From NCBI GenBank assembly GCA_026417875.1, contig JAOACK010000011.1, positions 1-42,199 on the forward strand: a stretch of 42,199 nucleotides of DNA. Reading direction: 5' to 3'. Position 1 is the first letter of the stretch; each line of letters starts with the position of its first letter. Source of the DNA: Thermodesulfovibrionales bacterium (lineage in GTDB: Bacteria; Nitrospirota; Thermodesulfovibrionia; Thermodesulfovibrionales; CALJEL01). The position numbers were made by a program, and so were the translations under genes. Under the pieces are notes generated by a model that worked only from the letters and a program-made list of their open reading frames with translations, had not been told where the DNA came from and did not search any database. Positions 1 through 42,199 of this stretch are shown here, one piece after another.

Positions 1-495
1 GCTGAACCTGAATTTAAATCTCAGTGTTATGTACAGAAGAAGACCCACAGTAGCCATGGCTATTGCCCAGAGGGCATCATCCCTAAGACGTTTTCCAACC
101 TTGGGTCCTATCTCTGTTGTAGATTCAATGGTGAAATCCCTCTCAGGCATGTATGTCCTTAATGCCTGAATAATTGCTCCTGTGAGTTTCTGTATCTCTT
201 CTTCTTTTCTCTTTATCTTTACAATTAATTTTTTCTGCTCAGGAATATCCTGGAGTTCCACATCCCTCAGTCCTGCCTTATGAAGGGCTTCCCTTATCTC
301 TGAAAGGAAGAATTTCTCTTTAAATTTTATCTCCACAGCTACTCCACCAGCAAAGTCTATTCCAAGATTTGCCTTGCCTCTTGATATCTCAACCAGTCCT
401 ATGATACCGAGTATAATAAGTGCTCCTGAAAGGATAAAGGCAAGATACCTCTTGCCCATGAAATCTATATTCACATTCTTTATGAGTTCAATCAT
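1..495 (-). CDS. secF: Protein translocase subunit SecF (partial, N-terminal part)
   Basis: SecF works with SecD in the inner membrane, using the proton-motive force to help preproteins leave the SecYEG channel. The start ATG (495-493) overlaps the secD stop in an ATGA arrangement. About 165 residues are visible before the window edge cuts the gene. The translation begins [17 protein letters not shown], continues into a transmembrane segment at about residues 15-35, and then has the family motif GIDFAGG. A second hydrophobic segment begins near the edge. The missing C-terminal half would carry the remaining membrane segments. Identity is secure from the motif, the position and the coupling to secD. 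Confidence 0.95.
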
Positions 496-2114
496 ATACT
501 GAGCCTCCTCAGTTCTGTCTTTCTTGAGATTATCATATCAAAAACAGTCTTGGTACCTATAAGGGCTGTAAAGAGATTTATTGCCACTCCCAGGCTTAAA
601 GTAACAGCAAAGCCTTTTATTGGACCTGTACCGAATTGAAAGAGCACAGCTGCAGTTATAAGGGTCGTGACATGGGAGTCAAATATGGTCCAGAAGGCCT
701 TTTTATACCCTGAATCAATTGCCGCACGGGGGGTCTTACCATGCCTGAGCTCCTCGCGGATTCTTTCAAACATGAGGACATTTGAGTCAACCGCCATTCC
801 TATAGCAAGTATAATTCCAGCGATACCGGGCATCGTAAGTGTTGCATTCAGCATTGCCATAGCACCTATGAGAAGAACAAGATTTAGTATAAGGGCAATG
901 TCCGCAATGAGACCTGATAGCCTGTAATAAAAGACCATGAAGATAACAACCATTATAAAAGCTCCGATTGCAGCTGTCTTTCCAGCCTCTATGGAGTCCC
1001 TACCAAGTGAAGGTCCAACAGTAACATTCTCAAGAAGTTTTAGAGGTGCGGGAAGGGCACCTGCCCTGAGAACTATTGCCAGATCCTTTGCTTCTTCCAT
1101 TGTAAAGTTTCCTGTTATCTGTGCATTTCCTCCTGAAATCCTTTCCTGTATTACAGGTGCTGAATAAACATTTCCGTCAAGGACTATGGCGAGCCTCTTC
1201 TTTACATTCTTTGCAGTCACATCCTCAAATATCCTTGCACCCAGGGAATTGAATGTAAGTGATACATAAGGCTCATTGAACCTGGAATCAATCTGAACCC
1301 TTGCATCTGTAAGGAGTGAACCTGTAAGAAGAACCTCCTTTTTCAATATATAGGGTTTTTTATATACCTCGCCAGTCTGCCTATCAACTATCCTCTGGAA
1401 TAATATCTCATCACCCTCAGGAATTCTGGGAAGAAATTGTTTTAAAAAATCCTCTTCTTCGGATGGTTTTATTACCGCTGGCAATTCATTCCAGAGCTGA
1501 GTTTCCTCATCAAGTAGTTTGAATTCAAGCTGGGCTGTCTTTCCTATGAGCTCTATTGCCCTCTGGGGATCCTTTATTCCAGGAAGCTGAACAACCACCT
1601 CATCCTTACCCTGCTTCTGTATTGTTGGTTCTGCTACACCAAACTGGTCTATCCTGTTACGGATTGTCTCAAGGGCCTGCTCCCTGGCATTCTCGAGAAT
1701 CCTTACCATCTCTCCTTCTGAATACCTTGCAGTAAAACCAGTAGGTGTCCTTGTTATCTCCATTTCAGGATAATTCTCCTTTATGAGTGCCCCGACATCG
1801 GTCTGAGAAATTATCTCCACATAATTACCTCTGGGAAAAACCTCAGCCTTTATATTCTTTTTCTCAAAAATTCCCTTCAGTGACTGGCTGAGCCTGTCAG
1901 TCATAACCTCTGTAAACCTTTTACTGTCAACCTCAAAGACGAGATGGGTTCCACCCTGTAGGTCAAGACCGAGGACAATGCCTCTCTGAGGCATGTTATC
2001 CTTCCACCACTGAGGCATGTACTTCCATAAAGGTGTATTTGGTAAAAAGAAGATAACAGAAAGTACAACTGTGAAGCCTATTAAGCCCAATCTCCACCTA
2101 ACTGCCTTCTTCAT
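492..2114 (-). CDS. secD: Protein translocase subunit SecD
   Basis: SecD is the larger partner of SecF in the accessory complex that promotes late steps of Sec export. The 540-residue product has an N-terminal membrane helix (about residues 7-27), the P1 motif [11 protein letters not shown] near residue 50, a long periplasmic region, and a C-terminal bundle of membrane helices (about 375-535) containing the conserved [19 protein letters not shown] stretch. The length is normal for short SecD forms. A GGAGG Shine-Dalgarno lies just before the ATG. The gene is translationally coupled to secF (4-nt overlap) and follows an HD-domain gene and yajC on the same strand, so it belongs to an export operon. 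Confidence 0.97.
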
Positions 2115-2123
2115 CTCGCCTCC

Positions 2124-2816
2124 TCAGGCCATCCTTGTATTGTTGATATAAAGATAAAAATTACAGTTGAGTATCTTTGCAGCCTTTCTGGATGCATTCA
2201 TCCTTGAGAGAAAGATCTCAAAATAATCTATAACCTGAGAAATCCTTGTATCAATCGTTACCATGAGCTGAATTATTCCGGCTACTTCTGTGCCATTACC
2301 CTTTTTTATAATAAGTTCTGAATTTGTTGCAGCAAAATTAACCCTGTCATGGATGTCCTCTGATACACTGGAGGGATTCCTTACCCTGCTTCTGTGAACA
2401 TCCGATTTGTCTGCTATAAGAAGTGCAGCTCCAACAGGATCCGGCACAATGACACCTTCATCCTCCTCATGACCTATAATAGCCATCATTACCCTCGTTA
2501 TCTCAGCAAGACCAAGATTTAGTTCCTCAAGGACATCCTTTGCAAGAAGAGCACTGATTCTGTTATGGTGATGCCTTCCGAGCATGTTACCAATATCATG
2601 CAGATATCCAGCTATCTGGGCAAGAAGTGCCTCCTCTTCAGGATAACCAAGCTCCCTGAGAATCCTGTAGGCTGTGCTGGATACTATCTCAGCATGCCTG
2701 AAGCCATGTTCGGTGTAGCCAATTGCCTCAAGATATTTGTCTGCATTGGTTATATACTGCCTTGCCCTCTCACTCTGTTTAAGTTTCTCAATAAATTCAG
2801 AAGTAAGGATCCTCAA
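2124..2816 (-). CDS. HD-domain phosphohydrolase in the yajC-secDF operon
   Basis: This 230-residue protein carries an HD-type metal site: H37 and H41 in HGFRH, the H73-D74 pair in LHDIGN, a following HHHNR, and a later histidine in IGHEED. The family hydrolyses phosphate esters, often of nucleotides, but the substrate cannot be read from sequence. The start is a TTG at 2816-2814; no ATG is available upstream in frame before the yajC stop. The gene lies 9 nt before secD and 17 nt after yajC on the same strand, so it is probably co-transcribed with the Sec genes. No membrane segment or signal peptide is visible, so it should be cytoplasmic. Confidence 0.8.
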   Translation of the reverse strand: MRILTSEFIEKLKQSERARQYITNADKYLEAIGYTEHGFRHAEIVSSTAYRILRELGYPEEEALLAQIAGYLHDIGNMLGRHHHNRISALLAKDVLEELNLGLAEITRVMMAIIGHEEDEGVIVPDPVGAALLIADKSDVHRSRVRNPSSVSEDIHDRVNFAATNSELIIKKGNGTEVAGIIQLMVTIDTRISQVIDYFEIFLSRMNASRKAAKILNCNFYLYINNTRMA

Positions 2817-2833
2817 TTCCAGACCTAATCCTT

Positions 2834-3166
2834 TTAATCCTCTTCTGTATCGGGTCTCTTGGCAGCAATATATGCCTTGCCAAATTTAACCTTCACATTC
2901 TCAGCAATCTTCAATGTCACTGTATTTGTTCCAACTGCCTCGACAACTCCATAAATACCACCAGCAGTTATAACCTTGTCGCCCCTTTTCAGGGACTCAA
3001 GCATCTTCTGGTGCTCCTTTGCCCTCTTCTGCTGTGGTCTGATCAGGAGAAAATAAAAGATCACAAAGATCAGTATAAAGGGAATCAGTGTGCTCAGAAG
3101 AGCTCCAAGGCCTCCTGGTTGCTGTCCCTGTGGCTGGGGCCCCATTGCCCATGCTAAATCAAACAT
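2834..3166 (-). CDS. yajC: Sec translocase accessory protein YajC
   Basis: YajC is a small single-span inner-membrane protein that associates with SecDF. The 110-residue product has a short Gly/Gln/Pro-rich N-terminus, one strong membrane helix (about residues 25-45) ending in FLLIRPQQKRAKEH, and the conserved soluble part with LKRGDKVITAGGIYGVV. Length and motif order are those of the family. A plus-strand AAAAGGAGG complement lies just upstream as the ribosome site. The gene leads the yajC-HD-secD-secF run and sits 34 nt after the outer-membrane protein gene, so all five genes may share one transcript. Confidence 0.95.
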   Translation of the reverse strand: MFDLAWAMGPQPQGQQPGGLGALLSTLIPFILIFVIFYFLLIRPQQKRAKEHQKMLESLKRGDKVITAGGIYGVVEAVGTNTVTLKIAENVKVKFGKAYIAAKRPDTEED

Positions 3167-3200
3167 ATAACCTCCTTTTTATTTAGGTAATTTATCAATT

Positions 3201-3965
3201 CTAAAACTCGATCCCTGCCTCTAGAAAAGGTCCCTTGAGTTTAAACTCCGCTTCAATATCTGAGTAATCAATCTTTACATCCTCATATCTGTAACCACCG
3301 GCTATAAAAAGCGGACCAAAGGGGTTCAATTTCAGTCTTCCGATAATATCATAATAATGATTGGAGCTGTAGGCAATTCCTCTGAATTCACCTTCTATCT
3401 TTAAAAGATCAACGGGTTCTACCTGTATTCCTGCATAGACCATTGGAACAGGTATAGTAGCACTTTTGGATGCAGAAATACTGGTTGTAGGCTGTTTAAC
3501 CTCTGCATAGAAATCAATTATCCTTGCATTGAGTCCAAGCTCTATATTTAAAATACCCAGTGTGGCAGTCTTGAGCCCTGGTATTCCGTAATAAAGGGCA
3601 ATGTCATAATGGTCAAGCTGAACCTCTGAATCAAAGGGTACATTGGCATTAAAGGTCTTATCACCGAATTTAAAGCTCACATCTTTCTGACCCCTTCCGT
3701 CAAATCTGCTCGGAGTCGCCATTAGATAGATATTCGGTATCACGAGGGGCATATCAATCTTGAGTCTCCCGAAAACCTTTGTCTCCTTATCATAATTAAG
3801 GTCCTGTTCAATATCAAGCCTGTCTGCACTCGTTACTGGTTTATAGCTCACATAACCTTCCGGGTCCTGATTCCATGCACCGATGGATGCCTCAAAGCCT
3901 ATTGCTCCTGCAATTGCAGGGATTAATAAACTCACAATAATAACTGAATAGATTATCCTGCTCAT
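3201..3965 (-). CDS. Outer-membrane beta-barrel protein, TIGR04219-like
   Basis: The product begins MSRIIYSVIIVSLLIPAIAG, a clear signal peptide, and ends in an aromatic residue (LEAGIEF) as barrel proteins do. The mature part alternates polar and hydrophobic residues, with motifs such as IGAWNQDPEGYV and MPLVIPNIYLMATPS that I associate with the TIGR04219 family of small outer-membrane barrels; that assignment is from memory. The ATG at 3965 is chosen over the open frame reaching 4025 because AAGGGGGA lies 5 nt upstream and the signal peptide then starts at residue 1. Function is unknown. It sits first in a minus-strand run leading into yajC-secDF. Confidence 0.7.
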   Translation of the reverse strand: MSRIIYSVIIVSLLIPAIAGAIGFEASIGAWNQDPEGYVSYKPVTSADRLDIEQDLNYDKETKVFGRLKIDMPLVIPNIYLMATPSRFDGRGQKDVSFKFGDKTFNANVPFDSEVQLDHYDIALYYGIPGLKTATLGILNIELGLNARIIDFYAEVKQPTTSISASKSATIPVPMVYAGIQVEPVDLLKIEGEFRGIAYSSNHYYDIIGRLKLNPFGPLFIAGGYRYEDVKIDYSDIEAEFKLKGPFLEAGIEF

Positions 3966-4016
3966 AAATTCCCCCTTTTCGGGACATCTAAAGGCCAATG
4001 GCCATTTTGTCTGAAT

Positions 4017-4046
4017 ATTATGCAATTAAATAAAAGAATTTTTCAA
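4017..4046 (-). promoter_or_regulatory. Predicted sigma-70 promoter of the outer-membrane protein / sec run
   Basis: On the minus strand TTGAAA (4046-4041) is followed after 18 nt by CATAAT (4022-4017). The predicted start near 4010 leaves a leader of about 45 nt before the ATG at 3965. Confidence 0.55.
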
Positions 4047-4200
4047 CCTTTAGTTTTATTTTAATTCATGATTTTTTATATTCAAAAATCAGAAGAGGAG
4101 AAAAAATTTTTTCCATTTTCAGATTCAAAATTAAACACTTTAAAGCTAAATTCTTATTTATCAGCTTAAAAAATCAAAGCAATATTTTCATATTCCTTTC

Positions 4201-4229
4201 TTGACAGAGATACTTTTCTTTGATATCAT
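4201..4229 (+). promoter_or_regulatory. Predicted sigma-70 promoter of the small zinc-ribbon gene
   Basis: TTGACA (4201-4206), a 17-nt spacer and TATCAT (4224-4229) form a near-consensus promoter. It occupies the upstream part of an open frame that could start at 4201, which argues that the real start codon is the ATG at 4258. Confidence 0.65.
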
Positions 4230-4257
4230 GATTAACAAAAATTCTTTGGAGGGCCTT

Positions 4258-4548
4258 ATGGAAAAGTTCATATGCCCAAAATGTGGCAGGATCTCCTATA
4301 CTGCTAATAGAGAGTTATTAAATATCTGTCCTTATTGCAGCCTTGATAAATATCTTATACTGAACCCCAGGATTCTCGGAGGATATGACCTTTCTGATAT
4401 TAAAATAGTTGTGGATAGAAGAAAAAGCTCCGAGCCCGTACCTTTTGATAGAAGAAAGAATGAACAGGCCATACCTGTTGCCTGGCTTATAGTAAAGAAG
4501 AAGGACCCTCAGGATACAGTTCAGGACTCAGACTTTATCTCAATATAA
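4258..4548 (+). CDS. Small zinc-ribbon protein of unknown function
   Basis: The 96-residue product starts MEKFICPKCGRISY and has two CxxC knuckles (CPKC at 6-9 and CPYC near 28-31), the pattern of a zinc ribbon. After that come two similar DRRK-containing stretches (VDRRKSSEP and FDRRKNEQA), a small internal repeat that may be a charged linker. I do not recognise the family. The ATG at 4258 is preceded by GGAGG 7 nt away and by a strong promoter. Its last 28 nt overlap the end of the convergent foldase gene. No membrane segment is visible. Confidence 0.65.
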   Translation: MEKFICPKCGRISYTANRELLNICPYCSLDKYLILNPRILGGYDLSDIKIVVDRRKSSEPVPFDRRKNEQAIPVAWLIVKKKDPQDTVQDSDFISI

Positions 4549-5483
4549 TATTTTTCCCTGAGTCCCTTTAACCATCTTCTGTATAATTTATCAAATTTCT
4601 CAGACTCAAGTATCTGGCGGACATATCTCTGCGCCTCTTCCTGGGTCATTCCACCTATACGTTCCTCTACCTTCAGTATGTAAAGACCTTTTTCTGTCCA
4701 GAAGGGCCTGCTTATATCTCCTGTTTTCAGACCTTTAATCGCCTCTCTGAACTGGGGTGAAAGATCTGAGATTTTAATATAACCGAGATCTCCTCCGGGG
4801 ATTCTTAAATCCTCGGAATAAAGAAGCACCAGCCTTTCAAAGGGTTCAGATCTAAGCTTTTCAACAAGAGTGTCGAGCTTTTTCTGAAAGGATTCTATCT
4901 CTGAATCCTTTGGCCTTTTAAGAAATATCTGCCTGAGTCTGATGTGTTCTGGACCTGTTAATTCAGGATGTTTTTCAAGATAGGTCTTTATCTCACCTTC
5001 TGTCACTACTATCCTGCTTCTTATTTCCTGGGATACAATCTTACTTATTATGAGCTGTTCTGAAAGGGCTTTTCTGTAAGTCTGGGTGGTATACCCCTCC
5101 TTTTTCAGCGTCTCAAGAAAGGTGGCATCATCCATTGAGTACTTTTTCTTTATCCTCTCAATTGCCTCATCAACCTCCTCCTTTGAGGCATCTATTCCCA
5201 GGTACTTCGCCTCCTTAAGGATAATCCGTGAATTAATATATCCCTCAAGAAGAAATTCTCTGTTTGATTCAAAAAATTTTCTCTTCTCGGAAGGAGGCAG
5301 ATTTCTGACCTCTTCAGACACAAGGAAATCCATCTCTCTGTAAAGTTCACTCCAGGTTATGGGTTCATTGTTGATAACAGCCACAACCTCATCAATAATA
5401 ACACCACCTGAGGTTAACAGTGGGAAAAGAAGAATAAAGGGAGCAATAAGAAATAGAAAACCCCTCATCATGATAATCATCAC
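4521..5483 (-). CDS. SurA-like periplasmic peptidyl-prolyl isomerase / chaperone
   Basis: The 320-residue product has a hydrophobic signal (RGFLFLIAPFILLFPLL), then the SurA-type start of the mature chain (VVAVINNEPITWSEL), a helical chaperone region to about residue 165, and one parvulin domain around residues 175-275 with RLRQIFLKRP, GGDLGYI and LSPQFREAI. Such proteins help outer-membrane proteins fold in the periplasm. One parvulin domain instead of the two in E. coli SurA is common outside Proteobacteria. The start is ambiguous: a spaced AAGGTG favours the ATG at 5471 over the one at 5483. The gene follows a lipoprotein foldase on the same strand. Confidence 0.85.
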   Translation of the reverse strand: MMIIMMRGFLFLIAPFILLFPLLTSGGVIIDEVVAVINNEPITWSELYREMDFLVSEEVRNLPPSEKRKFFESNREFLLEGYINSRIILKEAKYLGIDASKEEVDEAIERIKKKYSMDDATFLETLKKEGYTTQTYRKALSEQLIISKIVSQEIRSRIVVTEGEIKTYLEKHPELTGPEHIRLRQIFLKRPKDSEIESFQKKLDTLVEKLRSEPFERLVLLYSEDLRIPGGDLGYIKISDLSPQFREAIKGLKTGDISRPFWTEKGLYILKVEERIGGMTQEEAQRYVRQILESEKFDKLYRRWLKGLREKYYIEIKSES

Positions 5484-5508
5484 CTTATTAATTCATTAAA
5501 TGCTAATG

Positions 5509-6402
5509 TTAAAAACTTATATTGTATTTTATCTTTGCCTTCTTCCTGTTTACATCAACAAGATGGGCCATCAATTCCTGTCTTCTCTGCTGGAGTATCA
5601 TTGCCTTTATCTGGGGCTTTGCCTCATTAAAGGAAAGAACCCTTGATGCCTCCCTTTCCTTTATCCTGAAGATATAATAGGAATTGTCCTTGCCCTTGTA
5701 AGGACCGTATGCCTGATTGAGTTTCGCTGTCTTCATTGCTTCGCCTATCTCTTTGGATATTGTGTCAGGGTTCAGCCAGCCATAATCAGTAACGGATGCC
5801 TTATTCTCCTTTAAAAGTCTATCAGCAAGTTTATCAAAATCTTCTCCCTTCTTTATTGCCTCCATCGCTTTCTTTGCGTCATCCTCTGTATTTAACTGGA
5901 CAATCTTAACAAAAACCGTCTCGGGTTTGAGAAAGGGAACCTGGCTCTTTTTGTAAAAATCCATCATATCCTTTTCTGTCACGGAATCATCCTTTACAAG
6001 TTCTTCCATGAGTTTAGCTATTAGCAGTCTGTTTCTTACTCTGGTCTTAAAGGTATCGTAGGAAAGACCTGCCTTTTTAACCTCTTTTCTGAATTCCTCT
6101 TCTGTTTTATTGCCTCTCATTGAATCAATTATCTTTTTTACCTCATCCTCTTTTACCTCTATCTTTCTTGACCTTACCTCTTTTAAAAGCAGAACCTCTG
6201 CAATAAGCTCATCAGCAACAGTTCTTCTCAGTGCCTTTTCATCAAACTTGATACCCATTGCCTTATGGGCCTCAAGTCTCTCCTTAACAACAGCATTATA
6301 AACCTCCTTTGGTATACCCTCTCCATCGACAGTAATGGCATTCCTGCTACAACCGTAAAGGAAGAGCAGGAGCAGGGTGAGCAAAAAACCCAGTTTTTTC
6401 AT
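5509..6402 (-). CDS. Parvulin-type (PpiC/PrsA-like) foldase lipoprotein
   Basis: This 297-residue protein has a lipoprotein signal (LLLLFLYGC, lipid-bearing Cys at residue 18), a SurA-N-like helical region (about 20-150), and a PpiC-type isomerase domain (about 160-255) with VFVKIVQLNTED, DYGWLNPDTI and YYIFRIKERE. It probably acts on newly exported proteins at the membrane surface, like PrsA. GGAGGTG stands 7 nt before the ATG. It lies 25 nt upstream of the SurA-like gene on the same strand, so the two form a foldase pair next to the Sec genes. It is divergent from the LexA/UmuD-like gene. Confidence 0.85.
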   Translation of the reverse strand: MKKLGFLLTLLLLFLYGCSRNAITVDGEGIPKEVYNAVVKERLEAHKAMGIKFDEKALRRTVADELIAEVLLLKEVRSRKIEVKEDEVKKIIDSMRGNKTEEEFRKEVKKAGLSYDTFKTRVRNRLLIAKLMEELVKDDSVTEKDMMDFYKKSQVPFLKPETVFVKIVQLNTEDDAKKAMEAIKKGEDFDKLADRLLKENKASVTDYGWLNPDTISKEIGEAMKTAKLNQAYGPYKGKDNSYYIFRIKEREASRVLSFNEAKPQIKAMILQQRRQELMAHLVDVNRKKAKIKYNISF

Positions 6403-6464
6403 AAAAGCACCTCCGGTTATATTTGGTTAAAGCAATTTATTATAGCAGAACAGGAGGTAAAGAC

Positions 6465-6494
6465 TTGACAGTGAACGACTGTTCACCATAAAAT
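6465..6494 (+). promoter_or_regulatory. SOS-type promoter with LexA-like operator between -35 and -10
   Basis: TTGACA (6465-6470), an 18-nt spacer and TAAAAT (6489-6494) form the promoter. The spacer holds a perfect inverted repeat TGAAC-GACT-GTTCA (6472-6485), which fits the GAAC-N4-GTTC form of LexA box. A repressor bound here would block RNA polymerase. The ATG at 6501 is only 6 nt past the -10 box and lacks a Shine-Dalgarno, so the mRNA is predicted to be leaderless. Confidence 0.75.
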
Positions 6495-6500
6495 AAAAGC

Positions 6501-7079
6501 ATGGAAAGGGTTTTTAAAGAAAGACTTGATAAACTTCTTAATTTCTACTGGAAAAATCAACGGATGCCCTCTTATTCTGAGATTGCTTTACTTGCTGGCT
6601 TCAGGTCAAAGAATGGTGCTTATAAATTTATCCAGAAACTGGAGAATCTTGGTTTTATCAAAAAGGATTCAAAGGGCAGGCTCATACCCGGCGCACTGGC
6701 AAAACCTCTCAGGTTTTTAGGTACAGTGGAAGCTGGTTTTCCAAGTCCTGCTGAAGAAGAGTTGATAGACACCCTCTCTCTTGACAGATGGCTCATAGAA
6801 AATCCCTCATCTACCTTTATGCTCAGGGTTACGGGAGACTCCATGTCTGAGGCAGGCATACTTCCAGGGGATATGGTTATTGTTGACAGGTCTTTAACAC
6901 CTAAAAACGGAGACATAGTCATAGCAGAGGTCGATGGTCAGTGGACGATGAAATACTTTAAGAAAGAAAAAAATGAGATCATCCTCCTTCCAGCAAATCC
7001 AAAATATAAACCCCTCAAGCCTAAAAAGGAGCTCAAAATAGGTGGAGTTGTTATAGCGGTAGTGAGGAAATACAAATGA
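6501..7079 (+). CDS. LexA/UmuD-like autocleaving repressor
   Basis: This 192-residue protein joins a LexA-type winged-helix DNA-binding domain (about residues 1-65; YSEIALLAGFRSKNGAYK) to an S24 autoprotease domain. The expected cleavage site is A78-G79 in EAGFPSPAEE; the catalytic pair is S114 (TGDSMSEAG) and K151 (TMKYFKK). The C-terminal half resembles UmuD (GFPSPA, GDIVIAEVDG) more than LexA, which suggests a repressor whose cleaved form could also serve the polymerase. It overlaps the polymerase gene by ATGA and has a GAAC-N4-GTTC palindrome in its promoter, so it should repress itself until RecA-stimulated cleavage. It may or may not be the global LexA of this genome. Confidence 0.85.
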   Translation: MERVFKERLDKLLNFYWKNQRMPSYSEIALLAGFRSKNGAYKFIQKLENLGFIKKDSKGRLIPGALAKPLRFLGTVEAGFPSPAEEELIDTLSLDRWLIENPSSTFMLRVTGDSMSEAGILPGDMVIVDRSLTPKNGDIVIAEVDGQWTMKYFKKEKNEIILLPANPKYKPLKPKKELKIGGVVIAVVRKYK

Positions 7080-8389
7080 ATGAGCCCTTGACAATATGCT
7101 CCTGGCCGAAGGCAATCCTTCATGTGGATGCTGATGCCTTTTTTGCCTCCTGTGAACAGGCATTGAATCCAGCATTAAGAGGTAAACCTGTAGTAACAGG
7201 TCTTGAGCGTGGCATAGTTGCTGCTGCAAGCTATGAAGCAAAGGCAAGGGGGATAAAAAGGGGTATGAGAATAGGAGAGGTAAAGAGGATCTGTCCCGAT
7301 GCTATAATACTACCTTCTGATTATGAGACCTATAGCCTTATGTCTGTAAGACTTTTTGAAATATTAAGAAGATTCTCTCCAGTGGTTGAGGAATATTCTA
7401 TTGATGAGGCCTTTGCTGACCTCACTGGCCTGAGAAGGATTTATCATTCTTCCTATGAAGAAATCGGCAGGAAGATTCAGGAGACCGTACACAGAGATTT
7501 AGGTATCACTGTATCAATAGGTATAAGCCTCACAAAGGTACTTGCAAAGATAGCATCAAAGCACAAGAAACCTGCAGGACTTACAGCCATACCAGGAAGG
7601 GAAATCCATCTTTATCTTAAGAACCTTCCGGTATCGGAGGTGTGGGGGATAGGACCTAACACATCAGCCTATCTTGAAAAACTGGGCATAAAGACAGCCC
7701 TTGAGTTTGCAAGAAAGGATGAGGCATTCATTAAGAAACATCTCTCAAAACCCTTTCATGAGATATGGCATGAACTGAATGGAAGAAGTATTTATCCTGT
7801 TGTTTCCGAAAAGAAAGAGAGCTATAAATCAATAAGCAAGGCAAGAACCTTCACCCCACCATCAGATGATAAGGAATTTGTCTATGCCCAGTTGTCAAGA
7901 AATCTTGAGAATGCCTGCATAAAGGCAAGAAGGTATAATCTTGCCGCAAAAAGGATAATACTATTTTTAAGAACTCAGGAATTCAGAGATGAAGCAATAG
8001 AGCTAAGACTCCAGAGAGCGAGTGCCTATCCAGCGGAAATACTGCCCCTTTTAAGGGAAGGATTCGAGAGGCTTTATAAACCTCATGTTCTTTACAGACA
8101 GACAGGTGTTATTCTTTCTGAACTTCAGGAGCAGATGCCGCTTCAGCCCGCATTATTTGAAGAACCCCTCATGATAGAAAAGATGGAAAGACTTTACAGT
8201 ATAGTTGATCAGCTTTCTAAAAGATTCGGAAAGCATGTTATAATCCACGGTTCAAGCCTTGAAGCAATTGATACCCCCCAGCACCAGACAGAAAGGGGGA
8301 CCATTCCCGAAAGAAAAAAAGAACTCCTTAAGGGAGAAAATTCGAGACAGAGGCTCGGAATACCACTGTTGAGAATAAAGAGTATCTAA
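7076..8389 (+). CDS. Y-family translesion DNA polymerase (DinB/UmuC type)
   Basis: The 437-residue protein is an error-prone translesion polymerase. The first acidic site is HVDADAFFASCEQ (D18, D20), the second is YSIDEAFADLTG (D110-E111), and the steric-gate region FFASCE is intact. A helix-hairpin-helix segment (VSEVWGIGPNTSAYLEKLGI) and a little-finger domain (about 245-370) follow. At 437 residues it is longer than E. coli DinB and close to UmuC; the last 60 residues are hydrophilic and may hold a clamp-binding motif. ATGA coupling to the repressor gene makes a two-gene SOS mutagenesis cassette. DinB versus UmuC subfamily is not decided. Confidence 0.9.
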   Translation: MNEPLTICSWPKAILHVDADAFFASCEQALNPALRGKPVVTGLERGIVAAASYEAKARGIKRGMRIGEVKRICPDAIILPSDYETYSLMSVRLFEILRRFSPVVEEYSIDEAFADLTGLRRIYHSSYEEIGRKIQETVHRDLGITVSIGISLTKVLAKIASKHKKPAGLTAIPGREIHLYLKNLPVSEVWGIGPNTSAYLEKLGIKTALEFARKDEAFIKKHLSKPFHEIWHELNGRSIYPVVSEKKESYKSISKARTFTPPSDDKEFVYAQLSRNLENACIKARRYNLAAKRIILFLRTQEFRDEAIELRLQRASAYPAEILPLLREGFERLYKPHVLYRQTGVILSELQEQMPLQPALFEEPLMIEKMERLYSIVDQLSKRFGKHVIIHGSSLEAIDTPQHQTERGTIPERKKELLKGENSRQRLGIPLLRIKSI

Positions 8390-8563
8390 AGGCTTCGCTC
8401 GCATCTGTAAGCCTATCAAAGATCCTTTACCGAAACTTCATGAAGCATTCCTTAAAGATGTACATCCCGAGCTGAACATCTTTTCTCTGCCTATCTTTTT
8501 CTTTTTAAAGAATTCTTTAACAGAGCATTATATCAAGGAAAAGTTATCTGTTAAAATATCCTC
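8390..8563 (+). other. Intergenic stretch with PHP-gene promoter and possible gene remnant
   Basis: A TAAAAT box (8552-8557) lies 6 nt before the PHP start with no Shine-Dalgarno, so that mRNA may be leaderless; no good -35 box is seen. One frame from about 8390 stays open through the gap and reads protein-like (for example LPKLHEAFLKDVHPELNIF) but has no start codon, so it could be a decayed fragment. I do not recognise it. Confidence 0.3.
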
Positions 8564-9196
8564 ATGTTTCGAATCGATCTTCATGTCCATTCTAAACTGA
8601 GCGGTGATTCAGATTCTGAGCCTGAGGAGATAATAGAGAGGGCTATTGAGATAGGTCTTGATGGAATAGCCTTCACAGAGCATTATTCTTATGAAGCATC
8701 TGAACCAGTAGAAGTCCTGAAGGGGAAATACAGGGGAGATATATTGATCTTAAGAGGAGTAGAATTTTCCACAAAAGAAGGACACTGCCTTATCTTTGGA
8801 TTCGATACTGATAAACATCTCAAGAAATATACACCGGTTGAAGAGGTGCTCACTATTGTTCAGTCATCAGGCGGGATTATTATCCCATCTCATCCCTTCA
8901 GGGGGGTAAACAGTATCGGGGAAAGGATCAGGAGCCTGAGAGGTCTTTTTGCAATTGAGGGATATAATGGCTATAACATGCATCCCTATAATGTAAAGGC
9001 AGTAGAGATTGCACAGGAGCTGGGTATTCCCTTCACCGGTGGTTCTGATGCCCATGAGCCCCATGAGGTTGGTCAGTGCTATACAGAATTCTTAGAGAGG
9101 GTTACTGAAGAAAACTTTATCACTCTCCTAAAAGCAGGGAGATACACTGGCAGGGATGTAAGAAAGATTAGCAGGATGGAATTTAATTTTTTGTAA
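8564..9196 (+). CDS. PHP-domain phosphoesterase
   Basis: The 210-residue protein is a stand-alone PHP domain, a metal-dependent phosphoesterase fold. Metal-binding motifs are seen in order: DLHVHSKLSGDS at the N-terminus, AFTEHYS near residue 37, RGVEFSTKEGH near 65, PSHPFRG near 107, and GGSDAHEPHEVG near 165. Members act on nucleotides, histidinol phosphate or small phosphate esters; the substrate here is not evident. No signal peptide is visible. The 3' end overlaps the convergent metallophosphoesterase gene by 14 nt. The ATG has no Shine-Dalgarno and follows a -10-like box closely. Confidence 0.85.
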   Translation: MFRIDLHVHSKLSGDSDSEPEEIIERAIEIGLDGIAFTEHYSYEASEPVEVLKGKYRGDILILRGVEFSTKEGHCLIFGFDTDKHLKKYTPVEEVLTIVQSSGGIIIPSHPFRGVNSIGERIRSLRGLFAIEGYNGYNMHPYNVKAVEIAQELGIPFTGGSDAHEPHEVGQCYTEFLERVTEENFITLLKAGRYTGRDVRKISRMEFNFL

Positions 9197-10292
9197 TCTC
9201 TATCACTGTTACCTCTGGTGGTGCAAAGACCCTTACAGGTGGACCCCATGTACCCGAGCCCCTGCTTACATATAGATAGCAACCGTTTATATCACTTAGA
9301 CATCCTGAATCCCTCGGATAATACAATCTGGTTAATATGCTGAAGGGAAATATCTGTCCTTTATGGGTATGCCCTGAGAGCTGGAGATCAAAGAGCCCTC
9401 TTGATGAGTTATTAATAAGAGGCCTGTGTTTGAGAAAAAGTATAAAGCTCTCCGGTTCAAGACTGCCAAGGAGTCTTTCCTCATCCACATCTCTGTAAAG
9501 GCCATATACTTTTCCTGCAGTATCATCCACACCTGCAATACTAAGATTTAATTCAGGAAGATAGACAGCCTCTCCTCTTAAGACTGTAAAACCTGCTTTC
9601 TCAGTGAATGAGAGTGCCTGCTTCAGGCCTGCATAAAATTCATGATTACCGGTAATAGCATACTTACCGTAGGGAGGGTTTATCTCCCTAAAATGCTCAC
9701 TAATACCATCAAGCCTGTCTATCTGGCCGTCCACAAGATCACCGGTTGAGACCAGGATATCAGGCTCTGCCTCTTTTATCTTGTTGATTATCCTCTTCAG
9801 CCTTTCATCCTTCACGATCAGGCCAATATGGACATCAGATATCTGGACAATCCTTAAAGGCCTTTTTATCTTACTGCTCTTAATCTCTATTCTTTCGGTC
9901 CTGATATTTAAGGCATCAATATAACCGTATATGGTGAGTGAAAGGGAAAGAAAGAGAGAAAGGTAGAAGGCTAAGGGTCTGAAGCTTGAAATTGAAGGGA
10001 TAATCCTTTTTAAGATGAAAATAAAAGTATCAGAGGCAATGGAGAAAAAAGTAAAAAGGAATAAAAGGGCCATCCAGAGATAACCGATCCATGCCATAGA
10101 AATGGCAAATCCCTCAAGACCCTGTCTTTCAGAAAGCCTTATTATCAGAGGAGCAAAGGTCATGATGAGCATGAATAGAGCCAGTAGTACCGAGGGACCT
10201 GTGCTTAGAGAAAGATTATTTCTAACTTTAAGAAAGGCATAAAGATGCATGCTTCCGTATAGAGAGAAAAAGAAGATGAAGAAGAGGATCAT
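9183..10292 (-). CDS. Membrane-anchored metallophosphoesterase (YkuE/YaeI-like)
   Basis: The 369-residue protein has four or five membrane helices in its first 140 residues, then a calcineurin-like phosphoesterase domain with the standard motifs QISDVHIGL, STGDLVDGQID, ITGNHEFYAG and LQLSGHTHKGQIFP. Related YkuE/YaeI enzymes act at the membrane, some on lipid pyrophosphates such as UDP-diacylglucosamine; whether this one does is unknown. The ATG overlaps the selA stop (ATGA), so it is co-translated with selA. That pairing is a matter of position only; no functional link to selenium is apparent. Confidence 0.85.
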   Translation of the reverse strand: MILFFIFFFSLYGSMHLYAFLKVRNNLSLSTGPSVLLALFMLIMTFAPLIIRLSERQGLEGFAISMAWIGYLWMALLFLFTFFSIASDTFIFILKRIIPSISSFRPLAFYLSLFLSLSLTIYGYIDALNIRTERIEIKSSKIKRPLRIVQISDVHIGLIVKDERLKRIINKIKEAEPDILVSTGDLVDGQIDRLDGISEHFREINPPYGKYAITGNHEFYAGLKQALSFTEKAGFTVLRGEAVYLPELNLSIAGVDDTAGKVYGLYRDVDEERLLGSLEPESFILFLKHRPLINNSSRGLFDLQLSGHTHKGQIFPFSILTRLYYPRDSGCLSDINGCYLYVSRGSGTWGPPVRVFAPPEVTVIEITKN

Positions 10293-11746
10293 GAGAAAAT
10301 CCCGCCCATGATTTTTGTAACAGAGTCTATTTCATGTTCCTGAATGGTCCTTGCATCAAGAAAGAGCCTGTTATCCTTTATCCGTGCTATTAGAGGTGGA
10401 TCAGAGTTTCTCAATCTCTCCTCAAGGAGATTGCAGGATACTTTGAGGGGTTTTACACTGACTCCCCATGTCTTCAGTTCAACCTCAGGAAGGCTACCAC
10501 CACCTGCTCTCGAGTAATCCTCTTCAAGAAATAAAAGGGCATTAATATTCTTTAGAATATCTTCAGAAATGGACTCTGATTCTTCCGGTCTCTTTAATCT
10601 TTTGAATCCATCAATCCTCTGAAGTTTCTTTATCAATGCCTCTGCCCTTTTCCTGATACTTTCAGGCTTCTCAAGGAGCATCCTGAGTGTGGGAATATTC
10701 TCAATTGCCCTTTCCTCATCAAGGTATTCATAAAGAGTTGCCTCAAGGGCTGCAATGGTAAACTTATCAACCCTTACCACCCTTGCAAGGGGTGATTTCC
10801 TTATCCTTTCAATTAATTCCCTTTTCCCCAGTATTACACCTGCCTGAGGTCCTCCAAGAAGCTTATCACCACTGAATGTAACTATATCCACACCTGTTTT
10901 TAATATCTCCTGAACAGAGGGTTCTTCAGGTATGCCGTATTTTCTGAGGTCTATAAGACAGCCGCTTCCAAGATCAAATACAACAGGTATCCCCCTTGAC
11001 CTGCCAAGCTCTAAAAGCTCTGAAGCAGAGACCTCCTGAACAAATCCTGATATCTTAAAATTTGACCTGTGAACCTTCATTATGAGGGCTGTGTTTTCAT
11101 TTATTGCCCTTTCATAATCGTATAGATGGGTCTTATTTGTTGTACCAACCTCTCTTAATACTGCACCACTCATTCTCATAACATCTGGCATCCTGAAGGA
11201 ACCACCTATTTCTACAAGCTCTCCCCTTGAGACTATAACCTCCCTGCCTGATGCAAGGCTATTGAGGGTTATAAATACTGCTGCAGCATTATTATTAACA
11301 ACAAAGACATCCTCTGCTCCTGTTACCTCTTTGAGAAGTCTTACCAGATGAACATATCTCTTGCCCCTTTTTCCTTCTATAAGGTCATATTCAAGATTTG
11401 AATAGGACCTGGCAATCTGGATAAGATTCATCGTGGCCTTTGCTGAAAGAACAGACCTGCCCAGATTTGTATGTATCACAACACCTGTTGCATTTATAAG
11501 TGGCCTGAGACTTAACTCCGAGGCCCTTTCAAGCCCCCTTTCTATAAGGAATATGAGGTAACTCCTCAGGGATTCTCTTTCCTTGAAAAGACCCTTTCTG
11601 ATCTCTTCTCTCAGAAAGGACAGGCTTTCTCTTATAACATTTACAACTATCGTCCGAGGATATTCTGAAAGCCATCTTACAGCCTCCTCTGATTTAAGAA
11701 GGCTATCAACCGAAGGAATATCTCTAAGAAGGACTTCAGCGTTCAT
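10289..11746 (-). CDS. selA: L-seryl-tRNA(Sec) selenium transferase SelA
   Basis: SelA is the PLP-dependent enzyme that converts Ser-tRNA(Sec) to Sec-tRNA(Sec) with selenophosphate. The 485-residue product has the family's N-terminal region, INATGVVIHTNLGRS (about 85-97), NNNAAAV (151-157), and the PLP lysine K295 in TFSGDKLLGGPQAG, the same residue number as in E. coli. Length is typical. It has no Shine-Dalgarno, and a TAAAAT box (11761-11756) ends 9 nt before the ATG. selB lies 7.7 kb upstream on the same strand, separated by a plus-strand efflux module. selD and selC are not in this window. Confidence 0.97.
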   Translation of the reverse strand: MNAEVLLRDIPSVDSLLKSEEAVRWLSEYPRTIVVNVIRESLSFLREEIRKGLFKERESLRSYLIFLIERGLERASELSLRPLINATGVVIHTNLGRSVLSAKATMNLIQIARSYSNLEYDLIEGKRGKRYVHLVRLLKEVTGAEDVFVVNNNAAAVFITLNSLASGREVIVSRGELVEIGGSFRMPDVMRMSGAVLREVGTTNKTHLYDYERAINENTALIMKVHRSNFKISGFVQEVSASELLELGRSRGIPVVFDLGSGCLIDLRKYGIPEEPSVQEILKTGVDIVTFSGDKLLGGPQAGVILGKRELIERIRKSPLARVVRVDKFTIAALEATLYEYLDEERAIENIPTLRMLLEKPESIRKRAEALIKKLQRIDGFKRLKRPEESESISEDILKNINALLFLEEDYSRAGGGSLPEVELKTWGVSVKPLKVSCNLLEERLRNSDPPLIARIKDNRLFLDARTIQEHEIDSVTKIMGGIFS

Positions 11747-12393
11747 AAGTTTTTAATTTTAACATTTTTTTATTGATGATTTTTTATGCCATATTCTTAC
11801 TTGGCATTTATTATAAAAATACAGGCCTTGCCTGTTTACAACTCAGTAGGGGATTATAAAAGGCAAAGACCTATGAACTCGCTTTTTTTAAAATTTACAG
11901 ATAAATCCTAAAAACCATTTTCGGTGGACCGGTACTATCGGATTAGATAAACCTACATGATTCACACAATACAAACAATCTATCCTGCACTGGATAATTA
12001 TACACTTAATATAAGATGAATATTCCTCCTATGCTGAAGATTTAATGCAATAATAAAATTCTTACTTAAGCTGGTTAAATCCTTATAGTGATATAGAATA
12101 TGAATAACTGTCTAATTTATTTAAGAATCAATACACACTATAAAAATTGATTTGGCCATATCCATGCCAGCACAATATTCAATGGAAGATTTACAGGTGT
12201 GAGACAAATATAAGTCTCCATTTTAATAGAAAACTTTCAAGGCTCTTCCAGACATTTTAAAGCTCTGCCAGTATACCTTGTTTTTCACAAGCTACCTGCA
12301 TACTTATCTACCATGGCTATGTAATTAAGCAATCTTAGTCTAATTTTTAATTTTTTCTTGACTTTTAATATAAACATATGTAAATATATTTAT
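11747..12393. other. AT-rich intergenic region with decayed coding traces
   Basis: About 650 nt with no convincing gene. Close to selA is its -10-like box. A short hairpin ACAGGC-CTT-GCCTGT lies at 11821-11835. On the minus strand, around 12120-12190, a short frame reads EYCAGMDMAKSIFIVCID before a stop; this resembles the N-terminal GIDvsK motif of IS110-type transposases and could be a remnant, but the match is short. The arsR promoter is at the right end. The region marks one edge of the plus-strand efflux module lying between selB and selA. Confidence 0.35.
12358..12392 (+). promoter_or_regulatory. arsR promoter with palindrome over the -10 box
   Basis: TTGACT (12358-12363), a 17-nt spacer and TAAATA (12381-12386) form the promoter. 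The -10 box is the left half of a perfect palindrome TAAATATATTTA (12381-12392) inside a longer imperfect A/T-rich dyad. This is a likely operator for the ArsR-type repressor, which would autoregulate the operon. The ATG at 12394 is 7 nt past the -10, with no Shine-Dalgarno, so a leaderless mRNA is predicted. Confidence 0.65.
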
Positions 12394-12783
12394 ATGAAGC
12401 AGATCATAAAACTCATGAAACTCTTTTCAGACCCTCTTAGATTGAGGATATTTATGCTCTTAACTGAAAGAGAACTGTGTGTCTGTCAGTTGATGGCAAT
12501 AGTTGGGGCATCACAGCCCCTTGTCTCAAGAAACCTGGGATTATTGAGAGAAGCTGGACTTTTATCCACCAGGAGGGATGGAAAATTACTCTTTTACAGG
12601 ATTTCAGAAGATCTTTCACAGGAGCAGAAAAAATTTATTAATAACTTAAAAGAGCTCCTTAAAAATGATCCACAGATAAGGACTGACAGACTGAGGATTG
12701 TAGAATGTGAAGAATTCCAGAAAAGGACAGGCAGATGTGATATGAATATATTAAAAAGATTCATGCAGGAGGTGCACGGATGA
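12394..12783 (+). CDS. ArsR/SmtB-family metal(loid)-responsive repressor
   Basis: This 129-residue winged-helix protein has the ArsR core (MKLFSDPLRLRIFMLLTERELCVCQL, then a recognition helix in SQPLVSRNLGLLREAGLL). C29 and C31 in ELCVCQL are the typical thiol pair that binds arsenite or a soft metal. More cysteines follow near the C-terminus (VECEEF and GRCDM). Soft-metal sensing is therefore likely; which ion is inferred, not seen. The ATG at 12394 is chosen over the open frame from 12358, because that stretch contains the promoter. The gene overlaps the TolC-like gene by ATGA and heads the efflux operon. Confidence 0.88.
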   Translation: MKQIIKLMKLFSDPLRLRIFMLLTERELCVCQLMAIVGASQPLVSRNLGLLREAGLLSTRRDGKLLFYRISEDLSQEQKKFINNLKELLKNDPQIRTDRLRIVECEEFQKRTGRCDMNILKRFMQEVHG

Positions 12784-14144
12784 TGAGAGTTGGGACTTAT
12801 AAGAATAAATTTATTATTTATGTATTTTTTACAATAACTGTTATATTTTCTCCAGAATACCTCAATGCTGAGAAAGCCTACACCCTGAAAGAGGCTATTG
12901 AAATTGCTATTAAGGAAAATCACCATTTAAGGGCAGCAGGTATGAATCTGAGGGCTACTGAAGAGGATATATCAATTGCAAGAAGTTATCTCCTTCCACA
13001 GCTAAGGATAGAAGAGCGCTTCATGAGAACAGATAATCCAGCCTATGTCTTCTCAACAAAGATAAATCAGGAAAGATTCACCCCTAAGGATCTCATGGGT
13101 GCACCGGGGACATTCAATAATCCAGAGCCAATAAGCAATTTTCAGACTGTTCTGAGTGTGGAGATGCCCATTTATGTTAGAAGGGCATGGATAGGTCTTG
13201 AGATATCAAAAAGAGAGTACCAGACAGCGAGCAAAGAATTTGAGAGAAAAAAGGAGGAGATAGTCTTTGAGGTCATCAGAGCCTATCTCGGAGTTCGGAC
13301 AGCAAAGGAATATGTGAATGTGGCTAAACTGGGTCTTGAAAATGCAGAAGAACATCTCAGGATTGCGAAGAAAAGGGCAGAGGCAGGGCTGGGGCTTCAG
13401 TCAGATGTTTTAAGGGCAGAGGTTGGAGTTGCCGATGCAAAAGCAAGACTCATTTCAGCAGAAAAGAATCTCATGATTGCAAAACGGGCACTGGGCTTAC
13501 TCATGGGTCTTGATGAATCTGTCGATATTACAGATGGGATAGATTTTGAGCATGAACTCCTTGAAGAGTCCTACTATGTTGAGAGGGCGCTTCAGGGCAA
13601 AGAGATAAAGGCAATGGAATTAAGGTATGAAAATGCAAAGAGAATGGTGAGTCTGGAAAGGTCTGATTACATTCCCCAGATTGGTATAGGTGCGCAGTAT
13701 GAGCTCGATGACCCAAATACACCCTTTGGTTCAGAAGGAAAGAGCTGGCAGGTAATGGCATTTCTGAGGTGGGACATATTCAGTGGTTGGAGGACAAGGG
13801 CAGCTACAAAAAAGGCTGAGTATAAATTAAAGGAGGCCGGTGAATACCTTGATGGATTAAAGAAATCAGTGAAGTTCAGGGTTCACGAAACATACAGCTC
13901 TGTACTCGAGGCAAGGGCAAATCTGGAACTTGCCCGTTCTGCACTTGAGGCTGCTCAGGAAGGCAGGAGACTTATAAAAATAAGATATGAAAACAACCTT
14001 GCAAGGATAGTTGACCTTCTTGACAGCCAGACAGCCCTTGATAATGCCAGAGCCCAGCTGGTTCATAAAGAAGGTTCCTATTATGAGGCAATAGCAAGAC
14101 TTTTATTTGTTAGTAACATGATGGATGAGTTTATAAAGAACTAA
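12780..14144 (+). CDS. TolC-like outer-membrane efflux protein
   Basis: The 454-residue protein is an outer-membrane factor that forms the exit duct of a tripartite pump. It has an N-terminal signal (IIYVFFTITVIFSPEYLNA), then the OEP repeat structure: YTLKEAIEIAIKENH near 35, a long helical region with AEEHLRIAKKRAEAGLGLQSDVLRAE, and a second repeat ending RYENNLARIVDLLDSQTALDNARA. Two OEP domains of normal length are present. ATGA overlap with arsR places it in the regulated operon, 10 nt before the membrane fusion protein gene. Confidence 0.9.
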   Translation: MMRVGTYKNKFIIYVFFTITVIFSPEYLNAEKAYTLKEAIEIAIKENHHLRAAGMNLRATEEDISIARSYLLPQLRIEERFMRTDNPAYVFSTKINQERFTPKDLMGAPGTFNNPEPISNFQTVLSVEMPIYVRRAWIGLEISKREYQTASKEFERKKEEIVFEVIRAYLGVRTAKEYVNVAKLGLENAEEHLRIAKKRAEAGLGLQSDVLRAEVGVADAKARLISAEKNLMIAKRALGLLMGLDESVDITDGIDFEHELLEESYYVERALQGKEIKAMELRYENAKRMVSLERSDYIPQIGIGAQYELDDPNTPFGSEGKSWQVMAFLRWDIFSGWRTRAATKKAEYKLKEAGEYLDGLKKSVKFRVHETYSSVLEARANLELARSALEAAQEGRRLIKIRYENNLARIVDLLDSQTALDNARAQLVHKEGSYYEAIARLLFVSNMMDEFIKN

Positions 14145-14154
14145 GGAGGCAGAT

Positions 14155-15267
14155 ATGAAGAAGATATTAACTATACTTCTAACCTTAACCTCGGCACTTA
14201 TCCTCATATCCTGTACCAAAAAGGATGAAGGAAAGCATTACAGACCTTTAGAGATAACAGGCATAGAGGTTAAAGAGGTAAAACCTCAGGAAATTGATGA
14301 AATCTATGATGTTTCAGGTACAGTGAGACCAAGGACCTCAACAACTATATCATCAAGAATAATGGGTGAGGTAACTGGCGTATATGCAATTGAGGGAGAA
14401 AGAGTAAGGCAGGGACAGTTGCTCCTCACTATAGATGACAGGGACTACAGTGAAAGGCTTGCTCAGGCAGAAGAGGCCTACCAGGAGGCACTAAAGGCCC
14501 TTGAAAGCGCAAGGCAGAACAAAAGACTTGCTGATATCACCTACGAAAGATATAAAAAACTCTACGATGAAAAGGCACTGACCCAGCAGGAGCTTGACCA
14601 GATTGAGACCCAGAAAGAGATCGCAACTCTTGAACTCCAGAGAATTGAGGCAATGGTGAGAAGGGCAAAGGCAGGTCTTGAAGAGGCAAGACTCATTTAT
14701 GGATATACAAAGGTTGTATCACCAATAAATGGTATAGTGACAGAGAAAAAAGTAGAACTTGGCAATATGGTAATGCCTGGCACACCTCTCTTCACTCTTG
14801 AGGACAGTGAAAATTACAGGTTAGAGGTATATCTTGATGAAAGATTCACAGGGAAGGTAAAAAAGGGAATGAAGGTTCCTGTTTATATAGAAGCGAGAGC
14901 AGAAGCCCTGGAAGGCAGGGTATCAGAGATCATCCCAGCTGTTGACCCATTAACAAGAAGCTTCCTTGTAAAGATAGACCTGAGCAGAAAGGACCTTAAA
15001 TCAGGTCTTTATGGAAGGGCAAGATTTTTAACAGGCAAAAAAACAGGCATACTGGTTCCAGAAAATGCGATTGTTAAGAGGGGTCAGCTCACAGGTGTAT
15101 ATGTTGTTGATAGCAGTGGAGTGATTTCCTACAGAATTGTCAGAACAGGTCCATCCTATCCTGAAAAGAGGATGGTAGAGGTTCTTTCAGGTCTTAATCC
15201 GGGTGAAAGAATTATAACTGTTGGTGTAGACAGGGCCATAGAAGGCGGAATCTATAAAAAAAGCTAA
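14155..15267 (+). CDS. RND efflux periplasmic adaptor (membrane fusion lipoprotein)
   Basis: This 370-residue adaptor links the RND pump to the TolC-like duct. It has a lipoprotein signal with Cys at residue 20 (LILISCTKK), a split lipoyl domain (ISSRIMGEVTGVYAIEGERVRQGQ and later YGYTKVVSPINGIVTEKKV), a coiled-coil hairpin in between (about residues 100-175), and a beta-barrel region (EVYLDERFTGKVKKGM). AAGGAGG precedes the ATG. It sits between tolC-like and RND pump genes with short gaps. Substrate is not predictable from this subunit. Confidence 0.92.
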   Translation: MKKILTILLTLTSALILISCTKKDEGKHYRPLEITGIEVKEVKPQEIDEIYDVSGTVRPRTSTTISSRIMGEVTGVYAIEGERVRQGQLLLTIDDRDYSERLAQAEEAYQEALKALESARQNKRLADITYERYKKLYDEKALTQQELDQIETQKEIATLELQRIEAMVRRAKAGLEEARLIYGYTKVVSPINGIVTEKKVELGNMVMPGTPLFTLEDSENYRLEVYLDERFTGKVKKGMKVPVYIEARAEALEGRVSEIIPAVDPLTRSFLVKIDLSRKDLKSGLYGRARFLTGKKTGILVPENAIVKRGQLTGVYVVDSSGVISYRIVRTGPSYPEKRMVEVLSGLNPGERIITVGVDRAIEGGIYKKS

Positions 15268-15285
15268 AAAAGTTGGAGGAACTTC

Positions 15286-16914
15286 ATGGAGAGCATAGGA
15301 ATATCAGGCTCGATAGCAAAGGCCTTTATAAAATCCAGACTCACACCTATTCTGGTTATAGCATCACTCCTTGCCGGAGTCTTTGCATTAATTGTAACTC
15401 CCAGGGAGGAGGAACCCCAGATAGTTGTTCCTATGATAGATATATTTGTGACATACCCCGGAGCCTCAGCAAAAGAGGTGGAGGATAGGGTTACAAGACC
15501 CATGGAGAAGTTCCTCTATGAAATAGAGGGTGTGGAGTATGTTTATTCAATTGCCAGACCGGGTATGAATCTCACAATAGTAAGGTTCTATGTAGGTCAC
15601 GATATGGAAGAGGCAATAGTAAAGGTATATAACAAGCTCATGTCCCATTATGATCTCATACCTCCTGGTGTCTCCCAGCCACTTGTGAAACCAAAGTCCA
15701 TTGATGATGTACCCATTCTTGCCTATACCCTATGGTCAGACAGATACAGCTCCTATGAATTGAGGCGCATTGCCCAGGAACTCTGCACAGAGATAAAAAA
15801 GGATCAGGATGTATCTGAAACCCACGTAATAGGAGGACAGAAGAGACAGATAAGGGTAATACTCAGTCCTTCAAGACTGAGGGCATACAATCTCTCGGCA
15901 GTGCAGATAATGCAGATGATCCAGACATCCAATGTGGTGATCCCATCAGGTTCACTGCAGGCAGAAAACAGGGAAATACTTGTAGAGACAGGTGGCTTCC
16001 TCAGAACTGCCGATGAAATAGGAAATGTGGTAGTTGGCACATTCAATGGACGACCTGTTTACCTCAGAAATGTGGCAGAAATCATTGATGGACCCGCTGA
16101 GCCTGAGACTTATGTCTTTACAGGATTCGGTCCTGGTATCAATAAAAAGGCTGAGGGACTGGCATTAAGACCCGAAGATTCTCACAAACTTTATGAATCA
16201 GTAACCATTGCTATAGCAAAAAAGAAAGGAACAAATGCAACGATTATTGCAAAGAGAATAGAGAAGAAGATCGAAGATCTCAGAGGAAAGCTCATACCAC
16301 TTGATGTGAAGATTCTCGAAACAAGGAATTACGGAGAGACAGCAAAGGAAAAATCTGATGAACTCCTTAAACACATACTCATAGCCACCTTCTCTGTAGT
16401 CCTTTTAATAGCTATCACCCTGGGCTGGCGGGAAGCAGTAGTTGTTGCAGTTGCTGTTCCTGTCACCCTTGCCCTGACACTGCTCATCAATTATCTTTAC
16501 GGATACACCCTGAACAGGGTCACACTCTTTGCGCTTATATTTTCCATAGGAATCCTTGTTGATGATGCCATAGTGGTTGTTGAGAACATCCACAGGCATT
16601 TTAAAATCCACAGGATAAGTCCACTCACAGCAGTCCTTGCGGTTGATGAGGTTGGTAACCCAACCATACTCGCTACATTCACTGTTATAGCAGCCCTTTT
16701 ACCCATGGCCTTTGTATCAGGTCTTATGGGTCCGTATATGAGACCAATACCTGTTGGTGCATCAGCAGCCATGCTCTTTTCACTGCTTGTTGCCTTTATC
16801 GTGAGCCCATGGATGAGCTACATTGTTCTGAAAAATGTGAGGACTGAGACAGACATGAAAAAGAGGGAGAAAAACTTCTGGGCATATACAGAAGGATCCT
16901 CGGCCCTCTTATAG
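15286..16914 (+). CDS. RND efflux transporter, N-terminal half (ends at a frameshift)
   Basis: The frame encodes the first 530 or so residues of an AcrB-type inner-membrane pump: the first transmembrane helix ([17 protein letters not shown]), the porter domain ([29 protein letters not shown]), and helices 2-6 with [21 protein letters not shown], whose Asp pair is part of the proton relay. The last 15 codons (after MKKREK) are out of family and end at TAG. The true continuation is in the -1 frame. GGAGG stands before the ATG. Treated with the next entry, the pump would be about 1085 residues, close to the usual 1000-1050. Confidence 0.85.
16858..16875 (+). other. Frameshift site in the RND pump gene
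   Basis: Reading switches from frame 1 to the -1 frame within a stretch holding two A5 runs (16858-16862 and 16870-16874). Adding a single A in the second run gives an uninterrupted protein through [16 protein letters not shown]. This is either a real one-base deletion, a sequencing or assembly error in a homopolymer, or a -1 recoding site. The runs are shorter than the A6G of classical bacterial slippery sites. Confidence 0.8.
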
Positions 16915-16949
16915 ATAACTCAAAGAAGAGATACCTTGCCCTTGGAGGC

Positions 16950-18542
16950 GTGCTTGCACTCCTTGCTGCAGCACTTATGTTACTGCCTCTTAAAAAGGTT
17001 ACTGTAAAAATGCTTCCTTTTGATAACAAGAGCGAACTCCAGGTCATAATTGACATGCCGGAGGGAACAACCCTTGAGGAGACCACAAGGGTTGCGATGG
17101 AGCTTGGAAATTATATAAAAACTGTACCAGAGGTTACAGACTATCAGATATATGCCGGCACCTCTGCACCCTTTAATTTCAATGGCCTTGTAAGACATTA
17201 TTATCTTAGGACAGGACCGAATGTAGCTGACATACAGGTAAATTTTGTCTCAAAAGCAGAAAGGTCAAGACAGAGCCATGATATTGCAAAAGCCATAAGA
17301 GAACCACTAAATGAGATAGCAAAAAAATACGGTGCAAGGATAAAGATTGCAGAGATTCCACCCGGACCACCAGTTCTGAGCACACTGGTCACAGAGGTCT
17401 ACGGTCCTGACCATAAAAGACAGATAGAGATAGCAAAAGAGATCATGAATATCTATGAAAAGACAGAAGGGGTTGTTGATACAGACTGGTATGTGGAGGA
17501 TGACCAGGAAAAGATTGTCTTTGATGTAGATAAAGAAAAGGCTGCCTACCATGGTGTGAGCACCGATACCGTTGCCAAGAGTCTCAGGATTGCCCTTGGT
17601 GGTATGCCTGCAGGTCTTGCCCATGTAGTGGATGAAAAAGAACCCGTGGAGATATTCCTGAGGCTTCCTCTTGAAGAAAGAGCAAGGATAGAGGCCCTCA
17701 GGGCAATGACTGTCCCTACACTGAAGGGAAACATACCCCTAAGTGAACTGGTCAAGATCAAAAGGACAGCTGAGGATAAAGCCATATACCACAAGAACCT
17801 TCAAAGGGTTGTCTATGTAACAGGTGATGTGGCAGGAAAGGAAGAGAGCCCAGTTTATGCAATATTGAAGATGAAAAAGGCCATAGCAGAGCTTAAGATT
17901 CCTGAAGGTTACACAATAAAGCAATATTATACGAAACAGCCCTATCTAGAAGATAAGTATTCAATAAAATGGGATGGTGAATGGCATATAACCTATGAGG
18001 TCTTCAGAGACCTGGGCATTGCCTTTGGAGCAGTGCTAATTCTTATATACATACTGGTTGTTGCCTGGTTCAAGCACTTTGTTACACCACTCATAATAAT
18101 GGCACCTATTCCACTCACACTTGTTGGAATAATGCCAGGTCACTGGCTTTTCGGTGCCTTCTTTACAGCAACATCAATGATAGGCTTCATTGCCCTTGCA
18201 GGCATAATAGTGCGAAATTCCATACTCCTTGTAGACTTCATCCAGATGGAATGGCGTGAATGTGGAAGTCTTAAAGATGCCCTTATAAAGGCAGGCGCTG
18301 TCAGGTTCAGACCCATTGCACTGACAGCAGCAGCTGTTGTGGTGGGATCCTTTGTGATGATCTTCGATCCCATATTCCAGGGCCTTGCGATAGCCATGAT
18401 GTTCGGTGCAGTGGCCTCAACTGCACTGACCCTTATTGCGGTTCCTCTTCTTTACTATGAATACTTCAAGACAAGGATATGCCCTATAAAGGCAGAAGAA
18501 CTTGAGGCAACTGAACCAAGAGATGAAATGACAGAAATCTAA
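16950..18542 (+). CDS. RND efflux transporter, C-terminal half (out of frame with N-terminal half)
   Basis: This frame carries the second half of the pump: helix 7 ([16 protein letters not shown]), the second porter repeat ([21 protein letters not shown]), and helices 8-12 with [17 protein letters not shown] and the helix 10-like [15 protein letters not shown]. The family sequence is already readable in this frame from about 16872, upstream of the GTG at 16950, and no properly spaced Shine-Dalgarno exists, so this is not a separate gene start. Both halves are otherwise intact, with no extra stops, which suggests a recent or artefactual lesion. It ends 15 nt before the DUF2892 gene. Confidence 0.85.
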
Positions 18543-18557
18543 AAAGGAGGTATTGAG

Positions 18558-18785
18558 ATGTATATTGCAAAGACAGATTCCTGGTACCTTGAAAGGATAA
18601 TATGGCTCATAGCAGGGATATTTATCCTGCTGAGTGTAATTCTAACAGTTATTCACAGTCCTTACTGGCTTATACTTACAGCCCTTGTAGGTATAAACCT
18701 TCTTGTTTTTGCATTTACAGGTTTTTGCCTGATGGCGAACCTGCTCTATGCCCTCGGTGCAAAACCGAGACTTCAGAAAGAATAA
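18558..18785 (+). CDS. DUF2892 (YgaP-like) small membrane protein
   Basis: The 75-residue protein has two membrane helices (about residues 11-30 and 34-60) with the family pattern RIIWLIAGIFILLSVIL and LTALVGINLLVFAFTGFCLMANLL. It matches the DUF2892 inner-membrane domain, which is also found fused to rhodanese in YgaP. The function of the free form is unknown. The conserved GFCxM segment holds a single cysteine. AAAAGGAGG precedes the ATG. It is the fifth gene of the arsR-RND operon and lies 11 nt before the zinc-ribbon gene. Confidence 0.8.
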   Translation: MYIAKTDSWYLERIIWLIAGIFILLSVILTVIHSPYWLILTALVGINLLVFAFTGFCLMANLLYALGAKPRLQKE

Positions 18786-18796
18786 GGAGGCTGCAT

Positions 18797-18946
18797 ATGA
18801 ATGATACAGTCTATCTATGTCTTGATTGCGGAAAGGTCCACTTCACAAAAGTAGAGAGCTGCTCTCTCTGTAGAGGAAAGAATATTACTGCCCTTTACCT
18901 TACTGGCATATATGGTGGCGGCGGCTGAAATCCCTGGGGATGCTGA
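18797..18946 (+). CDS. Tiny zinc-ribbon protein, candidate selenoprotein (UGA at codon 44)
   Basis: The frame opens at an ATG with a strong AAGGAGG 7 nt upstream and reads 43 codons: MNDTVYLCLDCGKV, then CSLCRG (two CxxC knuckles), then LYLTGIYGGGG, and reaches a TGA at 18926-18928. If that TGA is read as selenocysteine, five more codons (N-P-W-G-C) follow before the next TGA at 18944-18946, giving 49 residues with a Sec and a terminal Cys four residues apart. A hairpin with GGUCU loop stands exactly 18 nt after the first TGA, as in E. coli fdhF. The host has selA and selB. If the first TGA is a stop, the gene ends at 18928. The family is unrecognised. Confidence 0.6.
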
Positions 18947-18957
18947 GGTCTTCAGCA
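18926..18957 (+). promoter_or_regulatory. Candidate bacterial SECIS element
   Basis: The TGA at 18926-18928 is followed after 18 nt by the loop GGTCT (18947-18951) closed by a perfect 6-bp stem TGCTGA/TCAGCA (18941-18946 and 18952-18957). In the E. coli fdhF SECIS the same 18 nt separate UGA from the GGUC loop. An alternative pairing closes GGUC with A-U and bulges a U from the 3' side; in fdhF the bulged U is on the 5' side. Whether SelB binds here is inferred. Confidence 0.5.
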
Positions 18958-18963
18958 TAAAAG

Positions 18964-19006
18964 CTCAGGGTCTTATCCGACCCTGAGTCTATAAATTTTT
19001 GTTTTT
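18964..19006 (+). terminator. Intrinsic terminator of the arsR-RND operon
   Basis: A perfect 9-bp stem CTCAGGGTC/GACCCTGAG (18964-18972 and 18979-18987) with a 6-nt loop is followed by a T-rich tail (ATTTTTGTTTTT). Confidence 0.75.
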
Positions 19007-19048
19007 ACTTTCTTGCTGAATTTTGTTAGAGTGATTCAGGAGGTTAGT

Positions 19049-19483
19049 ATGCCTGTAACAGAGATTGAACTCTATGAGGTTCTGAAAGAAAAGGTTGGAG
19101 AGAAAGAGGCCAGAACTATCGTTGAATTTATTGATGCAAAGATCGAAAAAAGGATTGAAGAAAAAAGAGATTTCCTGGCTACAAAGGATGACATCAAAAA
19201 GCTAGAAGGAAGTATAATAGCCACAAAGGATGATATCAAAAAGCTAGAAATAGATATAAAAAGATTGGAAGGTGACATAAAAAAATTAGAGGGTGATATA
19301 AGAAAAGTTGATGAAGATGTAATAAAGATAAAAGAAGATTTAAAAGAGCTTAGAAAGGATGTCCAGAATCTTGAGGACAGACTTGAAGGAACAAAATCAA
19401 AAATTATTAAATGGATGTTTCTTTTCTGGATCGGTCAATTCGCATCATTGATAGCTGTTTTACAGATTTTCTTTAAAAGATAA
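19049..19483 (+). CDS. Coiled-coil protein with C-terminal membrane anchor (DUF1640-like)
   Basis: The 144-residue product begins MPVTEIELYEVLKEKVGEKEARTI, continues into a long charged coiled coil (about residues 35-115) built of repeats such as ATKDDIKKLEG, DIKRLEG and DIKKLEG, and ends with one hydrophobic helix (WMFLFWIGQFASLIAVLQIFF). This pattern is that of DUF1640/CCDC90-like proteins, whose bacterial role is unknown. The ATG at 19049 has AGGAGG upstream and is preferred to the frame start at 19013. It lies alone after the operon terminator and converges on selB. The near-identical repeats at about 19180-19290 may allow length variation. Confidence 0.7.
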   Translation: MPVTEIELYEVLKEKVGEKEARTIVEFIDAKIEKRIEEKRDFLATKDDIKKLEGSIIATKDDIKKLEIDIKRLEGDIKKLEGDIRKVDEDVIKIKEDLKELRKDVQNLEDRLEGTKSKIIKWMFLFWIGQFASLIAVLQIFFKR

Positions 19484-19494
19484 TTTCTAATAGA

Positions 19495-21369
19495 TCAAAT
19501 CTTGGGCATCTTCAATAATTTTCTTACATCACCCACACGCATGGTGATCTTTTTTGAATCAAGATATTCAAGAAGGGGTATAGCATATTTCCTTGTTGTC
19601 TGGAGCATATCTCTGAAATCTGACACTGTCAGTTCTTTCTTCTTAGAAAAGAACTCATTAAGTCTCCTGAAAAGTTCAAGATGGCTTTCCCGTGAAAGAT
19701 AGAAAGAGTCATTTATCCTCTCAAGCAGCCCTTCCTGTTGAAGAAGACGCAGTATATCATCAAGCTTTCTGGCATCAATATTAATTGTCTCAGCAAGCTC
19801 CTCCTTAAATGGTGGCTGGAATGCTCCTCCTTTTATCATATTAAGAATCCTTTCTTTGAGTGCTGGATCAACAGCAGCTGTCCTGAATTCTCTAAGCCTC
19901 AAATACTCACCCTCCCTTATTATCTCAGGAGTCCTTTCTATTATGTAATCAAAAATCTTCTGCTCCATGCCTGAACCTGTCCTGAGTTCTTCTTTCTGAA
20001 TACCCGGTTTAAGGGGATTTTTATTGTGAAATTCCCTGATGGTTTCTATAAATTTATTTTTTATATCCTCTATACTGGCTTTGTGGAAAAGCATACCATC
20101 TATCTCAACAACCTGTCCCTTTTCTTTTAGAGCCTTGAGGGCATTTTCAATATCTTTAAGCTCTCTGTTTATCCAGCCATAGAGTTCCTTTTTAGGAAAA
20201 CCTTTTGACCTCTTTACCTTCAGGGCTATCTTTTCTTCAAGCTCGGCGCTTTCAAAAATTGGTAATTCATCCTTTAATTCAGGGTATCTCTTTCTTGATG
20301 GATAGGGATCAAGAACCACTCCACCACCAATTGTATCAAGTGGTGATATTCTTCTTATGACAAATCTGTCCTCTGCTGAGGTGATTACGTCCCTGTCAAG
20401 TCTGAGCTGCGCATAGGCATTACTGCCTGGCTTAAGCTCATCCCTGTCAAAGAGAATAAGCCTTGCGATCGCCTCTGATGTCCATATATGAAGATGAACA
20501 AGACTCCTGTTTTTAATAGCCGGTGCATCTTTAAGAATTTCGATCCTTACATTAAGCAATCTCGTTGGCCTGAATGTATCTGGCCTTGCCACGATATCAC
20601 CTCTTTCGAGCTCTTCCTTTTCAACCCCCTGAAGATTGAGGGCAAGCCTCTGGCCTGCAAAACCTTCTGTAATGGATTTTCCATGACTCTGGATACCTCT
20701 TATTTTTGTCTTTAATCCTGAAGGAAGGATCTCTACCTGATCATCAACCCTCACTGATCCTGATATTGCTGTTCCTGTAACAACAGTACCGAAACCCTTA
20801 AGTGTAAAAACCCTGTCCACAGGTAATCTGAAGGCGCCTCCTGAGGGTTTCTGGGGAACCTTAAGAGCAATCTCCTTTATCTTTTCTTTAAGGAGTTCAA
20901 TATTCAAACCGGTTTTTGCTGAAACGGGTATGATATCAGCACCTTCAAGAAATGACCCTTTCAGAAATTCCCTTATCTCCTCCTGAACAAGCTCAAGCCA
21001 TTCTGGCTCAACAAGATCAGCCTTATTTAGGGCAACCAGACCAGACTTGATCTTAAGTAGATTGCATATAGCTAGATGCTCCCTGCTTTGTGGCATTATT
21101 CCCTCATCAGCAGCAATAACAAATAAAACCATGTCAATTCCTGCTGCACCGGCAAGCATGTTCCTGACAAGTCTCTCATGTCCCGGCACATCAACTATTC
21201 CAACAGTAAGACCATCTGGATAATTGAGATAGGCGAAACCAAGGTCAATTGTTATACCCCGCTCCTTTTCCTCCTTGAGCCTGTCAGGATCAATACCGGT
21301 AAGAGCCTTTACAAGACTGCTTTTCCCATGGTCAATATGACCTGCTGTGCCGAGAATTATGTGCGGCAT
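19495..21369 (-). CDS. selB: Selenocysteine-specific elongation factor SelB
   Basis: SelB delivers Sec-tRNA(Sec) to the ribosome at UGA codons marked by a SECIS hairpin. The 624-residue protein has the GTPase motifs [13 protein letters not shown] (7-19), the switch region with [22 protein letters not shown] (59-66) and NKADL (about 114-118), then EF-Tu-like beta-barrel domains, and C-terminal winged-helix repeats (about 440-624) that bind the SECIS. Length matches the family. AAGGAG precedes the ATG. The start overlaps the end of a UGA-containing small ORF. It lies on the same strand as selA but separated from it by the efflux module. Confidence 0.97.
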
Positions 21370-21530
21370 GAGTTATCTTTCTCCTTTTTTCTGACCCTTA
21401 TAGTTTCCTCAATCAATCTTATGACAAGGTCTTTTGGTCTTCTTGAACTTATACTTTCATACTTCTGATCTGGTGCAAGACTAGATCAAATCCAAAATTT
21501 CCTTCCTTCTGCAGTAAGAACCTCACTCAT
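21357..21530 (-). CDS. UGA-interrupted small ORF overlapping selB start (candidate selenoprotein or leader)
   Basis: An ATG at 21530 with AAGGGG 8 nt upstream opens a frame of 14 codons (MSEVLTAEGRKFWI), then TGA (21488-21486), then 42 further sense codons (SSLAPDQKYESISSRRP, DLVIRLIEETIRVRKKEK and so on) to a TAA that overlaps the first codons of selB by 13 nt. The TGA starts a 6-bp hairpin TGATCT/AGATCA. Read through, it is a 57-residue basic protein with U15. Alternatives are a 14-codon leader peptide, a SelB feedback element as in E. coli selAB leaders, or a decayed gene. No fdhF-like GGUC loop is seen, so the case is weaker than for 18797-18946. Confidence 0.35.
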
Positions 21531-22062
21531 TGTTTCATCCCCTTTTGAAAATAGATAGACCAAAAAGATTTGAAAATTCTTAATTTTTTTCTATTAGGCT
21601 CTGTATCTCTAATTAAAAAATAAAATTCCTTGGTCATACTGGCACCTTGTAATAAGGCAGCAAATTACTTACAAGAATTGCCTTTAAGCCGTGCTTTCTT
21701 AAAACCATAAATAAGCTTTTCAAATAACGATTCATCAGGGGACATATCTTATTGCCAACCTTTTTACTTAATGAAAAACATTCTTCCCTATTTTCTATCA
21801 TATAAGTATATTTCTTACTATTAGATAAAGGTCATGAATATATATAAGGATAGAGTTCCCGAAGCTTTTTCGGTCCTGAAAAATTTTTGAATAAATTTCT
21901 CATATCCCTGAGTTTTAATACTTTTTTAATCTCCTTCAGTCTCTTTTAAAGATTTCAGGTATTTTGTATGCCTAACTAAATGAGATATCTTTTCTCTTCC
22001 CTTTATATTGCATGGTTGATTCATTATATCACATGAAATAAAGCTATGTTATAATATCTTCC
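21531..22062. other. AT-rich intergenic region upstream of selB and tRNA-Ser
   Basis: About 530 nt with no convincing gene. The minus strand holds a 55-codon ORF (21801 to 21634, starting MIENREECFSLSKKVGNKIC) without a Shine-Dalgarno; I do not recognise it and give it low weight. A CCGAA/TTCGG hairpin lies near 21860. A TATAAT box at 22050-22055 lies 7 nt before the tRNA and is its probable -10; no good -35 is seen. Confidence 0.4.
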
Positions 22063-22152
22063 GGAGAGGTGGCCGAGTGGTTTAAGGCGGCGGTCTTGAA
22101 AATCGCTGTAGGGTTACACCTACCGGGGGTTCGAATCCCTCCCTCTCCGCCA
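22063..22152 (+). tRNA. tRNA-Ser (anticodon TGA)
   Basis: The acceptor stem GGAGAGG pairs with CCTCTCC (22142-22148), followed by discriminator G and an encoded CCA. The anticodon loop CTTGAAA gives TGA (22097-22099), reading UCA serine codons. A long variable arm (GTAGG/CCTAC) marks a class II tRNA, and the T-loop GGTTCGAATCC is present. It is not tRNA-Sec, which would need anticodon TCA and an extended acceptor. Confidence 0.97.
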
Positions 22153-22186
22153 TAGGATTCAAAAAAATTCATACAGGAGGTGTATT

Positions 22187-22351
22187 ATGCCTGTGTATGA
22201 ATTCAAGTGTGAAAAATGCAATGAAACCTTCTCACTTACCATGTCAATCAAGGAAAAAGAAAAGGCAGAGATTAGCTGTCCAAAATGCAAATCAAAAGAT
22301 GTAAAACCTGTATATTCTGGGTTCTTTGCTGTCACATCGAAGAAATCTTAG
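22187..22351 (+). CDS. FmdB-type small zinc-ribbon protein
   Basis: This 54-residue protein starts MPVYEFKCEKCNETFSL and has a second knuckle CPKC (31-34), the standard pattern of the FmdB/CxxC-CxxC regulatory zinc-ribbon family. The C-terminal part VYSGFFAVTSKKS is also usual for the family. AGGAGG lies 6 nt before the ATG. These proteins are widespread; their role is not settled. It stands alone, 34 nt after the tRNA, and may be transcribed from the tRNA promoter. Confidence 0.88.
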   Translation: MPVYEFKCEKCNETFSLTMSIKEKEKAEISCPKCKSKDVKPVYSGFFAVTSKKS

Positions 22352-22535
22352 TAAATGTTACTTTTAGAGTTTTTAGAAGCTTAATCTAGTTAAATAAGTT
22401 ATAAACTTTTTTACAGATTAGTCTTTCCTGCCCATCAAACTGTGTCAAATAACTCACAGAAAAGCGTCAAAAAACGCACTTTTTCACAAGATATAATTTT
22501 TTTCAATAAAGTCAGCTAGTTATAATTTAAATTAA

Positions 22536-22551
22536 AGGCACATAATTTGCT
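22536..22551 (+). promoter_or_regulatory. Candidate sigma-54 promoter of the porin-cytochrome operon
   Basis: AGGCACATAATTTGCT keeps the sigma-54 hallmarks: GGCAC at -24 (GG at 22537-22538), TTGC at -12 (GC at 22549-22550), and 12 nt between the GG and GC doublets. The predicted start near 22562 leaves about 60 nt of leader before the porin ATG. A sigma-70-like TATAAT at 22521-22526 without a good -35 is the alternative. The rest of the 22352-22622 gap shows only a GCGT-CAAAAA-ACGC mini-hairpin near 22465. Confidence 0.5.
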
Positions 22552-22622
22552 AAGCCATTAAATAAATGGCAAGGTCTGCCGATTATAAAAGAAATCAAAT
22601 CCTTAAAGGAAAGGAGGAGGAG

Positions 22623-23837
22623 ATGAATACATGGCGAATCTTTTTATTAGTTATCTTTTGTCTTATCTATTCAAGAGTCTATGCCTACGAACTTAAATTT
22701 GACTCCTCAACCCAGCTCCTCTGGGGCGATGACCTTCTTGGTGACAGTCAGACAATTATAAGTCAATATCTAAGATTCAACATGAGTCCTTCTGATCATA
22801 GCAGATTCAGGATATCAGGTTATGGAAGGATATGGGATAACTTCGGGGATACTACTTTGAGAGAGACGGATGAAGTAAGGGGAAGGCTTTACTATCTATA
22901 TCTTGATTTTCTTGCAACCGAAAATCTCTCCTTCAGGTTTGGAAGGCAGTTCGTTAACTTCTCAGCCGGTTCATCTCTCATGGATGGCTTAAGTGCAGAC
23001 ATAAAAAATATCGGACCTTTAGGAATAACCTTTGCAGGTGGAAGAGATGTTAAGTTTTCTCTTGATTCTGAGCATTCAAGGTTTGGAAATTATTTCGCAG
23101 GTTTAGATATTCATCTTGAAAATCTCAGATCCCTGAGGTTAGGAGCAAGTTATGTACGGAAATATGATGAATGGGATCTGGCAAGGGAAGAGTTCGGTCT
23201 TAACTTCAGATATTTGTACAGATACGTAAGCCCTTATGCAGAGATAAGATATGATAACCTTTCTAAAACGATAGATGAGGCAACAGTAGGAGCGGACATT
23301 TTCCCTTTATCTGATCTTATGCTTAAGGCAGAGTTCTACCATTCCTATCCCACCTTTGATTCCACCTCAATATACAGTGTCTTTGCGGTTGACAGATATA
23401 ATGAGTATCTTCTTAGAGCTGAATACAGTCTTGAAGCACCTGTCACGATATACACAGCTTACGTAAGGCAGACCTATGAAGACAGCGACAGTGCTGATAA
23501 TTACATTATCGGTGCAAGGCTCTATCCCCGGAAATATTTAAAACTCGACTCCTCCATTAATTACAGAAATGGCTACGGCGGTAATATATGGGGTTTTGAG
23601 ATAAAGGGAGACTACGAAGTAAATGAGAAACTCATGCTCGCTGCCGGCATTCAGTATGATTCTTACAGACGACCCGATTTTTCAGAAGAAGACTACGACT
23701 ATGCCCAGAGATACTGGATAGGTGGTAAATGGAAAATTGGTAAGACCTCCTCTTTACTGCTGAGAATTGAAAACAATGTTAATGAGAACTTTAATAGTAG
23801 ACCTATGGGAAGAATTGCATTAAATATGAGTTTTTAA
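22623..23837 (+). CDS. Outer-membrane porin of a porin-cytochrome conduit
   Basis: The 404-residue protein has a signal peptide (IFLLVIFCLIYSRVYA), then a mature chain of alternating strands rich in Tyr, Arg and Asp (LRFNMSPSDHSRFRISGYGRIW, FRFGRQFVNFSAG) and a C-terminal Phe (IALNMSF). It should be a beta-barrel of about 383 residues. Barrels of this size hold together periplasmic and surface cytochromes in OmbB-type conduits of Geobacter; the gene order barrel, small cytochrome, large cytochrome is the same here. The ATG at 22623 follows GGAGGAGG; the longer frame from 22566 lacks a signal. It is 14 nt before the 9-heme gene. Confidence 0.8.
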   Translation: MNTWRIFLLVIFCLIYSRVYAYELKFDSSTQLLWGDDLLGDSQTIISQYLRFNMSPSDHSRFRISGYGRIWDNFGDTTLRETDEVRGRLYYLYLDFLATENLSFRFGRQFVNFSAGSSLMDGLSADIKNIGPLGITFAGGRDVKFSLDSEHSRFGNYFAGLDIHLENLRSLRLGASYVRKYDEWDLAREEFGLNFRYLYRYVSPYAEIRYDNLSKTIDEATVGADIFPLSDLMLKAEFYHSYPTFDSTSIYSVFAVDRYNEYLLRAEYSLEAPVTIYTAYVRQTYEDSDSADNYIIGARLYPRKYLKLDSSINYRNGYGGNIWGFEIKGDYEVNEKLMLAAGIQYDSYRRPDFSEEDYDYAQRYWIGGKWKIGKTSSLLLRIENNVNENFNSRPMGRIALNMSF

Positions 23838-23851
23838 GAAAGGAGGCAAGG

Positions 23852-24613
23852 GTGAAGAGATTAAATATATTAACAATTATTCTGTTAATCTTCGGCTCTG
23901 TTTCACTGATTTTTGGCCTTACAGACCACAGGGAATTTGCTAAGATGGAACTCAGGGACTGCAAGAATTGTCATAGAACAAGCGGTGTGCCTGAAACCCA
24001 TGGTTCCTTCTGGTTTGAGGAACACAGAATATATGCAGAAAAATACCCTAACAACTGTAAGGACTGCCATGACCAATCCTTCTGTCTGGACTGCCACACG
24101 GGAGGTGGAATCGACAGGGATCTTCACGTATCCACATCAGGTCCTGATTACATGCCAAAAACTCACAGAACAGACTTTAGAGAGATTCATCCCATAAAAG
24201 CAATGGATGACCCTAGGTCCTGTTACAGATGTCATGACGCAAGAAAGTTCTGTAATGAATGTCACTCAAAGTTCAGACCTGCTGACCTAAGGATTCTTTC
24301 TCACAGAAGGGGATTCTCAGAAATAGAAGTAAGTAGCGGAGGCCCTAAACATTCAACCTTTACTCCTGCACAGTGCCAGGTATGTCATCCTAACAGTCTA
24401 CTTCCTAAACATCAGTGGTCATCAGCCCATGCAAGAGAGGCAAGAAAGAATCTTATCTCTTGCCAGACCTGCCATCCTGATGGAGATGTATGTCTTAAGT
24501 GCCACAGTGCAAAAACAGGACTGAGGATAAACCCCCATCCTGAGGACTGGGGAAAGATTAAAAACAGACTCAGGGATGCAAGTAATGAAAGGACTTGCAT
24601 CAAATGTCATTAA
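23852..24613 (+). CDS. Periplasmic multiheme c-type cytochrome (9 CxxCH)
   Basis: The GTG start at 23852 follows AAGGAGG and gives a 253-residue protein with an N-terminal hydrophobic signal (LTIILLIFGSVSLIFG) and nine CxxCH heme sites: CKNCH (37-41), CKDCH, CLDCH, CYRCH, CNECH, CQVCH, CQTCH, CLKCH, and CIKCH as the very last five residues. There is no lipobox, so it is periplasmic or membrane-tethered. Size and position match OmaB-type (8-heme, about 230-residue) periplasmic cytochromes of outer-membrane conduits. It would pass electrons from periplasmic carriers through the porin to the surface cytochrome. Direction (export or import of electrons) cannot be told. Confidence 0.9.
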   Translation: MKRLNILTIILLIFGSVSLIFGLTDHREFAKMELRDCKNCHRTSGVPETHGSFWFEEHRIYAEKYPNNCKDCHDQSFCLDCHTGGGIDRDLHVSTSGPDYMPKTHRTDFREIHPIKAMDDPRSCYRCHDARKFCNECHSKFRPADLRILSHRRGFSEIEVSSGGPKHSTFTPAQCQVCHPNSLLPKHQWSSAHAREARKNLISCQTCHPDGDVCLKCHSAKTGLRINPHPEDWGKIKNRLRDASNERTCIKCH

Positions 24614-24627
24614 AAGGAGGTGCTTAT

Positions 24628-27045
24628 ATGACAGGATTAACAAAAATCTCGGTATCAGTAATTTTTCTTTTTCTGTCATTGTCTCTATTAGCAGGTTGTG
24701 GAAGCAGTACAAAAGAGGCCGGACCAGAGGCAGAGGCGGGTATTGCCCATATTGGATTTACAGAATGTTATAACTGTCACGCAGATGCAAAAAATCCTGC
24801 AAGCTTCCCTGTTGCTTTCGGAGACAGTAATTTAGGACCTGGCAAAGAAGGATGGCTCAACGGACCTCACGGAAACAATGAATCCTATAACACAACCACA
24901 CACCAGAAATATGACATCTATCCTGACAACACCGGCTTTCCTTTCTATGCTTTTTTCTCGGATTCCACCTGTGCTACCTGTCATGATCCCCTTGGAGACG
25001 GTAAAAGGATATCAAAATTCTTTATTGCAACCGGCGTTGATAAACTGGGCAGAGTTGACAGACCTGTTATAGGATGTGAATCCTGCCACGGACCGGGTGG
25101 AAATCACTATGGCCTTGGTCCCATGCCTTACCCAAAACCGGATTTTAACAGATGCGGTCAGTGCCATAACAATACATTTCCGGCAAATCATCTGCCCTTT
25201 CATCCAGAAGGAGATAACATTCTTGAAAATTACAAAGCATCAGGCCATGCAAAGTCAATTAATTCTCACACATATGTTTCTGGAAGCACAACTGATGTAA
25301 GGGCAAGATGTTCAAGATGCCATACAGATGAAGGAGCTAAGAGATATATTACAGCTGTGAGCGGTACCGCAGATTATAATACAATTAAAAGTATACTTGA
25401 TCCTCTTCCAAATATCCTTAATGCCTCGAATGTTCAGTGCAGGACCTGTCATGATGGTCACAATACCTTAAGGCTTCTCGGTGAAAAAGATACAACTTTA
25501 CCATTAACCTGGTCAGCAGAGTTCAAGACATGCACAACCTGCCACCAGCTCTTAAAAGCTGATGGTACACTTCAGGACCGTGGTTATCACACTCCTTATG
25601 ATAAAAGTGGCACACAGGTAAACCCTTTTGGCAGTATAGAGGAGATAATTGCAGATACCCATTATGATGACCCTAGTACACCTCAGTGTGCAGGAGGCAA
25701 TTGTGCTACAGGCGACTTTGTAGCAGGCACTGGCGGCATTGAGGGCTATATTGTCAATCCCTCAGGTAACCACAACGGACTGCCAGGCAATCAGAATCAG
25801 GGCATATGCTCAGACTGCCACAATCCCCATAATAGCGATTTAAGTATCCACAAGCAGTGGGCTAGATCTGCACATGGAGGACACATACTTGAAAAGAAGG
25901 AAGGAGCAACAAATGTCTATACTGCTTCAGTAACACGTGATGATGCACCTGGCTGGGTATACTATAACTGGAAAAGATCAGGTAGAGCCGCATGTCAGAG
26001 ATGTCATACATCAACAGGTTTCAGAAACTTTGCCAACAGTCCATCAACTTACAACCCTGCAAATAACTTTTTTATAGCAACTCAGGGTCAGTCTGAGCTA
26101 CTTTATTGCTGGGCCTGTCATACTGACAATGTAGGAGGCCTTAGGGATCCCGGACAACTTACCTTTGTCTACACTAATAACGCCACAGTAACATATCCTG
26201 ATGTAGAAGGCTCAAATATATGTATGGCGTGCCATACAGGAAGGGAAACAGGTGACAGTATAAAAAATGATCCTGATGCAGATGGTATAAGAAGCTTTAT
26301 AAACTCTCACTATCTTGCAGCAGGTGGCACAGTATTTACTACCACAGGATATGAATACACAGGTCGTAATTATAACAACGTAACATTCTATGCCCATGAT
26401 AAGATTGGCTTACCAGCTGCACCTGGCACCGGAACAAACGGTCCATGTGTTGGATGTCATATGATTTCAGACAACAGTCATCTGTTCATGCCTGTTGAAA
26501 AAGATGAATCAACAGATACAATTACTTCCATAACATCAAAGATCTGTATAAAATGTCATACCGGAAACTTTGCCCTTACCCCTGCCAAGCTAAATCAAGA
26601 AAAACATGAATATGAAGCAGCTTTAGAGGTTCTCAAGGCAGCTCTTGCATCTAAAGGGATTTTCTTTAGAAATGCCTTTCCTTACTTCTTTGTAGATACA
26701 AATGGAAACGGAATCCTTGAACCAACAGAAACAATAGCTTATACAAACTGGGCAGGTCCATATGGTTTTACATACTGGAAGGATACAATGGGAGCAGCCT
26801 TTAACCTGAACCTGCTTATCCATGACCCAGGTGGCTTTGCACATAACCGCTTCTACGTAAAGGCTTTGATATGGGATTCTATTGATTTTATTGATAATGG
26901 CAATCTCGACCATTCTGTACCTTCAACAATCACAGCTCTCACAGCTGATCCTGATAACCTCGATACCACAATAGATAGTGCCACTGCAGCTGCAGCCTCT
27001 GCCTATCTGGGTAATTCAAGACCTGGAGATCCCAATAGACCATAA
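24628..27045 (+). CDS. Outer-membrane multiheme cytochrome lipoprotein (13 CxxCH)
   Basis: The 805-residue protein has a clean lipobox LLAGC (C24, followed by Gly, so not held at the inner membrane) and thirteen CxxCH sites from CYNCH (47-51) to CIKCH (about residue 640). The last 160 residues contain no heme and include an EF-hand-like calcium loop DTNGNGILEPTE. Size and heme number are near those of OmcB (12 hemes), so it is probably the surface end of the conduit, reducing or oxidising metals, minerals or a partner cell. The ATG at 24628 has AGGAGG; an in-frame ATG at 24595 lies inside the previous gene and is rejected. A strong terminator follows. Confidence 0.9.
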   Translation: MTGLTKISVSVIFLFLSLSLLAGCGSSTKEAGPEAEAGIAHIGFTECYNCHADAKNPASFPVAFGDSNLGPGKEGWLNGPHGNNESYNTTTHQKYDIYPDNTGFPFYAFFSDSTCATCHDPLGDGKRISKFFIATGVDKLGRVDRPVIGCESCHGPGGNHYGLGPMPYPKPDFNRCGQCHNNTFPANHLPFHPEGDNILENYKASGHAKSINSHTYVSGSTTDVRARCSRCHTDEGAKRYITAVSGTADYNTIKSILDPLPNILNASNVQCRTCHDGHNTLRLLGEKDTTLPLTWSAEFKTCTTCHQLLKADGTLQDRGYHTPYDKSGTQVNPFGSIEEIIADTHYDDPSTPQCAGGNCATGDFVAGTGGIEGYIVNPSGNHNGLPGNQNQGICSDCHNPHNSDLSIHKQWARSAHGGHILEKKEGATNVYTASVTRDDAPGWVYYNWKRSGRAACQRCHTSTGFRNFANSPSTYNPANNFFIATQGQSELLYCWACHTDNVGGLRDPGQLTFVYTNNATVTYPDVEGSNICMACHTGRETGDSIKNDPDADGIRSFINSHYLAAGGTVFTTTGYEYTGRNYNNVTFYAHDKIGLPAAPGTGTNGPCVGCHMISDNSHLFMPVEKDESTDTITSITSKICIKCHTGNFALTPAKLNQEKHEYEAALEVLKAALASKGIFFRNAFPYFFVDTNGNGILEPTETIAYTNWAGPYGFTYWKDTMGAAFNLNLLIHDPGGFAHNRFYVKALIWDSIDFIDNGNLDHSVPSTITALTADPDNLDTTIDSATAAAASAYLGNSRPGDPNRP

Positions 27046-27065
27046 GAAATAGGAATTTTACCAAG

Positions 27066-27099
27066 ATAAAGCCCCGAAAATTCGGGGCTTTATCTTTTT
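27066..27099 (+). terminator. Intrinsic terminator of the porin-cytochrome operon
   Basis: A long stem ATAAAGCCCCGAA/TTCGGGGCTTTAT (27066-27078 and 27081-27093) is followed by CTTTTTG on the plus strand. It also lies at the end of the convergent polysaccharide operon and may slow its transcription, though that side has no T-run. Confidence 0.9.
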
Positions 27100-27109
27100 G
27101 TAAAGATTT

Positions 27110-28633
27110 TTAAAGAACTCCGCTCAAACTAATTCCAGCCATCCAGTATCTGAATCCTGCTTGAGCACCGGCTGCATAATCACCACCCTCTGCACTTAAT
27201 TCAATCGAAAAATTATTACTGATTGTATATCCAAGGGTCACTGAGCCACCTGCAAAAAAATCCTCTGTACGCTGGTTATATCTTCTGAATGATTGATGGC
27301 CTCCGTAGGGTTCGATAAAAAGATATAGCCCTTCTTTTGAGAACTGAAGAGATAAAAATACCTGATGGGATATAAAATCCTCTGGATCAAAATACCCACC
27401 TTTTGTCTGTTTTTTAAAGTCAAGATACCTCAATCTGTAACCGGTGCTAATTGACGGGTTGCCTCTGAGAAGCATGTATCTCAATCCTCCCTGCAGATCG
27501 TGAGAATAATTGCTGTCAGAATAGTCCCTGAACCTGTAAGCTCCCTCTAATGACAGTCTATGTGAAAGTGGTCCTACAATCCTAATACCTGTCTCTGTAA
27601 ATTTAATTTCTCTCTCCATAAGAAGTGCCGTATCAGTCATTACATCTCTTGTAAGATTTAGGGAGACTGAGATCTTTGTAAGCTTAATATCTGCCTTAGC
27701 GCTGCCAGTTAATACAGTTGATGGATCTTTATTCTCAAGGTTGGTTATTCCAGCAGATACACTCAGAGCATAACTTTCATAATCCTTAGATAACCCTACA
27801 CTTAATGAATGGGCCTCGTTTTCAAACTTATTGTCCTCTGCTAGAGTTAATCTGTAATGAGTATTAAATCTCCACAGTCCCCTTCTCACATTTATCCCGA
27901 TAGTATACCTGCTTACTATACTGTCATCAGAATCACTGTAATAACTGTAGCCCATATGGATTCTCGGACCTTTCACATTCTTTAGATATGCCTTAAGCTC
28001 TGAAAGGTCCTTTTCCTGATAGGGATAGGATGGCTTTAAAAGTTTTAGACTCTCCTCTGCTGCATCCATCTCACCAATTGCTGCAAGAGAATAGGTAAGT
28101 CCAAGGCGTGAATCAAAATCATCTTCCTTCTCAAGGAGATTATTATATATCTCTATTGCCCTCAGATGATTACCTTTCCATCTAAGTGCATTGGCCTTTA
28201 CAAGAAGGGCATCCCTGTTTTCAGGCTCCTTTTTGAGCACACTGTCAATTTCATTTAATGCATCATCCAGCCTGCCCGACCATGACAGAACCCTTGCATA
28301 ATGGATTCGTGCATTTAAACTATCTGGATCTTCTGAAAGAATGTATTCAAACTCCCTCAAGGACTCCTCTAACCTTCCTGCCCATGATAGCCTTATTGCC
28401 ATCTTGAGTCTTTCGTCAATGCTAAAAATTTCCCTCTTTAATGTAAGGGCTTTTATGTATGCCTCTGATGCACTTTTAAGATCATCTATTGCCGTATAAT
28501 AATCTCCTATTTGCTTATAAATAATGGCCTTTTTAACTCCATCCTTGTTTTCTTCTGCTGCTTTTTTAAGGTCTGTACCTTCGGCAGAAGAACTCACTAG
28601 AAGAACAATCAAAAGAATCAATATCCTTTTCAT
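27110..28633 (-). CDS. TPR and beta-barrel outer-membrane exporter, YaiO/PgaA-like
   Basis: The 507-residue protein has a signal peptide (ILILLIVLLVSSSAEG), a TPR-type helical region (about 25-205; for example DYYTAIDDLKSASEAYIKAL and DALNEIDSVLKKEPENRDALLVKANALRW), and a C-terminal barrel of strands from about residue 215 (HMGYSYYSDSDDSIVSRYTIG). This is the PgaA design: TPRs that guide a polysaccharide in the periplasm and a pore that exports it. PgaA of E. coli is longer (about 800), so the YaiO family is the closer label. It is last in the operon and overlaps the deacetylase gene by ATGA. Confidence 0.8.
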   Translation of the reverse strand: MKRILILLIVLLVSSSAEGTDLKKAAEENKDGVKKAIIYKQIGDYYTAIDDLKSASEAYIKALTLKREIFSIDERLKMAIRLSWAGRLEESLREFEYILSEDPDSLNARIHYARVLSWSGRLDDALNEIDSVLKKEPENRDALLVKANALRWKGNHLRAIEIYNNLLEKEDDFDSRLGLTYSLAAIGEMDAAEESLKLLKPSYPYQEKDLSELKAYLKNVKGPRIHMGYSYYSDSDDSIVSRYTIGINVRRGLWRFNTHYRLTLAEDNKFENEAHSLSVGLSKDYESYALSVSAGITNLENKDPSTVLTGSAKADIKLTKISVSLNLTRDVMTDTALLMEREIKFTETGIRIVGPLSHRLSLEGAYRFRDYSDSNYSHDLQGGLRYMLLRGNPSISTGYRLRYLDFKKQTKGGYFDPEDFISHQVFLSLQFSKEGLYLFIEPYGGHQSFRRYNQRTEDFFAGGSVTLGYTISNNFSIELSAEGGDYAAGAQAGFRYWMAGISLSGVL

Positions 28634-29436
28634 GTATATCTCCTTTTATTTAACATAGAAGACCTTCCCGTTATATAACCTATATACTCCTTAAAGGAAA
28701 AAAGATCAATTTTATTATTAATATTCAATCTCGGAACTTTGTGAAAATTTTTTCCTTTTAAAAAACCTTCCTCAGAAGTTAATATATACTTAAATCCAGC
28801 CTCTTTTAATAACGGCAGCGCTCTTTCATTGTATAAGCCATAAGGCCAGGCGAATATGTCAGTCTTCTTACCGGTTTCTGAATAAAAAATATCCTGAAAG
28901 ATCAATAAATCTCTTTTAAATTCCTCTTCATTTAAGCTCTGCATACCTCTTTTAAAATGAAGGTTATAGGTATGACATCCTAAATCTACGAGTCCGCTTT
29001 GGAGCAAATATCTGTATTCATCCCAGCTCAGCACAGGCCGGTTGCCACCGAGGTTTATGTAAGAGCCTACATATACTCCGATTATATTTACTGTTGCCTT
29101 AAAATTATATTCCTTTAAAAGGGGAAAGGCATAATCCATTAAAGATGCATAACCATCATCAAAGGTTATGATGATACCCTTACGTTCATCGCCTTCTAAA
29201 AAACTTTCCACATCTCTAAAAGTTAATGAGACGTAACCGGCTGAATACAGCCATTCCATCTGGGCTGAAAAAAGAGCTGGTGAGATAGTATAATCATCAT
29301 GAAAATCTTTCGAAATATCATGATAAAGAAGTACAGGTATCTCTTTCTTGAAATACAAAAAATCTGAAAAAAGAGGTGCAGCAAGAAGTGAACCACTTAA
29401 TTTTAAAAAATTCCTTCTTGTTATGGAAAACCTCAT
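28630..29436 (-). CDS. Exported polysaccharide deacetylase (PgaB/IcaB-like NodB domain)
   Basis: This 268-residue enzyme should remove acetyl groups from an N-acetylated polysaccharide. The NodB motifs are ITFDDGY (D93, D94), CHTYNLH with H155 and H160 (the five-residue spacing of PgaB rather than the usual HxxxH), and FAWPYGLYNE. The N-terminus RRNFLKLSGSLLAAPLFS is a twin-arginine signal, so it may be exported folded by Tat. The PgaB C-terminal hydrolase domain is absent; the neighbouring gene may supply it. It overlaps both neighbours by 4 nt. Confidence 0.87.
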   Translation of the reverse strand: MRFSITRRNFLKLSGSLLAAPLFSDFLYFKKEIPVLLYHDISKDFHDDYTISPALFSAQMEWLYSAGYVSLTFRDVESFLEGDERKGIIITFDDGYASLMDYAFPLLKEYNFKATVNIIGVYVGSYINLGGNRPVLSWDEYRYLLQSGLVDLGCHTYNLHFKRGMQSLNEEEFKRDLLIFQDIFYSETGKKTDIFAWPYGLYNERALPLLKEAGFKYILTSEEGFLKGKNFHKVPRLNINNKIDLFSFKEYIGYITGRSSMLNKRRYT

Positions 29437-31826
29437 GGTGAATCAATCCTTGATAAAAATTCTTTGATCTGCGAATAACCTTCTTTAAGATAAAAATGAA
29501 ACACAGGAACATCCCATTCGTCCCAGGAATAAGTCCTGACATTTTCAGCCTTCAGAGGATGCGGTAAGGAATCAGTAATATTATTTTTAAGACCTGTTTT
29601 TTCAGCAATGATATGACCTCTGACAGGTTTATAAGATAGAACGATTATTCTTATACCATCAGTTTTTCGAATCTTATTTTCCTTTTCCATCCACAATACC
29701 ATTCTTGAGCTTGGATCAGTAAAGTTTATTAAGCTCCAGGGTATTCTGAGTTCTATCATATTATCTCTGTAATAAAAGTCTGCCAAAGAATTATAGTCAC
29801 GGCTTTCATTACAGAGTGTTCCAAATCTTAAATTGCTCATGGAATAAACACGAGATGGATAAAATTTGCTTCCATCCTTGCTTATCCTACGATTATTGGT
29901 TTTATTCTGCATTATAACCCAGGAACCCTGTTCCGAAATAAGGGGTCTCACTTCATTATTAAGATATCGGTCATAGGAGTGGCATACAAGTATTCTGCTC
30001 TTTTCCTTTCCTGCAAGATGTATTAGAAACTTTAATCCAACAGGACTTAAGAGTTCTGTATTGAAAGGCAAAAGAAATTCTCCATATAAAGGATCACATG
30101 TATCTAGACCAATAAGATAATTACTTTTCTGAAAATCTACAGCACCCTTTGTTTCGATAAGTACATACAGAAAACCCTCATCATGCTGAACAAGAAGTCT
30201 TCTTAACATTCTTGATTCATCCGAACCATCATGGAATTCAAATATAAGCCCCTCCTTTTTTTCATAAAGGACTGTTGCACCCTTCCATTCTTCTTTATTT
30301 CCGTAAAGATTTACCTTTTTACCCGGATAACCTGGATAGGCAGCCAGAAGACCATAATTTTGCTCAGGATCCAGAAAATTGAACCACAGGGGATTTCTAT
30401 CGGGAGGCAGCTCATAAGGTAAAAAAACCCAGTTTCTCTTATACCATTCATCAAACCAGCTAAAAATTATACCACCTGCCATTCCTGAATGCTCTATTGA
30501 TTTCATCAGAATCGAATTTATTTCACCCTGTTTTAATTCATCATGTCCTCCCTGATTCCAGCCTCTGCTATGCCAGTGAGCACTTTCCCTGCTACTGGGT
30601 ACTCCAAATTCACCGATAAGAACAGGCAGATTCTCATGATATTTTTTTAGCTCCAAAAGATAATTTAAATAAGTATTGTCTGTGTGGACATAATCATTAT
30701 TCATAAAATCCGGATAATAAGGATAAATATGATAGGTAATAAAAAAGCCATTACCCGTCACTGATTTTACTCCGGACATATCCATGGATTCCATGTCTTC
30801 ATTTTCGTTACAGATTCCTTTTTTCACGTTTATACCCTGCAATATCAATTCATCCTCATAATTTGACTCCGAAGGATGAATGATCGGATCAAGAGTTGGC
30901 CAGGTCACTACAGATACCGGATGTGATACTTTATATTTATCATATTCATAGCTCTGCAGAAAATCACAAATTTCTGTTACCCATATTTCAAAAGGTGCTC
31001 CATTATTAATCTTCAAAAAATTTCCCTTATAATCTTTCTTTACCCTGCCATATCTTTCATTAAATCCCTTTACAGCACAGGACTCCCATTCTCTGCCAAA
31101 TATAAAAGCAGCTGTGTAATTCGACACATCAAATATGTACGGTCCGCTTGGATATCCAGGACGTTCAGGAAGTGTTGCATCACCATATACTACTGATAAT
31201 GCGTCTTTTATATTTGACCTTACGTATTGCATGTAATTTTTATTATAGAAATCATTATTTTCAGGCAATTCGACCCATATCCCCTGAAAGAGATAGAGTT
31301 TCTTTTCTGATTCCTCATTGTACTGATAAAGGGCTTCATAAAAGCAAGGTGGATGAATGGTGTAAATCCTGATTGAATTAAATCCAAGTTCAGCAATCTG
31401 TTTAAACCATTTAAGGTAGGTACCTTTTTTTATTGGATATTCCCCTGGAAAATAACCTGGCAACCCAAGGCCTATATTTATTCCTTTTACAAAAAATTTA
31501 CACCACCCTTTCTTATAAATTTCCAGATAATCCTTACCTGTCCTGAATATAGAGTCTTTTTTTCTATCAGCTTCTTTTTTGATATCATTAATATTTTCGG
31601 TCATTACGATGTAACTGATAATATCCTTATTATCGGGTTCCAATTCAAGAGCTTTATAAAATGCCCACCTGGCTGTCTTAAAATCTCCAAGTTTATAATG
31701 GGCTATGCCAAGACCTAAAAAATTTTTTGCATTCTTTTTTTTCAGCAGTGCTCTCCTGAAAATATTAATTGCTTCCTGGTAATCATTCCTGCTTATAGCT
31801 ATAAAACCCAGTTCTCCGTAATCCAT
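29433..31826 (-). CDS. TPR plus glycoside-hydrolase-like TIM-barrel protein
   Basis: The 797-residue protein starts with about two TPR units (residues 1-75; YQEAINIFRRALLKK and FKTARWAFYKALELEPDNK), then a clan-A-like TIM barrel (about 110-510): KGINIGLGLPGYFPG, LGFNSIRIYTIHPP, FGREWES with E246 as possible acid/base, TYHIYPYYPD, and VLIGEFGVPSSR with E406 as possible nucleophile. A C-terminal beta-rich region (about 510-780) follows, with LRIPWSLINFTDPSSRM. No signal peptide or membrane helix is seen, which is odd for a protein between a synthase and an exporter. GGAGTAGGG precedes the ATG. The exact GH family is not recognised. Confidence 0.7.
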   Translation of the reverse strand: MDYGELGFIAISRNDYQEAINIFRRALLKKKNAKNFLGLGIAHYKLGDFKTARWAFYKALELEPDNKDIISYIVMTENINDIKKEADRKKDSIFRTGKDYLEIYKKGWCKFFVKGINIGLGLPGYFPGEYPIKKGTYLKWFKQIAELGFNSIRIYTIHPPCFYEALYQYNEESEKKLYLFQGIWVELPENNDFYNKNYMQYVRSNIKDALSVVYGDATLPERPGYPSGPYIFDVSNYTAAFIFGREWESCAVKGFNERYGRVKKDYKGNFLKINNGAPFEIWVTEICDFLQSYEYDKYKVSHPVSVVTWPTLDPIIHPSESNYEDELILQGINVKKGICNENEDMESMDMSGVKSVTGNGFFITYHIYPYYPDFMNNDYVHTDNTYLNYLLELKKYHENLPVLIGEFGVPSSRESAHWHSRGWNQGGHDELKQGEINSILMKSIEHSGMAGGIIFSWFDEWYKRNWVFLPYELPPDRNPLWFNFLDPEQNYGLLAAYPGYPGKKVNLYGNKEEWKGATVLYEKKEGLIFEFHDGSDESRMLRRLLVQHDEGFLYVLIETKGAVDFQKSNYLIGLDTCDPLYGEFLLPFNTELLSPVGLKFLIHLAGKEKSRILVCHSYDRYLNNEVRPLISEQGSWVIMQNKTNNRRISKDGSKFYPSRVYSMSNLRFGTLCNESRDYNSLADFYYRDNMIELRIPWSLINFTDPSSRMVLWMEKENKIRKTDGIRIIVLSYKPVRGHIIAEKTGLKNNITDSLPHPLKAENVRTYSWDEWDVPVFHFYLKEGYSQIKEFLSRIDSP

Positions 31827-31850
31827 TTTCTACCCTACTCCTTACGGACT

Positions 31851-33242
31851 TTATTTTCTGACATGTTCCCACCTTCTCTCTCTAAAGAAGTAATAAAGGG
31901 TTGCCTGGAATCTGAAGAAAGAATTTAACTGTCTGTAGCCAAAATTTTCAAGAACTCCATATAGAAGAAGTCTAACAAGATGGTCCCATCCAGGGTACCT
32001 TCTGTATGTGAGCTCCTCAAGAAATACACCTGTTGTGGAGAGAAATATCCCGTATACAATTGCCAGAAGGAGAAAAAGTAAAAAATACTCTGTGCTCAGC
32101 ATACCAAGTATATAGGAAAGGGGCACTACCAGGTAGCCGAGAAATTCCACAACAGGTCCGAACATCTCAAAAATGAGATAATAAGGAAAAACAAAAAGAC
32201 CGATTCTTCCATAGTATGGATTGAATATCATCTTTCTGTTTTCTATAAGTGTCTGCATGAGACCCATATGCCATCTCCTTCTCTGTCGAGCCAGTGCCTG
32301 TACGGTCTCGGGAACCTCTGTCCAGCATATGGGATCTGATATGAACTTAATCCTGTAAGGTTTTTTGTTCCTTCTGTGATATTCATGAAGCCTCACTATA
32401 ATTTCCATATCCTCAGCAAGATGTTTTGTATGAAAACCACCTGCAGAAATAACTGCATTTTTATTAAAAAGTGAGAACGTTCCTGAAAGTATCAGTATCG
32501 ATTGAAGGGCATCCCATCCCACCCTTCCAAAGAGAAAGGCCCTTAGATATTCCACTATCTGAAATATAATAAGACCCTTATCAGGAAGGCTGACCTCTCT
32601 TACAATGCCCCTTTCTACCCTGGAGCCATTGAGCACCCTTACCACACCTCCACAGGCAACAACAGGTACAGTACTTTCAATAACAGGTATCATTAACCTT
32701 ATCAAAGCGTCTGGTTCCAAGACGGAGTCAGCATCTACAGTGCATACATATGGTGACCTGCTCACATTGATACCGCAATTAAGGGAATCAGCCTTTCCAC
32801 CTCTCACCTTATCTATCACAAGAAAATTGGGCATCTCCGGATTATAATAAAAAGCCTTCACAGGAGCGGTCTTGAGGATGTCTCTGTAAACCATATCTAT
32901 CTTTCTCAAATTAAATTTATTAATTAATAAATCAAGGGTACCATCATCAGAGCCATCGTTTATAACAATTACATCATAAAAGGGATAATTAATAGAGAAA
33001 ACAGACTCAAGGGTGCGTAATATAACATCCTTTTCATTATAGGCAGCAATTAATATAGAAACAGGTGGTGTTTCTGGTGAATAATTTATTTCCTTTACAG
33101 GGGCATATTTTAATTTCTTTATATACTTGATTATCACGGCAATTGATATTGAAAGAAGGACAGAGTAGAGCAGATTAAAAACACCGTAATATATACCTAC
33201 AAAATAATTAAATCCGATTATTAATGCCCCAATTATCTTCAT
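31851..33242 (-). CDS. Processive family 2 glycosyltransferase (PgaC-like synthase)
   Basis: The 463-residue membrane enzyme should polymerise a sugar and push the chain across the inner membrane. It has N-terminal helices (about 5-40), the GT-A domain with SILIAAYNEKDVI (62-74), NDGSDDG (95-101), TVDADSVL (D170, D172), AEDMEI and the QRRRWHMG product-binding motif, then three or four C-terminal helices. The QxxRW motif marks processive synthases such as PgaC, BcsA and HasA. PgaC is the best fit because of the deacetylase and TPR-barrel neighbours, implying a GlcNAc-type polymer; that is inferred. It overlaps the HEAT gene by ATGA. Confidence 0.88.
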   Translation of the reverse strand: MKIIGALIIGFNYFVGIYYGVFNLLYSVLLSISIAVIIKYIKKLKYAPVKEINYSPETPPVSILIAAYNEKDVILRTLESVFSINYPFYDVIVINDGSDDGTLDLLINKFNLRKIDMVYRDILKTAPVKAFYYNPEMPNFLVIDKVRGGKADSLNCGINVSRSPYVCTVDADSVLEPDALIRLMIPVIESTVPVVACGGVVRVLNGSRVERGIVREVSLPDKGLIIFQIVEYLRAFLFGRVGWDALQSILILSGTFSLFNKNAVISAGGFHTKHLAEDMEIIVRLHEYHRRNKKPYRIKFISDPICWTEVPETVQALARQRRRWHMGLMQTLIENRKMIFNPYYGRIGLFVFPYYLIFEMFGPVVEFLGYLVVPLSYILGMLSTEYFLLFLLLAIVYGIFLSTTGVFLEELTYRRYPGWDHLVRLLLYGVLENFGYRQLNSFFRFQATLYYFFRERRWEHVRK

Positions 33243-34474
33243 ACAGTCCTTTCCTCGAAAAGGCCTTTTAATTCTTCTCTGACAGGACCGCCAGCTGATT
33301 TTAAATATTCCTTTAAGGGGGTTGAGAAACCAAGCCTGTTCATGATATTTAATATCTCCCTTGATTTAATCCTGATATCGCTTTCAGGTACTGTAAGATT
33401 ATGAATAAGAATACTGTAGAGATCTGTCTTTTCTATCTCTTCACAGAGTATTTCCATTGCATAGCGATCCCTTCCATTAAGAACCCTCAGTATCACATCA
33501 AGACCTGCCTCTCCTTTTTTTGCAAGAGAAGCGGCAGCTGCATTTCTCACATAACGGTTCTCGTCAAGAACCAGCCTCTCTAAAAAATTCATAATATCCC
33601 TTTTACCGTTGATAGTACCGAGAATCTTTGCCACATGAACTCTTACAAACCAGACAGGATCCCTTGCAAGAGTTAATACCTTCTCTAATGCACTTCCATT
33701 TAAGATATTAGAAAATTTTTCTAGAATCTTCAGTGCCTTTGACCTTACCTCTGGATCAGTATGATAGAGATTATCAAGAGCAAGTTCTGCGGCTCCTACA
33801 TTATTCAGATGGCTGAGGGCATCAAGGATTATGGCTAGTACCTTCGAATCAGAGATGTTTCTACCATACCGGATTAAGAGAAAACTTCCTTTTTCTCCAA
33901 ATTTAATCAGGGCTGTCTCTATACTTTTTCTAGTTACAAGCCATCTGCTGAAAATTTCCTGGAGGTTATCAAGTATAGCTGCAAGGGCTTCCAAAGAACC
34001 AATATTTGCAAGTGCCCTTATGGAAACAGAAATTATTTCTTTGTCTTGAGTGTTAAGCATGGAGCTTATTCTATTAACAGCACTATCAACTCCTATCCTC
34101 CCAAGTTTATCAATAGCTGTAGACCTTTTAATCCTGTTTTTTTTGAGCAGCATACTCTCATAAAAACTAACATAACCGAGCCTTATAAAGAGTTCTTTTA
34201 TATCCTCAGGATATCTTTCCTGAAGTTTAAAAAGGATATCTTCAATTGCATGGAATTTTATTGACCCCGGTGTCGAAAGCAGGCTGTTTATTGCAGGAAT
34301 TATATCTCTGTTCTCAAGTGCCTGTTCAAGGATTTTAAGATAATAGGACCTTATCCCGTCCATCTCCCTGTACTTTCTTGCATTTGTAATCCGCCTAAGA
34401 ACAGCAAGAGAGAATAAAACAAGGATAAAAAAAAGTATGATTACCACAACAATAATAATAATCTTCTGCAACAT
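33239..34474 (-). CDS. Membrane-anchored HEAT-repeat protein heading the polysaccharide operon
   Basis: The 411-residue protein has one N-terminal membrane helix (IIIIVVVIILFFILVLFSLAVL) and then HEAT-type helical repeats through residue 380 (for example AVNRISSMLNTQDKEIISVSIRALANIG, and RKSIETALIKFGEKG; later AKILGTINGKRD and RYVRNAAAASLAKKGEAGLD). HEAT arrays bind partners and have no activity of their own. As first gene of the operon, and joined to the synthase gene by a 4-nt overlap, it is likely a scaffold for the synthase on the cytoplasmic side. It has no Shine-Dalgarno, and its -10 box is 9 nt from the ATG. Confidence 0.75.
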   Translation of the reverse strand: MLQKIIIIVVVIILFFILVLFSLAVLRRITNARKYREMDGIRSYYLKILEQALENRDIIPAINSLLSTPGSIKFHAIEDILFKLQERYPEDIKELFIRLGYVSFYESMLLKKNRIKRSTAIDKLGRIGVDSAVNRISSMLNTQDKEIISVSIRALANIGSLEALAAILDNLQEIFSRWLVTRKSIETALIKFGEKGSFLLIRYGRNISDSKVLAIILDALSHLNNVGAAELALDNLYHTDPEVRSKALKILEKFSNILNGSALEKVLTLARDPVWFVRVHVAKILGTINGKRDIMNFLERLVLDENRYVRNAAAASLAKKGEAGLDVILRVLNGRDRYAMEILCEEIEKTDLYSILIHNLTVPESDIRIKSREILNIMNRLGFSTPLKEYLKSAGGPVREELKGLFEERTV

Positions 34475-34483
34475 AATAAGAAT

Positions 34484-34512
34484 AAACTATCAGCATTTCC
34501 TTTTTCTGTCAA
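34484..34512 (-). promoter_or_regulatory. Predicted promoter of the polysaccharide operon
   Basis: On the minus strand TTGACA (34512-34507), a 17-nt spacer and TAGTTT (34489-34484) precede the HEAT-gene ATG at 34474. The -35 box is perfect and the -10 is poor, which suggests help from an activator. The leader would be 2-3 nt or none. Confidence 0.5.
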
Positions 34513-34548
34513 GCGGAATATATTTAACTCAGATTAAAAAAATTACTT

Positions 34549-36650
<2,102 letters not shown>

Positions 36651-36654
<4 letters not shown>

Positions 36655-38072
36655 TTAATAAGCAAAGGTTTACCTTCCCGTTGCTCTGTTTCAGTATAAA
36701 TTCTTTTATCAAGGGCCCGAATAAAGGCATCAACCACCATAGGATCAAACTGTCTGCCCGAACATATTCTCAGCTCCTCAATAGCCCTTCTTTTTCCCGG
36801 TATTTTTCTGTAGGGTCTTTCAGAGGTCATGGCATCGTAGGCATCTGCAACCTGCAGTATCCTTGAAAGAAGGGGAATCTCTTCTCCTTTAAGTCCATCA
36901 GGATAACCACTGCCATCATAATGTTCATGATGATGGCTAATTATTCTTATTACTTCATTCAATTGATTGATGGGACGGAGGATCTCTGCACCTTTTACCG
37001 GATGGAGTTTTACAATCTCAAATTCCTGAGGAAGTAATTTATCAGGTTTGTTTAGGATATAATCATACATACCGATCTTTCCGATATCATGAAGAAGGGC
37101 TGCCATCTCAAGAATGTTTTTTGACTCACTGCCAAGACCCATCTCCTCTGCTATCATAAGGCTGTATCTGCTCACCCTCTCAGAATGACCCTTTGTCCAT
37201 GGAGACTTTGCATCAAGGGCATTGCTTAGGGCCTTTATAATGCTGATTAAAAGATCTTCTATCTCCTTTATCTTATTTTTGAGATCTTTAAAGAGTAGTA
37301 TGTTATCAATGGTAATCCCAAGTATACGGGATATCACGACGACTGCCTCAGGGTCTGCTGTACCAAGTCTTCCATCGGTATACCTTAGACCGAGCACACC
37401 TATACTTCTCTTCATTGAGCCTATCTGGGTAACAACATATCCATCATCAATAAGAGGGGTGTCGGATTTAAAAGCCTTCTCCAGAATTGGTCCAGCCATC
37501 TCAAGGTGCTCTGGTATGGAATATAATTTATTGAATCTTCCTTGATCAGTTTCGTATATATAGATAGCTCCCTCTGAGGCCTTTGTCTCTTTAAGGGCAT
37601 TTTCAAGCCCGAATTTTACAGCTGTTGGTATATCAAAGGTATGCATTATCTCGCTACTCGCCATATGGAGTCTTGTGAACATTTTTAATCTGTTTATTTC
37701 ATTCAGGAGCTCAAGCTTATATATAACATCCCTTACGGTCATCTCTAGGTCTTCTCTTCTGAAGGGTTTATTGATGAAATCATAGACTCCCAGTTTTATA
37801 GCCTCAACAGCAAGTCTGTAATCTCCGTGACCTGTAATCACGATAAAGGCTGCATCAGGTGATTTTTCCTTTATCTTTGCCATCAGGTCAAGGCCGCTCA
37901 TCACAGGCATCCTTATATCTGTTATCAAAAGGTCAAAAGGATAGGTGTTCCAGATATTTAGGGCCTCGAGGGGATTACCCGTATCAACAATCTCAAACCC
38001 CAGGCCTTTCAAAATATCCCTGCAGAGCTGCCTGATCAGAGGATCGTCATCAACAACAAGTATCCTTTTCAT
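36651..38072 (-). CDS. Response regulator with HD-GYP cyclic-di-GMP phosphodiesterase output
   Basis: The 473-residue protein joins a receiver domain (1-120; acidic D8-D10, phospho-acceptor D52 in LLITDIRMP, and K in NKPFRREDL), a GAF-like middle region (about 135-265), and an HD-GYP domain (about 290-455) with SERVSRYSL, LLHDIGKIGMYD, HHEHYDGSGYPDGLKGEEIPLLSRI and DAYDAMTSERPYRK. The complete HD and GYP motifs predict an active c-di-GMP phosphodiesterase. No histidine kinase is adjacent. Because c-di-GMP often controls pga-type polysaccharides, a link to the nearby EPS operon is possible but inferred. It overlaps the DUF4416 gene by 4 nt. Confidence 0.92.
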
Positions 38073-38596
38073 AATGTCTTAAGCAGATCTTTGACCATCT
38101 CCCTGGCACTGTTAAAAATGGAGATGGTTCCTGGCTCAGCATAATCCCTGTAGGTAAAGATATGAGGTTTAAAGGTATTATCTTTATAGTAAAGGGTTAT
38201 CTCAGCATAAATACCCTTTCCAAGATAAATCCTGTGGCAGTAGTTTTTTGTTGAGGCAAGGACAACCTTTGATGGTGTTAAATAACCGGGATCGAGATTT
38301 ATCCTCCTTTTACCGCTTACAGAAAAAATTTCCTCTATCTCATTTGTCCTTAACTTGATATCTGCAAGGGATGAGGGATCAATTATATTTTTAAAAAAGA
38401 TAAAAAATCTCTTAAGATTTTCTCCCATCTCTTTTCTGTAATAATCTGTCCATTTCCACTCCTTAAGAGGTGTGCTGTAAAGGATCTCTCCAAATTCCTT
38501 ATTGAGCAGCGGCATAACTGTCTCAGTTATTTCCTCTTCAGCTAAAAGTATCCCTGTAAATAATACCGCCTTTTCAGCTTCTCTCAGTCTGCCCAA
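38069..38596 (-). CDS. DUF4416 family protein
   Basis: The 175-residue protein matches my memory of DUF4416: LFTGILLAEEE near the N-terminus, then KRRINLDPGYLTPSKVVLASTKNY, HRIYLGKGIYAEITL and a C-terminal FTYRDYAEP. The function is unknown. It has no signal peptide or membrane helix. It lies 33 nt after the thioredoxin-like gene and overlaps the HD-GYP regulator, so all are probably on the clpC transcript. No Shine-Dalgarno of note was seen. Confidence 0.75.
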   Translation of the reverse strand: MGRLREAEKAVLFTGILLAEEEITETVMPLLNKEFGEILYSTPLKEWKWTDYYRKEMGENLKRFFIFFKNIIDPSSLADIKLRTNEIEEIFSVSGKRRINLDPGYLTPSKVVLASTKNYCHRIYLGKGIYAEITLYYKDNTFKPHIFTYRDYAEPGTISIFNSAREMVKDLLKTL

Positions 38597-38629
38597 TTCT
38601 TACCGTGACTTTATCTTCTATTGTTAAAA

Positions 38630-39157
38630 CTAACTTCTCAGTATGCCATTTATATATTCCTGAAAGTCAGGGGAATCCCAGTCAAAAGGCCCGATGATTC
38701 TATGAAGGAGTCTGCCATCCCTTCCTATTATATAGGTCTCGGGTACTCCTGTAAGACCAAAGATCTGAGCAGCCCTCTGTTCATGATCAATAAATACAGG
38801 AAAATCATAATTCATCTGTTTCAGGAATCCCAGTGCCTGGAATGGATCATCTCTGTAAAGGACAGTAAGAACTCTAACGCCGTTTCCATTAAATTTTTTA
38901 TAAAATCTCTGCATTGATGGCATCTCTTCCTTACAGGACGGACACCAGGTTGCCCAGAAATTGATTATTATTATAGAACCCTTTCCATCATCAATTGACC
39001 AGTTTCTTGTACCATCAGCTGCTCTGAGAGTAAAAAATGGCACCGAAGACCCCTCTTTGAGGAACTCCTCCTTTTTCTGACAGGAATAGATGACAAGACT
39101 AAAGCAGAAGAGAAGTAGCAGATAAGGAGATTTCATAAAATTTATCTTTTTTCTCAT
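38630..39157 (-). CDS. TlpA/ResA-like thioredoxin-fold lipoprotein
   Basis: The 175-residue protein has a hydrophobic signal ending in IYSC (probable lipobox, Cys about residue 26), then a thioredoxin fold with the active-site motif FWATWCPSCKEEMP, and the cis-Pro region GVPETYIIGRDG. Such proteins keep periplasmic thiols reduced, notably the CxxCH cysteines before heme attachment. That would fit a cell making multiheme cytochromes, but this is inference. Start could also be the Met at residue 8. It lies 27 nt after clpC on the same strand. Confidence 0.88.
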   Translation of the reverse strand: MRKKINFMKSPYLLLLFCFSLVIYSCQKKEEFLKEGSSVPFFTLRAADGTRNWSIDDGKGSIIIINFWATWCPSCKEEMPSMQRFYKKFNGNGVRVLTVLYRDDPFQALGFLKQMNYDFPVFIDHEQRAAQIFGLTGVPETYIIGRDGRLLHRIIGPFDWDSPDFQEYINGILRS

Positions 39158-39184
39158 ATTCTTCAGTCCCTGACAGGCTAGTAA

Positions 39185-41620
39185 CTAACCTGTCTCTACG
39201 AGGCTTTCCTCTTCAGCATGGAATACCGGGGTGCCATTTTCAATGGTAACCCTTATCTTGCCAGGCTCATTAAATCTACCCTTTATAAATTCCTCTGCGA
39301 GGGGCTCCTCAATGACCTTCTGTACAGCCCTCCTCATAGGTCTTGCTCCATATGCTGGCTGATAGAATTGTTCAAGTATCCATTCCTTGACCTTTTCATC
39401 AACCTCCAGATAAAGACCTTTCTGGCTCAGCTGACTATTAAGCTGACTTACGAGCAGATCAAGTATTTCAAGTAAGTGATGTTTCTCGAGAGGATGAAAT
39501 ACCACTATCTCATCCACCCTGTTTAGAAACTCTGGATTAAATACCCGCTTCAATTCATTTAGAACATGTTCCTTTATCCTTCTGTAACGATCCTCTGAAT
39601 CAGCCCGCTGGAACCCAAGGGGTGTTTCTCTTTCAATGATCTTTGCACCCACATTTGATGTCATTATTATGACTGTATTTTTAAAATCAACCTTTCTTCC
39701 AAAGCTGTCTGTAAGAACACCCTCATCAAGGATCTGAAGCAGTATATTGAAGACATCAGGATGGGCCTTTTCTATTTCATCAAAAAGCACCACAGAATAG
39801 GGTCTCTTTCTTATCTTCTCTGTCAGCTGGCCTCCCTCTTCATAACCCACATATCCGGGAGGTGCACCTGTAAGTCTTGAGACATTGAATCTCTCCATGT
39901 ATTCAGACATATCAATCTTTACGAGGGCATTTTCGTTGTTAAAGAGGAACTCAGCAAGTGCCTTCGCAAGCTCGGTCTTTCCTACGCCGGTCGGCCCCAA
40001 GAAAAAGAATGAACCGATCGGCCTGTTTCTGCTCTTCAGACCCGCCCTTGATCTCCTGATTGCCCTTGCCACAGCCCTTATGGCTTCATCCTGCGCAACA
40101 ATCCTTTTATGAAGCTCATCTTCCATCCTGAGGAGTTTCTCTGACTCCTTCTCCTCAAGCTTTACAAGAGGTATGCCGGTCATCATCGAAACAGTATAGG
40201 CAACATCCTCTTCTGTCATGATTGGTATCTCATTTGAAATTTTTGAGCGCCACTTCTTTGAAAGATTCTCGTAAATGCGTCTCAGCTTGTCCTCTTCTAT
40301 CTTGAGCTCGCTTGCCTTTTCATAATCATGAAGCTTCATGTATAGGTTCTTTTCCTTCGCAATCCTCATGAGGTCAAGCTCAAGGTCTTTTAGCTCCTTG
40401 GGCGGCATGTTCCTTTTGAGCTTAAGTCTTGAACCTGTCTCATCAATAACATCTATAGCCTTGTCAGGAAGGTAGCGATCAGTAATATATCTTTCTGACA
40501 ATTCTACCGCTGCTTGAATCGCCTCAAGGGTTATCTTTACCTTGTGATGACTTTCATATTTTGCCTTGAGACCTTTAAGTATCTCAACCGTGTCCTCTGC
40601 ACTGGGGGGCTGTACATATACGGGCTGGAATCTTCTCTCAAGGGCTCCATCTTTTTCAATATATTTTCTGTATTCATCAATAGTTGTGGCTCCTATACAT
40701 TTTATCTCTCCCCTTGCAAGGGCTGGCTTGAGCATGCTTGATGCATCGACAGAACCCTCTGCAGCACCGGCACCTATGAGTGTGTGAAGCTCATCAACAA
40801 AGAGGATTATATTGTCAGATTGCATTATCTCCTTCATAACAAGTTTCACTCTTTCTTCAAACTGGCCCCTGTATTTTGTACCAGCTATTAATGCACCAAG
40901 GTCAAGGGATACAATCCTCTTACCTATAAGATGCTCAGGAACATCTCCGGCAACTATCCTCTGGGCAAGGCCTTCAACGATTGCGGTTTTTCCCACCCCT
41001 GGTTCTCCAATCAGTACAGGATTATTCTTTATACGCCTGCCCAGTATCTGCAATATTCTTTCTATCTCATCATCCCTACCAATAACAGGATCAAGTTTGC
41101 CCTCCCTTGCCATCTGGGTGAGGTCTCTGCCAAATTCATCAAGCACAGGTGTATGCTGCCTCTTGTCCTTTGTGGCCATGCTCGGTCTTACGGAAAGATT
41201 TATGGCGAGCTGTCTTGCTCCAAGAAGATTAGCACCCAGACTTCTCAGAATCTTTCCCGCTATACCCTCTTCCTCTCTGAGAATTCCGAGCAGAAGATGC
41301 TCACTACCTATATAATTATGTCCAAGGAGTCTTGCCTCCTCAATTGCCAGTTCCAGTACCTTCTTTGCCCTTGGAGTGAAGGGTATCTCTCCAAAGGTGA
41401 GGACATTTGTACCTACAGGTAGAGTCCTTTCCACTTCCATTCTTATCTCTTCAATGGAAAGACCCATTTTTTTAAGGATTAATACCGGAAGGCCATCTTC
41501 CTCTCTTAGAAGGGCAAGAAGGAGGTGCTCTGTACCGAGGTAATCATTGTTTCTTTTTTCTGCCTCCTCCCTTGCAAAGATTATTACCCTTCGCCCCCTT
41601 TCTGTAAATCGGTCAAACAT
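39185..41620 (-). CDS. clpC: ATP-dependent Clp protease ATPase subunit ClpC
   Basis: ClpC is a two-ring AAA+ unfoldase that feeds proteins to ClpP. The 811-residue protein has two N-terminal Clp repeats (1-140; [13 protein letters not shown]), AAA1 with [13 protein letters not shown] and [11 protein letters not shown], a middle domain with a UVR-like segment ([19 protein letters not shown]), AAA2 with [13 protein letters not shown] and [12 protein letters not shown], and a C-terminal D2-small domain. Domain order and length are those of ClpC, not ClpB. Its ATG overlaps the stop of an 18-codon leader ORF. A strong promoter lies at 41686-41715. Confidence 0.95.
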
Positions 41621-41669
41621 ATATCACCCCATTATTTAGATTGTTCCCATTGTTTATATTTATATTCAT
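41613..41669 (-). CDS. Asn-rich 18-codon leader ORF overlapping clpC start
   Basis: The ORF reads [18 protein letters not shown], with 8 Asn out of 18 residues. It has AAGGAG 8 nt before its ATG, better placed than any clpC site, and its TGA overlaps the clpC ATG by coupling (ATGTTTGA). It lies about 10 nt after the predicted transcription start. It may couple clpC translation to ribosome arrival, or sense asparaginyl-tRNA. There is no homology evidence, and AT-rich leaders produce Asn codons by chance. Confidence 0.4.
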   Translation of the reverse strand: MNININNGNNLNNGVIYV

Positions 41670-41685
41670 AAACAGCTCCTTTTTC

Positions 41686-41715
41686 ATAATACTTCTTTCA
41701 TACCTCACCTGTCAA
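41686..41715 (-). promoter_or_regulatory. Predicted sigma-70 promoter of clpC
   Basis: On the minus strand TTGACA (41715-41710), an 18-nt spacer and TATTAT (41691-41686) form a near-consensus promoter, with a start near 41679. Confidence 0.7.
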
Positions 41716-41736
41716 TCACCTACTGAAGATTCTCTA

Positions 41737-41766
41737 TTGACAAGATAAATATTCAATTGTTAAAGT
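41737..41766 (+). promoter_or_regulatory. Predicted promoter of rpsU-yqeY
   Basis: TTGACA (41737-41742) is followed after 18 nt by TAAAGT (41761-41766), a moderate -10. It is divergent from the clpC promoter and precedes the rpsU ribosome site by about 15 nt. Confidence 0.5.
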
Positions 41767-41801
41767 ATAAAAATTCAAAAAAGGAAGGAGGGGGAAAGAC
41801 T

Positions 41802-42002
41802 TTGCCCTCTGTTAATGTGAAAGAGAGCGAATCCTTTGAAAACGCGCTCAAGAAATTTAAAAAGCAGTGCGAGAGGGAAGGTATACTTTCTGAGATAAAA
41901 AAGAGGGAACATTATGAAAAGCCTTCTGTAAAGAAAAAGAAGAAGGCCCTTGCTGCCCGTAAAAAAGCCCTCAAAAAATTAAAACAGCTTGCGGCAAAAT
42001 AA
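41802..42002 (+). CDS. rpsU: 30S ribosomal protein S21
   Basis: The 66-residue product ([21 protein letters not shown], then [20 protein letters not shown] and a Lys/Arg-rich tail) is ribosomal protein S21, a late small-subunit protein near the mRNA exit. The start is a TTG (41802) with a strong GGAGGGGG 8 nt upstream; the open frame starting at 41757 lies over the promoter and ribosome site. Its TAA overlaps the ATG of the next gene by one base, giving the classic rpsU-yqeY order that often continues to dnaG-rpoD. Confidence 0.95.
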
Positions 42003-42199
42003 TGCCTCTTATTGAAAAGATTGAAGAGGATTTCAAAAATGCCTTGAAGGCAGGGGATAGAACTAGGGTATCTGTTCTCAGACTCCTGAAGTCTGCCCTC
42101 AAAAACAAAGAGATAGAACTAATGAAACCCCTTAGCGATGAAGACTGTCTGGCTGTTATATCCTCACAGATCAAACAGAGAAGGGACTCCATTGAGCAG
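42002..42199 (+). CDS. GatB/YqeY domain protein (partial, N-terminal part)
   Basis: The visible 66 residues begin [19 protein letters not shown], then RVSVLRLLKSALKNKEIEL and SDEDCLAVISSQIKQRRDSIEQ, matching the N-terminus of YqeY, a small protein with the tRNA-binding tail of GatB. Its role is not settled. The window ends inside the gene. It is coupled to rpsU by a TAATG overlap. Confidence 0.9.
   Translation, partial: MPLIEKIEEDFKNALKAGDRTRVSVLRLLKSALKNKEIELMKPLSDEDCLAVISSQIKQRRDSIEQ

Follow-up and report, generated by a model that had tools for sequence, protein, structure and literature searches.

A gene at the end of an ArsR-regulated operon for RND efflux in a Thermodesulfovibrionales bacterium almost certainly encodes a selenoprotein, a four-cysteine zinc ribbon of 49 residues that ends in GGGG-U-NPWGC. 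The predicted protein very probably represents a new bacterial family of very small selenoproteins, matched by no NCBIfam selenoprotein model and absent from the 2026 selenoprotein inventory (PMC13188914). The family, its conserved UGA and C-terminal tail, the hairpin, the decoding machinery and the gene order were established by sequence comparison, and from these we infer that Sec is incorporated at the UGA. The selenoprotein reading of this gene is held with very high confidence. We also regard as very probable the complete explanation, in which a family of tiny selenoproteins has a UGA decoded through a SECIS element and is encoded at the end of an RND operon under ArsR control. The region was analyzed within a stretch of 42,199 nucleotides (contig JAOACK010000011.1 of assembly GCA_026417875.1), which is called the window below. 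The relevant features are as follows.

10307–11728, minus strand: selA, selenocysteine synthase (TIGR00474, 597 bits)
12358–12783, plus strand: ArsR-family repressor with the metal-site motif ELCVCQ (PF01022; listed start TTG)
12780–14144, plus strand: TolC-type outer-membrane efflux protein (PF02321)
14155–15267, plus strand: membrane-fusion protein of the CusB/HlyD type (PF16576)
15286–18542, plus strand: RND efflux permease, frame broken (PF00873 on both halves, ORFs 15286–16914 and 16950–18542)
18558–18785, plus strand: small YgaP-like transmembrane protein (PF11127)
18785–18790, plus strand: Shine-Dalgarno sequence AGGAGG, read in the sequence, sharing one base with the stop codon of the YgaP-like gene
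18797–18946, plus strand: putative gene for a tiny selenoprotein, with 49 codons (the Sec codon among them) and then a stop; product MNDTVYLCLDCGKVHFTKVESCSLCRGKNITALYLTGIYGGGG-U-NPWGC
18926–18928, plus strand: in-frame UGA, read as Sec44
18929–18943, plus strand: conserved tail NPWGC after Sec
18944–18946, plus strand: true stop codon, TGA
18940–18958, plus strand: SECIS-like hairpin of 7 bp with the apical loop GGUCU at 18947–18951
18964–18999, plus strand: terminator-like inverted repeat CTCAGGGTC-TTATCC-GACCCTGAG with a T-rich run after it, read in the sequence
19495–21369, minus strand: selB, Sec-specific elongation factor (PF09107, PF25461, PF09106, GTP_EFTU)

The reading frame begins at the ATG at 18797 and runs for 43 codons to position 18925, where GGT GGC GGC GGC precedes the TGA. 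The initial annotation had described this zinc-ribbon frame, its strong Shine-Dalgarno sequence and the read-through to N-P-W-G-C and a second TGA, all of which were confirmed. It had also reported a hairpin with the loop GGUCU located 18 nt after the UGA. The loop and the spacing were reproduced; the arms ATGCTGA (18940–18946) and TCAGCAT (18952–18958), which enclose the loop GGTCT, form seven perfect base pairs rather than the six originally counted. A scan of the selenoprotein region against Rfam returned chance matches only, and comparison of the protein sequence with the PDB turned up zinc fingers and ribbons of a generic kind. An AlphaFold model computed from the single sequence was of poor quality (pLDDT 58.8, with residues 40–49 below 50) and was left unused. 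The inverted repeat at 18964–18999 is the probable end of the operon. Directly downstream of it is an ORF (19049–19483) for a coiled-coil protein with repeated KKLE segments, which is not obviously an operon member.

Relatives of the gene were collected with profile searches in which translation continued past every stop codon and the codon was reported. The gene was found first in seven genomes and then, within the order, in approximately 34 of 177 genomes; wider searches returned positives in more genomes and in other orders of the class. Sixty members from 12 families of the same class were inspected. The codon at the Sec position is TGA in all 60 and TAA or TAG in none, so homologues that all end at this position with TAA or TAG, the outcome against which the initial annotation had warned, were not what was found. 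A C-terminal Cys follows the UGA in 56 members, mostly within U-[NST]-P-x-[GS]-C, with SPRGC (22 members) and NPWGC (11 members) the leading tails and variants making up the remainder. The final Cys is missing from four members, whose tails are TPFV, SPR, AP and APVK. Beyond the tail, the true stop codon varies (29 TAA, 22 TGA and 9 TAG). For the 50 members with tails of five codons, the pairwise differences at codon positions 1, 2 and 3 number 1020, 999 and 2473, respectively, with Pro retained in 49 and Cys in all 50. Because the differences are concentrated at third positions and the Pro and Cys are retained, the tail is under selection as translated protein, and the five codons, whose lack of conservation the initial annotation had named as a refutation, are conserved as protein. 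Within the ribbon, C8, C11, C22 and C25, which constitute two CxxC pairs, are invariant in an alignment of 23 sequences (A2).

The initial annotation had looked for support to homologues with Cys at position 44. These are absent within the phylum, and the conservation of the UGA stands in their place. Among the matches listed in the profile searches of the class and the phylum, no stop-free relative was found to span the C-terminal motif, and a DNA pattern for a Cys version gave five chance-like matches in 396 genomes, no more than its reversed-pattern control. The family looks to be Sec-only within the phylum. A relative in genome G068, which matches positions 1–46 with an E value of 8e-11, is without the arm and has TAA as its stop codon. 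No relatives were found among plasmids and viral contigs. The sole match of a scan of genome contigs (L013; Pseudorhodobacter, GGGGCNPWG) was rejected as a chance match of nine residues.

Taken alone, the hairpin of the window is moderately unusual, since its score is equaled after 4% of 329 ordinary stop codons and its fold z-score is −0.83. Without homologues, the hairpin and the frame are only suggestive; we judge the case for a selenoprotein to be decisive once the homologues are taken in. The hairpin score was defined as the best stem with a loop centered 12–34 nt after the UGA, and the controls were 329 stop codons that close ORFs 200 codons or longer in the loci under study. The mean score of the family was determined to be 17.1, compared with 9.7 for the controls (Mann-Whitney p ~1e-25, a value that overstates independence since the members are related), and 90% of the members reach a stem score of at least 13 versus 16% of the controls. 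When the offset was fixed and the stem was not chosen, 77% of the stem cells were found to pair, relative to 67% (at most 71%) when the columns were shuffled 2000 times; sliding one side of the stem by 1–3 nt lowered the pairing to 26–48%. Apical loops of the GGUC, GUC and GUU types predominate. The true stop codon lies within the stem in many members, and changes in its letters are often matched on the facing side of the stem (TGA with ...TC and TAA with ...TT). Comparable hairpins are found in two accepted selenoproteins of the same genome, selD (AGGTCC-GTC-GGACCT) and the NF041197 protein (GCTGCAG-GTC-CTGCGGC).

The machinery needed to decode the UGA is complete in this genome. The genes for SelA and SelB, whose presence had been claimed at the outset, flank the ArsR-RND operon within the window. 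The tRNA-Sec gene selC (contig C39 of this genome, G000; 76 bits) and selD (contig C28) lie elsewhere in the genome, and the absence of these two, which had been named as grounds for doubt, was not observed. The selD gene itself carries an in-frame TGA. Its match is split into two frames near 6737–6739 (L166 and L169, C28:6039–6969), perhaps by a further sequencing error in this draft genome. Of the 60 genomes tested for it, selA is missing from seven outlying genomes of the phylum, four of which (G401, G334, G348 and G387) were read at their FmdB ends and have no Sec-type tail, in line with the selenoprotein reading. Among the genomes with the TGA form, G060, G090, G185 and G266 gave no selA match and G082 gave a selA fragment only, a point against that reading; all five are drafts.

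Two other readings of the UGA were weighed against this evidence. If the codon were an ordinary stop, the protein would have 43 residues and the hairpin would be a regulatory or terminator structure, a reading favored by a hairpin that is unexceptional by itself and by the terminator-like repeat closely downstream. An ordinary stop would hardly be TGA in every member, given that TGA terminates 144 of 329 ordinary long ORFs in these loci, nor would the codons past it evolve as protein up to a conserved Cys and then a stop codon that varies; we consider this reading highly improbable. The protein-like conservation beyond the UGA would also be accommodated if the codon were read as another amino acid, Trp for example, by suppression or a variant code. 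UGA as Trp is rejected because so many ordinary genes in these loci end in TGA, and the full Sec machinery together with the SECIS-like hairpin also argues against any such decoding, to which we assign an even smaller probability. The preferred reading is a selenoprotein of 49 residues, the size proposed at the outset, and the conserved UGA, conserved tail, hairpin and Sec machinery all point to it by comparison of sequences.

The initial annotation had further proposed that the protein is perhaps a partner of the efflux system. Conserved gene order supports this proposal, and for the biochemical role we can offer a functional guess. An RND gene was found just upstream and on the same strand in 20 of the 33 assessable loci, representing seven families, and a fusion protein and TolC accompany it in most of these 20. 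The YgaP-like cluster is upstream of the selenoprotein gene in 12 loci. RND genes are not nearby in the other 13 loci, several of which still have upstream one or more of ArsR, a YgaP-like protein and a Fer4_5 membrane protein. At four loci (L061, L065, L066 and L068), a Fer4_5/NapH-like membrane ferredoxin is directly upstream of the selenoprotein gene, and twice an ArsR precedes it. The ELCVCQ motif is present in all eight of the ArsR neighbors listed. This motif resembles the site for arsenite in the ArsR of E. coli and may point to a soft metal(loid). The ArsR of the window likely starts at an ATG further in (MKQIIK...). The RND homologue in the sister genome G001 is a single intact frame of 1084 amino acids, and the broken frame in the window is perhaps a sequencing error or a recent mutation.

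In the mechanism that we propose, a four-Cys, FmdB-like ribbon bears a Gly-rich C-terminal arm ending in Sec-x-Pro-x-(Gly/Ser)-Cys. SelA, SelB, SelC and SelD would decode the UGA as Sec by means of the hairpin, whose start overlaps the gene's final codons and stop codon. The gene stands at the end of the operon for the ArsR-regulated tripartite RND efflux system. The Sec/Cys pair of the flexible arm may then capture or reduce a soft, thiol-reactive metal(loid) in the cytoplasm, with arsenite, antimonite, mercury or an organometal as candidates, and the captured metal(loid) would be handed to the ArsR-controlled RND/YgaP-like export system. The family is probably tied to metal or metalloid detoxification. 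That the Sec/Cys arm serves the RND pump as a carrier of a soft metal(loid) is our best functional guess, for which we put the chances at about even.

In a rival account the selenoprotein is real but has a general redox or regulatory role within the FmdB superfamily, with the RND operon as only one of several hosts. The Sec/Cys pair would then serve in sensing or in thiol redox chemistry by forming a selenenylsulfide reversibly, rather than in the hand-off of a metal. The 13 loci with no RND gene nearby are consistent with such a role, as are the loci that adjoin a CcdA-like gene or a Fer4_5 membrane protein and the FmdB paralogs with a similar C-terminal UGA found elsewhere in these genomes. 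Against it, the ArsR-RND operon is by far the commonest context, extending over seven families, and several of the loci that lack RND keep ArsR, a YgaP-like protein or both just upstream. We regard this general role as a serious contender that falls somewhat short of an even chance, and we retain the metal(loid) carrier as the working model.

The ribbon appears to belong near the FmdB family. A member from genome G012 scored 34.4 bits against PF09723, exactly at the cut-off of 34.4, and one from G069 scored 33.4 against TIGR02605, above the cut-off of 31.3; most members, including the protein of the window, fall below the cut-offs of the FmdB models. The new family and FmdB share a small N-terminal zinc ribbon with two CxxC pairs. 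Neither a C-terminal Sec-Cys arm nor an RND operon is a defining trait of FmdB proteins. Twenty-two FmdB paralogs were also inspected, namely L136 of the same genome (C46:12138 onward) and 21 others (L084, L133–L135, L137–L140, L142–L147 and L151–L157). All have a TGA, mostly after a Gly-rich GG(G/T/S), with continuations such as G-x-S-S-C (GISSC, GPSSC), GPAC and GT before the true stop. The hairpin after the UGA has a mean score of 18.0 in these paralogs. Six other inspected ribbon proteins are without this C-terminal UGA pattern, and a search of an FmdB paralog against plasmids gave one weak partial match that leaves the C-terminus uncovered. A second branch with C-terminal Sec is likely to exist among the ordinary FmdB paralogs. 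With these paralogs, a common zinc-ribbon family would gain a clear candidate functional residue. It is nearly as likely as not that the FmdB-like ribbons of this phylum constitute a large unannotated selenoprotein superfamily, in which the RND-operon branch (UxPxGC) would depend on selenium to shuttle a metal(loid) to a pump under ArsR control, the ordinary FmdB branch ends in U-GxSSC or shorter forms, and the Gly-rich arm with its C-terminal Sec is the working part. The window contains a different FmdB ribbon at 22187–22351 (PF09723, 46.9 bits), which ends in ...TSKKS and has no Sec tail.

The initial annotation knew of no described family that fits, and the same was concluded here: no selenoprotein model of NCBIfam release 20 matches the family, a zinc ribbon with a C-terminal UxxxxC arm is absent from the 2026 inventory of 119 families (PMC13188914), and keyword searches of the literature found no such architecture either. 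The only FmdB selenoprotein on record that we found is the Global Ocean Sampling metagenome case, an FmdB-family protein with predicted Sec described as two sequences with CxxU or UxxU and 807 Cys homologues (PMC2398784, PMC13188914). Compared with that motif description, the new family has UxxxxC in a C-terminal arm and no Cys form was seen. Protein DG (NF049953; deep-Sep, PMC12013277) is also a zinc-ribbon selenoprotein, with the Sec motif GUxG. Against its model of 172 positions, one member scored 12.8 bits, relative to a cut-off of 130, and the other family proteins gave no match. The metal-linked Sec proteins in PMC13188914 (mercuric transport proteins, the Cu/Zn efflux transporter NF033936 and the Sao proteins) likewise connect Sec with the transport or detoxification of metal(loid)s; the inventory describes none of them as a zinc ribbon or as a component of an RND operon. 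The dual-CXXC selenoprotein NF041197 (OS_HP3 and hypothetical protein DW in PMC13188914) is similarly tiny and has two CxxC motifs, but its Sec lies between these motifs rather than in a C-terminal arm, and its model matched none of 12 family proteins tested.

The new family would add selenoproteins of about 49–68 residues, which gene finders truncate or miss because the Sec is five residues from the end, and would link selenium use in poorly explored bacteria with an RND efflux operon under ArsR control. Estimates of the selenoproteomes in these bacteria are probably too low. NF041197 is encoded in the present genome by a separate gene (L085, 1630–1788 of contig C34) and was found in 89 of the 101 genomes searched, in nearly every case with TGA, which marks the order as rich in selenoproteins.
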